Of a stretch of DNA of 64,000 nt, positions 1 to 64,000 are shown piece after piece. Origin of the DNA: Limnohabitans sp. 103DPR2 (lineage in GTDB: Bacteria; Pseudomonadota; Gammaproteobacteria; Burkholderiales; Burkholderiaceae_C); the NCBI RefSeq assembly GCF_001412575.1, contig NZ_CP011834.1:992001-1056000 (forward strand), written 5' to 3'. Below the pieces are notes generated by a model. It ran no database searches. It had not been told where the DNA came from and was given only the letters and a program-made list of their open reading frames with translations. The first letter of the stretch is position 1; every line of letters starts with the position of its first letter. The position numbers and the translations under genes were made by a program.

Positions 1-1
1 C

Positions 2-154
2 GATTTCTTCTCTGAATCCTTGTTTGTTCACATGCAGGTGCTGGGCATGAGTGGCCAGTGGATGGGGAAAGATTTTGGTGATGACCTGGGCATGGACGCT
101 GTGCAAACCAAGTTGGCTGCCAACTCGAGTGAGCAAGAGGCGGCCCATGTCTAA
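2..154 (+). CDS. crtA: C-terminal end of a probable spheroidene monooxygenase (5' truncated by window edge)
   Basis: Only the last 50 codons are present; the reading frame is open from base 2 and stops with TAA at 152-154. The fragment has the pattern FSESLFVHMQV...SGQWMGKD. This resembles what I recall of the C-terminal end of CrtA-type monooxygenases, where an aromatic/acidic stretch is followed by G-x-W-x-G-D. CrtA adds keto groups to spheroidene in the presence of oxygen. Its stop codon lies 5 bases inside the start of crtD, so it is translationally coupled to crtD and crtC, and a crtADC order downstream of puf is what I recall for Rubrivivax. The assignment rests mostly on context, because 50 residues are too few to prove the family. 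Confidence 0.45.
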   Translation, partial: DFFSESLFVHMQVLGMSGQWMGKDFGDDLGMDAVQTKLAANSSEQEAAHV

Positions 155-1679
155 ACAAAGGGTGGTCATTGTGGGCGCTGGCATGGGCGGCTTGACCAGT
201 GCTTTGCACTTGTCACACCACGGCTACGACGTGACCGTTCTGGAGGCCTCATCGGTACCGGGTGGCAAGGTTCATACCCGCGAGGTGCAAGGCGCCAAAA
301 TTGACAGTGGCCCAACGGTTTTCACCATGCGCTGGGTTTTTGACGAATTGTTTCAAGAGGTAGGCACCAGCCTGTCGCAAGAACTCTCGCTCACACCCTT
401 GTCGGTGTTGGCCAGGCATTTTTGGCCAGATGGCAGTCAGCTTGATTTGTCTGCCAACGCGCAAGAGAGTGAAGCCAACATCGAAACATGGTCCAGCCCC
501 TCTGAAGCTTTGCTGTTTCGAAAATTTTGTCAAACTGCACAAGCAACTTACCGCAATTTGGAAGGGCCTGTCATCCGTTCCGCGCGGCCCAACATGTTGT
601 CGCTGATGACCCGCTTGGGTCCGCAGGGCTTGGGACAGTTGGCGCAATTGGGGCCCCTGCGAACCCTTTGGCAGCAGATGTGTCTGCAATTCAAAGATGA
701 GCGCTTGCGCCAGTTGTTTGCGCGTTATGCCACTTACTGTGGTTCTTCCCCTTGGGAAGCCCCCGCTACCTTGTTATTGATTGCCCAAGTTGAGATGGCC
801 GGCGTCTGGTCGGCTAAAGGTGGCATGACCTCATTGTCTGCAGCTTTGGCACGTTTGTCACAGGCGCGGGGTGCGCAGTTTAGATACAACGCCGCTTGCA
901 GCCAAATTTTGCAAAGACAAGGCCGTGTCTCTGGCGTTCGCTTGAGCAGCGGAGAAGAAATTCCAGCCGATGCGGTGGTCTTCAATGGCGATGCATCTGC
1001 TTTGCGTGAGGGCTTGCTGTCCAACGAAGTGCGAAGTGCGGTGCCTTCTAAAGCGCCGCCGCGTTCACTGTCGGCTTTGACTTGGTCGGTTCATGCCAAA
1101 GCCCAAGGTGTTGCGCTGGATCGCCACAACGTCTTTTTCCATGACGATTATTCAAGCGAGTTTGAAGACATCTTCAAGCGCCAACGCTTGCCCCATCAGC
1201 CCACGGTTTATGTTTGTGCGCAAGACCAACCCGGTCATGTGTCGCAAGAGGCGCCACAGCGTTTGCTGTGTTTGGTCAATGCACCTGCGGTGGGCGATGT
1301 GAACGGGTTGAACGAGGAGGCCTTAGAACAATGTCAAACAGAGAGCTTCCAACATTTAGAGCGTTTGGGCTTGAAACTGGAAATCACGCCTTTCAATTGT
1401 GTGCGGACCAGTCCAGCGGAATTTCACCAGCGCTTTCTAGCATCGGGGGGCGCGCTGTATGGCCAGGCCACGCATGGATGGACCAGTCTGTTCTCTCGTC
1501 CTGGATCGAAAACGCCCCTCCCAGGCCTGTTTCTGGCCGGGGGCAGTGTGCATCCGGGACCCGGCGTGCCCATGGCAGCGATGTCCGGTCGATTGGCGGC
1601 CGAGGCCCTGATGGCCAGCCACGGTTTGACCAATCGGTTCCCGCAAACGGCTACCTCTGGTGGTACATCGACGCTATGA
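147..1679 (+). CDS. crtD: Hydroxyneurosporene/methoxyneurosporene desaturase CrtD
   Basis: A 510-residue FAD-dependent carotenoid desaturase that introduces the C-3,4 double bond in the spheroidene branch. The N-terminus carries the dinucleotide-binding motif VVIVGAGMGG at about residues 6-15, followed by an acidic VLEAS strand end. The C-terminus has the CrtI/CrtD-family flavin motif GLFLAGGSVHPGPG starting at about residue 460. The ATG at 147 is chosen because it overlaps the preceding stop codon and puts the Rossmann motif four residues from the start; the open frame extends upstream to 51 without family similarity. The last 20 residues overlap out of frame with the beginning of crtC. It differs from the second desaturase in this window (crtI) in lacking a longer N-terminal extension. 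Confident at family level; the CrtD rather than CrtI call comes from the crtC neighbour. Confidence 0.88.
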   Translation: MSKQRVVIVGAGMGGLTSALHLSHHGYDVTVLEASSVPGGKVHTREVQGAKIDSGPTVFTMRWVFDELFQEVGTSLSQELSLTPLSVLARHFWPDGSQLDLSANAQESEANIETWSSPSEALLFRKFCQTAQATYRNLEGPVIRSARPNMLSLMTRLGPQGLGQLAQLGPLRTLWQQMCLQFKDERLRQLFARYATYCGSSPWEAPATLLLIAQVEMAGVWSAKGGMTSLSAALARLSQARGAQFRYNAACSQILQRQGRVSGVRLSSGEEIPADAVVFNGDASALREGLLSNEVRSAVPSKAPPRSLSALTWSVHAKAQGVALDRHNVFFHDDYSSEFEDIFKRQRLPHQPTVYVCAQDQPGHVSQEAPQRLLCLVNAPAVGDVNGLNEEALEQCQTESFQHLERLGLKLEITPFNCVRTSPAEFHQRFLASGGALYGQATHGWTSLFSRPGSKTPLPGLFLAGGSVHPGPGVPMAAMSGRLAAEALMASHGLTNRFPQTATSGGTSTL

Positions 1680-2539
1680 GTGACGACGGACAACACGGCA
1701 TGACACTCATTGCATTTGTGGGCAGTGTGTTCTCGCCTTATTACACGTGGGCCAGGCGCGCAGGGCAGGCCGATCCCGAAAATTATTGTGCTTTGAATGT
1801 GGCCATTTACAGCAAAGGTGCAAGCCGCTGGGCCATGACGGAGCGCGGCAAACAAAGCTGCTCACGTGACGCCAAAGAATTTGTCATTGGCCCTAGTTCT
1901 GTGACGTGGGATGGTGATTCATTGCGCATTCAGATCGATGAAGTTTCAACGCCTTGGCTGCAAAGCATTCAGGGCGAAATTCGCGTATGGCCAGAACAAT
2001 TGTTCAACTTCTCGGTGCCCATTGATCAACAAGGCGCACATCGCTGGGGGCCCCTTGCGCCATCTGCACGTGTGGAGGTGAATTTAACTTCACCCAACTT
2101 GCAATGGAAGGGTCAGGCCTATCTCGATTCCAATGAAGGCGACGAGCCCATCACCGAGGCTTTTCACACTTGGAATTGGTCGCGCGCCAAGATGAAAGAC
2201 AACAGCAGTTTGGTGTTCTACGACATGGCTTGGCCAGATCAAGAGGACAAACTGCTCTCGCTGCGGTTTACACCGCAAGGCCAAGTCGAAGCCGTGCCTT
2301 CTGCGCCAGTGCAAACCCTGCGCAAGACAGGTTGGCAAATTGGAAGGCGCATGCGAAGCGACACGCCAGTCTCGGTTCATGAGCAACTCGAAGACACCCC
2401 TTTTTATCAACGCGCATTGCTGAACTTCTCGTACGCCGGCGAAAAGCTGCTGGCCTTTCACGAGACCTTGTCAGTGCCCCGTTTGTTGTCGCCTGTGGTG
2501 CAGGCGATGCTGCCATTTCGAATGCCAAGGAGAGCTTGA
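1478..2539 (+). CDS. crtC: Acyclic carotenoid 1,2-hydratase (hydroxyneurosporene synthase) CrtC
   Basis: Adds water across the psi-end double bond of neurosporene or lycopene. The conserved core is plain: GYLWWYIDAMSDDGQHG, then IAFVGSVFSPYYTWARR, then WDGDSLRIQIDE. The start is uncertain. The family-like WWYIDA segment begins at about 1636 and is read through the 3' end of crtD in another frame. The only in-frame ATG upstream of it close to crtD's end is at 1478 (353 residues). The ATG at 1676 forms an ATGA overlap with the crtD stop and would give 287 residues, but would cut off the WWYIDA segment. There is no in-frame GTG or TTG between them. It is followed by a 125-base leader and then the LH2 genes. 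Confidence 0.82.
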   Translation: MDQSVLSSWIENAPPRPVSGRGQCASGTRRAHGSDVRSIGGRGPDGQPRFDQSVPANGYLWWYIDAMSDDGQHGMTLIAFVGSVFSPYYTWARRAGQADPENYCALNVAIYSKGASRWAMTERGKQSCSRDAKEFVIGPSSVTWDGDSLRIQIDEVSTPWLQSIQGEIRVWPEQLFNFSVPIDQQGAHRWGPLAPSARVEVNLTSPNLQWKGQAYLDSNEGDEPITEAFHTWNWSRAKMKDNSSLVFYDMAWPDQEDKLLSLRFTPQGQVEAVPSAPVQTLRKTGWQIGRRMRSDTPVSVHEQLEDTPFYQRALLNFSYAGEKLLAFHETLSVPRLLSPVVQAMLPFRMPRRA

Positions 2540-2566
2540 ATGTTGAACAAGCTTTTCAGTCATTCC

Positions 2567-2616
2567 ATCACGTTGCAGATGCAGCGTGATATTCCGAATT
2601 CTGGGTCACCCGACCC
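2567..2616 (+). promoter_or_regulatory. Two stem-loops in the crtC-pucB leader
   Basis: Bases 2567-2576 and 2581-2590 form a 10-base stem with one G.T pair (ATCACGTTGC against GCAGCGTGAT, loop AGAT). Bases 2603-2607 and 2612-2616 form GGGTC/GACCC. No T-run follows, so these look like mRNA processing or stabilising structures, not a terminator. Such structures are common between cistrons of antenna operons. The pucB ribosome site (TAGGAG, about 2653-2658) lies downstream. Confidence 0.5.
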
Positions 2617-2664
2617 TGAATACCCTCGTGCGGGTTGTGCACGTCTTCCTCCTAGGAGAATGCT

Positions 2665-2814
2665 ATGTCATCTGACAAAGTAGGGCCCAGCGGTTTGACC
2701 GAGGCCGAATCAGAAGAGATTCACCGTAATCTCATCCAAGGCACACAGATTTTCGGCATGGTTGCCGCATTTGCCCATCTGTTGGCCTATATCTATTCAC
2801 CCTGGCTTAAATAA
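2665..2814 (+). CDS. pucB: LH2 antenna beta subunit
   Basis: A 49-residue single-helix light-harvesting polypeptide. It has the standard beta-chain layout: acidic N-terminus with GLTEAESEEIHRNL, His20, a transmembrane helix with the bacteriochlorophyll-binding His38 in FAHLLAYIYSPWLK, and the short PWL tail. The tail SPWLK and the absence of the LH1-type WRPWF end favour LH2 (puc) over LH1 (puf). The start is set by TAGGAG six bases upstream. The stop is followed directly by the pucA ribosome site (AAGGAG) and the gap to pucA is nine bases, so both chains should be made together. It pairs with the alpha chain that follows to form the ring antenna in the intracytoplasmic membrane. Confidence 0.93.
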   Translation: MSSDKVGPSGLTEAESEEIHRNLIQGTQIFGMVAAFAHLLAYIYSPWLK

Positions 2815-2823
2815 GGAGTCACC

Positions 2824-3024
2824 ATGATTTACGCAAAAATGTGGACCGTGGTGAAACCTTCAGTTGGCATTCCAGTGTTCATCGCTGCTGTGGCTATTGC
2901 CTCATTCAGCGTGCACCTGGCACTGACACTGAACACCACTTGGGTGAAAGGCTTTTTGAATGGCGGAGCTGGTAAGGTTGTTGCAGTTGCAGCACCTGCC
3001 GCTGAACCGGCAGTTAAAAAGTAA
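2824..3024 (+). CDS. pucA: LH2 antenna alpha subunit, B800-820-like C-terminus
   Basis: A 66-residue alpha chain. It aligns without gaps to LH2 alpha chains: K5, WTVV at 7-10, P12, GIP at 15-17, His31 as the B850-type bacteriochlorophyll ligand, TTW at 38-40 and GG at 47-48. Positions 44-45 are Phe-Leu (GFLNGG), where B800-850 alpha chains have Tyr-Trp. In Rhodoblastus/Rhodopseudomonas acidophila those Tyr and Trp hydrogen-bond the acetyl groups of the coupled bacteriochlorophylls, and Phe-Leu is what its 820-nm form carries. A blue-shifted B800-820 antenna is therefore predicted. The C-terminal tail is rich in Ala, Val and Pro, as in Rubrivivax. AAGGAG precedes the ATG. Confidence 0.93.
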   Translation: MIYAKMWTVVKPSVGIPVFIAAVAIASFSVHLALTLNTTWVKGFLNGGAGKVVAVAAPAAEPAVKK

Positions 3025-3079
3025 CGGGGTGTTCCCCGACGAAAGACCAAGCGCTTTACCGCGCTTGGTACTTTCTTTT
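3025..3079 (+). terminator. Double hairpin between pucA and pucC
   Basis: Just after the pucA stop are CGGGG-TGTT-CCCCG (3025-3038) and a perfect 9-base stem ACCAAGCGC-TTTACC-GCGCTTGGT (3046-3069), followed by ACTTTCTTTT. It has the form of an intrinsic terminator with a broken U-tract. In puc and puf operons such structures protect the 3' end of the antenna mRNA and reduce read-through into the assembly gene, and that role fits here. Confidence 0.72.
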
Positions 3080-3090
3080 GAATTTTCAAA

Positions 3091-4452
3091 ATGAACCGTA
3101 CAAGAACCCAGTGGGTTGTTTCTTGGGCCAGTCAGTTGGGCCCACGTTTCTTGCCGTTTGCAGACGCTGCCAGTGAAGATTTGCCACTGTCCCGTTTGCT
3201 TCGTCTTTCCTTGTTTCAAATTTCTGTCGGCATGGCCATGGTCATGCTGGTGGGCACGCTCAATCGCGTGATGATTGTCGAGATGAGCGTCCCCACAAGC
3301 TTGGTGTCTTTCATGGTGGCTTTGCCCTTGCTGATTGCACCGTTTCGCGCTTTGATTGGTTTCCAATCTGATCACCACCGTTCGCATCTGGGTTGGCGCC
3401 GCGTGCCCTTCATTTGGATGGGCACCCTCATGCAATTTGGTGGCTTCTCCATCATGCCTTTTGCGTTGTTGGTCTTGTCGGGTGCCGGACAGTCTGCCCA
3501 AGCGCCGCAATGGGTGGGCCAGTTTGGCGCAGCCGTTGCCTTCATTTTGGTCGGGGTGGGTATTCACACCACCCAAACGGCAGGTCTTGCATTGGCCACC
3601 GATTTGGCACCGCAAGAGAAGCAGGCCAAAGTGGTGGGACTGATGTATGTCATGCAACTCATGGGCATGATGGGCAGTGCGTTGGTATTAGGCGATTTAT
3701 TGGCCGATTACAGCCCTGGCGCATTGATCCGAGTGGTTCAAGCAGTGGCAGTGATCACGCTGGTCTTGAATGTGGTGGCGGTGTGGAAGCAAGAAGCACG
3801 CAGTCGCCAAAGGCAGCCAGGCGCGTCGCCTGAAGCATCGTTCCAGGATTCTTGGCGATTATTTTGTGAAGGCCCCCACACCGTTAGAAGGCTCTTGGCT
3901 GTGGGCTTAGGCTCAATGGCCTTCACCATGGAAGATGTGCTGCTGGAGCCCTATGGTGGCGAAATACTCAAACTCAGCGTGTCTTCCACCACACTCCTGA
4001 CCTTCACCTTGGCTTTGGGTGGATTGATCGGCTTCGCTTGGGCGTCTCGGGTCATTACCCGAGGTGCAGATCCGTATCAAATGGCCAGCTGGGGCGCATG
4101 GACAGGGTTGCCTGCTTTTGTATTCATTATTTTGGCAGCGCCTCTGATGTCGGTCCCACTGTTTATTTTGGGTGTGTTCTTGATTGGCTTGGGGGGCGGC
4201 CTGTTTGCGCACGGTACCTTGACCGCTAGCATGAACTTGGCACCGCCCGATCAAGTGGGCTTGGCCATGGGTGCATGGGGAGCCGTTCAGGCGACAGCTT
4301 CGGGCATTGGCATGGCCTTGGGTGGCTTGCTGCGCGATGGCGTGGCACAATGGACCAATTCTGTGACGGGTTACTCCGCTGTTTATGGCATTGAAGTTGT
4401 GATGCTGCTTCTCACCTTGGTGGCCATGAAGCCCTTATTAAGAAATTCTTAA
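3091..4452 (+). CDS. pucC: PucC, LH2 assembly factor (PucC/LhaA/BCH2 family carrier)
   Basis: A 453-residue, twelve-helix membrane protein of the major-facilitator-related PucC family. These proteins help insert or assemble antenna complexes and possibly deliver bacteriochlorophyll. Family hallmarks are FADAASEDLPLSRLLRLSL near residue 22, GTLNRVMIVE near 52, HLGWRRVPFIWMG near 99 and EDVLLEPYGGEIL in the middle. It is a close paralogue of lhaA in this window, which shares the FADAAS-DLPL-RLLRLS motif. It follows pucBA with a hairpin in between, so it is expected at lower levels than the antenna chains. The ATG at 3091 has no strong ribosome site, but no better candidate lies upstream of the conserved FADAAS segment. 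Confidence 0.88.
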   Translation: MNRTRTQWVVSWASQLGPRFLPFADAASEDLPLSRLLRLSLFQISVGMAMVMLVGTLNRVMIVEMSVPTSLVSFMVALPLLIAPFRALIGFQSDHHRSHLGWRRVPFIWMGTLMQFGGFSIMPFALLVLSGAGQSAQAPQWVGQFGAAVAFILVGVGIHTTQTAGLALATDLAPQEKQAKVVGLMYVMQLMGMMGSALVLGDLLADYSPGALIRVVQAVAVITLVLNVVAVWKQEARSRQRQPGASPEASFQDSWRLFCEGPHTVRRLLAVGLGSMAFTMEDVLLEPYGGEILKLSVSSTTLLTFTLALGGLIGFAWASRVITRGADPYQMASWGAWTGLPAFVFIILAAPLMSVPLFILGVFLIGLGGGLFAHGTLTASMNLAPPDQVGLAMGAWGAVQATASGIGMALGGLLRDGVAQWTNSVTGYSAVYGIEVVMLLLTLVAMKPLLRNS

Positions 4453-4490
4453 AGATTCCAATTCATCAGCAATAGGCAAAGGAAGATACG

Positions 4491-4577
4491 ATGCAAACAA
4501 CTCACATTCTCATCATCATGTACGTGGTGTTCTGTCTGTTCATGTTGGCCAATTGGTTCAATCGCCCACGCAAGTAA
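4491..4577 (+). CDS. 28-residue single-helix membrane peptide downstream of pucC
   Basis: A short frame, MQTTHILIIMYVVFCLFM followed by LANWFNRPRK and TAA. It is preceded by GGAAG seven bases before the ATG and lies 38 bases after pucC. The predicted protein is one hydrophobic helix (about residues 6-21) with a basic C-terminal end (N-R-P-R-K). By the positive-inside rule the C-terminus should face the cytoplasm. I do not recognise a family. Short membrane peptides accompany several photosynthetic and respiratory complexes (PufX, PucE, CydX), so an LH2-associated subunit is a reasonable guess. It is followed at once by strong hairpins, making it the last gene of the puc transcript. Confidence 0.55.
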   Translation: MQTTHILIIMYVVFCLFMLANWFNRPRK

Positions 4578-4593
4578 ACCTGCGCACGCAAAG

Positions 4594-4644
4594 CTGGCCG
4601 AAAACGGCCAGTCTGCAAGTTGATGTGCAATGCATCAACTTGCA
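4594..4644. terminator. Two perfect hairpins at the convergent end of the puc operon and the main - strand operon
   Basis: CTGGCCG-AAAA-CGGCCAG (4594-4611) is followed by a perfect 12-base stem, 4614-4625 pairing with 4633-4644 (TGCAAGTTGATG and CATCAACTTGCA, 7-base loop). They lie between two converging transcripts: the 28-codon gene (+) ends at 4577 and the 71-residue gene (-) ends at 4664. No long T-run is present on either strand, so the structures could act as a bidirectional terminator or as 3' mRNA caps. Confidence 0.6.
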
Positions 4645-4663
4645 TCAGGTACCTTCATGCAAA

Positions 4664-4879
4664 TCAGTGTGATGCTGATTTGTTGGCGTGCATGGCCATG
4701 AATTTCTCGATGGCCTTCATCGTGACGCGGTGCATGCCCAGGCAGGCTACCAACGCTGCCGCAAACACATAAAAATACCCTGTATCGCTGTGCTGAATCA
4801 AGCCAGCCAACGACAGCGTTGCCCAAAATGTCCAAAAGAAAGCACTGACAACGTTCAGTCCGCTTTGAATTTTCATCAT
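4664..4879 (-). CDS. Small two-helix membrane protein at the end of the crtIB operon
   Basis: A 71-residue protein with a hydrophobic N-terminal segment (about residues 9-28, SAFFWTFWATLSLAGLI), a second one (about 34-50, YFYVFAAALVACLGM), and a basic, His-rich tail. The start is well supported by AAGGAGAAG directly before ATGATG at 4879. It lies 27 bases after crtB on the same strand and so is the last gene of the long photosynthesis operon that starts at bchF. I do not recognise the family. Position suggests a role in membrane or antenna organisation, but nothing in the sequence proves it. Confidence 0.6.
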   Translation of the reverse strand: MMKIQSGLNVVSAFFWTFWATLSLAGLIQHSDTGYFYVFAAALVACLGMHRVTMKAIEKFMAMHANKSASH

Positions 4880-4906
4880 CTTCTCCTTGTTAGATGGTTT
4901 GCAATA

Positions 4907-5971
4907 TCAAGAGTGAAGCCGTTGACGCCCTTGCAGGCGCTCGTTTTCACGTCGTTCGAGTAAATCAAAAACCCATGCCACGCGTTGCGGCATGGCACGG
5001 TTGGGAAAGTAAGCCCCGACCCATTGCGCACTGGCTTGTGTGTTTTGGTTGTGCAGCGCTAAAAATTGAATGGCCTGCAAAGGTTTGGGTTGGTTTTCTG
5101 CCGTTCGAATCCAAGCGGCTTGAGTCCAAGCGGAGGCCAGCAACACCAATTTGCGCGTGGTACTGACCACGGTGCGTGTGCTGACCGAGTCCAGTCCTTC
5201 GCGTTTAAGTTGAACGCCAATCTCTCTGTAAATCATGCTGGCTGCCAGAATGGCTGAACGGCAATCGGGGGGCAATGCGGCAATGCCGGGTTGGGCTTGC
5301 TTGTACAGGCGATCTGCTTCTTCAAGCAGGCGGGCCACAACGATTTGGATGCCGGGGGTCAAGATAGGGTTTTGCAACCATTCTTCAGGCTGCACACCGG
5401 CTTCAATCAGCCAACGTCTCGGCAAATAAATTCGGCCTATGGCGGCATCCGCGCCAACATCTCGCGCAATGTTGGTCAGCTGCATGGCCACACCCAGTTC
5501 ACACGCGCGCTCAAGGGTGTCTGTGTTTTGCGGACCCATGATCCAGCACATCATGGCGCCAACGCTGCCTGCTACGCGGGCCGCATAGTCGTGCACTTCT
5601 TCAATGCTGTCATAACGCCGGCCTTTGGCATCCCACGCAAAGCCTTCAATCAAGGCATCTAAAAAATGTCGGGGCAGCTCATATTGTTGAACCACCATGC
5701 TCAAAGCATGATCTTCCACATGGTCTTTAGGCGTGCCTGCATAGATGGCGTCGAGGCGTTCACGCAGAACGTCAAGCGGTGCTTGGCCGGGCAAGGCTTC
5801 ATCCACCAGATCATCGGCCACTCGGCAAAAAGCGTACAAGGCAATGGAGGCTGTTCGAATGCGAGGGGGCAATAATCGACTGGCTGCAAAAAAAGTTTTC
5901 GAGCCGCCCTTCATCATGGCGACGCAGGCCTCGAGGTTGGCCGTGTTGGGGATGGGATTAAACTGAAACAT
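4907..5971 (-). CDS. crtB: Phytoene synthase CrtB
   Basis: Condenses two geranylgeranyl diphosphates to phytoene, the first committed carotenoid step. The two aspartate-rich substrate sites of the squalene/phytoene synthase family are visible: RVADDLVDE (about residues 50-58) and NIARDVGADAAIGRIYLP (about residues 167-184), together with LYAFCR. The ATG at 5971 (MFQFNP) overlaps the crtI end by 14 bases; an in-frame ATG at 5989 would add six residues. The protein is about 354 residues, somewhat longer than the usual 300-340 because of a C-terminal tail after the FPNRAMPQRV segment. It is translated with crtI as the usual crtIB pair. Confidence 0.92.
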   Translation of the reverse strand: MFQFNPIPNTANLEACVAMMKGGSKTFFAASRLLPPRIRTASIALYAFCRVADDLVDEALPGQAPLDVLRERLDAIYAGTPKDHVEDHALSMVVQQYELPRHFLDALIEGFAWDAKGRRYDSIEEVHDYAARVAGSVGAMMCWIMGPQNTDTLERACELGVAMQLTNIARDVGADAAIGRIYLPRRWLIEAGVQPEEWLQNPILTPGIQIVVARLLEEADRLYKQAQPGIAALPPDCRSAILAASMIYREIGVQLKREGLDSVSTRTVVSTTRKLVLLASAWTQAAWIRTAENQPKPLQAIQFLALHNQNTQASAQWVGAYFPNRAMPQRVAWVFDLLERRENERLQGRQRLHS

Positions 5972-7517
5972 GGGGTACCACCGTTTCAAGTGCCTTGGCC
6001 GACATCAACACCCCAGGCACGCCCGCTCCTGGATGTGTGCCAGCCCCCACCATGTACAAACCCGGAATGTCTTCGCTTCGGTTGTGAGGACGGAACCACG
6101 CACTTTGCAAGAGCAAAGGCTCTAGTCCAAAGCCAGCGCCTTTATAGGACCACAAGTTATCGTGAAAGTCTTGCGGCGTGGTGATTTTGGAAGTGACGAT
6201 GGATTCCCGCAATCCAGGCAGAACGGAAGCTTCTAAGGCTTCCGCAATGGCGGCGCGGTAGGTTTCAGCGTATTGGACCCAATCGGTGCCACTGTCCAAG
6301 TGCGGAACTGGCGACAGCGCATAAAAAGTGTCACAACCTGTTGGCGCCAAGGACGGATCGGTGGCGGTGGGGCGGTGCAAGTACAGGCTGAAATCTTTGG
6401 CCAGATGGTGACGCTTGAAAATGTCTGTGAGCAAGCCTTTGTAGCGCGGACCTAGCACCATCATGTGGTGTGGTACATCGTGGTATTGCTTGGAGGTGCC
6501 AAAGTACCAAACAAACAAGCCCATGGAATAGCGACCATTTTCAATTTTGCGATTGGTCCAATGGCGGCGGTGTTGCGGTGCCACCAAGTTCTTGTATGTC
6601 CATGCTGTGTCTGCATTGCTCACCACAATGTCGGCGGCGATGAACTCGCCCGACGCCAACTCAACACCACACGCTTTGCCGTTTTCAATGCGAATTTGTG
6701 TGACAGGTGCATTCAGGCGCAATTGAATGCCGCGTGAATCCAGCAAACCCACCATGGCTTTCACAATGGCGCCGGTTCCGCCCATGGCAGAGTGAACGCC
6801 CCAGGTTCTTTCGAGGGAGTTGATCAAGGCATAAGCCGCTGTGACCGAGAAAGGGTTGCCACCAATCAGCAAGGGGTGGAAGCTCATGACCGTGCGAAGC
6901 TTGTCATTGCTAAAGTGTTTGGCCACCAAGGCGTAAATGCTGCGCCAAGCGCCCATTTTGAGGAAGGAGGGAATGGCTTTGATCAGATCGCCCAAGGTGT
7001 CAAAGGCAATCGAGCCCAAACCTTCAAACCCAAGTGTTTTGCAGCGCTCTGCATCTTTCACAAAATCCAAATACCCTTGAACATCTTCGGGGCAGAAGCG
7101 TGCCACTTCGTCCAACATTTTGGCTTCATCGGCGCTGTAATCAAACCAAGTGCCATCGTCAAAGCGAATTCTATAAAACGGGTCCATGGGCACCAGCGAC
7201 ACGTCGTCTGCAAACTTTTTACCGCACAGTGTCCAAAGCTCTTCTAACAAAAACGGTGCGGTGATGATGGTGGGACCGGCATCAAAGGTAAAGCCATCTT
7301 GACGGTGCACATAAGCGCGGCCACCCGGGGCATCTAGCTTTTCCAACACTTTGACTTGATAGCCTTTGACACTCAAACGAATGGCTGCGGCCAAGCCGCC
7401 AAAGCCACTGCCAATGATGACAGCCATGGGCCTGGCATCCGAGCTGCCGTCGTTGCCCCCGGGCTGCCTTGCGTTCAGACCGGGATGCGAAAAACCATTG
7501 GCATTGAATGCGTTCAT
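5958..7517 (-). CDS. crtI: Phytoene desaturase CrtI
   Basis: A 519-residue FAD-dependent desaturase converting phytoene stepwise to neurosporene and/or lycopene. An N-terminal extension of about 30 residues precedes the flavin motif AVIIGSGFGGLAAAIRLS, followed by GGRAYV. The C-terminal bacterial-type desaturase signature is GLYMVGAGTHPGAGVPGVL. The start at 7517 (MNAFNANG) is preceded by TTAAGG, and the gap to the puhE stop is seven bases. The open frame continues upstream to 7592 inside puhE without family similarity. Whether it makes three or four desaturations cannot be read from the sequence; crtC and crtD upstream imply at least the spheroidene route. Confidence 0.93.
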   Translation of the reverse strand: MNAFNANGFSHPGLNARQPGGNDGSSDARPMAVIIGSGFGGLAAAIRLSVKGYQVKVLEKLDAPGGRAYVHRQDGFTFDAGPTIITAPFLLEELWTLCGKKFADDVSLVPMDPFYRIRFDDGTWFDYSADEAKMLDEVARFCPEDVQGYLDFVKDAERCKTLGFEGLGSIAFDTLGDLIKAIPSFLKMGAWRSIYALVAKHFSNDKLRTVMSFHPLLIGGNPFSVTAAYALINSLERTWGVHSAMGGTGAIVKAMVGLLDSRGIQLRLNAPVTQIRIENGKACGVELASGEFIAADIVVSNADTAWTYKNLVAPQHRRHWTNRKIENGRYSMGLFVWYFGTSKQYHDVPHHMMVLGPRYKGLLTDIFKRHHLAKDFSLYLHRPTATDPSLAPTGCDTFYALSPVPHLDSGTDWVQYAETYRAAIAEALEASVLPGLRESIVTSKITTPQDFHDNLWSYKGAGFGLEPLLLQSAWFRPHNRSEDIPGLYMVGAGTHPGAGVPGVLMSAKALETVVPHVSV

Positions 7518-7524
7518 GAAAGCC

Positions 7525-8304
7525 TTAAGGTGGGGTGGAGAGAGCTGATTCCACCGAGGACTGGCCCATGGCCCAACCCCAAAGCCGCTCAAGTGGCAAT
7601 GGGAAAATCATGATGAGGTGTTCCACAATGGCCAAGCCCAAGAGGGTGGCCAACATGACCCAACCTGTGGTGATGGCCATGGCGCCTTGCTGGGCTTGCC
7701 AAACCAACCAACACCAAGTGCCAATGGCTGCACTGATGGAAACCACAAACCAAGGGGTGATCAGGCGTGAGCGAAAGTAGCTGGCCAAATAAACCAGATG
7801 CGCAGGCAGGTACTGTGCGCCGTTTTGTGGCACCCCAAAAAAGAGGTTCAGTTTGGCCGACAAACGCATGAACCACAGCAGCGCATATGTGCAAAGGGCT
7901 ACATGGTTGGGTTGGTCCATTTGCATCAGCCACAAAATGCCGAAGTTGATGAGCAAGACCACTTCATGATGAAGCATGACTTGCACCGATTCTTGAAACC
8001 GTTGCCAGCCTTGGGCGCCTTCGGTCAAGGGGACCTTGCGCGGGCCGGTGATCCATCCTGTGAGGAAAGCCAATTCGTGCCAACCCCACATCACAATCAC
8101 ACTGCCAAAAGCTAAGTAAGCATTGGCAACGCTGACCTCGCGCATGCTTTCATAAACGCCCTTGAAACTCAAAATCAAGAGCATGCTCCAGCCCAACAAA
8201 CTCCAGCGAAAGCTTGCAGGCGGTAAACGATCGAGCCACAAAATCACACCTGTGCCAAACCACCAGCACATGGCTGTGAAAACACAGGCCCAAACGACGT
8301 CCAT
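7525..8304 (-). CDS. puhE: Photosynthetic complex assembly protein PuhE (DUF3623)
   Basis: A 259-residue integral membrane protein with about seven hydrophobic helices. The conserved ESMREVSVANAYLAF, WGWHELAFLTGW and AKLNLFFGVPQNG segments are typical of PuhE, which in Rhodobacter affects reaction centre/LH1 assembly and bacteriochlorophyll supply. The start codon at 8304 forms a TAATG overlap with the acsF stop. A GTA-separated ATG two codons upstream (8310) is possible but not needed. It lies between acsF and crtI, as in Rubrivivax. Confidence 0.87.
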   Translation of the reverse strand: MDVVWACVFTAMCWWFGTGVILWLDRLPPASFRWSLLGWSMLLILSFKGVYESMREVSVANAYLAFGSVIVMWGWHELAFLTGWITGPRKVPLTEGAQGWQRFQESVQVMLHHEVVLLINFGILWLMQMDQPNHVALCTYALLWFMRLSAKLNLFFGVPQNGAQYLPAHLVYLASYFRSRLITPWFVVSISAAIGTWCWLVWQAQQGAMAITTGWVMLATLLGLAIVEHLIMIFPLPLERLWGWAMGQSSVESALSTPP

Positions 8305-9386
8305 TACCATGCGGGTTCCATGCGAACTTGTGGCGACAAGTCTTGCTGAATGACGGGCATCATGTACAGACCGGCAAAGGTGCCAAATGCTTTGACAGCA
8401 CAAACACCTTGTTGCAATTTACCGATGAGACCACCACGCGCTTTGGCTTTTTCCATGTCTTGAGAAATGGCAAACAAGCGCTCAAGACCGCGGCGGAATT
8501 TAGGATTGTCGGTGTCCAAGGCCAGCGGGAACACTTGCTGCGTGATGGCTGTGGTGATGCGGAACACTTGGTAGTCGTATTCACTGGAATCCAAACCCAT
8601 GGCTTCGTGCAACATGGGGCGTGTGTGATCTCGCACATACATGGTGGCGTAGACAGCCAGCAAGAAAAAGCGAATCCACAGTTTGTTGCCACCGCTTAGA
8701 AGCTTGGGGTTGGCACGCATGATGAGCGCAAAGGATTCGCCATGGCGAAACTCATCGTTGCACCAAAGTTCAAACCATCGAAAGATGGGGTGGAAACGTT
8801 TTTCGGGGTGTTTCTCTAACTGGCGGAAGATGGTGATGTAGCGTGCATAGCCAATCTTCTCGGACAGGTAGGTGGCGTAGTAAATGTATTTGGGTTTGAA
8901 GTAGGTGTATTTCTTGGTGCGCTTGAGGTTGCCCAAGTCAATGCCCAAATTGAAATCACGCAAAGACAAGTTGATGAAACCCGCATGGCGCGATTCGTCG
9001 CGTGCCAAATAGGTCATCAGTTGTTTGATGTCAGGGTTGGTGACGTTCTTGCGAATTTCGTTGTACAACACGCAGCCTGAAAACTCTGAGGTGAGCGAGC
9101 TGACCAAAAAGTCCATGAACTCTTGGCGCATTTCAGGCGAGAGTTTGGCCATGTTGTCGCGCACTTCGTCTGCAAAAGCAGCATCACGCTGAAAGTGATC
9201 GTGGTTGTTGTCGCCTTCGTACTCGGCCATCATCTTGTCCCACTCGGCGCGCACAGGCTCAATGTTGATGCGGTCCATGGCAGCGAAGTCGGTGGTGTAA
9301 AAGCGGGGGCTGATCAAATCGTCATGAACTGCCTTTTTGTTGGCATCTTCAACGGTTTCAATGCTGCGAACGGCTGAGGCATTCAT
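8304..9386 (-). CDS. acsF: Aerobic Mg-protoporphyrin IX monomethyl ester (oxidative) cyclase AcsF
   Basis: A 360-residue diiron enzyme that closes ring E of bacteriochlorophyll using molecular oxygen. Iron ligands are visible in the ferritin-like helices: [27 protein letters not shown] and [10 protein letters not shown]. The start at 9386 has AGGAG eight bases upstream and forms an ATGA overlap with the puhC stop. No radical-SAM alternative (bchE) is present in the window, which fits an aerobic phototroph. The surrounding puhABC-acsF-puhE order is the one seen in purple betaproteobacteria. Confidence 0.95.
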
Positions 9387-9901
9387 TGGGAGCTCCTGTC
9401 ATTTCCTGAAATTTGAACAATCTGTATTGGTGCAAGACCGATTTTTTGCAAGCCTGCAAAGACAGCCACATTGCTGGGGCCGAAGGCTTCTAAGTCAATG
9501 CGTTGTTGGGTGCTGGGGTCAAGCAATGTCAAGCGGCCATCCGCACGTCCCAGCAATTGCATGGGTGCATCGGGGCCAATGCTTTGGCGTTTGCGCTCAC
9601 GCGCCAGGGCGCGCAAAGTGCTGCGCAGAAACCCCTGTTCACCTTCAAACTTGGCAATCTCCATTTGATTCTTGGCATCTTTCACGACCACTGAACCTTG
9701 TGGGCCATCCACAAAAATCAAATCACGCTGCCAAACAGTGGCAGCGTCGACTTGTTTGTCTGAAATACCTTGCCATCTTGCAAAGCCCACGGCCAACAAA
9801 ATCAGCAGCAACATGCTGCCGAGCAGCTTCACAGCCCAAGGCAATGAAGCGGATGTGGGCGTCGAGCGCGTTGCCAAAGGCAAGGTCGTTTCGCGTGTCA
9901 T
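9383..9901 (-). CDS. puhC: Photosynthetic complex assembly protein PuhC
   Basis: A 172-residue protein with one N-terminal transmembrane helix (about residues 22-44, [20 protein letters not shown]) and an extracytoplasmic remainder. The tail domain contains the PuhC-like sequence [18 protein letters not shown] and ends with [12 protein letters not shown]. In Rhodobacter capsulatus PuhC is needed for normal amounts of reaction centre and LH1. The start codon at 9901 forms an ATGA overlap with puhB and its stop overlaps acsF the same way, so translation is coupled on both sides. Confidence 0.85.
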
Positions 9902-10584
9902 GCCATGGCGCCTTGTGGTTGATGCGTACGGCCGTCGTTGGAAGGCGTCACGTTCATTGCGCCTGTGACCACTTTGTCGGCCTGATGGTGTTCGCGCCAC
10001 ATGCTGAAAAGCAAAGCGCTGACGGCTTCGCCTTGGGGCACACAGCGCAGCGTTGGCTGGGGGTGCTTGACATGCCAAGCCTTTTGGTGCGGCCACAAAT
10101 GCGCCCAACCAATTCGATCTTCTGCGTACAGCTCTAACGCAATGTCTTGACAGCCGTCTGAATAGCCTTTGGCCGAAGCGCCCGCAATGCGGCGGTAGGG
10201 CAAGTTGAAGGTGAGCGTCAGCACAATGCCGATGCGCATCACCACACGCTTGTTGGTGAAGGTGTAGAGAGAACTCTTGCCAGCAAACCATGCACAGGTG
10301 GTCAGCAATGCCAGTGCCAGCATGGCCAATGAGGCGCTGACCACGATGGGGACAATCAACTCGTGACCTTCAAGACCTTCGCCCCAAAGGTGCGTCAGTT
10401 GAATGCCAACCATCAGTGCAAAGTAAATGGCAATTTTGCGGACATGGAAAGCGTGTATCGCCAACTGTTGCCAATCGGGCGATCCTTGCCAAACGATGTG
10501 TTCACCTTCGGGCAGCGTGGAAGGCAAGCCAGGGGCTGCTTCCCACTCATGCTCGTGCGTCGCACTGATGTTTTTGGCTCTCAC
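9898..10584 (-). CDS. puhB: Photosynthetic complex assembly protein PuhB (PH-like membrane protein)
   Basis: A 228-residue protein. The start segment LPSTLPEGEHIVWQGSPDW is typical of PuhB. Two or three membrane helices follow (about residues 48-70 and 80-105), then a bacterial pleckstrin-homology-type domain with YTFTNKRVVMRIGIVL. PuhB helps reaction-centre assembly. It begins with GTG at 10584, in a GTGA overlap with the puhA stop. The middle contains the conserved IALELYAEDRIGWAHLWPH stretch. Confidence 0.88.
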   Translation of the reverse strand: MRAKNISATHEHEWEAAPGLPSTLPEGEHIVWQGSPDWQQLAIHAFHVRKIAIYFALMVGIQLTHLWGEGLEGHELIVPIVVSASLAMLALALLTTCAWFAGKSSLYTFTNKRVVMRIGIVLTLTFNLPYRRIAGASAKGYSDGCQDIALELYAEDRIGWAHLWPHQKAWHVKHPQPTLRCVPQGEAVSALLFSMWREHHQADKVVTGAMNVTPSNDGRTHQPQGAMA

Positions 10585-11342
10585 AGCAGGGGCTCCTGAC
10601 GCTCAGGAGTTGCGTACAAAGTGCCGGCACCAAAGTAGGCCGTGATCTTTTCTTCCTCTAGCATGGTGATTTGATCAGGCGATTTGGTTTGCGGCACATT
10701 GGCAAATTGATGCGCCAACAAGGCATGCACATGAATGCCTTGCTTTTTGATCCTGGCAAAGTTCATGGGCAGCAACACCGTTTTCTCAGAGCCATCCAAT
10801 TTCACTTCGATGTAACGGAAGATCATTTCCATGCGGTCCACCCAAAGTTCCACCACATGACCCGCCACATTGCGGTCAGCACCAACGACAGCCAAGCCAC
10901 GCGGCTCAATGTCTTGATGCGCCACAGAAAAGTCGGGTGCCAAACGCAAAGGCACAATTTTGGGGGCGCCGTGTTCCATGTCCGGTACATCAGCGCGCAT
11001 CGCCCAAGCACCTGGGCCGACACCTGCCAACAAAGGATCGCCTACGGGTTCGATGGGGGCACCATTCCATTGGGTGGTGGGTTGTGCACTGTATTGACCA
11101 TCAGGACGGTTCAGGTCGGGTGACAGCATCACATGACCGTCGTGGGTTTTGTAAGTGACAGGTGAGGGCACAGGTGGCCAGCCCTCTTGCTTGGGACCAT
11201 TCTCACGGCCAGAGTCCATGGGGTAGCCCTCGCGGTGGTTCTCGCGCAAGAGGTAATAAATCAGGCCTGCGAAAAATGCCCAAAATACGTAAAGCACCAG
11301 TTGTGCCACGTCGACATACTGCGTAATAGCGCCTGTTTCCAT
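10581..11342 (-). CDS. puhA: Photosynthetic reaction centre H subunit
   Basis: A 253-residue H chain that caps the cytoplasmic side of the L/M core and channels protons to the QB quinone. It has the usual single N-terminal helix (about residues 10-31, QLVLYVFWAFFAGLIYYL) followed by RENHREGYP. The PRC-barrel domain includes the family segment GLAVVGADRNVAGHVVELWVD. The ATG at 11342 (METGAITQYVD) has AAGGAG nine bases upstream; eleven codons of open frame before it lie in the short gap after lhaA and are not family-like. The L and M partners are outside the window. Confidence 0.95.
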   Translation of the reverse strand: METGAITQYVDVAQLVLYVFWAFFAGLIYYLLRENHREGYPMDSGRENGPKQEGWPPVPSPVTYKTHDGHVMLSPDLNRPDGQYSAQPTTQWNGAPIEPVGDPLLAGVGPGAWAMRADVPDMEHGAPKIVPLRLAPDFSVAHQDIEPRGLAVVGADRNVAGHVVELWVDRMEMIFRYIEVKLDGSEKTVLLPMNFARIKKQGIHVHALLAHQFANVPQTKSPDQITMLEEEKITAYFGAGTLYATPERQEPLL

Positions 11343-11371
11343 AAGACTGCTCCTTGTTAAATCAATGCCCA

Positions 11372-12790
11372 TCAATTTGGCAATTCAGCCAAACCAAATT
11401 TCAAAATTGGTGTCCTTGCTTCGCGGCTGCTGCTTTTCAGCAGTGGCCCCAAGGCAATCAACACCACAAACAACAAATAAATTTCCAAGTGGTACACAAA
11501 GCTGTAGCCGGTGATAGGTGAGTTGAGTGCTTCACCCAGATGACCCGACAAAGCCATTTCTGAAACCACATCTCGCAGGGCCCCGCCCATGGCCATCGCA
11601 GCGCCTGTGGCCGTGGCTTGCACAGCACCCCAAGTGCCCAAAATCAAACCACTCATGCGTGCGTTCTGAAAAGACATGGCGGTGACCAGCATGCCGACAG
11701 AAAACAAGCCAGAGCCAAAACCAATCAAGACCACACCAGTGCGGAACATGGCCACAGACTCGGTGGGGGCTGCAAAGATGACCAAGGCAAAGGCGGGCAG
11801 GCCAATCAAGATGCCAAAGCTGGCCAGTCGGCATGCGTGCCAGCCGGAGGCCAACCATTTGGCTGACAAACCAAAAGCCACCAAAGAACCGATGGCGCCC
11901 ATGGCGGTGAGAGAGCTGGTGTTGCCGACGTCCAGGCCTAAAATTTCGGCACCGTAGGGCTCTAGAACAATGTCTTGCATGCTGAAGGCCAGAGAGCCCA
12001 AACCCACGGTCCACAAGAACCGGCGCATCTGGGGCATGGCAATCAGTTCTTTCCAGCTGGCGCTGAAACCACCGGGCGCGCGCGCGCCGCGTTTGGCTTG
12101 ACGGGATTCTTGTTTCCACATCGAAATCAGGTTGACCACAATGACCAAGACAGCAGAGCTTTGAATGACTTGAATCATTCTGAGGGGCGTGAAGTCGGCC
12201 AAGAACAAGCCGAACAACACGCTGCTCACAATCATGCCCAGCAGCAACATGCAATACAGCAAAGCCACCACACGGGGACGCTTGTCTTCTTGCGCCACGT
12301 CGTTGGCCAGTGCCATGCCGGCCGTTTGCGTCACTTGAAGGCCGGTGCCAATCAAGATAAATGACAGTCCAGCGCCCAGTTGTCCTAGCAACAAAGTTTC
12401 TGGCACAGCTTCGGCCAACAAAAGCAATGCAAAAGGCATCACAGACAATCCACCAAACAACAGCAAGCTGCCTGTCCACAAATAAGGAATGCGTCGGAGT
12501 CCTAAGGCAGAGGGATGCGTATCACTGCGGTAGCCAATGAGGGTTCGCAAAGGGGCAAACACCATGGGGATGGCCACTGCCAAGGCCACCCACCAAGCAG
12601 GCACATGCAATTCCACAATCATCACGCGGTTCAAGGTGCCCACCAACAAAGCGGTGATCATGCCAATGACCAGCTGAAACATGGACAAGCGCAACAACCT
12701 GCCCAAAGGCAGATCGGGCGAGGCGGCATCTGCAAACGGCATGAAGCGCGTTGCATAAGCCGACAACCATGCTGGCATTTTCAGTGTCAT
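11372..12790 (-). CDS. lhaA: LhaA, LH1/reaction-centre assembly carrier (PucC family)
   Basis: A 472-residue, twelve-helix membrane protein of the PucC/LhaA/BCH2 family, placed between bchM and puhA as LhaA always is. It shares FADAASPDLPLGRLLRLSM, GTLNRVMIVEL, LGLRRIPYLW and MQDIVLEPYGAEIL with pucC. LhaA (F1696 in Rhodobacter) promotes LH1 assembly. The start at 12790 makes an ATGA overlap with bchM. The family is firm; the specific role is inferred from position. Confidence 0.9.
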   Translation of the reverse strand: MTLKMPAWLSAYATRFMPFADAASPDLPLGRLLRLSMFQLVIGMITALLVGTLNRVMIVELHVPAWWVALAVAIPMVFAPLRTLIGYRSDTHPSALGLRRIPYLWTGSLLLFGGLSVMPFALLLLAEAVPETLLLGQLGAGLSFILIGTGLQVTQTAGMALANDVAQEDKRPRVVALLYCMLLLGMIVSSVLFGLFLADFTPLRMIQVIQSSAVLVIVVNLISMWKQESRQAKRGARAPGGFSASWKELIAMPQMRRFLWTVGLGSLAFSMQDIVLEPYGAEILGLDVGNTSSLTAMGAIGSLVAFGLSAKWLASGWHACRLASFGILIGLPAFALVIFAAPTESVAMFRTGVVLIGFGSGLFSVGMLVTAMSFQNARMSGLILGTWGAVQATATGAAMAMGGALRDVVSEMALSGHLGEALNSPITGYSFVYHLEIYLLFVVLIALGPLLKSSSREARTPILKFGLAELPN

Positions 12791-13494
12791 GCGCGTGACC
12801 ACTCCCAAGCTTGAGAGGTGTAGAAACCACTGGCTACGCGTTGCATGCGACCGCCTTGCCATTGGGTAAGTTCTGGATGGGTGTCCAACTTGTTCAGCAA
12901 AGCGGAATGCGCCACAGGTGACAAAGAGGGCGAACGATCCGAGCTTGGGAAAAGTCGGCCCATGCTGTGCATCAAGGCCAACAAAGGTGTGCGGGGTGCA
13001 AAGGTGAACACCATGCTGCCACGGGTGCGTTGACCCAGCGCTGCCAATGCATCAGCGATCTGGTCGCAGTTGTAATGAATCAGCGAATCCATGCACACCA
13101 CATGGTCAAAGTGTCCCAAGTCGGGGCTCAGCATGTCGCCGGATAAAAACTCAATGCTGCCTGGCAATTGAGGGTGATCGCTGGCCACGCGTTCGCCAGC
13201 CAGTTTCACCAGCGTCGGCGATAAATCAATGGCCACCACTTCTGCACCGCGTAGTGCAGCTTCTACGGCCAAAGCGCCAGTGCCACAACCTGCATCCAAA
13301 ATGCGCTTGCCTGTTAAGTCTTCAGGCAACCACGACAACAGGGTGTTGCGCATGGTGTCGCGACCGGCACGAACGGTGGCGCGAATGCGTCCCACGGGTT
13401 CGTTGGAGGTGAGGCGAGCCCAGGCGTCGGCAGCTGTGCGATCGAAATAATGTTCGATCTGACTGCGACGTTGTTCGTAAGCGCGAGTGTTCAT
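12787..13494 (-). CDS. bchM: Mg-protoporphyrin IX O-methyltransferase BchM
   Basis: A 235-residue SAM-dependent enzyme that methylates the ring C propionate of Mg-protoporphyrin IX just before the AcsF step. The SAM-binding motif is ILDAGCGTGALAVEAA (about residues 65-80), followed by VVAIDLSP and VVCMDSLIHY. The N-terminal YFDRTAADAWARLTS and RAGRDTMRNTLLSWLP segments are typical of BchM. The start at 13494 (MNTRAYEQRR) leaves 25 bases after bchL; the open frame runs further upstream into bchL without similarity. Its ribosome site is weak (GAAGAA), suggesting coupling to bchL. Confidence 0.93.
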   Translation of the reverse strand: MNTRAYEQRRSQIEHYFDRTAADAWARLTSNEPVGRIRATVRAGRDTMRNTLLSWLPEDLTGKRILDAGCGTGALAVEAALRGAEVVAIDLSPTLVKLAGERVASDHPQLPGSIEFLSGDMLSPDLGHFDHVVCMDSLIHYNCDQIADALAALGQRTRGSMVFTFAPRTPLLALMHSMGRLFPSSDRSPSLSPVAHSALLNKLDTHPELTQWQGGRMQRVASGFYTSQAWEWSRA

Positions 13495-13519
13495 GTTCTT
13501 CAGATTCCAGTGAGTCGCT

Positions 13520-18225
<4,706 letters not shown>

Positions 18226-18226
18226 C

Positions 18227-19759
18227 TCAACGGCTGTAGTGAGCTTTGGCATCGTAAAGTGTGTCCACAGTGATGGTTGCGACGCCTTGGTCGAGGGCAT
18301 ATTTTTCGGTGTTGCGACGGGCTTTGCCACGCACAAAAAATGGAATCTTGCCCAGTTCTTTTTCAGCCTCCACACTCCAAGTGGCTTGGTTGGAAGCCTC
18401 TTTTTGTGAAGCGGCTTCCACTATGATTTCTGCAGGACGCGCACTGCCCAAATGAGAGGGCGATGCACCTTCATGGAATTCAAAGTCTTGCTTGAACATG
18501 CCCAGCAAGTGCTCTTCTAGGCCCATCATGAGCGGGTGCACCCAGGTGTCAAACAACACATTGGCGCCTTCTAAGCCCATCTGAGGTGCATACCGAGCAG
18601 GAAAGTCTTGTACGTGAACGGGCGCCGAAATAACGGCGCACGGAATGCCATGGCGCTTGGCAATGTGACGTTCCATTTGCGTGCCCAAAATCAGTTCGGG
18701 GTGCAGTTCGGTAATTTGCGCTTCAACTTCCAAGTAGTCGTCGGTGATCAAAGCTTCCACGCCGTATTTCTTGGCGCAGTCGCGCACTTCGCGGGCAAAC
18801 TCGCGGCTGTAAGTGCCTAGTCCCACCACTTCAAAGCCCATCTCTTCGGAGGCAATGCGGGCTGCGCTCACCACGTGGGTGGCATCGCCAAACAAATACA
18901 CGCGCTTGCCTGTGAGGTAAGTGGAGTCAACCGATTGTGCGTACCAGCGTGCACGGGCTGTCATCTCTTCAATGGCAGGCACTTCCAAACCCGCAAAGCC
19001 GCAAACTTCGCGAATGAAATCTTGTGTGGCATTGGAGCCGAGTGGCACTGTTTTTGTGTAAGGCTGATCAAACTGGCGCATCAACCATTGCGCGGTGCTC
19101 ATGCCAATTTCGGGGTAGAGCACCACGTTGAAATCGGCATCGGCCAACTTGCGAATGTCGGCCACAGTGGCTTCCAAAGGCGCCACCACGTTGATGGCTA
19201 TGCCCAATTTGTCGAGCAACTGCTTTATTTCTCTGACGTCGTCACGGTGCCTAAAGCCCAAAGCGCTAGGTCCCAAGATGTTGCAACTAGGACGGCTCTT
19301 GGCAGTTTTCTGTTCTGGTTTCAACACCAGATGACGGCACAGTTGGTAAAAGGTTTCGCTGGCGCCCCAGTTCTCTTTGCGCTGGTACGAAGGCAGCTCC
19401 AAAGGAATGACAGGAATGTCCAGTTTCAAGGCTTGCGCCAAACCGCCTGGATCGTCTTGAATCAACTCGGCGGTGCACGAAGAACCTACCAACATGGCCG
19501 CAGGTTTGAAGCGTTCAATGGCCTGACGTGCCGCATCTTTAAAAAGTTCTGCCGTGTCGCCACCCAAATCACGCGCTTGGAAGGTGGTGTACGTGACAGG
19601 CGGGCGGCGGGGCAAGCGCTCAATCATGGTGAACAGCAAGTCGGCGTAGGTGTCGCCTTGTGGGGCGTGCAACACATAGTGCACATCGCGCATGGCGGTG
19701 GCAATGCGCATGGCGCCAACGTGGGGCGGTCCTTCGTATGTCCAAAGCGTGAGTTGCAT
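18227..19759 (-). CDS. bchB: Light-independent protochlorophyllide reductase subunit B
   Basis: A 510-residue nitrogenase-like subunit. With BchN it forms the catalytic component that reduces ring D of protochlorophyllide. Asp36, the unusual oxygen ligand of the [4Fe-4S] NB-cluster in this enzyme, is present ([10 protein letters not shown]). The [18 protein letters not shown] segment is also conserved, and the C-terminus carries the typical [16 protein letters not shown] motif. AGGAGTACCAG precedes the ATG. The gap to bchN is nine bases. Confidence 0.97.
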
Positions 19760-19768
19760 CTGGTACTC

Positions 19769-21585
<1,817 letters not shown>

Positions 21586-21616
21586 GTCGCCTCTTATTGA
21601 CTGATGAACTGAGCCA

Positions 21617-21645
21617 ACTTTAAGGTTCAATCTGACGAGTGTCAA
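21617..21645 (-). promoter_or_regulatory. Predicted sigma-70 promoter of the bchF operon
   Basis: Reading on the - strand, TTGACA (21645-21640) is followed by a 17-base spacer and TAAAGT (21622-21617). Transcription would start at about 21610, 25 bases before the bchF start codon. The -35 hexamer is one arm of the PpsR-type palindrome. Confidence 0.5.
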
Positions 21646-21657
21646 TATAAATTGACA
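21640..21657. promoter_or_regulatory. PpsR/CrtJ operator between bchF and aerR
   Basis: TGTCAATATAAATTGACA is a perfect TGT-N12-ACA site. Its arms also match each other (TGTCAAT against ATTGACA). It overlaps the predicted -35 of bchF and offers a TTGACA to the divergent regulator gene too, so a bound PpsR could repress in both directions. ppsR itself lies about 1 kb away on the + strand. Confidence 0.82.
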
Positions 21658-21738
21658 ATATATATGTTATGTAGGGTTTACACCGAATTGAAGCTGAAGG
21701 AACTTCAGGGACACTGACTGCGTTAATTCAGGAAATGG

Positions 21739-22563
21739 GTGAACGCTGTGAGTCAGCATCAATTTGATCGTTCAGTAGGGCAGGATGCAGAGCGCTGGCG
21801 TGCTGGCTCTTCTGTGAACGGCAAAAAATCCAACCTGAATGTGGGTCCCCGCCTGGTGGGGGGCACCACTTTTGGTAGAAACGATGGGATTGACAAGGCC
21901 CAAGTGGTGCTTTTGGGCGATGCCAGCCTGCAAAGTTTGGAAGAAACCCGCAAAGTCATTGTGGGTTGGCAACGACAAGGTTTGTCTTTGATGCAGATTT
22001 ACATTGCAGGCATTGCCGAAAGCGCCAAAGCCTTGGGCGAGCACTGGTTGTCCGACCGATTGAGTTTTGCCGAGTGCACCATTGGCTTTTCGAGGTTGCA
22101 TCAAATGTTGCATGATTTCAGTGCAGAGTTTGTCACAGAAGGCCGCCTAGATCCTAACGGCTATAGCGTGCTACTGATGACCGAGCCCACCACGCAACAT
22201 GGCTTGGGCGTTTTCATGTTGAGCGAGTTTTTCAGGCGGGCAGGCTGGAACGTCACCTTGGTGAACCCCTTAGACATGAACGATTTCAAACGAAATTTCC
22301 AAGCGGATTGGTTCGATGTCATTGGCTTGTCGCTGTCCACAGAGCGCCATCTGCCTGAGATTCAAGCTGCACTGCCTGAATTGCTCAAAGACTGTGTGAA
22401 TACAGCGGTTCAAGTCTTTGTGGGTGGCCCCGTGGCGAGTTTTGCACCCGAAAAAATTACATGGACAGACACGCATCTGCTGAAAGGCAACGCCTTGCAA
22501 GCCGTCGAATCTGTGACCCAAACCCTTTTCAACATGGAGCGTCAAATTAACGTGACACCTTAG
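21739..22563 (+). CDS. aerR: Cobalamin-binding antirepressor, AerR/PpaA type (copy 1, next to ppsR)
   Basis: A 274-residue regulator. A helical domain (about residues 60-125, with AGIAESAKALGEHWLSDRLSF) is followed by a B12-binding Rossmann-like domain. The cobalamin loop motif PTTQHGLG, with the axial-ligand-type His-x-x-Gly, lies at about residues 151-158, and DVIGLSLSTER and VFVGGPVA follow. AerR/PpaA proteins bind a light-sensitive cobalamin and relieve PpsR repression. The start is GTG at 21739 with AGGAAA upstream; no ATG in frame is better placed. It is divergent from bchF across a PpsR site and upstream of ppsR. The aerR/ppaA naming is not settled by sequence alone. Confidence 0.83.
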   Translation: MNAVSQHQFDRSVGQDAERWRAGSSVNGKKSNLNVGPRLVGGTTFGRNDGIDKAQVVLLGDASLQSLEETRKVIVGWQRQGLSLMQIYIAGIAESAKALGEHWLSDRLSFAECTIGFSRLHQMLHDFSAEFVTEGRLDPNGYSVLLMTEPTTQHGLGVFMLSEFFRRAGWNVTLVNPLDMNDFKRNFQADWFDVIGLSLSTERHLPEIQAALPELLKDCVNTAVQVFVGGPVASFAPEKITWTDTHLLKGNALQAVESVTQTLFNMERQINVTP

Positions 22564-22647
22564 TTTGTCTTGTATCAATACTTAAGATTTGCCCTAGGGA
22601 ACAATGGCATTTTTGAGTGTATGCTTCGGCAACAATAAAAAGTGTCA

Positions 22648-22665
22648 ACTTCACATCACTGAAGT
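22648..22665. promoter_or_regulatory. Inverted repeat upstream of ppsR
   Basis: ACTTCACATCACTGAAGT: 6-base arms ACTTCA and TGAAGT with a 6-base spacer, 15 bases before the ppsR start codon. It is not a PpsR-type TGT-N12-ACA site. It could be an operator for another regulator or a weak hairpin over the leader. Confidence 0.35.
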
Positions 22666-22680
22666 CAATTTGCAGTCTCA

Positions 22681-24075
22681 ATGAACACCAAAAACCTCGA
22701 TCCAGCCACATTTTCCAAGCTATTGGGCGTGGTTTCGGACGTCAGCTTGATCATTGACAGTGAAGGTGTCATTGAGGATGTTTCTACGGCGCAAGACACC
22801 ATGGCGACGTTGGGCTGCCAGGCTTGGATGGGCAAGCGCTGGACAGACACCGTGACCGTCGAGAGTAAGAAAAAAATTCAAGACTTGTTGCAAGTCTCAG
22901 ATGAAAACGCAGTCCTCAATTGGCGTCACGTCAATCATCCCACCCCCTCCGGTGGCGAGGCGGCCATTCAATACGTCACAGTGCCTTTGAAGGGCAACAA
23001 ATTTTTGGCCGTCGGCCGCAACCTCGAGCGCTTGGCTGAATTGCAGCGCAGGTTGGTTGAAACACAACAGTCTGTCGAACGTGATTACTTGCGTCTACGG
23101 CACATTGAAGCGCGTTATCGGGTTTTGTTTGAAACATCGCCTGAGGCCGTGCTGATGATCGATGCAGCTTCTTACCGCTTGATCGAAGCCAATGTCGGTG
23201 CCCAAGCCTTGTTCAAAGACGCAGGCAAGCGTTTGGTAGGTCGCGATTTTCGAGAGTGTTTTGAGACCAGCAGCCAGGGCGAGGTTCAGTCCTTGCTCCG
23301 AACCGCATTGGCCACAGGCCGCATTGAGATGTGCTCAGCCACGCTCATGGGTGCGAATGTGCCCCTCACAGTTTCTGCAACGGTCTTCAGGCAAGAGGGT
23401 GGCGCGCAATACTTGGTGCGCTTGACACAGCGCGAAGCATCTGCTGGTTCTTCGGTAGACGCAGAGTCTTCTGCAGTGCTCAGCGAAGCCATGGAGCAAT
23501 TCCCAGACGGTTGGCTGCTCACAGACACTGTTGGTACGGTTAAAAGTGTCAATGAAGAAGGCATGGCCTTGTTGGGTCTCACAGCCTCATCGCAGGTCAT
23601 TGGTCAATCGATGGAGCGCTGGTTGTTGAGGGGTTCTGTGGACTGGGGGGTGCTGAACACGTCCCTCAAGCAGCACTTGCCTGTGCGCAATTTTGCAACC
23701 GAGGTTAGAACCCTGTCGGGCATGACCTTGCCTGTGGAAGTTTCTGCCGTTTACCTCTCACGGCCCGAGCCGATGTATGCCTTCTTTGTCCGCGACATGG
23801 ACCGCCGCATGCAGGTTGCTGCCGGCACAACAACGGCGGCGCCACATCCTTTTGCCGAGTTGTCTCAGTTGGTGGGCCGCAGACCCATCAAAGACATTGT
23901 GGGCGAAACGGTCGACACCATTGAGCGCATGTGCATTGAGGCCGCTTTGGAATTGACCCACAACAACAGGGCCTCTGCGGCCGAAATGTTGGGGCTTTCG
24001 AGGCAAAGTCTGTATGTCAAACTGCGCCGTTTTGGCATCTTGTCCGACACGGAATCTGACACCGAGCTCCCTTAA
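22681..24075 (+). CDS. ppsR: PpsR/CrtJ transcriptional repressor of photosynthesis genes
   Basis: A 464-residue regulator with an N-terminal PAS-like region (about residues 10-115), a coiled-coil Q-linker (about 117-145), two more PAS domains (about 150-255 and 265-380) and a C-terminal Fis-type helix-turn-helix (NRASAAEMLGLSRQSLYVKL). Cys418 immediately before the HTH (MCIEAALELT) matches the redox-sensitive Cys of Rhodobacter PpsR/CrtJ. Other cysteines lie in the PAS region. It binds TGT-N12-ACA sites under oxic conditions and represses bch, crt and puc genes; five such sites or near-sites are found here. Its own ATG has no strong ribosome site. Confidence 0.94.
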   Translation: MNTKNLDPATFSKLLGVVSDVSLIIDSEGVIEDVSTAQDTMATLGCQAWMGKRWTDTVTVESKKKIQDLLQVSDENAVLNWRHVNHPTPSGGEAAIQYVTVPLKGNKFLAVGRNLERLAELQRRLVETQQSVERDYLRLRHIEARYRVLFETSPEAVLMIDAASYRLIEANVGAQALFKDAGKRLVGRDFRECFETSSQGEVQSLLRTALATGRIEMCSATLMGANVPLTVSATVFRQEGGAQYLVRLTQREASAGSSVDAESSAVLSEAMEQFPDGWLLTDTVGTVKSVNEEGMALLGLTASSQVIGQSMERWLLRGSVDWGVLNTSLKQHLPVRNFATEVRTLSGMTLPVEVSAVYLSRPEPMYAFFVRDMDRRMQVAAGTTTAAPHPFAELSQLVGRRPIKDIVGETVDTIERMCIEAALELTHNNRASAAEMLGLSRQSLYVKLRRFGILSDTESDTELP

Positions 24076-24088
24076 AGCGGCCCGCCAC

Positions 24089-24107
24089 CTCGCCAAAAAA
24101 TGGCGAG
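24089..24107 (+). terminator. Terminator after ppsR
   Basis: A perfect 7-base stem CTCGCCA/TGGCGAG with a 5-A loop is followed by ATGTATTTTTT. It sits 14 bases after the ppsR stop. The T-tract is shared with the first PpsR operator upstream of bchG. Confidence 0.75.
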
Positions 24108-24108
24108 A

Positions 24109-24149
24109 TGTATTTTTTAATTGACATATAGTGTCAATTCTAATTGACA
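24109..24149. promoter_or_regulatory. Tandem PpsR/CrtJ operators upstream of bchG
   Basis: Two perfect TGT-N12-ACA sites: 24109-24126 (TGTATTTTTTAATTGACA) and 24132-24149 (TGTCAATTCTAATTGACA), five bases apart. A TATAGT hexamer (24127-24132) sits exactly between them and may be the -10 element. Paired sites at close spacing favour cooperative PpsR binding. The bchG start codon is 28 bases downstream. Confidence 0.82.
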
Positions 24150-24177
24150 ATTCTCAAAGTCTTCTCACAATGGGGGC

Positions 24178-25101
24178 ATGGACAATCCCATCCTTGCGCT
24201 CTCGCAACCCCTACAGCGGCCCAGTTTACGAACGGTTGCAGAACTTCTCAAGCCCATCACTTGGTTTCCACCTGTGTGGGCTTTTGCGTGCGGCGCTGTA
24301 GCCTCGGGCCAAAGTCTTTCTGACAACTGGGCCTTGATCGTGTTGGGCTTGGTTTTAACGGGCCCTTTGGTTTGCGCCAGCAGCCAGGCTGTCAACGATT
24401 GGTTCGATCGCCATGTCGATGCCATCAACGAACCTCAAAGACCCATACCTTCAGGCCGAATGCCCGGCAAATGGGGCTTGGGCATTGCCGTGTTGTGGAC
24501 CGGCTTGTCGTTGTTGTGGGCGACGCTGATGGGCACTTGGGGTTTTGTCGCGTGTGCGTTGGCCATTGCATTTTCGTGGGCCTACAGCGCGCCACCCGTG
24601 CGCCTGAAAAACAATGGTTGGTGGGGTGCTGCAGCTTGTGCCCTCAGCTACGAAGGCTTGGCCTGGCTCACTGGCACAGCCGTGATGCTGGGCGGTGCGT
24701 GGCCTGGCACGAACTCAATTTGTTTGGCCTTGCTCTACAGCTTAGGCGCGCACGGCATCATGACCTTGAACGATTTCAAAGCCATTGAAGGCGATCGTCA
24801 AATGGGCATTGCTTCTTTGCCTGTGAAATATGGCCCCGATGGTGCTGCACGCATCGCTTGCTTGATGATGTGGACACCGCAAGTGGTGGTCGCCGCATTG
24901 CTCTTTCAATGGCAGTTGCCTTGGCATGCACTGGCCGTGTTGGTGCTGAGCTTGCTGCAATGGCCCCTCATGTTTAAGTTTTTAAAAAATCCTGTCGAGC
25001 GCGCGCTGTATGTCAGTGCATTTGATGTGCCCCTGTTTGTCAGCGGCATGATGGTCAGCGCTTGGGGATTGCGTCAACTCAATGCGGTAGGAGTGCTATG
25101 A
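24178..25101 (+). CDS. bchG: Bacteriochlorophyll synthase BchG (prenyltransferase)
   Basis: A 307-residue UbiA-family membrane enzyme that esterifies bacteriochlorophyllide a with geranylgeranyl or phytyl diphosphate. The prenyl-diphosphate site is NDWFDRHVDAINEPQRPIP (about residues 80-98), and the second Asp-rich site is LNDFKAIEGDRQMGI in the C-terminal half. Hydrophobic helices run through the whole protein. The start at 24178 has GGGGG only one base upstream, an unusual spacing. Together with the predicted promoter this hints at a very short leader. The stop forms an ATGA overlap with the next gene. Confidence 0.94.
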   Translation: MDNPILALSQPLQRPSLRTVAELLKPITWFPPVWAFACGAVASGQSLSDNWALIVLGLVLTGPLVCASSQAVNDWFDRHVDAINEPQRPIPSGRMPGKWGLGIAVLWTGLSLLWATLMGTWGFVACALAIAFSWAYSAPPVRLKNNGWWGAAACALSYEGLAWLTGTAVMLGGAWPGTNSICLALLYSLGAHGIMTLNDFKAIEGDRQMGIASLPVKYGPDGAARIACLMMWTPQVVVAALLFQWQLPWHALAVLVLSLLQWPLMFKFLKNPVERALYVSAFDVPLFVSGMMVSAWGLRQLNAVGVL

Positions 25102-26444
25102 ATTCACCTGTCTTTGGATGGTTTCAAATCATTCGCCTTGGCCTCATTCAAGCTTGCTTAGGTGCTGTGGTGGTGGTGACCACTTCCACACTCAATCGCA
25201 TCATGGTGGTGGAGTTGGCATTTCCAGCTTTGCTGCCAGGCGCTCTGGTGGCGTGGCACTACGCGGTGCAAATGGTGCGCCCCCGAATGGGCTACGGTGC
25301 AGACAAAGGCCGACGCAGCACGCCTTGGATGATGGGCGGCATGATGGTGCTAGGCGTTGGAGGTGTGATGGCTGCTGTGTCCACCATTTGGATGGCCACC
25401 GAGCCTGCTATGGGCATTGGCTTGGCCGTGTTGTCCTTCAGCTTGATTGGTTTGGGCGTGAGTGCCTGTGGCACCTCCTTGTTGACCTTGATGGCCAAGC
25501 AAGTGCCTGATCAAAAGCGCGCACAAGCGGCAACCACTGTGTGGTTGATGATGATCATGGGCTTTGCCATCACGGCGGGCGTGGTGGGCAAATTGATTGA
25601 TCCGTACACCCCTGAAGTGTTGTTGAAAGTGTCTGCCAGTTTGAGTCTGTTGACCACTTGCATCACTGTACTGTGTTTGTGGCGCCTTGAAAGTGCATCC
25701 GCTGTATTGGCCCCAGAAAACAAAGCATCTGCAGCCGACTTTAAGCAAACCTTCAAAGAAGTGTGGTCAGAGCCTAAGGCCAGAACATTCACCATCTTTG
25801 TGTTCTTGTCCATGCTGGCCTACAGCGCTCAAGACTTGATTTTGGAGCCCTTCGCTGGCGCCATTCATGGCATGTCACCCGGCAAAACCACACAACTCTC
25901 GGGTTGGCACCACATGGGTGTGCTCATTGGCATGCTGTCGGTGGCTGCGGCCAGTTCGCGGTGGGTGGCCGGTCGATTGGGTTCGGTGCAAGCTTGGATG
26001 GTGGGCGGCTGTGTGTTCTCAGCTGTTGCCACGGTCGGTTTGTCATCCTCTGCCTTGATCAACATGACGGAAGCTTGGCCCCTTAAAGCCAATGTGATTT
26101 TCTTAGGCGTGGCCAATGGCGCATTCTCCATTGCTGCCATCGCCACCATGATGCGCTTGGCAGGTGAGGGCGGCCCTGGCCGCGAAGGAACGCGCATGGG
26201 CCTTTGGGGTGCTGCGCAAGCCGCAGCCTTTGGTTTGGGTGGCCTGGTGGGCACCGGTGCCAGCGATTTAGCACACGCACTGCTTCAAGATTCTCGTTCA
26301 GCCTATGTGGCTGTTTTTGCATTTCAATCCTTGATGTTTTTGGCCTCTGCAGTGGTTGCCATGCGCATGCGCGCAGGTGACGTGAAGCCTTCCGAAATGT
26401 CTCTCGACAACTCAGTCCTCTTGAAAGGTGGATCTGCATCATGA
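25098..26444 (+). CDS. BCH2, PucC-family carrier between bchG and bchP
   Basis: A 448-residue, twelve-helix membrane protein of the PucC/LhaA/BCH2 family: RLGLIQACLGAVVVVTTSTLNRIMVVEL at the start (about residues 11-38), GMGYGAD-like loops, and QDLILEPFAGAIHGM in the middle. It is the third member in the window and the most diverged, lacking the FADAAS-DLPL motif shared by pucC and lhaA. Its constant place between the last two bacteriochlorophyll genes suggests pigment delivery or antenna assembly. ATGA overlaps join it to bchG and bchP, and TAGGAG precedes the ATG. Confidence 0.88.
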   Translation: MNSPVFGWFQIIRLGLIQACLGAVVVVTTSTLNRIMVVELAFPALLPGALVAWHYAVQMVRPRMGYGADKGRRSTPWMMGGMMVLGVGGVMAAVSTIWMATEPAMGIGLAVLSFSLIGLGVSACGTSLLTLMAKQVPDQKRAQAATTVWLMMIMGFAITAGVVGKLIDPYTPEVLLKVSASLSLLTTCITVLCLWRLESASAVLAPENKASAADFKQTFKEVWSEPKARTFTIFVFLSMLAYSAQDLILEPFAGAIHGMSPGKTTQLSGWHHMGVLIGMLSVAAASSRWVAGRLGSVQAWMVGGCVFSAVATVGLSSSALINMTEAWPLKANVIFLGVANGAFSIAAIATMMRLAGEGGPGREGTRMGLWGAAQAAAFGLGGLVGTGASDLAHALLQDSRSAYVAVFAFQSLMFLASAVVAMRMRAGDVKPSEMSLDNSVLLKGGSAS

Positions 26445-27649
26445 GCCAAACCGATTACGATTTCGTCGTGGTAGGAGGCGGCCCCTCAGGCGCCACTGCT
26501 GCCAATGATTTAGCCCGCGAAGGCTGGCACGTTTTGTTACTCGACCGTCAAGGCCGACCCAAACCTTGCGGCGGCGCCATTCCACCCAGGTTGATCAAAG
26601 ACTTTGAAATTCCGGATCATTTGCTGGTGGCCAAAGTCAATTGCGCGCGCATGATTTCACCCGCCGATAACAAGGTTGATATCCACATCGACAATGGTTT
26701 TGTGGGCATGGTGGACAGGATCGACTTTGACGAGTTTTTACGAACACGTGCAGCAGAATCAGGTGCCATTCGGCAGCAAGCTATTTTTGACAAAGTACAG
26801 CACGACGAGGCGGGCACTTTGTGGGTGCACTACACACCTGTGCATGCCAAAGAGCATTCTGCTGCAGAGCATGCCAAGCCTGTCAAGGTGAGTGCACGCA
26901 TGGTGATTGGTGCCGACGGCGCCAAATCAGAAGTGGCCCGTCAGCAAATTCCCGATGCAGACAAAACCAAGTATGTGTTTGCTTATCACGAGATCATTCA
27001 AGCGCCGGTGCAAAAACCATCTCACGATGGCCAGCGTTGTGACGTGTATTACCAAGGTGAAGTGTCGCCCGACTTTTACGGCTGGGTCTTTCCACACGGC
27101 AACACCATGAGTGTGGGCACAGGCAGTGCCGACAAAGGCTTTTCACTTCGAACTGCAACAGGCCACCTGCGCAAAGTCGCCGGACTCACAGATGAGCCCA
27201 CTTTGCGCAGAGAAGGTGCGCCCATTCCTTTGAAACCCTTGCCCAAATGGGACAACGGCAAAGATGTGTTGGTGGTGGGGGACGCAGCGGGTGTGGTAGC
27301 GCCGTCTTCAGGTGAAGGCATTTACTACGCCATGGATTGCGCCAGAACCATGGCAAGGGCTGCGCATGAAGCCTTGAAAACCGGCAACCCAGCTTGCTTG
27401 AAACAAGGCCGTAAAAAATTCATGAAACAGCACGGCAAGGTGTTCTGGATTTTGGCCATCATGCAATACTTCTGGTATCAGAATGACAAGCGTCGTGAAA
27501 AGTTCGTCAAAATTTGCGAAGATCGCGATGTGCAAAGACTCACCTTCGAGTCGTACATGAACAAAGAGTTGGCCAGAAAAGACCCCATGGCCCATGTCCG
27601 AATATTTTTCAAAGACATGGCCCATTTGCTAGGACTGGCCCGAACCTAA
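26441..27649 (+). CDS. bchP: Geranylgeranyl reductase BchP
   Basis: A 402-residue FAD/NAD(P)H-dependent enzyme that reduces the geranylgeranyl tail of bacteriochlorophyll to phytyl. The N-terminal FAD motif is DFVVVGGGPSGATAANDLA, followed by the family's KPCGGAIPPRL. A second flavin segment, VLVVGDAAGVVAPSSGEGIYYAMD, lies in the C-terminal half. The WVFPHGNTMSVGTG motif is also typical. Four-base overlap with the carrier gene upstream; ten bases to tspO. Confidence 0.95.
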   Translation: MSQTDYDFVVVGGGPSGATAANDLAREGWHVLLLDRQGRPKPCGGAIPPRLIKDFEIPDHLLVAKVNCARMISPADNKVDIHIDNGFVGMVDRIDFDEFLRTRAAESGAIRQQAIFDKVQHDEAGTLWVHYTPVHAKEHSAAEHAKPVKVSARMVIGADGAKSEVARQQIPDADKTKYVFAYHEIIQAPVQKPSHDGQRCDVYYQGEVSPDFYGWVFPHGNTMSVGTGSADKGFSLRTATGHLRKVAGLTDEPTLRREGAPIPLKPLPKWDNGKDVLVVGDAAGVVAPSSGEGIYYAMDCARTMARAAHEALKTGNPACLKQGRKKFMKQHGKVFWILAIMQYFWYQNDKRREKFVKICEDRDVQRLTFESYMNKELARKDPMAHVRIFFKDMAHLLGLART

Positions 27650-27659
27650 AGGGGTCCCA

Positions 27660-28145
27660 TTGCAAATCAATTTCGCAACTCTCAAAACTTTTGCAATTGC
27701 ATTTGCACTGAGCTACCTCACCGCCGGCATTGGCGCAGGTCTGACTGAGCTCGGGCCTTGGTATTTCTCGCTCAAACACCCCGAGTGGAAGCCGCCAGAC
27801 CCTTACTTTGGTGTCATTTGGAGCACCATTTTTACGCTGTGTGCCATCAGTGGGGCACTGGCTTGGCAGTCAGCTCAAGGGCCAAATGACAAAAAAAGAA
27901 TTATTTTGTTGTTTGCCACAAACGCATTCTTGAATATTTTGTGGAGTGCCATCTACTTCAAATTGCAACGGCCCGACTATGCCGTTTTTGAGGTGGTTTT
28001 TTTGTGGCTGTCGATCCTATTTCTGGTCTTGGGCCTATGGCGCATCAATAAAAAGGCAGTTCTGTTGCTGATACCCTATTGGGTATGGGTTAGCATTGCC
28101 ACTGTCTTGAATGTGGCCACTGTGAAGCTCAATGGTCCCTTTTGA
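27660..28145 (+). CDS. tspO: TspO/MBR-family outer-membrane tryptophan-rich sensory protein
   Basis: A 161-residue five-helix protein. Family motifs are WYFSLKHPEWKPPDPYFGVIW at about residues 33-53, FLNILWSAIYFKLQRPDYA, and the C-terminal LLIPYWVWVSIATVLNVATV with the conserved LN pair. In Rhodobacter TspO binds porphyrins and tunes photosynthesis gene expression to oxygen. The start is taken as TTG at 27660, with AAAGGGG upstream, because no ATG precedes the conserved first helix. It follows bchP closely and is probably cotranscribed. Confidence 0.88.
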   Translation: MQINFATLKTFAIAFALSYLTAGIGAGLTELGPWYFSLKHPEWKPPDPYFGVIWSTIFTLCAISGALAWQSAQGPNDKKRIILLFATNAFLNILWSAIYFKLQRPDYAVFEVVFLWLSILFLVLGLWRINKKAVLLLIPYWVWVSIATVLNVATVKLNGPF

Positions 28146-28274
28146 CATCAAAACTTACGTCCTTTGTCATCAAAAATCAAGGAAATATCCCTATCCTCTC
28201 AGACTGTACATAGGGTTATAGAGGGTTGAAGCCAAGGCGACTTCTCTTTATAAAGTGAGTTCGATTAGCGGATC

Positions 28275-28334
28275 GGCACGCTATGTTGCTGGCAGAATTT
28301 TTGCCCCGATCACCCAAAAAGGTTGGCACGCTAT
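28275..28334. repeat. Ten-base direct repeats 50 bases apart in the leader of the second regulator gene
   Basis: GGCACGCTAT occurs at 28275-28284 and 28325-28334, in the same orientation, about five helical turns apart. Between them GATCGG (28271-28276) and CCGATC (28306-28311) form an inverted repeat around GGCAG...TTGCC. This 207-base leader between tspO and the next gene holds no PpsR site that I can see. The repeats may bind a regulator or RNA polymerase; function unknown. Confidence 0.4.
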
Positions 28335-28352
28335 CCTTCGCAAGGAAATTGC

Positions 28353-29183
28353 ATGTCTAAGTTCAACGGCTTAGGGAGTTCATCTCAGCGCCCCCAGGAT
28401 TCGGGTGCTGCGAATGACGAGTGCAAGGATTCCCTTCTGGACGTGATTGAGTCTCAAATCATTCCCAGACTGTTGAATTCTCAGCAACTCATCTCTAGCC
28501 AGTCCATCAGCGCCGACTCCCCCGAGTTTGGCGAGCCCGTCCCAGAAATGCTGGACTTCACCGCTTGTTGCCTGAAAGGTGATGTGGCGGGCGTGAATCA
28601 AATTGTCGATCGCTTGTTAGACCGCGGTTTGAAGCAAGACCGCATCTTCATGGAACTCATCACCCCTGCTGCCAGGCATTTGGGCGTGCTGTGGGAAAAA
28701 GACCTGTGCGATTTCAGCGATGTCACTTGTGGCTTGGCGCAGATGCACCAAGTGACCCACCGATTGGGCTACGGCTACCACGACGGCCCTACTGTTGAAG
28801 GCGAAACGCAGCGCGTCATGTTGTCTTGCGCGCCAGGCTCTCAGCATTTCTTGGGCTTGACCATCGTGGCCGATTTTTTCCGGCGGGCAGGCGCTCATGT
28901 GGTCATTGAAATTTCATCCACCGAATCCGAGTTGATGCGTGCCATTGCCAATGAATGGTTCGACGTCATTGGCATTTCTGTGGCGATTGAAACCCAGTTG
29001 CCTCAGTTGCGCGAATTGATTGCGCACTTCAGAAAAAACTCTGGCAACCCCGATGTCAAAGTGATGTTGGGTGGGCCTATCTTCACGCTCAAAGATTTGT
29101 CGGCCGACATGTTTGGTGCCGATGCCATTTCCACCGACCCCATTGAAGCGATCAATCTCTTAAAAGGTTTCGCCCTTAAGTAG
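28353..29183 (+). CDS. ppaA: Cobalamin-binding regulator, AerR/PpaA type (copy 2, after tspO)
   Basis: A 276-residue protein. After a polar N-terminal 60 residues comes a helical domain (DVAGVNQIVDRLLDRGLKQ... ARHLGVLWEKDLCDFSDVT) and then a B12-binding domain. Its cobalamin loop is PGSQHFLG, with the His-x-x-Gly pattern also seen in copy 1; VIGISVAIETQLP and VMLGGPIF follow. The ATG at 28353 has AAGGAAA upstream. It shares architecture with the first regulator but little sequence outside the motif regions, so it is not a recent duplication. It ends tail-to-tail with bchO, overlapping by eight bases. Confidence 0.82.
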   Translation: MSKFNGLGSSSQRPQDSGAANDECKDSLLDVIESQIIPRLLNSQQLISSQSISADSPEFGEPVPEMLDFTACCLKGDVAGVNQIVDRLLDRGLKQDRIFMELITPAARHLGVLWEKDLCDFSDVTCGLAQMHQVTHRLGYGYHDGPTVEGETQRVMLSCAPGSQHFLGLTIVADFFRRAGAHVVIEISSTESELMRAIANEWFDVIGISVAIETQLPQLRELIAHFRKNSGNPDVKVMLGGPIFTLKDLSADMFGADAISTDPIEAINLLKGFALK

Positions 29184-30063
29184 ATTCACAGTGGGTGAGT
29201 ATCAACTGCGCAGTGCCAGCAGGATCTTCTTCGTGCGCCAAATGCCCTAAGCCGTGTTGTTCAAACACGCGTGCTTGCGGCATCAATTTGCAAGCTTCGT
29301 GTGCCATTGAAGGCGGCACGGTTTGGTCTTGCATCCCTAACAAGATGCTCACCTTGTTTTGAAGTTGCGGCAAAGATTTGGAGAGGGTGTCCAATTGCCA
29401 TGCCGCCATCATGTTCAGGACGCTGTGCACATGCCCAGAATGGCTGAACACACTTTGGTAAAGCGCCAATCCTTGTGCATCCAATTGAGAACCTGTTTGC
29501 AAAATGGATTTTTCAATCATGGCGGGTTTGCTGGCCAATTTGGCCGTGGCCCAAGCAGAAACAGGGTTGATTGCGGCTAACTTGGCTGCAGGTCTGAAAA
29601 TCAAAGAGGGCAGGCCTGGCAGGGGTAACCAAGCGGGGTTAAAGCCGATCAACTGTGTCTGCGACAGTGCGCGCTGTTGAAGCAGCATGTTGGCCGCAAT
29701 GGCCGCACCCGCAGAGTGCCCACCGATGATGGAGGGCGTGACATTGAGTTGCAACAACAGTGCACGCAAACCTTCGCTCATGCCTTGCATCGACAGGCTG
29801 CCCTCAGGCCCTCTGCTGGTGAAAGCGTGTCCAGGCAAGTCGGGTGCGATGACTTGGAAGTGGGCGCTGAGCAATGGCATCAAGCCGCGCCAACTGAAAC
29901 TGCCCGAACCTGTGCCGTGCAACAGCAGCAAGACAGGGCCTTGCCCCATGATTTGAACATGCCATTGAATACCGCCTGCTTGAATAAACTGGCTGTGCTG
30001 CGCATGCGGCCAAGTACTGCGGTAGTTGGCCCACTGCATGGTGGGATACAGGCTGTCAAACAT
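29176..30063 (-). CDS. bchO: BchO, alpha/beta hydrolase of the magnesium chelatase operon
   Basis: A 295-residue alpha/beta-hydrolase-fold protein. The nucleophile elbow GGHSAGAAIA (Ser at about residue 117), oxyanion LLLHGTGSGSFSWRGL and C-terminal HGLGHLAHEEDP (catalytic His) are in place. BchO always accompanies bchI and bchD, but its reaction is not established; a role in releasing or handling Mg-porphyrin has been proposed. It follows bchD after ten bases on the same strand. Confidence 0.88.
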   Translation of the reverse strand: MFDSLYPTMQWANYRSTWPHAQHSQFIQAGGIQWHVQIMGQGPVLLLLHGTGSGSFSWRGLMPLLSAHFQVIAPDLPGHAFTSRGPEGSLSMQGMSEGLRALLLQLNVTPSIIGGHSAGAAIAANMLLQQRALSQTQLIGFNPAWLPLPGLPSLIFRPAAKLAAINPVSAWATAKLASKPAMIEKSILQTGSQLDAQGLALYQSVFSHSGHVHSVLNMMAAWQLDTLSKSLPQLQNKVSILLGMQDQTVPPSMAHEACKLMPQARVFEQHGLGHLAHEEDPAGTAQLILTHCEST

Positions 30064-30073
30064 GGTGAATCAC

Positions 30074-31903
30074 TTAAGCCGCCAACTGCCGCATGTTGTC
30101 CATGGCGTTGGCCACGCGCTGGGCTTGCACTTGCGGCATCGGCAGGTAACTGCCGCCCATGGTGTGCGCCAAGTTTTGCACTTGCGGGTCGGGTTGAATG
30201 GACGTGTCAATCCACAAAGATCGGTGGCCTGTTTGACGCCACTGCGCGCTCCACTGCAAGGCATCGGCTTGCGCTTGTGCGCGACCGCCCAAGCCTTGCA
30301 AAGTGACGTTGGCACGGCCATCGCTGAGCATCACCAAAATAGGCGTCACACCCTGCCGATGCAACTGAGCGGCTTGCTCGTAGGCCATTTTCAAAGCCAA
30401 AGCCAAGGGTGTGCCGCCCCCGCCAGGCAAGCCAGTCATGGCCCGTTTGGCACGCACCAAAGAGCGCGTCATGGGCAACAGCAGTTGTGCTTGTGCGCCT
30501 CTAAAGGCCACGATACAAACGCTGTCACGGCGTGCATAAGATTGTTGCAACAACAATTCAACGGCCCCCTTGGCTTCAGCCAATCGTTGCAAGGCGGCTG
30601 AGCCAGAGGCATCTAAGGCCAAAATCAAGCAACTGGACGAGTGCTGTTGATAGCGGTGCACATGAAAATCTTCAGAGCGAATGGCAACGCGCCCTTGTAC
30701 CTTGGCGCCTCTGAGTTTTTGTTTGGGTGCTGCTGCACGCAAAGTGGCCAACACATGCAAACGAGAATGGCCACCGGGTCTGCCGGGCCGTGGTGGCAGG
30801 GGTCGCCCGCGTTGAGAGCCAGTTTTGAATTGACCGCTTCGGCCTGAGGTGTTGCCCTGACTGCGACCCGCTTGCGTCATCAAGGTGTCGAGCATGCCCA
30901 GGGGTAAACTGGCCAAGGCCGCGGCTACCATCATCTCTTGCAAGTCTTCCGCTGTGGGTTCTGTCGGTGGCGATTCAGGCTGTGCATCTTCAGAATCTTG
31001 CGCAGATTCTGGCGGTGGAGGGGGTGCATCGCTGTGGGGTTCTCGCGGCTGTTCTGCTTTTTCTTCGGATGTCTCTTCTCTTGTCTCTTCTGCTTGTTCT
31101 GAGGGCCATTGTGTGGCTCTGGGTGCCAACACGCGACGTGCTGCAAACTCCAAATCCTCATCTTCAACTGTGGTGCGCAAATTCAAGGCTGCATGGCAAC
31201 AGGCCACACGCAGAGCCAAACTGGGGATGCGCAAAGAATCAATGCCCAAGCCTTGTGCTGTAGCGCACATGGCCAATGCTTGATCGTGCGTCCACTGAAG
31301 CTTGGGCAGAAGCGCTTGCATCTGTTGCAAATGTGCTTCGCTGAATTGCACATCAATGGCCTGAGAGTCTGAGTCCAGCGCGTCTACAGTCATGGCTTGA
31401 ATGTCTGAAGGTGCGAGGTCTTTTAAATCCAACCAAATGCCCAATCGTTCTTGCAGGGCTTTGCCAGTGGGGGCATCGTCTTCTAGTGATTCATCTAAAG
31501 CGATAACGCCAAATTGCGTGTTGATTGGCGCTGCATCTGACTTCACATTCAAAGCGGGAATCGACTGCGTGTCCATGGCTTGGGTAATTGGCGCGACCAA
31601 TGCACTTGGAAACCTTTCGGCCATGCTGATGCAAACCGCACCCTGATGGGCTTGCTGTAACAAACCGTTCTGCATGTGAAGCTGGCCCGTTTGCAAGGTG
31701 GTCGACAAATCAATGCCGCCTAACAAGCGTTCAAGGTCAATGCTGCCGGGTAGCTTGACGGTTTTGACACTGCTGTTTTGCAATGCCTGGAGCCAACGTT
31801 CACGCACTGGCCCAAAGGGTGCCTTCAGCCAAATACCGCCAAAGCCGTGAGGATCAATTTGTAAAAGCTGCAAGGACGTGATGGCATCGTTCCATGCCGC
31901 CAT
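30074..31903 (-). CDS. bchD: Magnesium chelatase subunit D
   Basis: A 609-residue AAA+-like platform subunit. Its N-terminal domain resembles BchI but lacks a Walker A motif. An acidic/proline-rich hinge (about residues 275-325, with runs of Glu and PPPPP) follows. The C-terminal integrin-I domain has the metal-site motif DASGSAA, a Thr in GGGGTPLAL and SDGRANV. BchD pairs with BchI hexamers to drive Mg insertion by BchH. The ATG at 31903 (MAAWNDAITSL) is chosen over a TTG at 31930 because it begins at the conserved WNDAITSLQLLQIDP segment and has CAAGG upstream. Confidence 0.93.
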   Translation of the reverse strand: MAAWNDAITSLQLLQIDPHGFGGIWLKAPFGPVRERWLQALQNSSVKTVKLPGSIDLERLLGGIDLSTTLQTGQLHMQNGLLQQAHQGAVCISMAERFPSALVAPITQAMDTQSIPALNVKSDAAPINTQFGVIALDESLEDDAPTGKALQERLGIWLDLKDLAPSDIQAMTVDALDSDSQAIDVQFSEAHLQQMQALLPKLQWTHDQALAMCATAQGLGIDSLRIPSLALRVACCHAALNLRTTVEDEDLEFAARRVLAPRATQWPSEQAEETREETSEEKAEQPREPHSDAPPPPPESAQDSEDAQPESPPTEPTAEDLQEMMVAAALASLPLGMLDTLMTQAGRSQGNTSGRSGQFKTGSQRGRPLPPRPGRPGGHSRLHVLATLRAAAPKQKLRGAKVQGRVAIRSEDFHVHRYQQHSSSCLILALDASGSAALQRLAEAKGAVELLLQQSYARRDSVCIVAFRGAQAQLLLPMTRSLVRAKRAMTGLPGGGGTPLALALKMAYEQAAQLHRQGVTPILVMLSDGRANVTLQGLGGRAQAQADALQWSAQWRQTGHRSLWIDTSIQPDPQVQNLAHTMGGSYLPMPQVQAQRVANAMDNMRQLAA

Positions 31904-31933
31904 GCCTTGCAAGGAGTTTGGCGATGCCAACTT

Positions 31934-32974
31934 TTACGCACCCAAAATTTCTTGCAAACACCTTTGCACGCGTTCGCCAGAATCGGTGTCGTCCAAAGGG
32001 TTGCGACGAAGGCGATGGCGCAAGGCCAGGGGTGCAATGGTTTGAAGGTGTTCTGGCTTGACAGACTTGCTGCCTTGCATGGCTGCCAAGGCACGCGTTG
32101 CGCGCAGTAGGGTCAGTTCTGCGCGAAGCCCATCCGTGCCCAGTTGCTGACACAAGCGTGCGCAAAGGGTGAGCATCTCGTCGCTGATCACCACCGAGTC
32201 CAACAGCTTTCTGGCTTTGACGATGCGTTTTTGGAGCTTGTCGCTTTCGTCTTGCCACTGTGCTTTGTAGCCCACGGGGTCTTTGTCAAATGCATCGCGG
32301 CGTTTGATGACTTCAACGCGAAGTGCGATGTCTTGTGGCGTGCGAACTTGAACCGACAAACCAAAACGGTCGAGCAATTGCGGACGCAATTCGCCTTCCT
32401 CAGGATTGCCACTGCCAACCAACACGAAGCGCGCCGGGTGGCGAATGCTGAGGCCTTCACGCTCTACCAAGTTTTCGCCGGAGGCGGCAACGTCAATCAG
32501 CAGGTCGACCAAATGATCGTCCAACAAATTCACTTCGTCGATGTACAAAAAACCGCGGTGCGCTTGGGCCAACAAGCCAGGCGAAAACTCTTTGATGCCT
32601 TGCGACAAAGCTTTCTCTAAATCGAGTGCGCCCACAATGCGATCTTCTGTCGCGCCCAAAGGCAAGTCCACCACGCTGACAGCACGGCTTTCGGTTTGGA
32701 GTTTGGTTGCTTTGGCACCCGGTGTGCCTTGCGAGGATTGGCAAACAGGGCAGGCCTGCGCTGGCTTTTGTGGATCGCATTTGTAGGGGCAGCCCTTCAC
32801 CACCTGAATGGGCGGCAGCAAATCGGCCAAAGCTCGCACGGCGGTGGATTTGCCAGTTCCTCGGTCGCCCAGCACCAGCACGCCACCCACAGTGGGGTCA
32901 ATGGCCACCACCTGAATGGCGAGGGTCATCTCGTCTTGACCGACGATGGCTGCGAAAGGAAACGTGGATGCCAT
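31934..32974 (-). CDS. bchI: Magnesium chelatase ATPase subunit I
   Basis: A 346-residue AAA+ ATPase. Walker A is GDRGTGKST (about residues 36-44), Walker B is FLYIDEVNLLDDH, and sensor 1 lies in VLVGSGNPEEGELRPQLLDRFG. The family insertion with two CxxC-like pairs (KGCPYKCDP and QACPVCQ) is present. It hydrolyses ATP to drive Mg insertion. The ATG at 32974 is used; a GTG four codons upstream is possible. Three bases and a start-codon region separate it from bchD. A PpsR-type operator lies about 50 bases upstream. Confidence 0.95.
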   Translation of the reverse strand: MASTFPFAAIVGQDEMTLAIQVVAIDPTVGGVLVLGDRGTGKSTAVRALADLLPPIQVVKGCPYKCDPQKPAQACPVCQSSQGTPGAKATKLQTESRAVSVVDLPLGATEDRIVGALDLEKALSQGIKEFSPGLLAQAHRGFLYIDEVNLLDDHLVDLLIDVAASGENLVEREGLSIRHPARFVLVGSGNPEEGELRPQLLDRFGLSVQVRTPQDIALRVEVIKRRDAFDKDPVGYKAQWQDESDKLQKRIVKARKLLDSVVISDEMLTLCARLCQQLGTDGLRAELTLLRATRALAAMQGSKSVKPEHLQTIAPLALRHRLRRNPLDDTDSGERVQRCLQEILGA

Positions 32975-33015
32975 GGAAAATCCCACTGAACTGATTCAGT
33001 CCATCATCTGAAACA

Positions 33016-33053
33016 AGCCTCAAACTGTCAAGTTAAATTTACAGTTTGAGGCT
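33016..33053. promoter_or_regulatory. 38-base inverted repeat containing a PpsR operator, between hemE and bchI
   Basis: Thirteen-base arms (33016-33028, AGCCTCAAACTGT, and its exact complement at 33041-33053) enclose 12 bases. The inner part, 33026-33043 (TGTCAAGTTAAATTTACA), is a perfect TGT-N12-ACA PpsR site. On the - strand its TTGACA (33031-33026) is a plausible -35 for bchI, with GATGAT as a weak -10 (33008-33003). The long arms could also form a hairpin at the end of hemE, although no T-run follows. Confidence 0.75.
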
Positions 33054-33078
33054 TCAACTAGGGGTTACTACTGTCGGT

Positions 33079-34188
33079 TTAGAGCGACGAACGCAATTTC
33101 TTGGAGTGTCGATGGACGGTTTCAACCAAAGCTGTCACATGCTCGGGAGGCGTGTGTTGATGGATGCCATGCCCCAAATTGAAAATATGGGTGGGTCCTG
33201 TTTGGGTGGTGTCGGTGTGCGGTTTGCCAAAGCTGTCCAAAACCCGAACCACTTCTTTTTCGATGCTTTGCGGCGGTGCAAACAGCACGTTGGGGTCGAT
33301 GTTGCCTTGCAGTGCTTTGCCTGGGCCGCCCACTTGGCCGCCAACCATGGCGCGGGCTTTGCCCAAGTTCATGGTCCAGTCGAGGCCCAAGACTTCGCAG
33401 TCGAGTTGGCCCATTTCGTCCAGCCACAAGCCACCGCCTTTGGTGAACACGATGCGAGGGATTTGTTGGCCTTCATGCTGTTTTTTGAGCTTGGAGAGCA
33501 CCAATTCGGTGTATTTCAGACTGAATTGCTGGAAAGCACCATCGGCCATCACGCCGCCCCAACTGTCAAAAATCATCACGGCTTGAGCGCCTGCGTCAAT
33601 TTGGGCATTCAAGTATTCCGCCACTGAAAGTGCGTTGATTTCCAGAATGCGGTGCATCAAGTCGGGTCGGCTGTACATCAGGCTTTTGACCAAGCGGTAG
33701 TCGTCAGACCCTGCGCCTTCGACCATGTAGCAGGCCAAAGTCCAAGGGCTTCCCGAGAAGCCGATGAGGGGAACTCGTCCGTTCAAGGCCTTTCGAATGG
33801 AGGTGACCGCGTCAAACACGTAGCGCAGTTTGTTCATGTCCGGCACGTGCAAGGCGGCCACAGCGGCCTCATCGCGCACCACTTTCTCGAATTTGGGGCC
33901 TTCGCCAAGTGCGAAGCTCAAGCCCAAGCCCATGGCGTCTGGCACGGTCAGGATGTCAGAAAACAAAATAGCTGCATCTAGAGGATACCGGTCCAAGGGC
34001 TGGAGCGTGACTTCTGTGGCGAAGTCGGTGTTGGTGGCCAAGCCCATGAAACTGCCCGCTTTTTCGCGGGTTTTTCGGTATTCAGGGAGGTAACGGCCTG
34101 CCTGACGCATCAGCCAAACTGGGGTGTGGTCAGTGGCTTGGCGCAGACAGGCGCGCAGGAATTGGTCGTTTTGGAGTGTTGGGTACAT
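33079..34188 (-). CDS. hemE: Uroporphyrinogen decarboxylase
   Basis: A 369-residue enzyme that turns uroporphyrinogen III into coproporphyrinogen III in the trunk tetrapyrrole pathway. Signatures are [16 protein letters not shown] (about residues 23-38) and [16 protein letters not shown]. The active-site Asp lies in [18 protein letters not shown] is also conserved. The ATG at 34188 (MYPTLQND) fits the family; a TTG seven codons upstream extends the frame only. It is divergent from dxs across a region with PpsR-like half-sites. This suggests that tetrapyrrole trunk flux is adjusted together with photosynthesis genes, though hemE is also needed for heme. Confidence 0.95.
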
Positions 34189-34252
34189 GGTCGTTTGGGG
34201 TCTGGTCAAAAACCAATCCTTGTCTAAGTGTCAATTCAAAATATATGCAAAG

Positions 34253-34270
34253 TGTCAATTTAACTTGACG
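34253..34270. promoter_or_regulatory. PpsR-like operator (one mismatch) between hemE and dxs
   Basis: TGTCAATTTAACTTGACG matches TGT-N12-ACA except for the last base. Another TGTCAATT half-site begins at 34229. On the + strand TTGACG (34265-34270) could be the -35 for dxs, with TAAATT (34287-34292) as a weak -10. Its resemblance to the perfect sites at bchF, bchG and bchI suggests that dxs-hemA belongs to the same regulon. Confidence 0.55.
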
Positions 34271-34324
34271 ATTTGTCAAATCTGGGTAAATTACAGGTCT
34301 GTCAATCACCTCGTCAGGCCCATC

Positions 34325-36202
34325 ATGACCGCCTTGTTGGAATGGATTCAATCGCCAGCGCAGTTGCGAAAACTGTCGCGCGACAGTTTGCCTGGCTTGG
34401 CCCATGAATTGCGCGAGCGTTTGATTCAATCCGTTTCACAAACTGGCGGTCACTTCAGTTCCAACTTGGGCACTGTCGAGCTGACCATTGCCTTGCACTA
34501 TGTCTTTAATACGCCAGAAGACCGTTTGATTTGGGATGTGGGCCATCAAACCTATCCCCACAAAATGCTCACTGGCAGGATGGACCAAATGGGGACGCTG
34601 CGCCAAAAGGGCGGTCTGAGTGGATTTCCAAGGCGTGAAGAAAGTGCGTACGACGCATTTGGCACTGCCCACTCGTCCACCAGCATTTCAGCGGCACTTG
34701 GCATGGCCATGGCCGCCAAACAAACAGGCAGCCAACGCAAAGCCGTAGCAATCATTGGCGATGGCGCACTGACGGCGGGCATGGCCTATGAAGCGATGAA
34801 CAATGCGGGCGCTGCAGACTGTGACGTGTTGGTGATCTTGAACGACAACGACATGTCGATCAGTCCACCTGTGGGTGCGTTGAACCAGTACTTGGGCGAA
34901 TTGATGTCGGGGCGCTTTTATGCGGAAGCCAAAAAAATTGGCGAAAAGTTTTTGAAAAATGCGCCGCCCTTGTTTGCACTGGCGCGTCAACTTGAACAAC
35001 AAACACACAACTTCATCCAACCCGAAACCATTTTTGAAAAGTTGGGATTCACTTACACAGGCCCTATCGATGGTCACGACGTAAACGGCATGGTGGATGC
35101 CTTGCAAAAATTGTCGCAAGCCAAGGGCCCACAGTTCTTGCACGTGGTCACGCGCAAGGGCAAAGGCTATGCGAAGGCCGAAGCCGATCCCATCAACTAT
35201 CACGGTCCTGGCAAGTTCGACCCCGCTGTGGGTCTCACACCTGCAAGCAGCAGCAAATTGACCTTTACGCAAGTGTTTGGCCAATGGCTTTGCGACATGG
35301 CCGCCAAAGATCCCCGCTTGGTCGGTATCACGCCCGCCATGCGTGAAGGCTCTGGCATGGTGGCATTCAGCCAACGCTTTGCCAACCGTTATCACGATGT
35401 CGGCATTGCAGAGCAGCATGCCGTCACCTTTGCAGCAGGCATGGCCTGTGAAGGTTTGAAGCCTGTGGTTGCCATTTATTCCACGTTTTTGCAACGTGCT
35501 TACGATCAATTGATTCACGATGTGGCGCTGCAAAATTTGCCAGTGGTTTTTGCACTGGACCGCGCAGGTTTGGTGGGCGCTGATGGGGCCACGCATGCCG
35601 GCATGTTCGACATCGCTTTCACCCGTTGTATTCCGAACATGAGTGTGGCGTGTCCTGCTGACGAAAACGAATGTCGCCAACTCCTCAGCACCGCTTATGC
35701 ACAAGACCATTCAGTCACAGTGCGATACCCTCGTGGCGCGGGTATCGGTGCCGAAGTCTGCAAAGACTTAAGTTGCTTGCCCTTTGGCAAAGGTGAGATT
35801 CGAAGACAAGGCAAAGGCGTTGCCATCTTGTCCTTTGGCCCTTTGCTCTACGAAGCATTGAAAATGGCAGAACAGATCGATGCCACAGTGGTCAACATGC
35901 GTTGGGCCAAGCCTTTGGACCTTGAATTGCTGAACGAAGTTGCCCAGACCCACGAACGCTTGGTGACCCTTGAAGATGGCACACGCAAAGGCGGTGCTGG
36001 CGCCGCCGTATTGGAAGCTTTGCAAGATTTGGGTCTGGCCAAGCCCGTGCTGGTCATTGGCTTTGAAGATGAATTCACAGAACATGGTGATCCGGCTCTG
36101 TTGATGCAGCAATATGGCCTGACAGCGCCAGGTATTCAAAAGCGCATTGAAACCCATTGGCCCGATGTTCAAGCGACTCCCGCGCTCAGAAGGGTTGTTT
36201 AA
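34325..36202 (+). CDS. dxs: 1-deoxy-D-xylulose-5-phosphate synthase
   Basis: A 625-residue thiamine-diphosphate enzyme that starts the MEP isoprenoid pathway from pyruvate and glyceraldehyde 3-phosphate, feeding carotenoids and the bacteriochlorophyll tail. The ThDP motif [18 protein letters not shown]...LNDNDMS is at about residues 142-175. The catalytic HIS region [15 protein letters not shown] and the transketolase segment [17 protein letters not shown] are present. The ATG at 34325 ([11 protein letters not shown]) is chosen; the frame runs upstream over hemE's start with no similarity. Its stop abuts the hemA start codon (TAAATG). Confidence 0.96.
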
Positions 36203-37456
36203 ATGGCAGTTTGGACGCTTGGCCTGAACCACCGCACCGCGCCGATTGATTTGCGGGAGCGGTTTGCTTTTGCGTCTGAGCAGTTAGAGAACTCGTTGAT
36301 TGGTTTGCGACAAAGTTTTGACAGCCACAAAGAAGTGGCCATCTTGTCCACTTGCAATCGAACAGAAATTTACTGTGCAGGTGACGCGGTGCAACTTCCG
36401 CAAACACTTTCTTGGTTGGCCGAGAAGGGGCAAACCAACATCGAGGTGTTGCAATCGCACATTTACCGCTTAGAAGGGGATGCCTCTGCGCGCCATGCCT
36501 TTAGAGTGGCCAGTGGGCTCGACTCCATGGTGTTGGGGGAGTCGCAAATTTTGGGGCAATTGAAGGACGCTGTGAAGTTGGCGGCGGACACGGGTGCATT
36601 GGGCACCACCTTGAACCAATTGTTTCAGCGCTCGTTTGCAGTGGCCAAAGAGGTGAGAACATCCACTGAGATTGGCGTTCACTCGATCAGCATGGCAGCA
36701 GCCTCTGTGCGTTTGGCCAGCCGCATTTTTGAGAACATCAAAGACACCCATGTGCTGTTTGTAGGTGCTGGTGAAATGATTGAATTGTGTGTGGCGCACT
36801 TTGCCGTCAAGTCGCCACGTTCCATCACCATTGCCAATCGTTCGGCAGACAGAGCCCAGGCCTTGGCCTCTGCGCATGGTGGTAAGTCCATTGCACTGGT
36901 CGATTTACCCAAACACTTGCATGAGTTTGACATCATCATCAGTTGCACGGCCAGTTCTTTGCCCTTGATTGGATTGGGCGCTGTGAAAAGCGCGCTGCGG
37001 GCACGCAAGAATCGCCCCATTTTCATGGTGGACCTTGCGGTGCCACGCGACATCGAGCCTGAGGTGAAAGACTTGAACGATGTCTATCTGTACACGGTAG
37101 ACGATCTCAAAGAAGTGATCAACAGCGGTCAATCGCAGCGCCAAGCGGCAGTGGTCGATGCAGAAATCATCATCGACGCGGGTGTTCAAAAGTTCATGGC
37201 GTGGCTTGATCAAAGAGCACATGTTCCCCTCATTCAAGAGCTCAATTCGCAAGCCGACCATTGGCGTCAGGCTGAATTGATTCGCGCGCGCAAGTTGATC
37301 GAAAAAGGACAGCCCCTTGAGGAGGTCTTGGAATCTTTTTCGATCGGACTGATGAAAAAAATGCTGAATGGTCCTTTGCGAGAACTTCACCATGCAGAAG
37401 TAGAGCAAAGAGACAAAGCGCGGGAAGCTGTGCGAAAAATGTTCCTCAACGCCTAA
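36203..37456 (+). CDS. hemA: Glutamyl-tRNA reductase
   Basis: A 417-residue enzyme that reduces glutamyl-tRNA to glutamate-1-semialdehyde, the first step of the five-carbon ALA pathway. The catalytic Cys51 lies in LSTCNRTEIYC. LGLNHRTAPIDLRERFAF at the start, ESQILGQLKDA, the NADPH-domain GAGEMIELCVAHF and the C-terminal dimerisation helix (LLKKMLNGPL-like, MKKMLNGPLRELHHAE) are all present. It follows dxs without a gap, so isoprenoid and tetrapyrrole entry enzymes are made from one mRNA. Whether a second hemA exists elsewhere cannot be told from this window. Confidence 0.95.
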   Translation: MAVWTLGLNHRTAPIDLRERFAFASEQLENSLIGLRQSFDSHKEVAILSTCNRTEIYCAGDAVQLPQTLSWLAEKGQTNIEVLQSHIYRLEGDASARHAFRVASGLDSMVLGESQILGQLKDAVKLAADTGALGTTLNQLFQRSFAVAKEVRTSTEIGVHSISMAAASVRLASRIFENIKDTHVLFVGAGEMIELCVAHFAVKSPRSITIANRSADRAQALASAHGGKSIALVDLPKHLHEFDIIISCTASSLPLIGLGAVKSALRARKNRPIFMVDLAVPRDIEPEVKDLNDVYLYTVDDLKEVINSGQSQRQAAVVDAEIIIDAGVQKFMAWLDQRAHVPLIQELNSQADHWRQAELIRARKLIEKGQPLEEVLESFSIGLMKKMLNGPLRELHHAEVEQRDKAREAVRKMFLNA

Positions 37457-37463
37457 CAGACCC

Positions 37464-38447
37464 ATGCGTGTTCTTTTGTTGGGTGCATCGGGCACCATCG
37501 GTCTTGCAACAGCCCGAGCATTGATGCAACAAGGCCATCAACTGGTTTGTTTTTTGCGAAAGACTCTACCGTCTACGGCAAGAGCAGACAAGCCCGGCTT
37601 CCTCACTGAATTAAGGGGTGCTGAACTTCGATATGGTGACCCCTGCAGCTTAGAGTCCCTTCAGCAAGATGCTTTTTGCAATGAACCATTTGATGCCGTG
37701 GTTTCTTGCCTAGCGTCGCGTACGGGAACGCCTCAGGATGCTTGGGCTGTGGATTATCAGGCCCACCTGTTTGCACTGGAAGCTGCCAAAGCGGTGGGTG
37801 TGCGTCAATTTGTGCTGCTGTCGGCCATCTGCGTCCAGAAGCCTTTGTTGGCATTTCAAAAAGCCAAGTTGGCCTTTGAGTCCGCCTTGATTGAATCAGG
37901 TATGACGTATTCAATTGTGCGGCCCACCGCGTTTTTCAAATCGCTTGCGGGTCAGCTAGCGCGCGTTCAAAAAGGCAAACCCTTTCTCATCTTTGGCGAT
38001 GGCAGACTCACGGCTTGTAAGCCGATCAGCGATGATGATTTGGGTGATTTCATCGCAGGGTGTTTGACAGATTCGAACAAGCACAATCAAATTCTGCCGA
38101 TTGGCGGACCCGGTCCGGCCATAACACCGCGCGATCAAGGTGAGTTTTTATTCCGGCAACTTGGCAAGCCCGTCCAATTTAAAAGTGTGCCTGTCGGCCT
38201 GCTTGATTTCATCATTGGTGTGCTGGATGTACTTGGCAAAATTTCATCCAAAGCGGCTGATAAAGCAGAGTTGGCTCGCATCGGGCGCTACTACGCCACG
38301 GAGTCGATGTTGGTTTGGAATGCGGACTTGCATCAATATGACGCAGCGGCGACGCCTTCGCACGGGCAGCAAACTTTGTTTGAGGCTTATAAGGCGTGGC
38401 TGGCCGGAAAACCTGCGCCTGAGCGTCGTGAGCATGCTGTGTTTTAA
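37464..38447 (+). CDS. bciA: 3,8-divinyl (proto)chlorophyllide 8-vinyl reductase, BciA type
   Basis: A 327-residue NAD(P)H-binding protein of the NmrA-like short-chain dehydrogenase superfamily. The nucleotide motif is VLLLGASGTIGLATARAL at the N-terminus. The YSIVRPTAFFKSLAGQ segment, GKPFLIFGDGRLTACKPIS and the C-terminal REHAVF end are what I associate with BciA, which reduces the C8 vinyl group of divinyl chlorophyllide. It starts seven bases after hemA. Placement with dxs, hemA and the PGC supports the pigment role. A generic SDR is the alternative. Confidence 0.82.
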   Translation: MRVLLLGASGTIGLATARALMQQGHQLVCFLRKTLPSTARADKPGFLTELRGAELRYGDPCSLESLQQDAFCNEPFDAVVSCLASRTGTPQDAWAVDYQAHLFALEAAKAVGVRQFVLLSAICVQKPLLAFQKAKLAFESALIESGMTYSIVRPTAFFKSLAGQLARVQKGKPFLIFGDGRLTACKPISDDDLGDFIAGCLTDSNKHNQILPIGGPGPAITPRDQGEFLFRQLGKPVQFKSVPVGLLDFIIGVLDVLGKISSKAADKAELARIGRYYATESMLVWNADLHQYDAAATPSHGQQTLFEAYKAWLAGKPAPERREHAVF

Positions 38448-38553
38448 GGATGTTGAGTCGCTTCACGCACAGGTTTTTTCCAAAGAGCTTTGCCGAGGTA
38501 AATGACCAACTTGGCATCTTTGGGAAGCTTGGGTAGTCTGTCTACAATGCTGA

Positions 38554-39057
38554 ATGATCATTCTTCAACACATCCCCATTTGGGTCTTTCTAATTTTGGC
38601 TGGACTTTTGTGGCTGGGACTTTCAGCCCGCAAAGATCGCAAGATCAGATGGCGTGTCCCCATCATCGTTCCTATTGCATTGACGATCATGGCCATCACT
38701 TCCTTGTTGGGGCAATATGGCGCGACAGATTTGCTATTGCCTGCTTTGGTGTCGTGGGGTGGTGTGTGTGCTTTGCTTGCCTGGCTTTTTGCAAAACGCC
38801 CTTTGCCAGAGACAGTTCACTATGACCTTGAAACGGCCAAGTTTCAATTGCCAGGCAGCTACGTGCCTCTGGCCATGTACATGGGGATTTTTGCTTTCAA
38901 GTTCATGGTGGGTTTCATGTCGGGCATGCGAATGCCTATTGTGAACGAACTGCTCTTTGTGCTGAGCATCAGTGCCGTATACGGCTTGTTTTCTGGTTTG
39001 TTTCTGTCTAATGCTTGGCGATTGTTCAAACTAAGGTCCAACACGCTCGGCCTCTGA
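38554..39057 (+). CDS. Four-to-five-helix inner-membrane protein of unknown function (DUF6622-like)
   Basis: A 167-residue hydrophobic protein with helices at about residues 6-22, 36-54, 60-78, 103-122 and 130-152. Conserved-looking pieces are MIILQHIPIWVFLIL, a QYGATD loop and YVPLAMYMGIFAFKF. It resembles a family of uncharacterised betaproteobacterial membrane proteins (DUF6622). It has no clear ribosome site and is separated by about 100 bases from bciA, so it probably does not belong to the pigment genes. No function can be given. Confidence 0.6.
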   Translation: MIILQHIPIWVFLILAGLLWLGLSARKDRKIRWRVPIIVPIALTIMAITSLLGQYGATDLLLPALVSWGGVCALLAWLFAKRPLPETVHYDLETAKFQLPGSYVPLAMYMGIFAFKFMVGFMSGMRMPIVNELLFVLSISAVYGLFSGLFLSNAWRLFKLRSNTLGL

Positions 39058-39196
39058 TGCGCTTTTCAAGCGCTTGTTGCAACCCATCAATCGCTGTTGT
39101 TGGGCCTGTTCAGGGACTGTCCGCTGGTTGACAGTGGGTCGTGTCCTGCTCAACTAAGATGCCCCGAAACACAGACGACAGCTTGACACAGGCGTG

Positions 39197-39733
39197 ATGA
39201 CAATGACTTCAGAACTTTCTACTTGGCTTGCCGATGAAGCCAAAGCAATGGCAATTTATGAATCGGGTGCCGGTATTGGTACTGCCACACGGGAGCAAAT
39301 TGCAGGCATGACCGGTTTGCAAATGATGCAGGCCATCATGCGGGGCGAATTGCCCGCAGCGCCGATAGGCAAGACCTTGGACTTTTGCTTGGTCCATTTG
39401 GAAGAGGGGCGAACCATTTTCCAAGGCACCCCTTTGGCCAAGCATTTCAACCCTCTGGGCACCATCCATGGTGGTTGGACTTCAACGCTGCTCGATTCTG
39501 CTTTAGGCTGTGCGGTTCACACCAAAATGCCCGTGGGGCGGGCTTACACCACGGCAGAGTTGAATGTCCACATGGTGCGCGCTATTACACCCAAGGTTGA
39601 GCGTGTGCGTGCCATTGCCGAGGTGTTGCACTGTGGCCGCCAGTTGGCCACTGCGCAAGCCAAGCTGGTAGGTCCTGACGGCACTCTTTACGCTCATGCA
39701 ACTTGCACGTGTCTGGTGTTTGAGATGAAGTGA
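39197..39733 (+). CDS. PaaI-family hotdog-fold thioesterase
   Basis: A 178-residue protein with a single hotdog domain in its C-terminal two thirds. The acyl-CoA thioesterase signature HFNPLGTIHGGWTSTLLDSA (about residues 84-103), followed by YTTAELNVHMVRAITP, marks the PaaI/YbgC-like group. It would hydrolyse an acyl- or aroyl-CoA. ATG at 39197 is used; a second ATG two codons later is equally possible and GTG precedes it. It is followed 40 bases later by the TauD-like gene. The physiological substrate is unknown. Confidence 0.78.
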   Translation: MTMTSELSTWLADEAKAMAIYESGAGIGTATREQIAGMTGLQMMQAIMRGELPAAPIGKTLDFCLVHLEEGRTIFQGTPLAKHFNPLGTIHGGWTSTLLDSALGCAVHTKMPVGRAYTTAELNVHMVRAITPKVERVRAIAEVLHCGRQLATAQAKLVGPDGTLYAHATCTCLVFEMK

Positions 39734-39773
39734 AAAATCTTTGTGTATTGAGTTATTGTTGGGAGCGTCATTG

Positions 39774-40757
39774 ATGAGCATCATTCTGAAAAATCCAGTC
39801 ACTGGTCCAGCAGCTTGGACGGGTCAGGATATTCAAAACGACACCAGTTGGATCGAGCAACTTCAGGCTTCAGACATTCAAGCTTTGGATGAAGCGCTTG
39901 CAACACTCAAATCTAAAGGCCGTGCCTTTCCAAATTTTGAGCGTGAAGATTTTCCCATTGGTACTGCCTTGTTGAAAAGGCTCGCCGCTTTGTCAGATGA
40001 GTTGGAAAATGGGCGAGGTTTTTCTCTTTGGCGCGGACTGCCCGTGCATCGCTACAGCGAAGATGAGCTGAAAGCGGTGTATTACGGCATTGGCTTGCAC
40101 TTAGGACTGCCCGTGTGTCAAAACCCGCGCGGTGATTTGCTGGGCGAAGTGGCTGCAGTGGGGGATCCCAAAGATGTCCGTACCCGGGTGTACCAAACCA
40201 ATTTGTATTTACCTTATCACTCCGATCCATCGGATGTGGTGGGCTTGCTGTGCGTGCGCAAAGCCAAGCAAGGCGGCATCAGTAGCCTTGTCAGCGTCGC
40301 GCGCATCTACAACGAAATATTAGAGAAACATCCTGAGTATTTGGGCATCTATTACAGAATGTTTTACTTTGAACATTTGTGTGAACCACAGCCCAGCTTG
40401 TCTCCCATCTTCAGCTATCACCTAGGTAAATTAAGTTGCCGTTATTTGCGCCAATATCTGGAGTTGGGATGCGACATCAAAGGCGTGCCCTTGTCAAAGG
40501 TGGAAATGGAAGCCCTCGATTGTTTCGACCGCATCATGCATTTACCCGAAATTCGCGTGGACATGTTGATGGAGCCTGGCGATCTGCAGTTTGCCAACAA
40601 CTATGCAGTGCTGCATTCACGCACTGAGTTTGAAGACCATGACGATGTGGCGCAGCGTCGACGAATGTTGCGCTTGTGGTTGAAGATGCCAAATGCCAGA
40701 GAGTTGGCACCAGAGTTTCCTGGCCGAAATGGATTTCCACCTCCCAACACACTCTGA
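39774..40757 (+). CDS. TauD/TfdA-like Fe(II)/2-oxoglutarate-dependent oxygenase
   Basis: A 327-residue protein of the TauD/clavaminate synthase-like superfamily. The iron-binding His-x-Asp is in YLPYHSDPSDVVGLLC (about residues 150-165). The distal His is in FANNYAVLHSRTEFED. The 2-oxoglutarate-binding Arg follows in RRRMLRLWLKMP. GRGFSLWRGLPV at about residue 75 and the EVAAVGDPKDVRTRVYQTN region are typical of this subgroup. The ATG at 39774 has TTGGGAG upstream. It ends nine bases before an M20 hydrolase gene and probably forms an operon with it, so a hydroxylation followed by amide cleavage is conceivable. Substrate unknown. Confidence 0.78.
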   Translation: MSIILKNPVTGPAAWTGQDIQNDTSWIEQLQASDIQALDEALATLKSKGRAFPNFEREDFPIGTALLKRLAALSDELENGRGFSLWRGLPVHRYSEDELKAVYYGIGLHLGLPVCQNPRGDLLGEVAAVGDPKDVRTRVYQTNLYLPYHSDPSDVVGLLCVRKAKQGGISSLVSVARIYNEILEKHPEYLGIYYRMFYFEHLCEPQPSLSPIFSYHLGKLSCRYLRQYLELGCDIKGVPLSKVEMEALDCFDRIMHLPEIRVDMLMEPGDLQFANNYAVLHSRTEFEDHDDVAQRRRMLRLWLKMPNARELAPEFPGRNGFPPPNTL

Positions 40758-40765
40758 GGATTACG

Positions 40766-41986
40766 ATGAGCGCCCCCGTTGAACCTAAAAAATTCGCCTT
40801 CTCGCAAAACATCTTGCCAGCCATCCAAGACATGGCCAAAGAAATGGTGGAGGTGCGTCACCAAATTCATGCCCACCCCGAATTGGCATTTGAAGAACAC
40901 GCCACCAGCGACATGGTGGCGGCACGTCTAAAAGAGTGGGGCTATGAAGTGCACCGAGGCTTAGCGGGCACGGGCGTGGTGGGCACCCTCAAGCGCGGTA
41001 CCGGCAAGATGCGCTTGGGCATTCGCGCCGACATGGACGCGCTTCCAATTCAAGAAACCACAGGCTTGCCCTATGCCAGTCAATTGCCCGGCAAGATGCA
41101 CGCTTGTGGCCACGATGGCCACACTGCCATTTTGTTGGCTGCCGCACGCAGCATTGCGCAAGATCCGCAGTTTGACGGCACTTTGAATTTGATTTTCCAG
41201 CCCGCCGAAGAAGGTTTGGGTGGTGGCCGTGTGATGGTGGAGCAAGGCTTGTTCAAACTGTTTCCATGCGATGCCATCTTCGCATTGCACAACATGCCGG
41301 GCATGCCTGAAGGGCAGTTTGGTTTCCGCGCGGGTGCCTTCATGCCATCGTCTGACACTGTGAACATCACAGTGCGAGGTAAAGGTGGCCATGGTTCTGC
41401 GCCGCATTTGTCAGCCGATCCTGTGGTGGCTGCAGCTCACATTGTGGTGGCCTTGCAAACGGTGGTCTCTCGCAATGTGGACCCACGTGAAATGGCCGTC
41501 ATTTCTGTGGGTGCCATTCATGGCGGTGAAGCTGCCAATGTCATTCCTCAAAATGTCACCATGCGCTTAACGGTGCGCGCTTTCAATCCAGAAATTCGCG
41601 CCATGCTCAAACAGCGCATTACCGATTTGGTTCAATCACAAGCGCAGACCATGGGCGTGCAGGCCGATGTGGATTACGACTGGCGCTACCCCTCGCTCAT
41701 CAACGACGAAGCCAGCACGGCCTTTGCCAAGCAAGTGGCCTTGGACTGGTTGGGTGACAAGGGTGTCATGCCCAACTTGGCACCCTTAACTGGCAGCGAA
41801 GACTTTTCCTTTATGCTGCAAGAGTGCCCTGGCTGTTACCTCATTGTGGGCAATGGCCAAGGTGAACATCACCACACAGGTGGTTGCATGGTGCACAACC
41901 CAGGCTATGACTTCAATGACGCGATCTTGCCGATCGCTGCCAGCTATTGGGTGAAATTGGTCAATGCTTATTTGAAAGCTGCATAG
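40766..41986 (+). CDS. M20-family amidohydrolase (hippurate/N-acyl-amino-acid hydrolase type), copy 1
   Basis: A 406-residue di-metal hydrolase of the M20D group that includes hippuricase, IAA-amino-acid hydrolase and N-acetyl-amino-acid deacetylases. The metal-ligand motifs are HACGHDGHTA (about residues 111-120), QPAEEGLGGG and LTGSEDFSFML near the C-terminus, with HNMPG in between. GKGGHGSAPHLSADP marks the dimerisation domain. ATG at 40766 after GAGGATTACG. It shares most motifs with the second M20 gene at 50440-51615, on the opposite strand. Specificity cannot be read from sequence. Confidence 0.88.
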   Translation: MSAPVEPKKFAFSQNILPAIQDMAKEMVEVRHQIHAHPELAFEEHATSDMVAARLKEWGYEVHRGLAGTGVVGTLKRGTGKMRLGIRADMDALPIQETTGLPYASQLPGKMHACGHDGHTAILLAAARSIAQDPQFDGTLNLIFQPAEEGLGGGRVMVEQGLFKLFPCDAIFALHNMPGMPEGQFGFRAGAFMPSSDTVNITVRGKGGHGSAPHLSADPVVAAAHIVVALQTVVSRNVDPREMAVISVGAIHGGEAANVIPQNVTMRLTVRAFNPEIRAMLKQRITDLVQSQAQTMGVQADVDYDWRYPSLINDEASTAFAKQVALDWLGDKGVMPNLAPLTGSEDFSFMLQECPGCYLIVGNGQGEHHHTGGCMVHNPGYDFNDAILPIAASYWVKLVNAYLKAA

Positions 41987-42043
41987 TTTGAGAGAGGCAG
42001 TGAACCGCTGTTGTATTCTGTCTTTTAAGTGTTGACGAATACC

Positions 42044-42811
42044 TCAAGGATGCCAAGTTGAAATCACCTTAGGTGTCTCTTGCGACGCCGATCCAGCCAG
42101 TGCATATGACAACTGGTTGGCCGCGTTCATCACAGTCTTCGCATGGACTTGCAGCTTGCTTTTACTCAAGCGTGCTGTCGGGCCAGAAATGCACATCGAG
42201 CCCAACAGTCGCCAGTTCAATCCAAACACTGGCGCTGCCACGCTGGAAACCTCTGGGTCTCTTTCTCCCATTGACATGTGATAACCCCGACGACGAATCG
42301 TTTCATATTCGTCCCCGCCTGTGCCAGAGAACGCCAAGATCACTTTGCCTGGGGCACCTAAGTTCAATGGCAATCGCATGCCAATGCGCACGTGGTGGCG
42401 TACCGATTGCGGTCCTTCGATGCGAGAAATGCATGAGCGAACATCGCCTTCGCGTACATAAAAAGAAGCGCTCTCTTTGGTTTCAGCGGACAACTGTCGC
42501 AATGTGGGCTCCACCACATCGTTGATGTCAAAACCGGCTTGGTAGCGTGCACCTAGCCAACCCGCGGCTGCACCTAAACGCCAAGTGCCTTCCTCCTTTT
42601 GCACCATGTAGCCCGAAAGGGCCAGCGTGCGCGCCAGTCGCAAAACGGTGGTGTTGTGTAGGCCTGTTCGTCGGCTGAGTTCTGCCAGTGAAAGGTGCTG
42701 GTCGCCAATTTCAAAGACTTCCAGAATTTGCAAAGCCCGTTTCACAGCGATGACGCCGCCGTCGTTTTGGGGTTCATCGGTGGTGGGTGCCGCGTTGGAT
42801 TTTCGTGCCAT
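42044..42811 (-). CDS. IclR-family transcriptional regulator
   Basis: A 255-residue regulator with an N-terminal winged helix-turn-helix (ALQILEVFEIGDQHLSLAELSRRTGLHNTTVLRLARTL split over about residues 25-62) and a C-terminal ligand-binding domain (SASFYVREGDVRSCISRIEGP, then RLPLNLGAPGKVILAF). The ATG at 42811 (MARKSNAAP) is chosen; the frame extends to 42982 over the divergent gene. It is divergent from the Bug-RraA-dehydrogenase operon, which it most likely controls through inverted repeats in the 92-base gap. Confidence 0.88.
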   Translation of the reverse strand: MARKSNAAPTTDEPQNDGGVIAVKRALQILEVFEIGDQHLSLAELSRRTGLHNTTVLRLARTLALSGYMVQKEEGTWRLGAAAGWLGARYQAGFDINDVVEPTLRQLSAETKESASFYVREGDVRSCISRIEGPQSVRHHVRIGMRLPLNLGAPGKVILAFSGTGGDEYETIRRRGYHMSMGERDPEVSSVAAPVFGLNWRLLGSMCISGPTARLSKSKLQVHAKTVMNAANQLSYALAGSASQETPKVISTWHP

Positions 42812-42815
42812 GAAA

Positions 42816-42858
42816 CATCTTTCACTGTGTGAAATACCATTGTATTCAATGAAAGATG
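42816..42858. promoter_or_regulatory. Probable IclR operator region
   Basis: Nested inverted repeats lie between the IclR gene and the Bug gene: TTTCAC-TGT-GTGAAA at 42820-42834, and outer arms CATCTTTCA (42816-42824) and TGAAAGATG (42850-42858). The motif TTTCA/TGAAA recurs, which fits a dimer or tetramer of an IclR protein binding its own promoter region. Confidence 0.55.
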
Positions 42859-42903
42859 AATGAACAATCCATCTCAAACAATTCTTCCCTTTTGGAGACA
42901 AAT

Positions 42904-43899
42904 ATGACTCATTCAGTGCTGGCGCGTCGCCTCTTGACGCAGGGTACATTGGCAACTCTTTTGATCGGTACCACACTGGCATTCAACGCTCTTGCGCAAA
43001 ACTGGCCCTCGAAGCCCATCCGCGTGGTTGTGCCCTTTCCGGCAGGTGGTGGCACTGATTTGATTGCACGCGAGGTAGGTAACAAAGTGGTGTCCAACAC
43101 CAAATGGACGTTCATTTACGACAACAAGCCTGGCTCAGGGGGCAATATTGGGGTGGACGCCATTGCCAAGGCCGCGCCCGATGGTTTGAATTTGGTCATT
43201 GGCCAAACGAGCAACTTGGCCATCAATCCGAGCCTCTACAGCAAGCTGCCCTATGACCCTTCAAAAGACCTGACGCCCATTGTCAATATCGGCAGTTCAC
43301 CCGTGGTCTTTGTGGTGGCAAGCAATTCGCCATACAAAACATTTGGTGAATTGTTAGCGGCAGCAAAAGCCCAACCTGATGCCATCAATTACGCAAGCTC
43401 GGGCAGCGGTACGGTGGCGCACTTGGCCACTGAGTTGATGCAGAAAGAAGCGGGCGTTCGCATGACGCACATTCCCTATAAGGGTGCCGCCCAAGGCTTG
43501 ACCGATGTGATCGGTGGCAATGTACAGGTCTACGTCTCCTCTGTACCCACCCTGATTGGTCATATCAAGAGCGGCAAGCTCAGGGCATTGGCAGTGACAT
43601 CTGCTAAACGAACAGACGACTTGCCCAATGTTCCCACAGTGGCCGAGTCTGGTTTGAAGGGTTTTGAAGCCACCACCTGGTTTGGATTGTTAGGCCCCGC
43701 CAAGTTGCCGGCAGAGGTGGTTTCAGCTGTGAATGCTGAAGTGAACAAAGCCTTGCGCGCAGAAGACTTGCGCAAAAAACTGGGCGATCAAGGCTTGGAC
43801 ATCACAGGTGGAACGCCTGAACAATTTGCCAAGCTGATGCGTGATGACCTCGTCAAATGGGGCAAGGTTGTTAAAGAGTCCGGCGCCCGCGCTGACTGA
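42904..43899 (+). CDS. Bug/TctC-family periplasmic substrate-binding protein (1)
   Basis: A 331-residue exported protein. An N-terminal signal peptide (to about residue 32, ending FNALAQ) is followed by NWPSKPIRVVVPFPAGGGTDLIAR, the standard start of the Bug fold. NKPGSGGNIG, YKGAAQGLTDVIGG and WFGLLGPAKLPAEVV are further family segments. Bug proteins bind small carboxylates and usually feed a TctAB permease, but no tctA or tctB gene lies in this window. GGAGACAAAT precedes the ATG at 42904. First gene of the IclR-controlled operon. Confidence 0.9.
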   Translation: MTHSVLARRLLTQGTLATLLIGTTLAFNALAQNWPSKPIRVVVPFPAGGGTDLIAREVGNKVVSNTKWTFIYDNKPGSGGNIGVDAIAKAAPDGLNLVIGQTSNLAINPSLYSKLPYDPSKDLTPIVNIGSSPVVFVVASNSPYKTFGELLAAAKAQPDAINYASSGSGTVAHLATELMQKEAGVRMTHIPYKGAAQGLTDVIGGNVQVYVSSVPTLIGHIKSGKLRALAVTSAKRTDDLPNVPTVAESGLKGFEATTWFGLLGPAKLPAEVVSAVNAEVNKALRAEDLRKKLGDQGLDITGGTPEQFAKLMRDDLVKWGKVVKESGARAD

Positions 43900-43922
43900 T
43901 TAATTTTTAATTTGGGATTTTT

Positions 43923-44603
43923 ATGAGCCAAGATATTGTTAAAAATTTTGAACGTGTGCCCGCCGACTTGGTGCAAAAAGCATCCGTCCATCAGGCGGCT
44001 ATTTTTGCCGATGTGGCGGGCCGACGTGGTGTGATGCACGGCCGCATCAGTGCGCTGCGTCCTCACATGAAAGTGGCGGGCCCGGCATTGACGGTGGAGG
44101 TTCGCCCTGGCGACAACCTCATGATCCATGCCGCCATTGCCATGGCCAAGCCTGGCGATGTGTTGGTGATTGATGGCAAGGCAGATCAAACTGCCGCGTT
44201 GATGGGCACCATCATGATGACAGCCTGCAAACAATTGGGCATAGCTGGTGTGATTGTGGATGCTGCTGTGCGCGACAGTCTGGAAATTGAAGAGATGGAC
44301 TTCCCCGTCTTTTCTGTGGGCACCAATCCCAATGGCCCCACCAAAAACATTGGTGGCCGCATTGGTCATCCCATTTCTTGTGGTGGCGTGTCTGTCAACC
44401 CCGGCGACTTTGTGTTGGCCGATGCCGATGGCATTGTGGTGGTTGAGCGCGAAAAGCTGCCTGGCTTGTTGCCCTTGGCTGACAAAAAAGTGGTGGACGA
44501 GGCCAAACGCATTGCGCAAATCAAGGAAGGCAACACCAGCGCTTCTTGGTTGCTGTCATCGCTGGTGGCAGCTGGCGTGTTAAAAGAAGGCGAAACGCTG
44601 TGA
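43923..44603 (+). CDS. RraA-like aldolase (4-carboxy-4-hydroxy-2-oxoadipate/HMG aldolase family)
   Basis: A 226-residue protein of the RraA/HMG-aldolase fold. These metal-dependent aldolases or decarboxylases act on branched 2-oxo acids. GRISALRPHMKVAGPALTV near the N-terminus, GDVLVIDGKADQTAALMGT and IVDAAVRDSLEIEEMDFPVF (with the Arg-Asp pair that binds substrate and metal in class II pyruvate aldolases) are present. This makes an enzymatic role likelier than RNase E inhibition. The gene lies in an operon with a hydroxyacid dehydrogenase, whose GTG start overlaps its stop. A route producing pyruvate or oxaloacetate is plausible. Confidence 0.83.
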   Translation: MSQDIVKNFERVPADLVQKASVHQAAIFADVAGRRGVMHGRISALRPHMKVAGPALTVEVRPGDNLMIHAAIAMAKPGDVLVIDGKADQTAALMGTIMMTACKQLGIAGVIVDAAVRDSLEIEEMDFPVFSVGTNPNGPTKNIGGRIGHPISCGGVSVNPGDFVLADADGIVVVEREKLPGLLPLADKKVVDEAKRIAQIKEGNTSASWLLSSLVAAGVLKEGETL

Positions 44604-45541
44604 GTACGCGCCCCGTTGTCATCGTGACAGGCGCAGATTTGGCATCGCAAGCTTTGGCGTTACTGACTGATTTTGAAATTGTGTATGCAGGCAAAACACC
44701 GCAGACGCCAGACATGGTCGCTTTGTGCCAGCGTCACAATCCTGTGGCCATCATTGTTCGTTACGGCAGTGTGGGGGCTGAAGTGATGGACGCGGCACCG
44801 GCTTTGCGAGTCATCTCAAAGCACGGCAGTGGCACCGACACCATCGACAAAGAAGCCGCAAAAGCGCGCGGCATTGAAGTCTGCGCTGCAGTGGGTGCCA
44901 ATGCCGCTGCTGTGGCTGAACAAGCCATGGCTTTGCTGCTGGCCTGTGCCAAATCGGTGGTGCACTTGAACGAGCGCATGCATGCAGGATTTTGGGACAA
45001 AGCAACGCACAAAAGTGTTGAACTGCATGGCCGCACTATCGGCCTGGTCGGTTTGGGTGCCATTGGCCAACGCTTTGCCAAAATGTGCGATGCCATGGGC
45101 ATGAAAGTTTTAGGTGTTGACCCCTTCGCCAAAAACTTGCCCGATTACATTCAAGCCGTTGACTTTGATACCCTGTGGCGAGAGTCCGATGCCATCTCAC
45201 TGCATTGCCCGCTCACGCCAGAAAACCGGCAGTTGATCAATGCCCAAACTTTGGCCGCTTGCAAGCCTGGTGTGATGCTGGTCAACACAGCGCGCGGCGG
45301 CTTGGTGGATGAACCCGCCTTGTTGGCGGCGGTTCAAAGTGGCCATGTGTTTGCCGCAGGTCTAGACAGCTTTGCTGTAGAGCCGATGACAGCACCTCAC
45401 ATTTTTCAGGGTGTGCCACAAATCTTTTTAAGCCCTCACATTGGCGGCGTTACCAGCGATGCTTACATCAACATGGGTGTAGGAGCGGCCAAGAATGTGC
45501 TCGCAGTTTTGAGTAAATATTCTCAAGCGGTTTCTGCATAA
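44600..45541 (+). CDS. D-2-hydroxyacid dehydrogenase (SerA-like)
   Basis: A 313-residue NAD(P)-dependent dehydrogenase of the D-isomer-specific family. The coenzyme motif is TIGLVGLGAIGQRFAKMC (about residues 143-160). The catalytic Arg lies in LVNTARGGLVDE, a Glu follows in the DSFAVEP region, and the catalytic His is in SPHIGGVT. Starts with GTG at 44600, in a GTGA overlap with the aldolase gene, so the two enzymes are probably made in equal amounts and may act in sequence. Substrate unknown; a 3-phosphoglycerate dehydrogenase role is unlikely in this setting. Confidence 0.88.
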   Translation: MSTRPVVIVTGADLASQALALLTDFEIVYAGKTPQTPDMVALCQRHNPVAIIVRYGSVGAEVMDAAPALRVISKHGSGTDTIDKEAAKARGIEVCAAVGANAAAVAEQAMALLLACAKSVVHLNERMHAGFWDKATHKSVELHGRTIGLVGLGAIGQRFAKMCDAMGMKVLGVDPFAKNLPDYIQAVDFDTLWRESDAISLHCPLTPENRQLINAQTLAACKPGVMLVNTARGGLVDEPALLAAVQSGHVFAAGLDSFAVEPMTAPHIFQGVPQIFLSPHIGGVTSDAYINMGVGAAKNVLAVLSKYSQAVSA

Positions 45542-45554
45542 GGTTCTAGCCATC

Positions 45555-46622
45555 ATGATGCAACGCTGGAAAAACGCACCGCCTGGCAGCCACTGGGGAG
45601 AGTTTGGCCCAGACGATCGTTTGGGACGAATGAACTTGGTCACACCAGACAAGGTGCGTCAAGGCATTGCGGAGGTCAGGGAAGGACTGACATTTTGTTT
45701 GTCCTTGCCCTTGGATGTGCCTGGTGGACGGTCCTTGAACGCGCGGCGCATGCCCCCGCGTTTGTACGGAACTTTGCGAGATGGTGTCAGCGCAGGCGTT
45801 CAGGGCTATTGCTGGTCATACGCCACAGAAGATCCCAACTTGACCGATGTCGTGTGCGACGAAGTCATGCTGATGAACACGCAATATTCAACGCAGTGGG
45901 ACAGTCTGGCCCACATGGGTAGCCGCTTTGATGCCGACGGTGATGGCGATGCTGAAGCTGTTTTCTACAACGGCTTTAGAGCAGGCGTTGAGATTCACCC
46001 CGGTTCGACCGATTCAAGCGCTGCAAACGATTGGGCACGCTATCCAGACCCAGATGCAAACGCCTTGGGTGTTGCCAATTTGGCGGCACATGGCGTTCAG
46101 GGGCGAGGTGTGTTGATTGATTTGGAAAAACACTTGGGTCGCAAAAAACTTGCTGTGGGCTATGACGCATTGATGCGCATTTTGGATGCAGACAAGGTCC
46201 AGATTGAAGCCGGTGACATGGTGTGCTTGCACACTGGTTTTGCAGACACCCTGCTGAACATGCACAAGCAACCCGACCTACAACACCTGCATGAAACGGG
46301 CAGTGGTCTGGATGGCGAAGATCCACAACTGCTGAATTGGATTACAGAGACACGTCTGGCCTGCTTGGTGGCCGACAACCCTGCCGTGGAGTTGGTTCAA
46401 TCTGTGTCACTCACCAAGCCTGCTGGTATGAAACGGCCGCGCTTGCCCTTGCACGAACATTGCCTGTTCAAAAACGGCATCCACTTGGGTGAGTTGTGGT
46501 TGCTCACGCCATTGGCACTATGGCTTCGAGCGAATCAGCGCTCTCGATTTTTACTGACTGCACCGCCCTTGCGTTTGCCGGGTGCAGCAGGATCACCCGT
46601 GACACCCATTGCGACAGTTTGA
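45555..46622 (+). CDS. Cyclase-family (PF04199) metal-dependent hydrolase
   Basis: A 355-residue protein similar to the kynurenine-formamidase/cyclase family. The N-terminus has WGEFGPDDRLGRMNLVTP and the C-terminus CLFKNGIHLGELWLL, both seen in a long subgroup of this family. Where classical members have HxGTHxDxxxH, this one has NTQYSTQWDSLAHMG, with Gln in place of two His; Asp and the later His remain. The metal site may therefore differ. It lies 13 bases after the dehydrogenase gene and should hydrolyse a cyclic or amide intermediate of the same pathway. Confidence 0.8.
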   Translation: MMQRWKNAPPGSHWGEFGPDDRLGRMNLVTPDKVRQGIAEVREGLTFCLSLPLDVPGGRSLNARRMPPRLYGTLRDGVSAGVQGYCWSYATEDPNLTDVVCDEVMLMNTQYSTQWDSLAHMGSRFDADGDGDAEAVFYNGFRAGVEIHPGSTDSSAANDWARYPDPDANALGVANLAAHGVQGRGVLIDLEKHLGRKKLAVGYDALMRILDADKVQIEAGDMVCLHTGFADTLLNMHKQPDLQHLHETGSGLDGEDPQLLNWITETRLACLVADNPAVELVQSVSLTKPAGMKRPRLPLHEHCLFKNGIHLGELWLLTPLALWLRANQRSRFLLTAPPLRLPGAAGSPVTPIATV

Positions 46623-46645
46623 ACAACTTAAAAAAGGAAGACAAC

Positions 46646-47620
46646 ATGAACCGACGATTAATGAACGCTTTGCTATGGGCAGCAGGTGTGACTTTCACAC
46701 TGAGCACACCCGTAGCCATGGCCGCTTGGCCTGATGGTAAGCCTGTCAGCATTGTGGTGCCCTATGCGCCTGGCGGAACTGCCGATGCGTTGGCACGGCT
46801 GATTGCGCAGCACTTGGGCACCAAGCTGTCCACCGCCGTCGTGGTGGTGAACAAAGCTGGTGCAAGCGGCGTCATTGGAGAGCAAGCTGTGGCGCAAGCC
46901 TCACCCGATGGCTTCACGGTTTTGTACGACGCAACACCGTTGTCGATCAATCCACATTTGCAAAAAATGCCATTCGATGCAGAAAAAGATTTGATTCCTG
47001 TCACGCAAGTGGGTGTGACGCCCATGTTGCTGACGGTGCCTAAAACCTCCACATTTGCCACAGCACAAGACTTCCTGAAGGCGGCCAAGCAATCGCCTGG
47101 CAAATTGACTTTTGGTTCCGGTGGGCAAGGCACGGTGCAGTACATGGCACCTGAGTTGATGAACCAGGCTGCAGGCGTCAACATGCTGCACATCCCTTAC
47201 AAGAGTGGTGGCCTTGCGGTGACCGCGGTGATTGCCGCTGAAGTGGACATGGGCTTTTTCAATTTGCCTGCCATCAGTGGTCATGTCAAAAGTGGCACGG
47301 TCAGGGCGCTGGCCATTACTTCTGCACAACGTAACCCTGCTTTCCCAGACGTGCCGACAGTTACCGAAGTGATTGGCAAGCCCTATGAGTCTTATGAGTG
47401 GAACGGTATTTTCTTGCCCAAAGGCACCTCTCCTGAAATTGTGAATCGTCTGCAGGTCGCGGTGAAAGAGGTGTTGGCAATTCCCGAAGTCAAAGCCAAG
47501 TTCGAGAGCCTGGGTTCGCGCATTGTGGCTTCTACACCTGATGAGTTTCGAAAGTACTTGGCAGGCGAGACCCAGCGATGGGCTGCCACAGTGAAGGCTG
47601 CGGGCATTAAAAAAGAGTGA
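46646..47620 (+). CDS. Bug/TctC-family periplasmic substrate-binding protein (2)
   Basis: A 324-residue exported protein. Signal peptide to about residue 27 (VAMAAWPDGKP is the junction), then PVSIVVPYAPGGTADALARL, NKAGASGVIGEQAVAQASPDG and IPYKSGGLAVTAVIA. AAAAGGAAGACAAC precedes the ATG at 46646. A second Bug protein in the same operon, clearly different in sequence from the first, suggests two related ligands or a sensing role. No permease subunits are nearby. Confidence 0.9.
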   Translation: MNRRLMNALLWAAGVTFTLSTPVAMAAWPDGKPVSIVVPYAPGGTADALARLIAQHLGTKLSTAVVVVNKAGASGVIGEQAVAQASPDGFTVLYDATPLSINPHLQKMPFDAEKDLIPVTQVGVTPMLLTVPKTSTFATAQDFLKAAKQSPGKLTFGSGGQGTVQYMAPELMNQAAGVNMLHIPYKSGGLAVTAVIAAEVDMGFFNLPAISGHVKSGTVRALAITSAQRNPAFPDVPTVTEVIGKPYESYEWNGIFLPKGTSPEIVNRLQVAVKEVLAIPEVKAKFESLGSRIVASTPDEFRKYLAGETQRWAATVKAAGIKKE

Positions 47621-47641
47621 CAATGCACTTTAGGTTGCCAC

Positions 47642-48562
47642 ATGCTCATACTTCAAAATCCACTCATTCGACCTCTTGAAATATTTAGCGCCATGCCTGA
47701 GAAATTCAGGCAGACTGGCGTGCGCAGTGAATGGGCCGATGTGAATCAGGGCGGGCGATTGGCGGATTCATTTTTGGAGGGCCCGGTATTTGACACGCAT
47801 GGCAACCTCTACGTCACCGACATACCTTTTGGCCGTGTGTTTCGAATTGATCCAAAAGGAGAGTGGGACTTGGTGGCGCAATGGGATGGTGAGCCCAATG
47901 GCATGAAGTTTCTAAGCGAGACCGAGTTGCTGGTCACCGATTACAAAAACGGTTTGATGCGCCTGAACATTCAAACGGGGCGTGTCAAATCTTTCCTTGA
48001 GCGCCGCAATAGCGAAAGCTTCAAAGGTGTGAATGATTTGGTGCTGGACGCCCGGGGCAATGTGTATTTCACAGACCAAGGGCAAACCGGCATGCACGAC
48101 CCCTCTGGGCGGGTGTACAGACTGTCGCCCGATGGCAAGTTAGACCTGTTGCTGAACAATGTGCCCAGCCCCAATGGCATCGTGTTGTCACCCGATGAGC
48201 GGTTTTTGTTTGTCGCTGCAACGCGCGGAAATTCTGTGTGGCGCATGCCTTTGTTGAGCGATGGCAGTGTGTCTAAAGTAGGGCAGTTTTTCACTTCCTA
48301 TGGACCGAGTGGTCCTGACGGTTTGGCCATGGATGAAAGTGGTCGACTGCTGGTGGCCAATCCAGGATTGGCTTATGTGTGGGTGCTGTCACATTGGGCG
48401 GAACCCGAAGAAATTCTGACGGGACCCAAAGGCGCGTCGCTCACCAACATGGCATTTGGTGGCAAAGACCGCAAAACTTTGTATTGCACAGACTCTACGA
48501 ATGGCAACATTTTGAGGGCTGACATGTCCGTGGCGGGTTGTCCCTTGCATCGCGCAAAATAG
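47642..48562 (+). CDS. SMP-30/gluconolactonase-family protein
   Basis: A 306-residue six-bladed beta-propeller hydrolase. The metal-binding family segments are SFLEGPVFDTHGNLYVTDI (about residues 43-61, with the Glu ligand), GVNDLVLDARGNVYFTDQG and PNGIVLSPDERFLFVAA. The Asp in GPDGLAMDESGRLLVAN completes the site. Such enzymes open sugar-acid or other lactones. The start is taken at 47642; ATG at 47693 (MPEKF) is an alternative. It closes the run of catabolic enzymes and points to a lactone in the pathway. Confidence 0.85.
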   Translation: MLILQNPLIRPLEIFSAMPEKFRQTGVRSEWADVNQGGRLADSFLEGPVFDTHGNLYVTDIPFGRVFRIDPKGEWDLVAQWDGEPNGMKFLSETELLVTDYKNGLMRLNIQTGRVKSFLERRNSESFKGVNDLVLDARGNVYFTDQGQTGMHDPSGRVYRLSPDGKLDLLLNNVPSPNGIVLSPDERFLFVAATRGNSVWRMPLLSDGSVSKVGQFFTSYGPSGPDGLAMDESGRLLVANPGLAYVWVLSHWAEPEEILTGPKGASLTNMAFGGKDRKTLYCTDSTNGNILRADMSVAGCPLHRAK

Positions 48563-48566
48563 AGGC

Positions 48567-48971
48567 ATGTCAAATGAACACCCCTTCAAAGCGGAACAGC
48601 TGAAAGCACTGGCTGCTCAAGCACCGCATCACTGCACCTGCGCCCTGAAAATCTGCAAAGGCTGGGAAAGCGTACCCGACGCACGCTGGCCCGCTGACCA
48701 AATGCAAGCTGCAGGCACTCTTAGGCAAGAACTAGCCGAAGGCCAAATGGAATTGACCTTCGAAGAATTCCATCCCAAGGGCACGCGCTACGACTCACCG
48801 AACGCGCCTATTGCAGTGGACTACTTTCCCTACAACCGCTGCGACGTCTTCAAGTGCAGCACATGTCAATGTGCTGTCTTGAAGTACACCGAATACGGCG
48901 GTTATTACGTGGACACACGTGCCAGGTTGGTCGATCCTGAAATGATCGTGGCACGCTCAGCAGAAGCTTGA
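48567..48971 (+). CDS. Conserved Cys-rich hypothetical protein
   Basis: A 134-residue soluble protein. It has one cysteine group near the N-terminus (HHCTCALKICKGWES) and another near the C-terminus (NRCDVFKCSTCQCAVLKYTE), followed by YGGYYVDTRAR. I recall similar uncharacterised proteins in Burkholderiales; the two cysteine groups could bind zinc. It starts four bases after the lactonase gene. Its last 67 bases overlap the 3' end of the opposite-strand dadA gene, tail to tail. No function can be assigned. Confidence 0.65.
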   Translation: MSNEHPFKAEQLKALAAQAPHHCTCALKICKGWESVPDARWPADQMQAAGTLRQELAEGQMELTFEEFHPKGTRYDSPNAPIAVDYFPYNRCDVFKCSTCQCAVLKYTEYGGYYVDTRARLVDPEMIVARSAEA

Positions 48972-50182
48972 GCCGCCACCACTTCCGCCACCATGTCTGC
49001 CGTCACGGCAGACAATGTCCAACCTAAGTGACCGTGACCTGTGTTGTAAAACACATTGGCAGCTTTGCCACGACCCACGCGGGGCATCATGTTGGGCATC
49101 ATGGGACGCAAGCCAGCCCATGGCACCACGGAGCGGGTGTTGATTTTGGGGAAGCATTGGTTGACCCAATCGACCAATGGCTTGATGCGGTCTGCGCGAA
49201 TGTCGCGGTTGTAGCCGTTGAATTCAGCCGTGCCCGCCACACGGAATCGGTCTTCGCCTAAACGGCTAGTAACCAGTTTGGTTTCGTCGTCCAGCAAGCT
49301 GACCTGCGGTGCGCCTGCTTGGCTTTCAGCGTCGTTCAAATTGACCGTGATGGAATAGCCTTTGACAGGGTAGATGTTGACGCGGTCACCCAGTTGTGAA
49401 GCAAATTGGTTGCTGGCAACGCCTGCGCACACCACCACGCTGTCAAACGTATGAATGCTGGTAGGCGCATCTGAGTGGGCTACACTGATCTTGACTTGGT
49501 TGTTGTCGCTTTGAATGTTGGTGACGTCTTGGTCATACAAAGTGCGAACACCTAAACGCTTTGCAGCCATGGCTAAACCGTTGGTGAACTTGTGGATGTC
49601 TCCCGTAGAGTCACTTTCTGTGAAATAGCCGCCGTAGTATTGGCCAGCCAAAGTGGGTTCGATGGCTTTCATTTCTTCGGGGGTCACCGCATGGCGTGGC
49701 AAGCCACCCTTGGCCAACATTTCAGAAACTTTGCCAGCGTGGTCAAAGCCTTTTTTGTCGCGGTAAATGTGCAAGATGCCTTGCTTCTTTAAATCAAAAT
49801 CAATGTTTTCAGCTTCTGCCCAAGCGAACAAATGTTGACGTGCCGCAACAGCCAGTTTGGCCGTTTCAATGGTGTTCTTTTCGTAAGCCGTCATGGAAGC
49901 CATAAACTCTGCAAACCAAGAAATTTTGTGCCAGCTGGGTTTGGGATTGACCAGCAGTGGTGCATCACTTTTGAGCATCCACTTCAAGCCCTTGATGATG
50001 GTGGAGGGGTGGGTCCAAACTTCTGCATTCGAGGCCGACAACTGTCCGCCATTGGCAAATGAAGTTTCCATGGCGGCATAGCGGTGACGCTCAAACAAGG
50101 TGACAGAGAAGCCCCGCTTGGCCAGTGCATAAGCAGTCGTGACGCCGGTGATGCCGCCGCCCACAATGGCAATAGTTTTCAT
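48905..50182 (-). CDS. dadA: D-amino acid dehydrogenase (DadA-like FAD oxidoreductase)
   Basis: A 425-residue FAD-dependent amine/amino-acid oxidase. The N-terminal FAD motif is IAIVGGGITGVTTAYALA, followed by FANGGQLSASNAEVWTHP, the family's signature stretch. Towards the end come VPWAGLRPMMPNMMPRVG and FYNTGHGHLGWTLS. It would oxidise a D-amino acid, or possibly glycine, to the 2-oxo acid and ammonia, passing electrons to the respiratory chain. It lies directly behind a tandem glycine riboswitch, so glycine is probably its signal and perhaps its substrate. Its C-terminal ten residues (from about 48934) extend past the usual end and overlap the convergent gene. Confidence 0.88.
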   Translation of the reverse strand: MKTIAIVGGGITGVTTAYALAKRGFSVTLFERHRYAAMETSFANGGQLSASNAEVWTHPSTIIKGLKWMLKSDAPLLVNPKPSWHKISWFAEFMASMTAYEKNTIETAKLAVAARQHLFAWAEAENIDFDLKKQGILHIYRDKKGFDHAGKVSEMLAKGGLPRHAVTPEEMKAIEPTLAGQYYGGYFTESDSTGDIHKFTNGLAMAAKRLGVRTLYDQDVTNIQSDNNQVKISVAHSDAPTSIHTFDSVVVCAGVASNQFASQLGDRVNIYPVKGYSITVNLNDAESQAGAPQVSLLDDETKLVTSRLGEDRFRVAGTAEFNGYNRDIRADRIKPLVDWVNQCFPKINTRSVVPWAGLRPMMPNMMPRVGRGKAANVFYNTGHGHLGWTLSAVTADMVAEVVAAQASAERATIISGSTNLARVST

Positions 50183-50221
50183 GATTCAGATCTTTCAAAA
50201 CGTCAAAGGGTTGGGCCATGA

Positions 50222-50425
50222 CACATCTGTGCCTTTGGCGCCCCTTCTGTTTTGGACCTGAGAGATTCACAACACGCTGGGGTGTTGCTTGCTCCTGCGG
50301 TGGGTTTGCGGACGAAAACGCAAACCACTCTTCAGAATGAAAGATGACATCGGTCCTTTTGCCTGAGAGTTTCCGGGGCGGTTGCTCCTTCGGCGTTGCT
50401 TCTGGAGCAATCTCTCCCGATGTCA
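50222..50425 (-). ncRNA. Tandem glycine riboswitch (gcvT motif) upstream of dadA
   Basis: On the - strand the first aptamer (about 50425-50346) begins ATCGGGAGAG and contains AAACTCTCAGGCAAAAGGACCGAT. The second (about 50340-50222) contains GAAGAG, then AATCTCTCAGGTCCAAAACAGAAGGGG. The paired CTCTCAGG-x-AAA-ACAGA/GGAC elements in two copies are the hallmark of the tandem glycine riboswitch. It ends about 40 bases before the dadA start codon and begins 15 bases after the stop of an M20 hydrolase gene on the same strand. It normally turns on glycine-degrading genes when glycine is abundant. Confidence 0.92.
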
Positions 50426-50439
50426 ATCGAATCTTTAAA

Positions 50440-51615
50440 TTAAGACTTGAAGAATTCCTTCGTCAAGTGTACCCAATAATCAGAGCCTGTTGCAATGTTG
50501 TCATCGTTGAAGTCGTAACCAGGGTTGTGCACCATGCACGCGCCCGCGGATTCGCCATCACCGTTGCCAATGAGCAAATAACTGCCAGGAATTTTTTCCA
50601 GCATGAAGGCAAAATCTTCGCTGCCAGTTAAAGGCGGACCATTTAAAACAACGCGCTCAGCGCCGACCAAATCCAAAGCCACTTGCCTTGCAAAATTGGT
50701 TTCGTTTTCTGAATTCACCAACACGCAATAGCCTTCTTTCCAGTCGACTTCGGCCATGCAGCCAAAGCTTTCGGCTTGCGATGTGGCAATGGCTTTGATG
50801 CGTTGCTCGAGCAATTTGCGAACACCCGGGTCCAAAGCGCGAACACTCAATTCGAGTGTGGCCAACGCGGGAATCACATTGTTGGCCTTGCCAGCTTGAA
50901 TGGAGCCCACCGTCACCACAGCGGTGTGCAGTGGATCGACATTGCGAGACACCACGGTTTGCAAAGCCATGACGATGGCCGCTGCAGCGACCAAAGAGTC
51001 GGCAGCGCGATGCGGCATACCGCCATGTCCGCCTGTGCCATTCACGCGAATGGTGACGTAATCACTGGACGCCATGGCACTGCCACTGCGAAACACAAAT
51101 TTGCCCACAGGTACGCCAGGCATGTTGTGCATGGCAAAGATGGCATTGCAAGGGAACAAGTCAAACAGACCGTCTTGCATCATGCGCAGTGCGCCGCCAC
51201 CGCCTTCTTCGGCCGGTTGAAAGATGAGGTGCAGCACACCATCAAACTCGCTGTTCAACGCCAACTCGTGGGCGGCCGCCAGCAGCATGGCGGTGTGGCC
51301 ATCATGGCCGCAGGCATGCATCAGACCGGGCTTGGTGCTCGACCATTCGGCGCCACTGGCCTCTTGAATGGGCAGGGCATCCATGTCGGCACGCAGGCCC
51401 AAGCTGCGTGTGCTGGTGCCACGTTGGAGGGTGCCCACCACACCGGTGCCGCCCAAGCCGCGGTGCACTTGGTAGCCCCAAGACTCAAGCTTGGACGCCA
51501 CCAACTCAGCGGTGCGATGTTCTTCAAACGCCAACTCGGGGTGGCGGTGAATGTCTCGCCGCAGTTGGATGAACTCACCCACTCGGGCTGTGAGCGCTTC
51601 GCGCAAGTAGGTCAT
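50440..51615 (-). CDS. M20-family amidohydrolase (hippurate/N-acyl-amino-acid hydrolase type), copy 2
   Basis: A 391-residue hydrolase with the same metal-site motifs as the first M20 gene: HACGHDGHTAML (about residues 99-110), QPAEEGGGGAL, HNMPGVPVGKF and LTGSEDFAFML. The N-terminus RRDIHRHPELAFEEHRTAEL is typical of the hippuricase-like M20D group. It starts two bases after the Bug gene (stop TAA, then AC, then ATG) and ends 15 bases before the glycine riboswitch. Hydrolysis of an N-acylglycine would yield the very ligand sensed by that riboswitch. Confidence 0.88.
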   Translation of the reverse strand: MTYLREALTARVGEFIQLRRDIHRHPELAFEEHRTAELVASKLESWGYQVHRGLGGTGVVGTLQRGTSTRSLGLRADMDALPIQEASGAEWSSTKPGLMHACGHDGHTAMLLAAAHELALNSEFDGVLHLIFQPAEEGGGGALRMMQDGLFDLFPCNAIFAMHNMPGVPVGKFVFRSGSAMASSDYVTIRVNGTGGHGGMPHRAADSLVAAAAIVMALQTVVSRNVDPLHTAVVTVGSIQAGKANNVIPALATLELSVRALDPGVRKLLEQRIKAIATSQAESFGCMAEVDWKEGYCVLVNSENETNFARQVALDLVGAERVVLNGPPLTGSEDFAFMLEKIPGSYLLIGNGDGESAGACMVHNPGYDFNDDNIATGSDYWVHLTKEFFKS

Positions 51616-51617
51616 GT

Positions 51618-52616
51618 TTATTGCGGTTGCAAGTTGATGGACTTGGCAATGGCGCGGAACTGTGCGGTGCCATCTGCATAAGCTTTGTCAACGGCTTGCA
51701 ATGACAAGGGTTTGGCAACCAGTTGGCTGTTGGCTTCCAGGCCGCTGCGAACAGCGGAATCACTCAGAGAGTCCGTGATGGTTTTATGCAAAACTTGGAC
51801 AATGGCTTCTGGTGTGTCTTTTTTGACAAAGTAGCCTGTCCAAATATTGAAAGTGAAGTTCTTCAGTGACTTGCTTTCTGAAATTGCAGGATAAGCTTTG
51901 ACGGAATCCAGACGCTCGCTGTTGAGCATGGCCAAAATTTTGATCTTGCCTTGCTTTTGCAATTCTTCATATGCTTTGCCAAATGGCGCTAAGAAAATAT
52001 CAACTTGGCCACCAATCAAATCTTGGTTAGCGGGTGCGCCACCCTTGTAAGGAATGTGGGTCATGGGAATGTTGGTCACTTTGGACAAATGCTCACCCAG
52101 CAAATGGTAAAAAGAGCCAGGTCCCACGCTGGCGTATGTGATGGGGCGGCCAGCCTGGGCTTCTTTGCGCGCATATTCCAAGAATTCATCGACATTGTTC
52201 ACAGGCAAATCTTTGCGAGCTAAGAAAGCAATCTGTGCTGTAGAAATCATTTGCACCAAACGGAAATCTTCGCTCTTGAATTTGACAGCCGAAATCGCCA
52301 AGGGTGCCAAGATCAATTCGTTGGGCGAACCTTGGAAAATGATTTGACCGTCAGAGTGTGAGTTCAAAACCTTTTGTGCTGCAATGGCACCACTTGCTCC
52401 GCCCAAGTTGTCAACAATCACGGGCTGTCCCAGATTTTTTGACAAGGTGTTGTTCACTGTGCGGGCAATCACGTCAGACAAACCACCGGCTGGATAGGGC
52501 ACCAGCAACGTGACGGGTTTTGAGGGGTAGGTTTGCGCCAAGACGGTGCCGGCCACGAGCAACATGCCCACAACTGCGGATGCACTCTTGAAACATTTTT
52601 CAACCACTGCGTTCAT
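51618..52616 (-). CDS. Bug/TctC-family periplasmic substrate-binding protein (3)
   Basis: A 332-residue exported protein. Signal peptide (about residues 1-28, GMLLVAGTVLAQ), then TYPSKPVTLLVPYPAGGLSDVIARTV, NLGGASGAIAAQ and IPYKGGAPANQDLIGGQVDIF. GAGGAGACAAGAA precedes the ATG at 52616. It is the first gene of the - strand Bug-M20-riboswitch-dadA unit and is divergent from a LysR regulator. It presumably captures the substrate of the M20 hydrolase. Confidence 0.9.
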   Translation of the reverse strand: MNAVVEKCFKSASAVVGMLLVAGTVLAQTYPSKPVTLLVPYPAGGLSDVIARTVNNTLSKNLGQPVIVDNLGGASGAIAAQKVLNSHSDGQIIFQGSPNELILAPLAISAVKFKSEDFRLVQMISTAQIAFLARKDLPVNNVDEFLEYARKEAQAGRPITYASVGPGSFYHLLGEHLSKVTNIPMTHIPYKGGAPANQDLIGGQVDIFLAPFGKAYEELQKQGKIKILAMLNSERLDSVKAYPAISESKSLKNFTFNIWTGYFVKKDTPEAIVQVLHKTITDSLSDSAVRSGLEANSQLVAKPLSLQAVDKAYADGTAQFRAIAKSINLQPQ

Positions 52617-52677
52617 TTCTTGTCTCCTCTTTTGGATAAATAGTGCCCTCATCCTAAAAATGGCTTGAATCCAAGTC

Positions 52678-52716
52678 AAATGCATAATAATATTCATTAG
52701 CATGATTTAAATGCAT
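52678..52716. promoter_or_regulatory. Candidate LysR operator region (repeats in the divergent promoter)
   Basis: AAATGCAT occurs twice in the same orientation (52678-52685 and 52709-52716). Between them lies an AT-rich imperfect palindrome, ATGC...AATATT...GCAT. It sits between the divergent LysR and Bug genes, where LysR proteins usually bind. The exact site is not certain. Confidence 0.4.
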
Positions 52717-52727
52717 GGAAAAAACCG

Positions 52728-53612
52728 ATGACCTTGGTCCAACTGAAGCACTTCATCGAATTGGCCGCCAATGGCTCGTTCAGCAAATCGGCTGAAAGGC
52801 TGTTCCTCACGCAGCCCGCCCTCAGCCGGAGTATCAAATCTCTGGAGGACGAACTGGGACAAGCCTTGTTTGACAGAGTGGGGCGCAAGAATGAACTGAC
52901 GCCCTTTGGACATCACATCCTGGGGCAAGCGCGCGAATTACTGGATGCCGCCAACAACTTGAAGCAGAGCAGCAAGCACCTGTTAACAGGACGTCATGGC
53001 CAACTGAAGTTGGGATTGGGCTCGGGTCCGGGCGCTTTGTGGATGACCCCCCTCTTAACTTATGTAGCCAATGAATGTCCCGGCGCACGTTTGGAAATTG
53101 CAAGGGGTGCCACCACTTTGTTGGTTCAACAACTCAGGGAGAGATTGTTGGATGCGTTGATCCTGGACATTCGCTCACTCACTCCATCGACTGATTTGAA
53201 AGTAGAGCCCTTGTGTGAGTTGCCAGGAACTTTCATGTGCAACAAAAAACATCCGCTGACCAAACTGAAGCAAGTCACCTTTGAGCAACTGCTTGATTAC
53301 CCCATTGCATCAACGCCCTTGAGTGATGAGGTGGCGCGCCTATTGACTGAAAAATATGGTGCACAAGCGCACCCAGATCAACTCATCCAATTGCGCTGCG
53401 AAGAAGTATCGAGTTTGTTGGATGTGGCCAGAAGCACGCAGGCCGTGGTCTTGGCTGTTCGCGCGCTGGCGCCTGATTTGGTGGCCTTGCCAATGACGCC
53501 GGCGCTCAATGCCAATGCCCGCTTTGGTTGGGTCTCTCTTAAGTCAAGGTCGGAAGTGCCCTTGGCCAGAGTGCTGCGCGAGGCAGCAGTACAGCGTTTG
53601 TCGGTGCTTTAA
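52728..53612 (+). CDS. LysR-family transcriptional regulator
   Basis: A 294-residue regulator. The N-terminal winged HTH is LKHFIELAANGSFSKSAERLFLTQPALSRSIKSLEDELG (in parts, residues 6-44), followed by LFDRVGRKNELTPFG. The co-inducer domain follows from about residue 92. Divergently transcribed from the Bug gene, it probably activates the Bug-M20-dadA unit. Its stop overlaps the copZ stop by three bases, tail to tail. Confidence 0.9.
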   Translation: MTLVQLKHFIELAANGSFSKSAERLFLTQPALSRSIKSLEDELGQALFDRVGRKNELTPFGHHILGQARELLDAANNLKQSSKHLLTGRHGQLKLGLGSGPGALWMTPLLTYVANECPGARLEIARGATTLLVQQLRERLLDALILDIRSLTPSTDLKVEPLCELPGTFMCNKKHPLTKLKQVTFEQLLDYPIASTPLSDEVARLLTEKYGAQAHPDQLIQLRCEEVSSLLDVARSTQAVVLAVRALAPDLVALPMTPALNANARFGWVSLKSRSEVPLARVLREAAVQRLSVL

Positions 53613-53806
53613 GCGGCTACCGTGTAACCTTCTTCTGCAATGACGTGCGCAATTTCTTCGCGCGCTTTGGAACTCTCTACGTCCACTTTGCCTGCAGGTC
53701 GGTCGATGACCACTTTGGCTTCAGGATCTAAACGATTGATGGCTTTTTTAACGGCCATTTCGCAATGGCCACAAGTCATGCCTTGAACTTGAAATGTGTT
53801 GTTCAT
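53609..53806 (-). CDS. copZ: CopZ-like copper chaperone (heavy-metal-associated domain)
   Basis: A 65-residue ferredoxin-like HMA domain. The metal site GMTCGHCEMAV (Cys12 and Cys15) is clear, followed by KKAINRLD and the usual VDVESSKA strand. The ATG at 53806 follows GAGGAG by eight bases; a TTG two codons upstream also keeps the frame. It is divergent from copA across 39 bases and should hand Cu(I) to the N-terminal domain of CopA, or buffer it for the oxidase genes nearby. I see no CueR-type operator in the short gap. Confidence 0.88.
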   Translation of the reverse strand: MNNTFQVQGMTCGHCEMAVKKAINRLDPEAKVVIDRPAGKVDVESSKAREEIAHVIAEEGYTVAA

Positions 53807-53845
53807 GATCAACTCCTCTCAATAAATTAGATGTAAGCTTAGCCT

Positions 53846-56101
53846 ATGTCTGAATTGTCCTGCGATATTGGTATTGGTGGCATGACCTGCGCGTCATGTG
53901 TTGCGCGGGTGGAACGCGCTATCGGAAAGTTGACCGATGTCAAAGACGTCAGTGTGAATTTGGCCACTGAATCTGCGAGGGTCACTTGGAAGTCGCCAGA
54001 GTCTGGCGCCCTCAATGCGCAAGAACAGCAAGCCCGCTTGCGACGTGCAGTGCGCGATGCAGGTTACGAGCCCTTGACCCCAGAACATTTGGAACAAGCA
54101 CCCGCTGGCGCATGGTCTGGTTTCGGTCCTGTCGCTGTTGGATTGTTGCTCAGTGCACCTTTGGTTCTGCCGATGTTGGGCGATGCACTTGGTAAGCATT
54201 GGATGTTGCCTGCGCTGTGGCAGTTTTTATTGGCCACACCTGTGCAATTTATTCTGGGCGCACGTTTTTACAAAGCGGGTTGGCATGCCTTGCTAGCCGG
54301 CAGTGGCAACATGGATTTGTTGGTGGCCATTGGCACCTCAGCCGGGTGGTTGTTGTCCATATGGCTGTGGCTGACGGCAGCCGATGGGCACATGGTGCAT
54401 TTGTATTTTGAAGGTTCTGCCGTTGTCATTACCCTGGTTTTGCTAGGCAAGTGGCTTGAAGCACGTGCCAAGCGTCAAACCACCGATGCCATTCGGGCCT
54501 TGCATGCACTGCGCCCTGAAAAAGCGCGCGTCATCACAGCCGATGGTGAAGTCGAAATTCCCATCGAAGAATTGTTGGTGGGCGATCGCATGCTGGTATT
54601 GCCAGGTGAACGTTTTGCCGCCGATGGCATGGTGCTGGAAGGACAGACACAAGTTGATGAAGCCATGCTGACGGGCGAGCCTTTGCCTGTCCCTAAAAAT
54701 GTTGGCGCACGCGTCACGGGTGGCAGCATCAATGGTGAGGGCCGCGTGCTGGTCACGGTCAGTGCCACAGGCACTACAACAGTGTTGTCCAACATCATTC
54801 GCTTGGTTGAAGATGCGCAGGCTGCCAAAGCACCTCTTCAGCGTTTGGTGGATCAGGTATCGGCCGTGTTTGTGCCTGTGGTGTTGGTGTTGGCATTGAT
54901 CACCTTGTTGGCGTGGTGGTTCACGGGTCACAGCCTTGAGGTCTCGCTTATTCACAGTGTGGCTGTGCTGGTGATCGCTTGTCCCTGTGCTTTGGGTTTG
55001 GCCACACCCGCCGCCATCATGGCGGGCACTGGCGTGGCAGCCAAGCACGGCATCCTGATCAAAGATGCGCAGGCTCTAGAAATTGCCCACAAAGTTGACA
55101 CCGTCGCCTTTGACAAAACAGGTACTTTGACCGTGGGTCAGCCAAGGCTGATTTCCTTGACGTCGGTCAATTTACAAAATGTGCCAAGCTCTGATTCGGA
55201 CGATCAACTGTTGATGTTGGCCGCCAGCTTGCAAAGCGGAAGTGAACACCCCTTGGCGCATGCTGTGGTGCAAGCAGCCAAAACACAGAGCTTGCAGTTC
55301 GTGGTGCCTGACGACGTTAAGGCGGTGCCAGGTTTTGGTAGCGAAGGCCATGTGCAGGGCCGCCATTTGTTGTTGGGCAGCTTGCGTTGGATGGACTCGC
55401 TCAATGTGCCAGACGGACCGTGGCAAGCACAGGCAGCAAGCATGCAGGCCGACGGTGCCACTGTCTCGATCTTGGCTGAGCGCTCGCACGCTGGCGTCAA
55501 TCCTTTGGCAGTCTTGGCGTTTGGCGACGAGCCCAAACCTGGCGTGCAAGCTGCATTGAAGTTATTGCGTCAGCGCGGACTTCGGCTGGTCATGATTTCG
55601 GGTGACAACAAAGGCGCAGCACAAGCCATGGCGGCACGTTTAGGACTTCAACCTGATGAGGTGTTTGCAGAAGTATTGCCTGGCGACAAAGCAGCCTTGG
55701 TCAAAAGTTTGCAAGCCCATTCAACTGATGCGCCGCATGTGGTGGCTTTTGTTGGAGACGGTATCAACGATGCACCGGCATTGGCCGCTGCGGATGTGGG
55801 TTTGGCCATGGCCAATTTGAATGCCGATGGCAGACGCGGTGGCACCGATGTGGCCATGCAAGCCGCAGGCATCACGTTGATGCGGGGCGATGTGGCCTTG
55901 GTGGCTGGCGCCTTGGAAATTTCTGCGCTTACAGTGGCCAAAATTCGGCAAAATTTATTTTGGGCATTTGCCTACAACGCTGCAGGCATCCCACTGGCAG
56001 CCATGGGCTACCTGAGCCCTGTAGTGGCTGGTGCGGCCATGGCATTGAGTTCGGTCAGTGTGATGACCAATGCCTTGCTGCTCAAGCGCTGGAAACCTTA
56101 A
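53846..56101 (+). CDS. copA: Copper-translocating P1B-type ATPase CopA
   Basis: A 751-residue heavy-metal ATPase. One N-terminal HMA domain (GGMTCASCVARVE, Cys15 and Cys18) is followed by membrane helices. The actuator motif is MLTGEPLPVPK, the transmembrane metal site is CPC in VIACPCALGLATP, the phosphorylation site is FDKTGTLTVG, and the hinge is VGDGINDAPALA. It exports Cu(I) or loads it for cuproprotein assembly such as cytochrome oxidase. It stops against the convergent DUF2189 gene with a four-base overlap. Confidence 0.95.
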   Translation: MSELSCDIGIGGMTCASCVARVERAIGKLTDVKDVSVNLATESARVTWKSPESGALNAQEQQARLRRAVRDAGYEPLTPEHLEQAPAGAWSGFGPVAVGLLLSAPLVLPMLGDALGKHWMLPALWQFLLATPVQFILGARFYKAGWHALLAGSGNMDLLVAIGTSAGWLLSIWLWLTAADGHMVHLYFEGSAVVITLVLLGKWLEARAKRQTTDAIRALHALRPEKARVITADGEVEIPIEELLVGDRMLVLPGERFAADGMVLEGQTQVDEAMLTGEPLPVPKNVGARVTGGSINGEGRVLVTVSATGTTTVLSNIIRLVEDAQAAKAPLQRLVDQVSAVFVPVVLVLALITLLAWWFTGHSLEVSLIHSVAVLVIACPCALGLATPAAIMAGTGVAAKHGILIKDAQALEIAHKVDTVAFDKTGTLTVGQPRLISLTSVNLQNVPSSDSDDQLLMLAASLQSGSEHPLAHAVVQAAKTQSLQFVVPDDVKAVPGFGSEGHVQGRHLLLGSLRWMDSLNVPDGPWQAQAASMQADGATVSILAERSHAGVNPLAVLAFGDEPKPGVQAALKLLRQRGLRLVMISGDNKGAAQAMAARLGLQPDEVFAEVLPGDKAALVKSLQAHSTDAPHVVAFVGDGINDAPALAAADVGLAMANLNADGRRGGTDVAMQAAGITLMRGDVALVAGALEISALTVAKIRQNLFWAFAYNAAGIPLAAMGYLSPVVAGAAMALSSVSVMTNALLLKRWKP

Positions 56102-56838
56102 TCGGGCAAGACCAAGGCGTGATAGGCGTGCCAAGTGGCATGACCAATCAGGGGTGCAGTGATCACCAACAAAGGTTTGAAAAAAACCAGCGCCAGTCCA
56201 ATGAAACAAACGATCAGGCTGGCCCATAGCAAGCAGACCAGCGCGTTGTTCCACAGCGCATTGGCGCTGGTGAAGATGGCCTCTAGGGTGTCGGTTGATC
56301 GGTCTAGCAGCATGGGCACAGAGACGACTGAGATTGCAAAAACCAGGGATGCAAAAATGGCGCCAACACACGTCCAGACCAACAGAAACTCGATGTTTTT
56401 GAAATCGACGATTTGAGAAATTAAACTTTGCAGATGCGGGTATTCTTGGTCTGCAAACAGCGCGAACAAGACGATTGAAACACGCGCCCAAACAATCATC
56501 AGAAACGTCAACAGGATGGCAAACAAGCCCATCATTTTCCAATTGGGCAGCCAAGCTTTCATGCTTTTGGGCAGGCTGACTTCCTCTCCTTTTTGCACTT
56601 GGCGAGACAACTCATAAAGCCCCGTACAGACAATCGGCCCAAGCAAGAAAAAACTGGCCGTCAAACCCATGGTGGCCTTCCAATAATGGGCGTAGACCAG
56701 CGCGAGGGCATATCCCAGTACAACAAACACCAAGCCATAAAAAGCGCCCACAAAATGCGTTTTGCGCATGTCATCAAAGCCTTTTATGAGCCAAGTCATA
56801 GGGCTGAGCAAGGGAAGGTCAGATTGAATGGCAGCCAT
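56098..56838 (-). CDS. DUF2189-family inner-membrane protein
   Basis: A 246-residue protein with about six hydrophobic helices (for example residues 33-55, 60-80, 100-122 and 145-170). The start LSPMTWLIKGFDDMRKTHFVGAFYG (in parts) and LLGPIVCTGLYELSRQVQKGEE are typical of DUF2189 membrane proteins, which are often found near cytochrome oxidase genes. AGAGG precedes the ATG at 56838. A short inverted repeat, CTTTGTG-GTGTG-CACAAAG (56848-56866), overlaps this ribosome-site region. Function unknown. Confidence 0.75.
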   Translation of the reverse strand: MAAIQSDLPLLSPMTWLIKGFDDMRKTHFVGAFYGLVFVVLGYALALVYAHYWKATMGLTASFFLLGPIVCTGLYELSRQVQKGEEVSLPKSMKAWLPNWKMMGLFAILLTFLMIVWARVSIVLFALFADQEYPHLQSLISQIVDFKNIEFLLVWTCVGAIFASLVFAISVVSVPMLLDRSTDTLEAIFTSANALWNNALVCLLWASLIVCFIGLALVFFKPLLVITAPLIGHATWHAYHALVLPD

Positions 56839-56954
56839 AGAAAACCTCTTTGTGGTGTGCACAAAGTTTAATGAACAGGTGTGTCAGCTGACCATCAGGG
56901 GTTTCGCTAGATGAAGACTTGTGGCGCAATGCCAAGTGCTTCTGAAAAATTGAC

Positions 56955-57836
56955 TTAAGTCAAGATGTAGTGGTCGAGCAGCAGTACTGCAAAGAGCGCC
57001 GTGAGATGAATCAACGAAAAGCGAAATGTTTTGCGCGCCAATTCGTCTGAATATTTTTTAAACAGTGCAACGGCATAGGCAATGAAGCCGATGCTCAACA
57101 CCACGGCGCCTGCCAAGTAAATCCAAGAACTCATGCCAAATGCAAACGGCATCAAGCAAGACGCTGCCAGCAAAAAGGTGTAGAGCAAAATTTGCAGCCG
57201 TGTGAAATCATTGCCATGCGTAACGGGCAACATGGGCAAGCCTGATTTGCGATAGTCCTCAACGCGGTACAAAGCCAACGCCCAAAAATGGGGCGGCGTC
57301 CACAGAAAAATGATCAGGAAAAGAATGGCGGCTTCTGCGCCCACTTCGCCAGTCATGGCGGCCCAGCCCAAGACAGGTGGCATGGCGCCAGAAGCGCCTC
57401 CAATGACGATGTTTTGAGGCGTCATGGGCTTGAGAATCAGGGTGTAAATGACGGCATAGCCCACGAAGGTGGCGAAGGTCAACCACATGGTGATGGGGTT
57501 GATCCACACGAACAAAATGAACGAGCCAATGGCGCACAGCGTGGCTGAAAAAATCAGGGCTTGCATGTCAGACAACTCGCCCTTGGCGGTGGGCCGCCAA
57601 GATGTTCTGCGCATCTTGGCGTCAATGGTTTTTTCAACCAAACAATTGAAGGCCGCTGCTGCGCCTGCAACCAGCCAAATGCCCAAGCTGGCCAGCGCCA
57701 TTCTTTGCCACTCGTCCCACGTGGGAAGTCCTGGTACAGCCAGCACCATGCCAATCAGCGCGCAGAACACAATCAGCTGAATAACCCTTGGCTTAGTGAG
57801 TGCGTTGTACTGTTTAAAAAGGGGGCCAATGTTCAT
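56955..57836 (-). CDS. ctaB: Protoheme IX farnesyltransferase (heme O synthase)
   Basis: A 293-residue UbiA-superfamily membrane enzyme that adds a farnesyl group to heme b, making heme O for the oxidase encoded next door. The prenyl-diphosphate site is [19 protein letters not shown] (about residues 62-80), and the second conserved loop is [21 protein letters not shown]. The ATG at 57836 ([18 protein letters not shown]) is chosen; a TTG 12 codons upstream extends the frame. It is divergent from the cytochrome c4-oxidase operon. Confidence 0.93.
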
Positions 57837-57950
57837 TTGTGACTTTGTTTGGATAATGTCGCTCAAGGGCAAGTTGCGGAACTCAATGTGAGTCTAAAAA
57901 TTTTCAGGAAGTAAGTTTTTAGTAATGTTCTACCGAGGCAAGCTTGGCAT

Positions 57951-57968
57951 GCGCAAAGCGCTTTGCGC
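57951..57968. promoter_or_regulatory. Perfect 18-base palindrome in the ctaB-oxidase intergenic region
   Basis: GCGCAAAGCGCTTTGCGC reads the same on both strands, with no spacer. It lies 25 bases upstream of the TATAAT of the oxidase operon and about 115 bases upstream of ctaB, where an activator could bind. As it lies between two divergent genes, a terminator role is unlikely. I do not recognise the binding protein. Confidence 0.5.
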
Positions 57969-57992
57969 TTTATTCGCCAAGAGCCAACTATG

Positions 57993-58014
57993 TATAATAT
58001 TTGATTTATATCAA
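57993..58014 (+). promoter_or_regulatory. Oxidase operon promoter with an FNR/Anr box
   Basis: TATAAT (57993-57998) is a perfect -10 hexamer. Three bases further is TTGATTTATATCAA (58001-58014), a perfect FNR/Anr-type palindrome TTGAT-N4-ATCAA. With a start point near 58005 the box would cover +1, the position of a repressor. The -35 region is poorly matched. This predicts that the aa3 oxidase operon is turned down when oxygen is low. Confidence 0.72.
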
Positions 58015-58043
58015 CCACAACTAATTTTTTCAGAATGCGTCCC

Positions 58044-58703
58044 ATGAGTTTCAAATCTTTTGCCATTGCGGCAGCTTTGTTCGCGGGCATGGCTGGCCAA
58101 ATGTCAGTCGCGCAAGACCTTAAGGGTGATGTTCAGGCTGGAGAGAAAAAAATTGCCATGTGCATTGGTTGCCATGGCATCGTTGGCTACCAAGCCAGCT
58201 TTCCATCCGTCTACAAAGTGCCCATGATTTCTGGACAAGGCGCCAAGTACATTGCCAATGCTCTGAATGCATACAAATCTGGCGAGCGCAAGCACCCCAC
58301 CATGCGCAGTGTTGCTTTGGGTTTGACACCTCAAGATGTGGCTGATGTTTCGGCTTACTACGAATTGCATGGCAACACCTTGCCAGCGCCCGATCAAATT
58401 GCCCCTGCACCCGCAAAAGTTGCTGAATTGTTGACCAAAGGCGGTTGTGCTGGTTGCCACGGTGCCAATTACAGCAAGCCCACCACGCCCGATTTCCCCA
58501 AGCTGGCCGGTCAGCACAAAGACTACTTGTACATGGCACTGAAATCTTACAAAGAAGAAGGCTCTAGCACTTGGGGTCGCAACAATGCCGTCATGGGTGG
58601 TGTTGCAAAGCAATATTCATTGGCTGAGCTGAAAATGATTGCAGATTATTTGGGTAGCCAGCAAGGGGAACTGAAAGTTGTTCCTCAGTCCAAGTTCCGT
58701 TGA
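58044..58703 (+). CDS. Diheme cytochrome c4-like protein
   Basis: A 219-residue exported cytochrome with a signal peptide (about residues 1-24, cleaved near SVAQ) and two c-heme motifs: CIGCH (residues 40-44) and CAGCH (about residues 135-139). A distal Met in each half (MRSVALGL and NAVMGGVA contexts) could be the sixth ligand. It is the first gene of the oxidase operon and would pass electrons to the CuA site of CtaC. ATG at 58044 is used; ATG at 58035 would add three residues. Confidence 0.88.
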   Translation: MSFKSFAIAAALFAGMAGQMSVAQDLKGDVQAGEKKIAMCIGCHGIVGYQASFPSVYKVPMISGQGAKYIANALNAYKSGERKHPTMRSVALGLTPQDVADVSAYYELHGNTLPAPDQIAPAPAKVAELLTKGGCAGCHGANYSKPTTPDFPKLAGQHKDYLYMALKSYKEEGSSTWGRNNAVMGGVAKQYSLAELKMIADYLGSQQGELKVVPQSKFR

Positions 58704-58745
58704 TACCAGTTGGTCATCTACAGCACTGTTTTTCGAGGATATAAA

Positions 58746-59657
58746 GTGAAAAAATTGAGCCAACATTGGAAAAAAATTGCCAAAGCCAGCGCGCTTGCCT
58801 TGGCTGGTTTGACAACTTCTGCCTTCGCAACCAAAGATTTGCCCGGCGGTCCTGCTGTCAATCAACTGAATTTGCACGTACCTGCAACCAAGTTGGCGGC
58901 AGAGCAAGGTAACTTGCACATGTTCATGATGGCCATTTGCTTGGCCATCTTTGTGGTGGTTTTTGGAGTGATGTTCTATTCCATCTTGAAGCACCGCAAA
59001 TCATTGGGTCACAAACCTGCTCACTTTCACGAGTCGGTCAAAGTTGAAATTGCTTGGACCCTGGCGCCTTTCATCATTGTGATTTTCATGGCCATTCCCG
59101 CCACCAAAACAGTGATTGCGCAAAAAGACACTTCCAATGCTGACCTCACCATCAAGGCCACAGGCCATCAGTGGCGTTGGGGTTATGACTACATCAAAGG
59201 CGAAGGCGAGGGCATCTCCTTCATTTCATCCTTGGACAATTCACACCGCATCTTGTCAAACGCAGGTGCTAAGGGTGACATGCCCGATGATTACCTCTTG
59301 AAAGTCGACAATCCCTTGGTTGTTCCTGTTGGCAAAAAGATTCGCATCATCACAACAGCTTCCGACGTGATTCACGCATTTGCCGTGCCTTCATTCGGTA
59401 TCAAGCAAGATGCTATTCCAGGCTTTGTACGCGACACCCATTTCTTGGCTGAGCGCACAGGCATGTTCTATGGCCAGTGCCAAGAGTTGTGCGGTAAAGA
59501 GCACGCTTACATGCCTATCAATGTGCAAGTTCTGTCCGAGGCTGATTACTCAGCTTGGGTCCAAAAGAAAAAGGCTGAAGCAGCTCCTGCTGCAGCCAAG
59601 AATGAAGCCGCTCCAGCTGCGCAAGTAGCCCAAGCGCCTGTTTCTGAAAAGAAGTGA
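58746..59657 (+). CDS. ctaC: Cytochrome c oxidase subunit II
   Basis: A 303-residue subunit starting with GTG at 58746 after GAGGATATAAA. It has a signal peptide, two membrane helices (about residues 58-80 and 100-120), and a periplasmic cupredoxin domain with the complete CuA set: the upstream His in DVIHAFAVPSFG and C-x3-C-x3-H-x2-M in GQCQELCGKEHAYM. GHQWRWGYDY is the usual aromatic electron-entry patch. The C-terminal tail is rich in Ala, Pro and Lys. Confidence 0.95.
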   Translation: MKKLSQHWKKIAKASALALAGLTTSAFATKDLPGGPAVNQLNLHVPATKLAAEQGNLHMFMMAICLAIFVVVFGVMFYSILKHRKSLGHKPAHFHESVKVEIAWTLAPFIIVIFMAIPATKTVIAQKDTSNADLTIKATGHQWRWGYDYIKGEGEGISFISSLDNSHRILSNAGAKGDMPDDYLLKVDNPLVVPVGKKIRIITTASDVIHAFAVPSFGIKQDAIPGFVRDTHFLAERTGMFYGQCQELCGKEHAYMPINVQVLSEADYSAWVQKKKAEAAPAAAKNEAAPAAQVAQAPVSEKK

Positions 59658-59682
59658 TTGAGTTGAAAGACTGAGGTAAACC

Positions 59683-61314
59683 ATGAGTTCCATTTCCCAT
59701 TCTGACGGCGGCTTTGTCGATTCACACGGTCACGATGACCACGATCATCACCCCCACGGCTGGCGCCGTTGGGTCTACGCGACCAATCACAAAGACATTG
59801 GTACTTTGTACCTGTTGTTTGCTTTCACCATGTTGATGTTGGGCGGCGTTTTGGCTTTGCTCATCCGCGCCGAGTTGTTCCAACCTGGCTTGCAAATCGT
59901 CAACCCCGAGTTGTTCAATCAATTGACCACCATGCACGGTTTGATCATGGTGTTCGGCGCCATCATGCCGGCCTTCGTGGGCTTTGCAAACTGGATGATT
60001 CCTTTGCAAATTGGCGCATCCGACATGGCCTTTGCCCGCATGAATAACTTCAGCTTCTGGCTGATGATTCCTGCTGCATTGATGTTGTCTTCTACATTCT
60101 TCATGCCGGGTGGCGCACCTGCTGCTGGCTGGACGCTGTATGCACCGCTCACCATGCAAATGGGCCCCTCCATGGACGTTGCAATTTTTGCATTGCACAT
60201 CCTGGGCGCTTCTTCCATCATGGGTTCGATCAACATCATCGTCACCATCTTGAACATGCGCGCACCTGACATGCCGCTGATGAAGATGCCTATGTTCGTT
60301 TGGACATGGCTCATCACGGCTTTCTTGTTGATCGCTGTGATGCCAGTGTTGGCCGGTGTGATTACCATGACGCTCACAGACCGTCACTTTGGTACCACCT
60401 TCTTCAATCCTGCGGCAGGCGGTGACCCCGTTATGTTCCAGCACATTTTCTGGTTCTTCGGTCACCCCGAGGTGTACATCATGATCTTGCCAGCCTTCGG
60501 CATCGTCAGCCAGATCATCCCTGCGTTCGCACGTAAAAAGTTGTTCGGCTACTCTTCAATGGTTTACGCCACCGCTTCTATTGCGATTCTGTCCTTCATC
60601 GTGTGGGCTCACCACATGTACACCACTGGCATGCCAGTGACTGGTCAGTTGTTCTTCATGTACGCCACCATGTTGATTTCAGTGCCTACCGGCGTGAAAG
60701 TGTTCAACTGGGTTGCCACCATGTGGAGAGGCTCCATGACGTTTGAAACCCCCATGCTGTTTGCTGTGGGCTTCATCTTCGTGTTCACCATGGGTGGTTT
60801 CACAGGTTTGATCTTGTCCATGGCGCCTATCGATTTGCAATTGCAAGACGGTTACTACGTTGTGGCCCACTTCCACTATGTGTTGGTGGCGGGTTCCTTG
60901 TTTGCCATGTTCGCTGGTGCCTACTACTGGCTGCCTAAGTGGTCTGGTGTGATGTACAACGAAGCACGCGGTAAGTTGCACTTCTGGTGGACTCTGATTG
61001 CGTTCAACATCACATTCTTCCCCATGCACTTCTTGGGCTTGGCCGGTATGCCACGTCGCTATGCCGACTACCCCATGCAGTTTGCTGACTTCAATGCCAT
61101 TGCATCGGTTGGCGCGTTCTTCTTCGGTTTTGCGCAGGTTTATTTCTTCTTCTTCATCGTCTTGCCTTGCATGCTCGGTAAAGGTGAAAAAGCTGCTCAA
61201 CAACCTTGGGACGGTGCGGAAGGTTTGGAGTGGGAAGTGCCTTCACCAGCCCCACATCACACTTACGAAACACCGCCCAAGCTGAATGCTGACGCCAACA
61301 AGGTCATTGGTTAA
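59683..61314 (+). CDS. ctaD: Cytochrome c oxidase subunit I
   Basis: A 543-residue, twelve-helix catalytic subunit of an aa3-type oxidase. The CuB His-Tyr crosslink motif lies in WFFGHPEVYIMILP, followed by WAHHMYTTG with the two adjacent CuB His ligands. The heme ligands lie in TTMHGLIMVF and VAHFHYVLVAG. A His/Asp-rich N-terminus (HGHDDHDHHPHG) precedes the first helix. GAGGTAAACC precedes the ATG. It couples oxygen reduction to proton pumping. Confidence 0.97.
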   Translation: MSSISHSDGGFVDSHGHDDHDHHPHGWRRWVYATNHKDIGTLYLLFAFTMLMLGGVLALLIRAELFQPGLQIVNPELFNQLTTMHGLIMVFGAIMPAFVGFANWMIPLQIGASDMAFARMNNFSFWLMIPAALMLSSTFFMPGGAPAAGWTLYAPLTMQMGPSMDVAIFALHILGASSIMGSINIIVTILNMRAPDMPLMKMPMFVWTWLITAFLLIAVMPVLAGVITMTLTDRHFGTTFFNPAAGGDPVMFQHIFWFFGHPEVYIMILPAFGIVSQIIPAFARKKLFGYSSMVYATASIAILSFIVWAHHMYTTGMPVTGQLFFMYATMLISVPTGVKVFNWVATMWRGSMTFETPMLFAVGFIFVFTMGGFTGLILSMAPIDLQLQDGYYVVAHFHYVLVAGSLFAMFAGAYYWLPKWSGVMYNEARGKLHFWWTLIAFNITFFPMHFLGLAGMPRRYADYPMQFADFNAIASVGAFFFGFAQVYFFFFIVLPCMLGKGEKAAQQPWDGAEGLEWEVPSPAPHHTYETPPKLNADANKVIG

Positions 61315-61343
61315 TTCCAAACCTTTCTAACAGTAAAACCAAC

Positions 61344-61889
61344 ATGCAAACCAACTTTCAGTTGATGCGTAAGCTCCTCATGGTGAGCTTGGGCATGTTT
61401 GCATTTGGTTACATGTTGGTGCCCCTCTACGAAGCTTTTTGTGAGTGGACGGGTTCCAATGTGTTGTCACTGAGCGAGCGCGAGTCTAAAAACTCCATGA
61501 ATGGTCGAGCGGGCTTGCCCCTCAATACGCAGGTAGACACCTCTAGAACCATTTCAGTGGAATTTGACACCAACGTTCGGGGGCCCTGGAACTTTGCCCC
61601 TATGACGCGCTCATTGAATGTGCATCCTGGCGAGCTGGTCACGGTGATGTTTGAATTTCAGAACATTCAAAATCGCACCATGTCAGCGCAAGCCATTCCA
61701 AGTTATGCCCCGCAACAGGCGGCGTCTTACTTCAACAAAGTCGAGTGTTTCTGTTTCAATCAGTACACCCTGGCGCCCGGAGAAAAGAAGCTTTGGCCTG
61801 TGACTTTTTACATCAACCCCAAAATGTCCAAAGACGTGAAGACCATCACTTTGTCTTACACATTTTTTGAGGTAGGTTCTAGCGTATGA
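61344..61889 (+). CDS. ctaG: Cytochrome c oxidase assembly protein CtaG (Cox11)
   Basis: A 181-residue protein with one N-terminal membrane helix (about residues 8-28) and a periplasmic Ig-like domain. The copper-binding motif is ECFCFNQYTL, with the Cys-x-Cys pair. NVRGPWNFAPMTRSLNVHPGE is another Cox11 segment. It inserts CuB into subunit I. It stops four bases inside the next gene (ATGA overlap). Confidence 0.93.
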   Translation: MQTNFQLMRKLLMVSLGMFAFGYMLVPLYEAFCEWTGSNVLSLSERESKNSMNGRAGLPLNTQVDTSRTISVEFDTNVRGPWNFAPMTRSLNVHPGELVTVMFEFQNIQNRTMSAQAIPSYAPQQAASYFNKVECFCFNQYTLAPGEKKLWPVTFYINPKMSKDVKTITLSYTFFEVGSSV

Positions 61890-62098
61890 GCAATCTTGAG
61901 CAAGCCCCTAAGGCAAGCCCATCATTACTACGCGCTTTTGTCATGGTTGCATGGTCCTTCTTTGGCATTCGCAAAGGTTCTGAGCACCGTCAAGATCTCT
62001 TGACTGTCAAACCTCTGCAAATTGTCATCGTTGGCATTATTTGTGGTTTATTGTTTGTTTCGTTTTTGGCCTTCGTGGTCAACTTTGTCACGAGTTAA
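61886..62098 (+). CDS. DUF2970 small membrane protein of the oxidase operon
   Basis: A 70-residue protein with one C-terminal helix (about residues 46-68). The segment RAFVMVAWSFFGIRKGSEHRQD is typical of DUF2970, a family found between ctaG and ctaE in betaproteobacteria. It overlaps ctaG by four bases and is followed by AGGAGAAG and ctaE. Function unknown; probably an accessory subunit or assembly factor. Confidence 0.82.
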   Translation: MSNLEQAPKASPSLLRAFVMVAWSFFGIRKGSEHRQDLLTVKPLQIVIVGIICGLLFVSFLAFVVNFVTS

Positions 62099-62112
62099 GT
62101 AGGAGAAGAGTT

Positions 62113-62994
62113 ATGAGTGCCAATTCGCACGCCAACGCCCCACATTACTATGTGCCGGCCCCATCCAGGCACCCTGCCATGGCATCTTTGGGTTTGTTTT
62201 TCGTCATCATGGGCGCAAGCCAATTGGTGAACGACAGTCCTTGGGGTAAGTATGCTTTGTTGATGGGCATGGTCATTTGGTTGACCACCTTGTACCAATG
62301 GTTTGGTGATGCCATCGACGAAAGCCTGCATGGTCAATACGGTGCGCGCATCGACAAGTCCTTCCGCTGGAGCATGAGCTGGTTCATCTTCTCCGAAGTG
62401 ATGTTTTTTGCGGCCTTTTTTGGCGCTTTGTGGTGGTCACGCATTCACGCTGTTCCCAATTTGGGCGGCGAAGCTAACAGCCTTCTTTGGCCTGGATTTA
62501 CAGCGGACTGGCCTAGCATGGTCGCCGGCGCAACAGCCTCTCCAGCCAAGATCATTGAAGAATTCAAAACTGTCGGTCCCTTCTGGTTGCCAACCATCAA
62601 CACGGCTTTGTTGTTGACTTCGGGTGTCACTATGACCATTGCGCATCATGCGTTGCGTGAAAACAATCGCGGCAAAACCATCGCATTCATGTGGATGACG
62701 GTTTTACTGGGCGTGATCTTCTTGCTGTGCCAAGGTTACGAATATGCTCACGCCTATTCAGACCTCAACTTGAAGCTGTCTTCTGGTATCTATGGTTCTA
62801 CGTTCTACATGTTGACTGGCTTTCACGGTTTCCACGTGTTCGTGGGCATGTTGATGTTGCTCGTCATTACATTGCGTTTGCAAAAAGGTCACTTCACAGC
62901 GGACAGCCACTTCGGTTTTGAAGGTGCTGCTTGGTACTGGCACTTTGTGGACGTGGTGTGGTTGGGCCTGTACATCGTGGTGTACTGGTTCTAA
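62113..62994 (+). CDS. ctaE: Cytochrome c oxidase subunit III
   Basis: A 293-residue, seven-helix subunit. Family segments are SMSWFIFSEVMFFAAFFGAL (about residues 90-109, with the conserved Glu), GYEYAHAYSDLN, FYMLTGFHGFHVFVGM (the conserved His/Glu lipid-binding area) and the C-terminal AAWYWHFVDVVWLGLYIVVYWF end. The ATG at 62113 follows AGGAGAAGAGTT. It is the last gene before a strong terminator. Confidence 0.95.
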   Translation: MSANSHANAPHYYVPAPSRHPAMASLGLFFVIMGASQLVNDSPWGKYALLMGMVIWLTTLYQWFGDAIDESLHGQYGARIDKSFRWSMSWFIFSEVMFFAAFFGALWWSRIHAVPNLGGEANSLLWPGFTADWPSMVAGATASPAKIIEEFKTVGPFWLPTINTALLLTSGVTMTIAHHALRENNRGKTIAFMWMTVLLGVIFLLCQGYEYAHAYSDLNLKLSSGIYGSTFYMLTGFHGFHVFVGMLMLLVITLRLQKGHFTADSHFGFEGAAWYWHFVDVVWLGLYIVVYWF

Positions 62995-63007
62995 GCAGAA
63001 TTCAATT

Positions 63008-63035
63008 AAAAAAGCCCCTTCAAGGGGCTTTTTTT
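63008..63035. terminator. Bidirectional intrinsic terminator after ctaE
   Basis: AAAAAAGCCCC-TTCAA-GGGGCTTTTTTT: a perfect GC stem flanked by A- and T-runs, functional on both strands. It lies between ctaE (+) and the convergent DUF2909 gene (-), whose stop codon touches its edge. Confidence 0.93.
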
Positions 63036-63255
63036 ATGCGCCGACTGGGATGCCGGTGGGTTGGATCCAACCCATGACGTACGAGAAGATGATGGTCAAA
63101 AATAGAAAGACCGAGATGCCGATGCGCCACGTTAAAGCATTGGCCATCCGTTTGGCCTTGTCTTGCTCATCGGGCCCGCCGCGAACCATGAACAAACCAG
63201 CTGCAAGCAAGCTGCCAATAATGCCAACCAAGGCAATGATGATCCAATATTTCAT
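63034..63255 (-). CDS. DUF2909 twin-transmembrane protein
   Basis: A 73-residue protein with two helices (about residues 3-25 and 45-64) joined by a charged loop (RGGPDEQDKAKRMANAL). This is the pattern of the DUF2909 twin-transmembrane family found beside SURF1 in betaproteobacteria. It is convergent with ctaE and divergent from SURF1. Function unknown; location suggests an oxidase biogenesis role. Confidence 0.8.
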   Translation of the reverse strand: MKYWIIIALVGIIGSLLAAGLFMVRGGPDEQDKAKRMANALTWRIGISVFLFLTIIFSYVMGWIQPTGIPVGA

Positions 63256-63300
63256 CCTGCTATTATCCTTTCAAATGGCCAGCACCTTTCAAACATTCTG

Positions 63301-64000
63301 ATGAGCACTTCGAACATGACTTCTGAAAGGGCAAATTTTGGGATGTTCTCAAAAACTTGGTTTGTCATCCTGCTGGCAACATTGTTGGTCTCTGGCATCA
63401 CAGCCAAGCTAGGCTTTTGGCAATTGGGTCGTGCACAAACCAAAGAAGCACTGAATGCCATCACAGTGGCACGCCAATTAGAGCCTGCTTTGCGTAACGA
63501 CGACTGGGCTTCTGGGGTCGTGCCCGAAGATTGGATGCAAAGAAGTGCAGATCTGGATGGGCAATGGTTGCCTCAATTCACGGTCTACCTCGACAACCGC
63601 AGCATGAAGTCGCAAACAGGGTTCTTTGTCCTCACGCCTTTTCAATTGAGCAGTGGTCCTGTTTTGTTGGTGCAAAGGGGTTGGGTTGCCCGTGATCGTG
63701 CGCGCAGTGATTTTTTGCCGCCCGTTCCAACACCTCAAGGCAAAGTCACCCTTCAAGGACGGGTTGTTCCTTCACCATCTAAATTGATGGAGTTGAGCGC
63801 ACCTGCCCCCGTTCAAGAAGGGTTTAATCTGCTCAGGCAAAATATCGATTTACAAGAGTTTGGTCTTGAGACAAAACTCCCAATGCTTGCAACACTTCAG
63901 CAAACAAACGACGCATCCGATGGTTTGCTCCGCGAATGGCCAAAATCCATTTCGGGTGCCGATAAAAATCGCGGTTATGCGTTTCAATGGTTTGCTTTGT
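63301..64000 (+). CDS. SURF1-family oxidase assembly protein (3' end beyond the window)
   Basis: The first 233 codons are present and open to the window edge. A membrane helix (about residues 19-38, FVILLATLLVSGITAKLGFW) is followed by WQLGRAQTK, the SURF1 start motif. LDGQWLPQFTVYLDNRSMKSQ, GFFVLTPFQL, LLVQRGWVARDR and GRVVPSPSKL are family segments. SURF1 helps heme a insertion into subunit I. ATG at 63301 is used; another ATG five codons later is possible. Confidence 0.9.
   Translation, partial: MSTSNMTSERANFGMFSKTWFVILLATLLVSGITAKLGFWQLGRAQTKEALNAITVARQLEPALRNDDWASGVVPEDWMQRSADLDGQWLPQFTVYLDNRSMKSQTGFFVLTPFQLSSGPVLLVQRGWVARDRARSDFLPPVPTPQGKVTLQGRVVPSPSKLMELSAPAPVQEGFNLLRQNIDLQEFGLETKLPMLATLQQTNDASDGLLREWPKSISGADKNRGYAFQWFAL

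Follow-up and report, generated by a model that had tools for sequence, protein, structure and literature searches.

Limnohabitans is widespread in lakes, and the puc operon of Limnohabitans sp. 103DPR2 raises the question of where its peripheral antenna absorbs. The window analysed here is a stretch of 64,000 nucleotides, positions 992,001-1,056,000 of one 2.95-Mb contig, from a genome rated 100% complete. An initial annotation had read Phe44-Leu45 of the pucA alpha chain as the signature of a B800-820 (LH3) antenna, produced from what looked like the principal puc operon. The relevant features of the window are as follows.

147..1679, forward strand: crtD, the upstream neighbour (NF045637 over cut-off, profile run on 171-1676).
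1676..2539, forward strand: crtC-like carotenoid 1,2-hydratase (NF045922, E 2.5e-75, below the equivalog cut-off).
2665..2814, forward strand: pucB, LH2 beta chain of 49 amino acids (PF00556 over cut-off; the nearest beta chains of known structure come from Rps. palustris LH2).
2824..3024, forward strand: pucA, LH2 alpha chain of 66 amino acids with an Ala/Pro-rich C-terminal extension (translation, PDB and Pfam matches, alignment).
2944..2946, forward strand: pucA codon 41, GTG, Val, without a hydrogen-bond donor (translation, PDB alignments; role of residue 41 as described in PMC9618040 and PMC6988754).
2953..2958, forward strand: pucA codons 44-45, TTT TTG, Phe-Leu, without donors to the ring bacteriochlorophylls (translation, PDB alignments).
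3046..3069, forward strand: stem-loop of 9 pairs followed by a T-rich stretch, a possible terminator or attenuator between pucA and pucC (stem-loop scan).
3091..4452, forward strand: pucC, antenna assembly factor family, 453 amino acids (PF03209, E 1.4e-146).
4491..4577, forward strand: conserved hydrophobic peptide of 28 amino acids after pucC, probably single-span and possibly a member of the puc operon (conservation, dN/dS).
4907..5989, reverse strand: crtB, phytoene synthase (PF00494 over cut-off, profile run on 4910-5968).
5958..7592, reverse strand: crtI, phytoene desaturase (TIGR02734 over cut-off).

The product of pucA, MIYAKMWTVVKPSVGIPVFIAAVAIASFSVHLALTLNTTWVKGFLNGGAGKVVAVAAPAAEPAVKK, carries the landmarks of an LH2 alpha chain: His31, Thr38-Thr39-Trp40, Val41, Phe44 (TTT, 2953-2955) and Leu45 (TTG, 2956-2958). 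Both it and the pucB product, encoded upstream, are above the cut-off of the Pfam LHC family (PF00556). In a PDB search residues 3-51 of the alpha chain fell onto 3-51 of both 1IJD and 1KZU and residues 4-52 onto 4-52 of 7ZE3, and none of the five printed alignments with LH2/LH3 alpha chains contains a gap. Furthermore, columns 1-50 are gapless in an alignment of the chain with eight diverse relatives, where H31, W40 and G47 are invariant. The match first described, gapless against LH2 alpha chains along residues 1-48 and with His31, TTW at 38-40 and Phe44-Leu45, is therefore confirmed by the translation and the PDB alignments. A shift of the GFLNGG segment relative to AYWQGG, named at the outset as a finding that would overturn the assignment, is ruled out by the ungapped PDB and nine-sequence alignments, and the placement of Phe44-Leu45 holds.

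In a B800-850 LH2, Tyr44 and Trp/Tyr45 bond two ring acetyl groups; in pucA these positions are Phe44-Leu45. The number of hydrogen bonds to the C3-acetyl groups is reported to set the band, two giving ~850 nm, one ~825 nm and none, as in PucD-LH2, B800-B803 (PMC9618040). The LH3 of Rhodoblastus acidophilus 7050 (1IJD, B800-820) also has Phe44-Leu45, in register with the window's chain, yet it keeps one bond from alpha-Tyr41 and absorbs at ~820-824 nm (PMC9618040, PMC6988754). Residue 41, which had been overlooked in the initial annotation, is Val in pucA. The equivalent residue of PucD is likewise Val (PMC6988754), and although the PucD numbering in PMC9618040 is inconsistent (Phe44/Met45 in one place, Met44/Phe45 in another), the PDB sequence of PucD-LH2, 7ZE3, reads Phe44-Met45 with Val41. 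A Phe44-Leu45 mutant of Rba. sphaeroides, in which residue 41 is Leu (PDB 7PBW), absorbs at 826 nm (PMC8775250), and a 2025 review gives F44L45 as the motif of the ~800-nm LH4 antennas of aerobic phototrophs (PMC12654162). The nine alpha chains of PDB 9lt4, named B-800/814 and with a band known from that molecule name only, have F41, F44 and F45 and no donor.

Phe44-Leu45 by itself thus denotes a blue-shifted antenna with a band anywhere between ~800 and 826 nm; 820 nm does not follow from it, since the pair is also reported for LH4 antennas at ~800 nm and since Tyr41 still provides a bond in the acidophilus LH3. The determinant to be read is the donor trio at 41, 44 and 45 and not 44/45 alone. 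In pucA (V41-F44-L45) donors are absent from all three positions, as in LH4 and PucD-type chains; the Phe44-Leu45 of acidophilus LH3 is there, and its Tyr41 is not. Of the original B800-820 reading the blue shift stands; the figure of 820 nm is too specific, given LH4 antennas at ~800 nm, the mutant at 826 nm, Val41 here and a relative listed at 813/799 nm (see below). The absence of acetyl bonds is further supported by the pucB product, which ends YSPWL like the printed Rps. palustris LH2 beta alignments, including that of the PucD beta chain, because PucD-LH2 is wholly without a C3 bond. Even so, the trio rule is inexact: the band lies at 826 nm for F44-L45 with Leu41 (Rba. sphaeroides) and at 803 nm for V41-F44-M45, so that other residues must matter too. 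It is possible that a hydrogen-bond donor comes from elsewhere in the ring.

In a whole-genome search the LHC family was found over cut-off in four genes, pufB, pufA, pucB and pucA; a fifth row was a sub-threshold match to 14 columns, and no second pucBA was detected. The pufB and pufA genes are located ~4 kb before the start of the window, so that the puc operon adjoins puf. As pufBA and pucBA are the only light-harvesting genes of the genome, the pucBA of the window is its sole peripheral antenna operon. The acidophilus LH3, by comparison, is made alongside a B800-850 LH2, and the role of low-light alternative beside another LH2 has no counterpart in a genome with a single pucBA. The review PMC12654162 also situates the Limnohabitans puc genes within the photosynthesis cluster. 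A separate point concerns the beta chain at 2665-2814, which is also matched by the NCBIfam equivalog for LH1 beta, NF040862 (64.7 against a cut-off of 61 bits).

The spread of Phe-Leu among the pucA genes of related genomes, an alignment proposed as a check on the first reading, proved wide. In the scan of species genomes, from which 80 of 87 loci were kept, V41-F44-L45 was found in 78 and V41-Y44-L45 in two; codons vary synonymously among these loci (Phe as TTT/TTC, Leu as CTC, CTG, TTG, CTT or TTA), and the persistence of the pair despite this variation shows that it is not there by chance. In a genus sample 37 of 90 genomes had a match, and the 30 loci read comprised 29 V-F-L and one V-Y-L; the other seven matching genomes had no locus in that reading, one of them being V-F-L at a locus in another set (G385, L082). 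Matches in the family sample came from 24 of 399 genomes, one of which was dropped as not an antenna gene (L104); the 23 alpha chains were V-F-L (8, own included), L-Y-Y (8), I-F-F (2), M-Y-W (2), F-F-V, V-Y-L and Y-Y-Y (1 each), with Tyr-Trp at 44-45 in two and Tyr-Tyr in nine. For the order, matches in 30 of 399 genomes fell at 31 places, one without a locus, and one of the 30 loci (L133) was dropped for an in-frame stop; the remaining 29 were V-F-L (20, own included), F-F-L (4), I-Y-H (2) and single cases of L-Y-Y (its genome being shared with the family sample), F-F-M and Y-F-Y. At phylum level 12 of 398 genomes matched, and the ten chains left after excluding the own locus and a repeat were V-F-L (6), F-Y-W, M-F-F, Y-Y-L and Y-Y-V (1 each).

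In a protein search with the window's chain as query, the best 120 of 305 matches were V-F-L (109), V-Y-L (8), A-F-L, F-F-L and V-S-L (1 each). When the query was a mixed profile in which Tyr-bearing rows were abundant, Tyr-Tyr predominated in the best 120 of 2,327 (L-Y-Y 81) and Phe-Leu was confined to five, which indicates that the donors are kept in other lineages. These samples and match lists are biased toward relatives of the query and are not unbiased frequencies; within them, Val41-Phe44-Leu45 is usual in close relatives and frequent in Burkholderiales. The in-frame stop in the pucA of L133 (genome G719) may be a sequencing error or a decayed gene. Two loci of a genus outside the window's order (g420; L145 and L146) differ at all three sites, reading Y41-Y44-V45 and V41-F44-L45.

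Among named records the alpha chain is matched best by that of Limnohabitans sp. Rim11 (98%); further Limnohabitans come next, interspersed with numerous bins from lake metagenomes. Genomes carrying PucC stretches that match those of Rim11 and L. planktonicus II-D5 exactly are assigned to the same genus as the window. A spectrum is available for L. planktonicus, listed with in vivo bands at 865, 813 and 799 nm in a table of PMC12654162 that cites Kasalicky 2018; the 813/799 nm figure is a species-level value, and the strain measured may differ from II-D5. The record of strain II-D5 has V41-F44-L45 within a TTWVKGFLNGG segment identical to that of the window, an alpha chain 86% identical overall, a closely similar beta chain, the same pucBA-pucC order and a small peptide gene after pucC. 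That L. planktonicus, with the same trio, is listed at 813 nm is the strongest single argument for a band near this wavelength in the product of the window, and our best estimate would be ~813 nm rather than 820 nm. The proposal that a blue-shifted LH2 is made from the principal puc operon is thus well supported, the operon being the only one and the trio being shared with this relative.

We consider it highly probable that the sole pucBA encodes an LH2 ring without acetyl donors, with B800 and a second band expected near 813 nm, although anything from 803 to 826 nm is plausible. On the mechanism published for other antennas, the lack of a donor at 41, 44 and 45 would leave the tightly coupled bacteriochlorophylls with unbonded 3-acetyl groups; this would raise the bacteriochlorophyll energy and shift the 850-nm band toward 800 nm. 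The predicted antenna, presumably a nonameric ring in constitutive use, would then feed LH1 near 865 nm.

Alternatively, the product could be a true B800-820 LH3 that absorbs at ~820 nm and keeps a single hydrogen bond to an acetyl group, like the LH3 of R. acidophilus 7050. This is possible although unlikely; like that for the LH4-type alternative below, the estimate concerns the exact band and overlaps with the range allowed above. Phe44-Leu45 is common to pucA and 1IJD, but the donor of acidophilus, Tyr41, is replaced by Val41 in the window and in 80/80 related loci, and L. planktonicus with the identical trio is listed at 813 nm in the review table. The acidophilus LH3 is, moreover, described as a low-light form (PMC9618040, PMC8775250). 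A published LH3-type precedent is Rhodoferax antarcticus ANT.BR, in which, as in the window, a sole puc operon (pucABC) is embedded in crt genes and donors are absent at 44-45; its LH3 absorbs at 819 nm and was proposed in 2017 to be an exclusive blue-shifted antenna (PMC5374385). Its pair is nevertheless Phe44-Phe45, against Phe44-Leu45 in the window. A further chain of this kind reads Tyr41 with Phe44-Phe45, against Val41-Phe44-Leu45 here (PDB 8z81). Our guess is that 8z81 may be from Rfx. antarcticus.

Less probable again is an antenna of LH4 type, in which the bands merge into one at ~800-806 nm; PucD-LH2 and the antennas of Roseobacter-type aerobic phototrophs are examples. The best PDB match of the alpha chain is PucD-LH2 of Rps. 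palustris (7ZE3, B800-B803), which shares Val41-Phe44 and has no acetyl bonds, but its residue 45 is Met where the window has Leu; PucD-LH2 is described as appearing in low light only, as one of four LH2 types purified from Rps. palustris, and as having a gamma chain (PMC9618040). For the Roseobacter-type antennas, PMC12654162 reports F44L45, use as the exclusive peripheral antenna and one band at ~800-806 nm, a comparison made by description; a plasmid search gave no match to a named Roseobacter-type alpha chain. V41-F44-L45 was present in 117 of the best 120 of 1,670 matches to a Rhodobacterales-type query, the other three being V-Y-L. Against a single merged band, L. planktonicus has two peripheral bands, 813 and 799 nm, in the review table.

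It is very improbable that the chains form a second ring around RC-LH1 in place of a separate nonamer, as LHh does in Gemmatimonas phototrophica (819 nm in the table of PMC12654162, where this is raised as a possibility for Limnohabitans), since the alpha chain shows no similarity to that of the Gemmatimonas antenna (7o0u) with a threshold as loose as E 10, matches nine-fold LH2 alpha chains at 6.7e-13 to 1.3e-8 with zero N-terminal offset, and ring size is tied to N-terminal length (PMC9618040). The pucB product does show a weak match to the beta chains of Gemmatimonas (3e-5), and also to many of LH1.

The two V41-Y44-L45 loci of the species-genome scan are those of Limnohabitans sp. Hippo3 (L048) and JirII-31 (L053), with pucA at 4001 and Tyr44 encoded by TAC; their alpha chains are otherwise close to those of sister strains, Hippo3 differing from its tree neighbour 2KL-1 (L028) at 43 and 44 only over residues 1-48, and both are predicted to be red-shifted variants. 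The tree was built from 137 PucC stretches out of 175 loci with an alpha chain, eight loci having been too short and the others merged because their stretches were identical; the own locus is present three times and many deep branches are weakly supported. On it the minimum number of changes is at least 12 at residue 44, at least 14 at residue 45 and at least 17 at residue 41. The two Tyr44 strains stand in separate places, each beside Phe44 rows, which suggests either two separate returns to Tyr44 or its transfer by recombination. Residues 41 and 44 switched in the same direction in ~4 of 8 supported independent pairs and in opposite directions in none, the rest being undecided (median p 0.125); a link between them is suggested but not significant. 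Co-switching of 44 and 45 was likewise not established (~3/8 pairs, p 0.25).

The peptide gene after pucC (28 codons) is preceded by AGGAAG at 4480-4485, five bases 5' of its ATG. Of 82 loci in which the sequence downstream of pucC was long enough, 64 have a hydrophobic peptide of the same kind; among the 18 misses, six carry one that a different pattern picked up or that is a longer candidate (L034, L037, L038, L049, L064, L019). The conserved peptide is 28-31 residues long, and sixteen examples, when aligned, have M1, F17 and N21 in common. The median dN/dS is 0.22 (24 codons, 1,118 usable pairs) for the 52 distinct sequences that 55 of these 64 loci contribute, with a ratio of at least 1 in 5 pairs; on the strength of this median, the frame is very likely a protein gene under purifying selection. 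Searches with the peptide or its profile found no family in Pfam or the PDB, and in NCBIfam gave sub-threshold TatA models only. Of 20 further regions from more distant genomes, 11 have a small hydrophobic frame after pucC, judged by eye rather than by a similarity test. Such a frame was present in 6/7 V41-F44-L45 loci and 5/13 others, but the 20 regions are too few and too related for the peptide to be linked to that residue state, and the idea was dropped. In four loci (L187-L189 and L200) pucBA is inverted relative to pucC, and there the small peptide was not found after pucC. Given where the gene lies, one would naturally suppose that the peptide partners LH2 or PucC; if true, this would be new.

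The antenna itself is largely of a known kind; blue-shifted bands are already published for Rfx. antarcticus, for Limnohabitans and for Pseudohaliea rubra, which has a constitutive 804/821-nm antenna (PMC3679898, PMC4239361). What is added is a correction, in that Phe44-Leu45 alone need not denote 820 nm, and a simple sequence cause for the published 799/813-nm Limnohabitans antenna, in which all three possible acetyl donors are absent. In the literature surveyed no paper tying a Limnohabitans spectrum to PucA residues was found, and the 2018 source of the spectrum may do so. The sister strains differing at residue 44 would allow the tuning rule to be tested in natural isolates without mutagenesis. 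More speculatively, and with only slim odds in our judgement, freshwater Burkholderiales might combine a constitutive bond-free LH2 with a third, single-span subunit of 28-31 residues encoded after pucC, the Tyr44 returns in Hippo3 and JirII-31 retuning the antenna in the wild.

The stem-loop at 3046-3069 possibly sets the ratio of antenna to PucC message; the region holds 6 terminator-like sites, against 3.0 +/- 1.6 expected. In one public source many Phe-Leu alpha chains are named B-800-850 by automatic annotation, and spectra guessed from such names would be wrong for this group.
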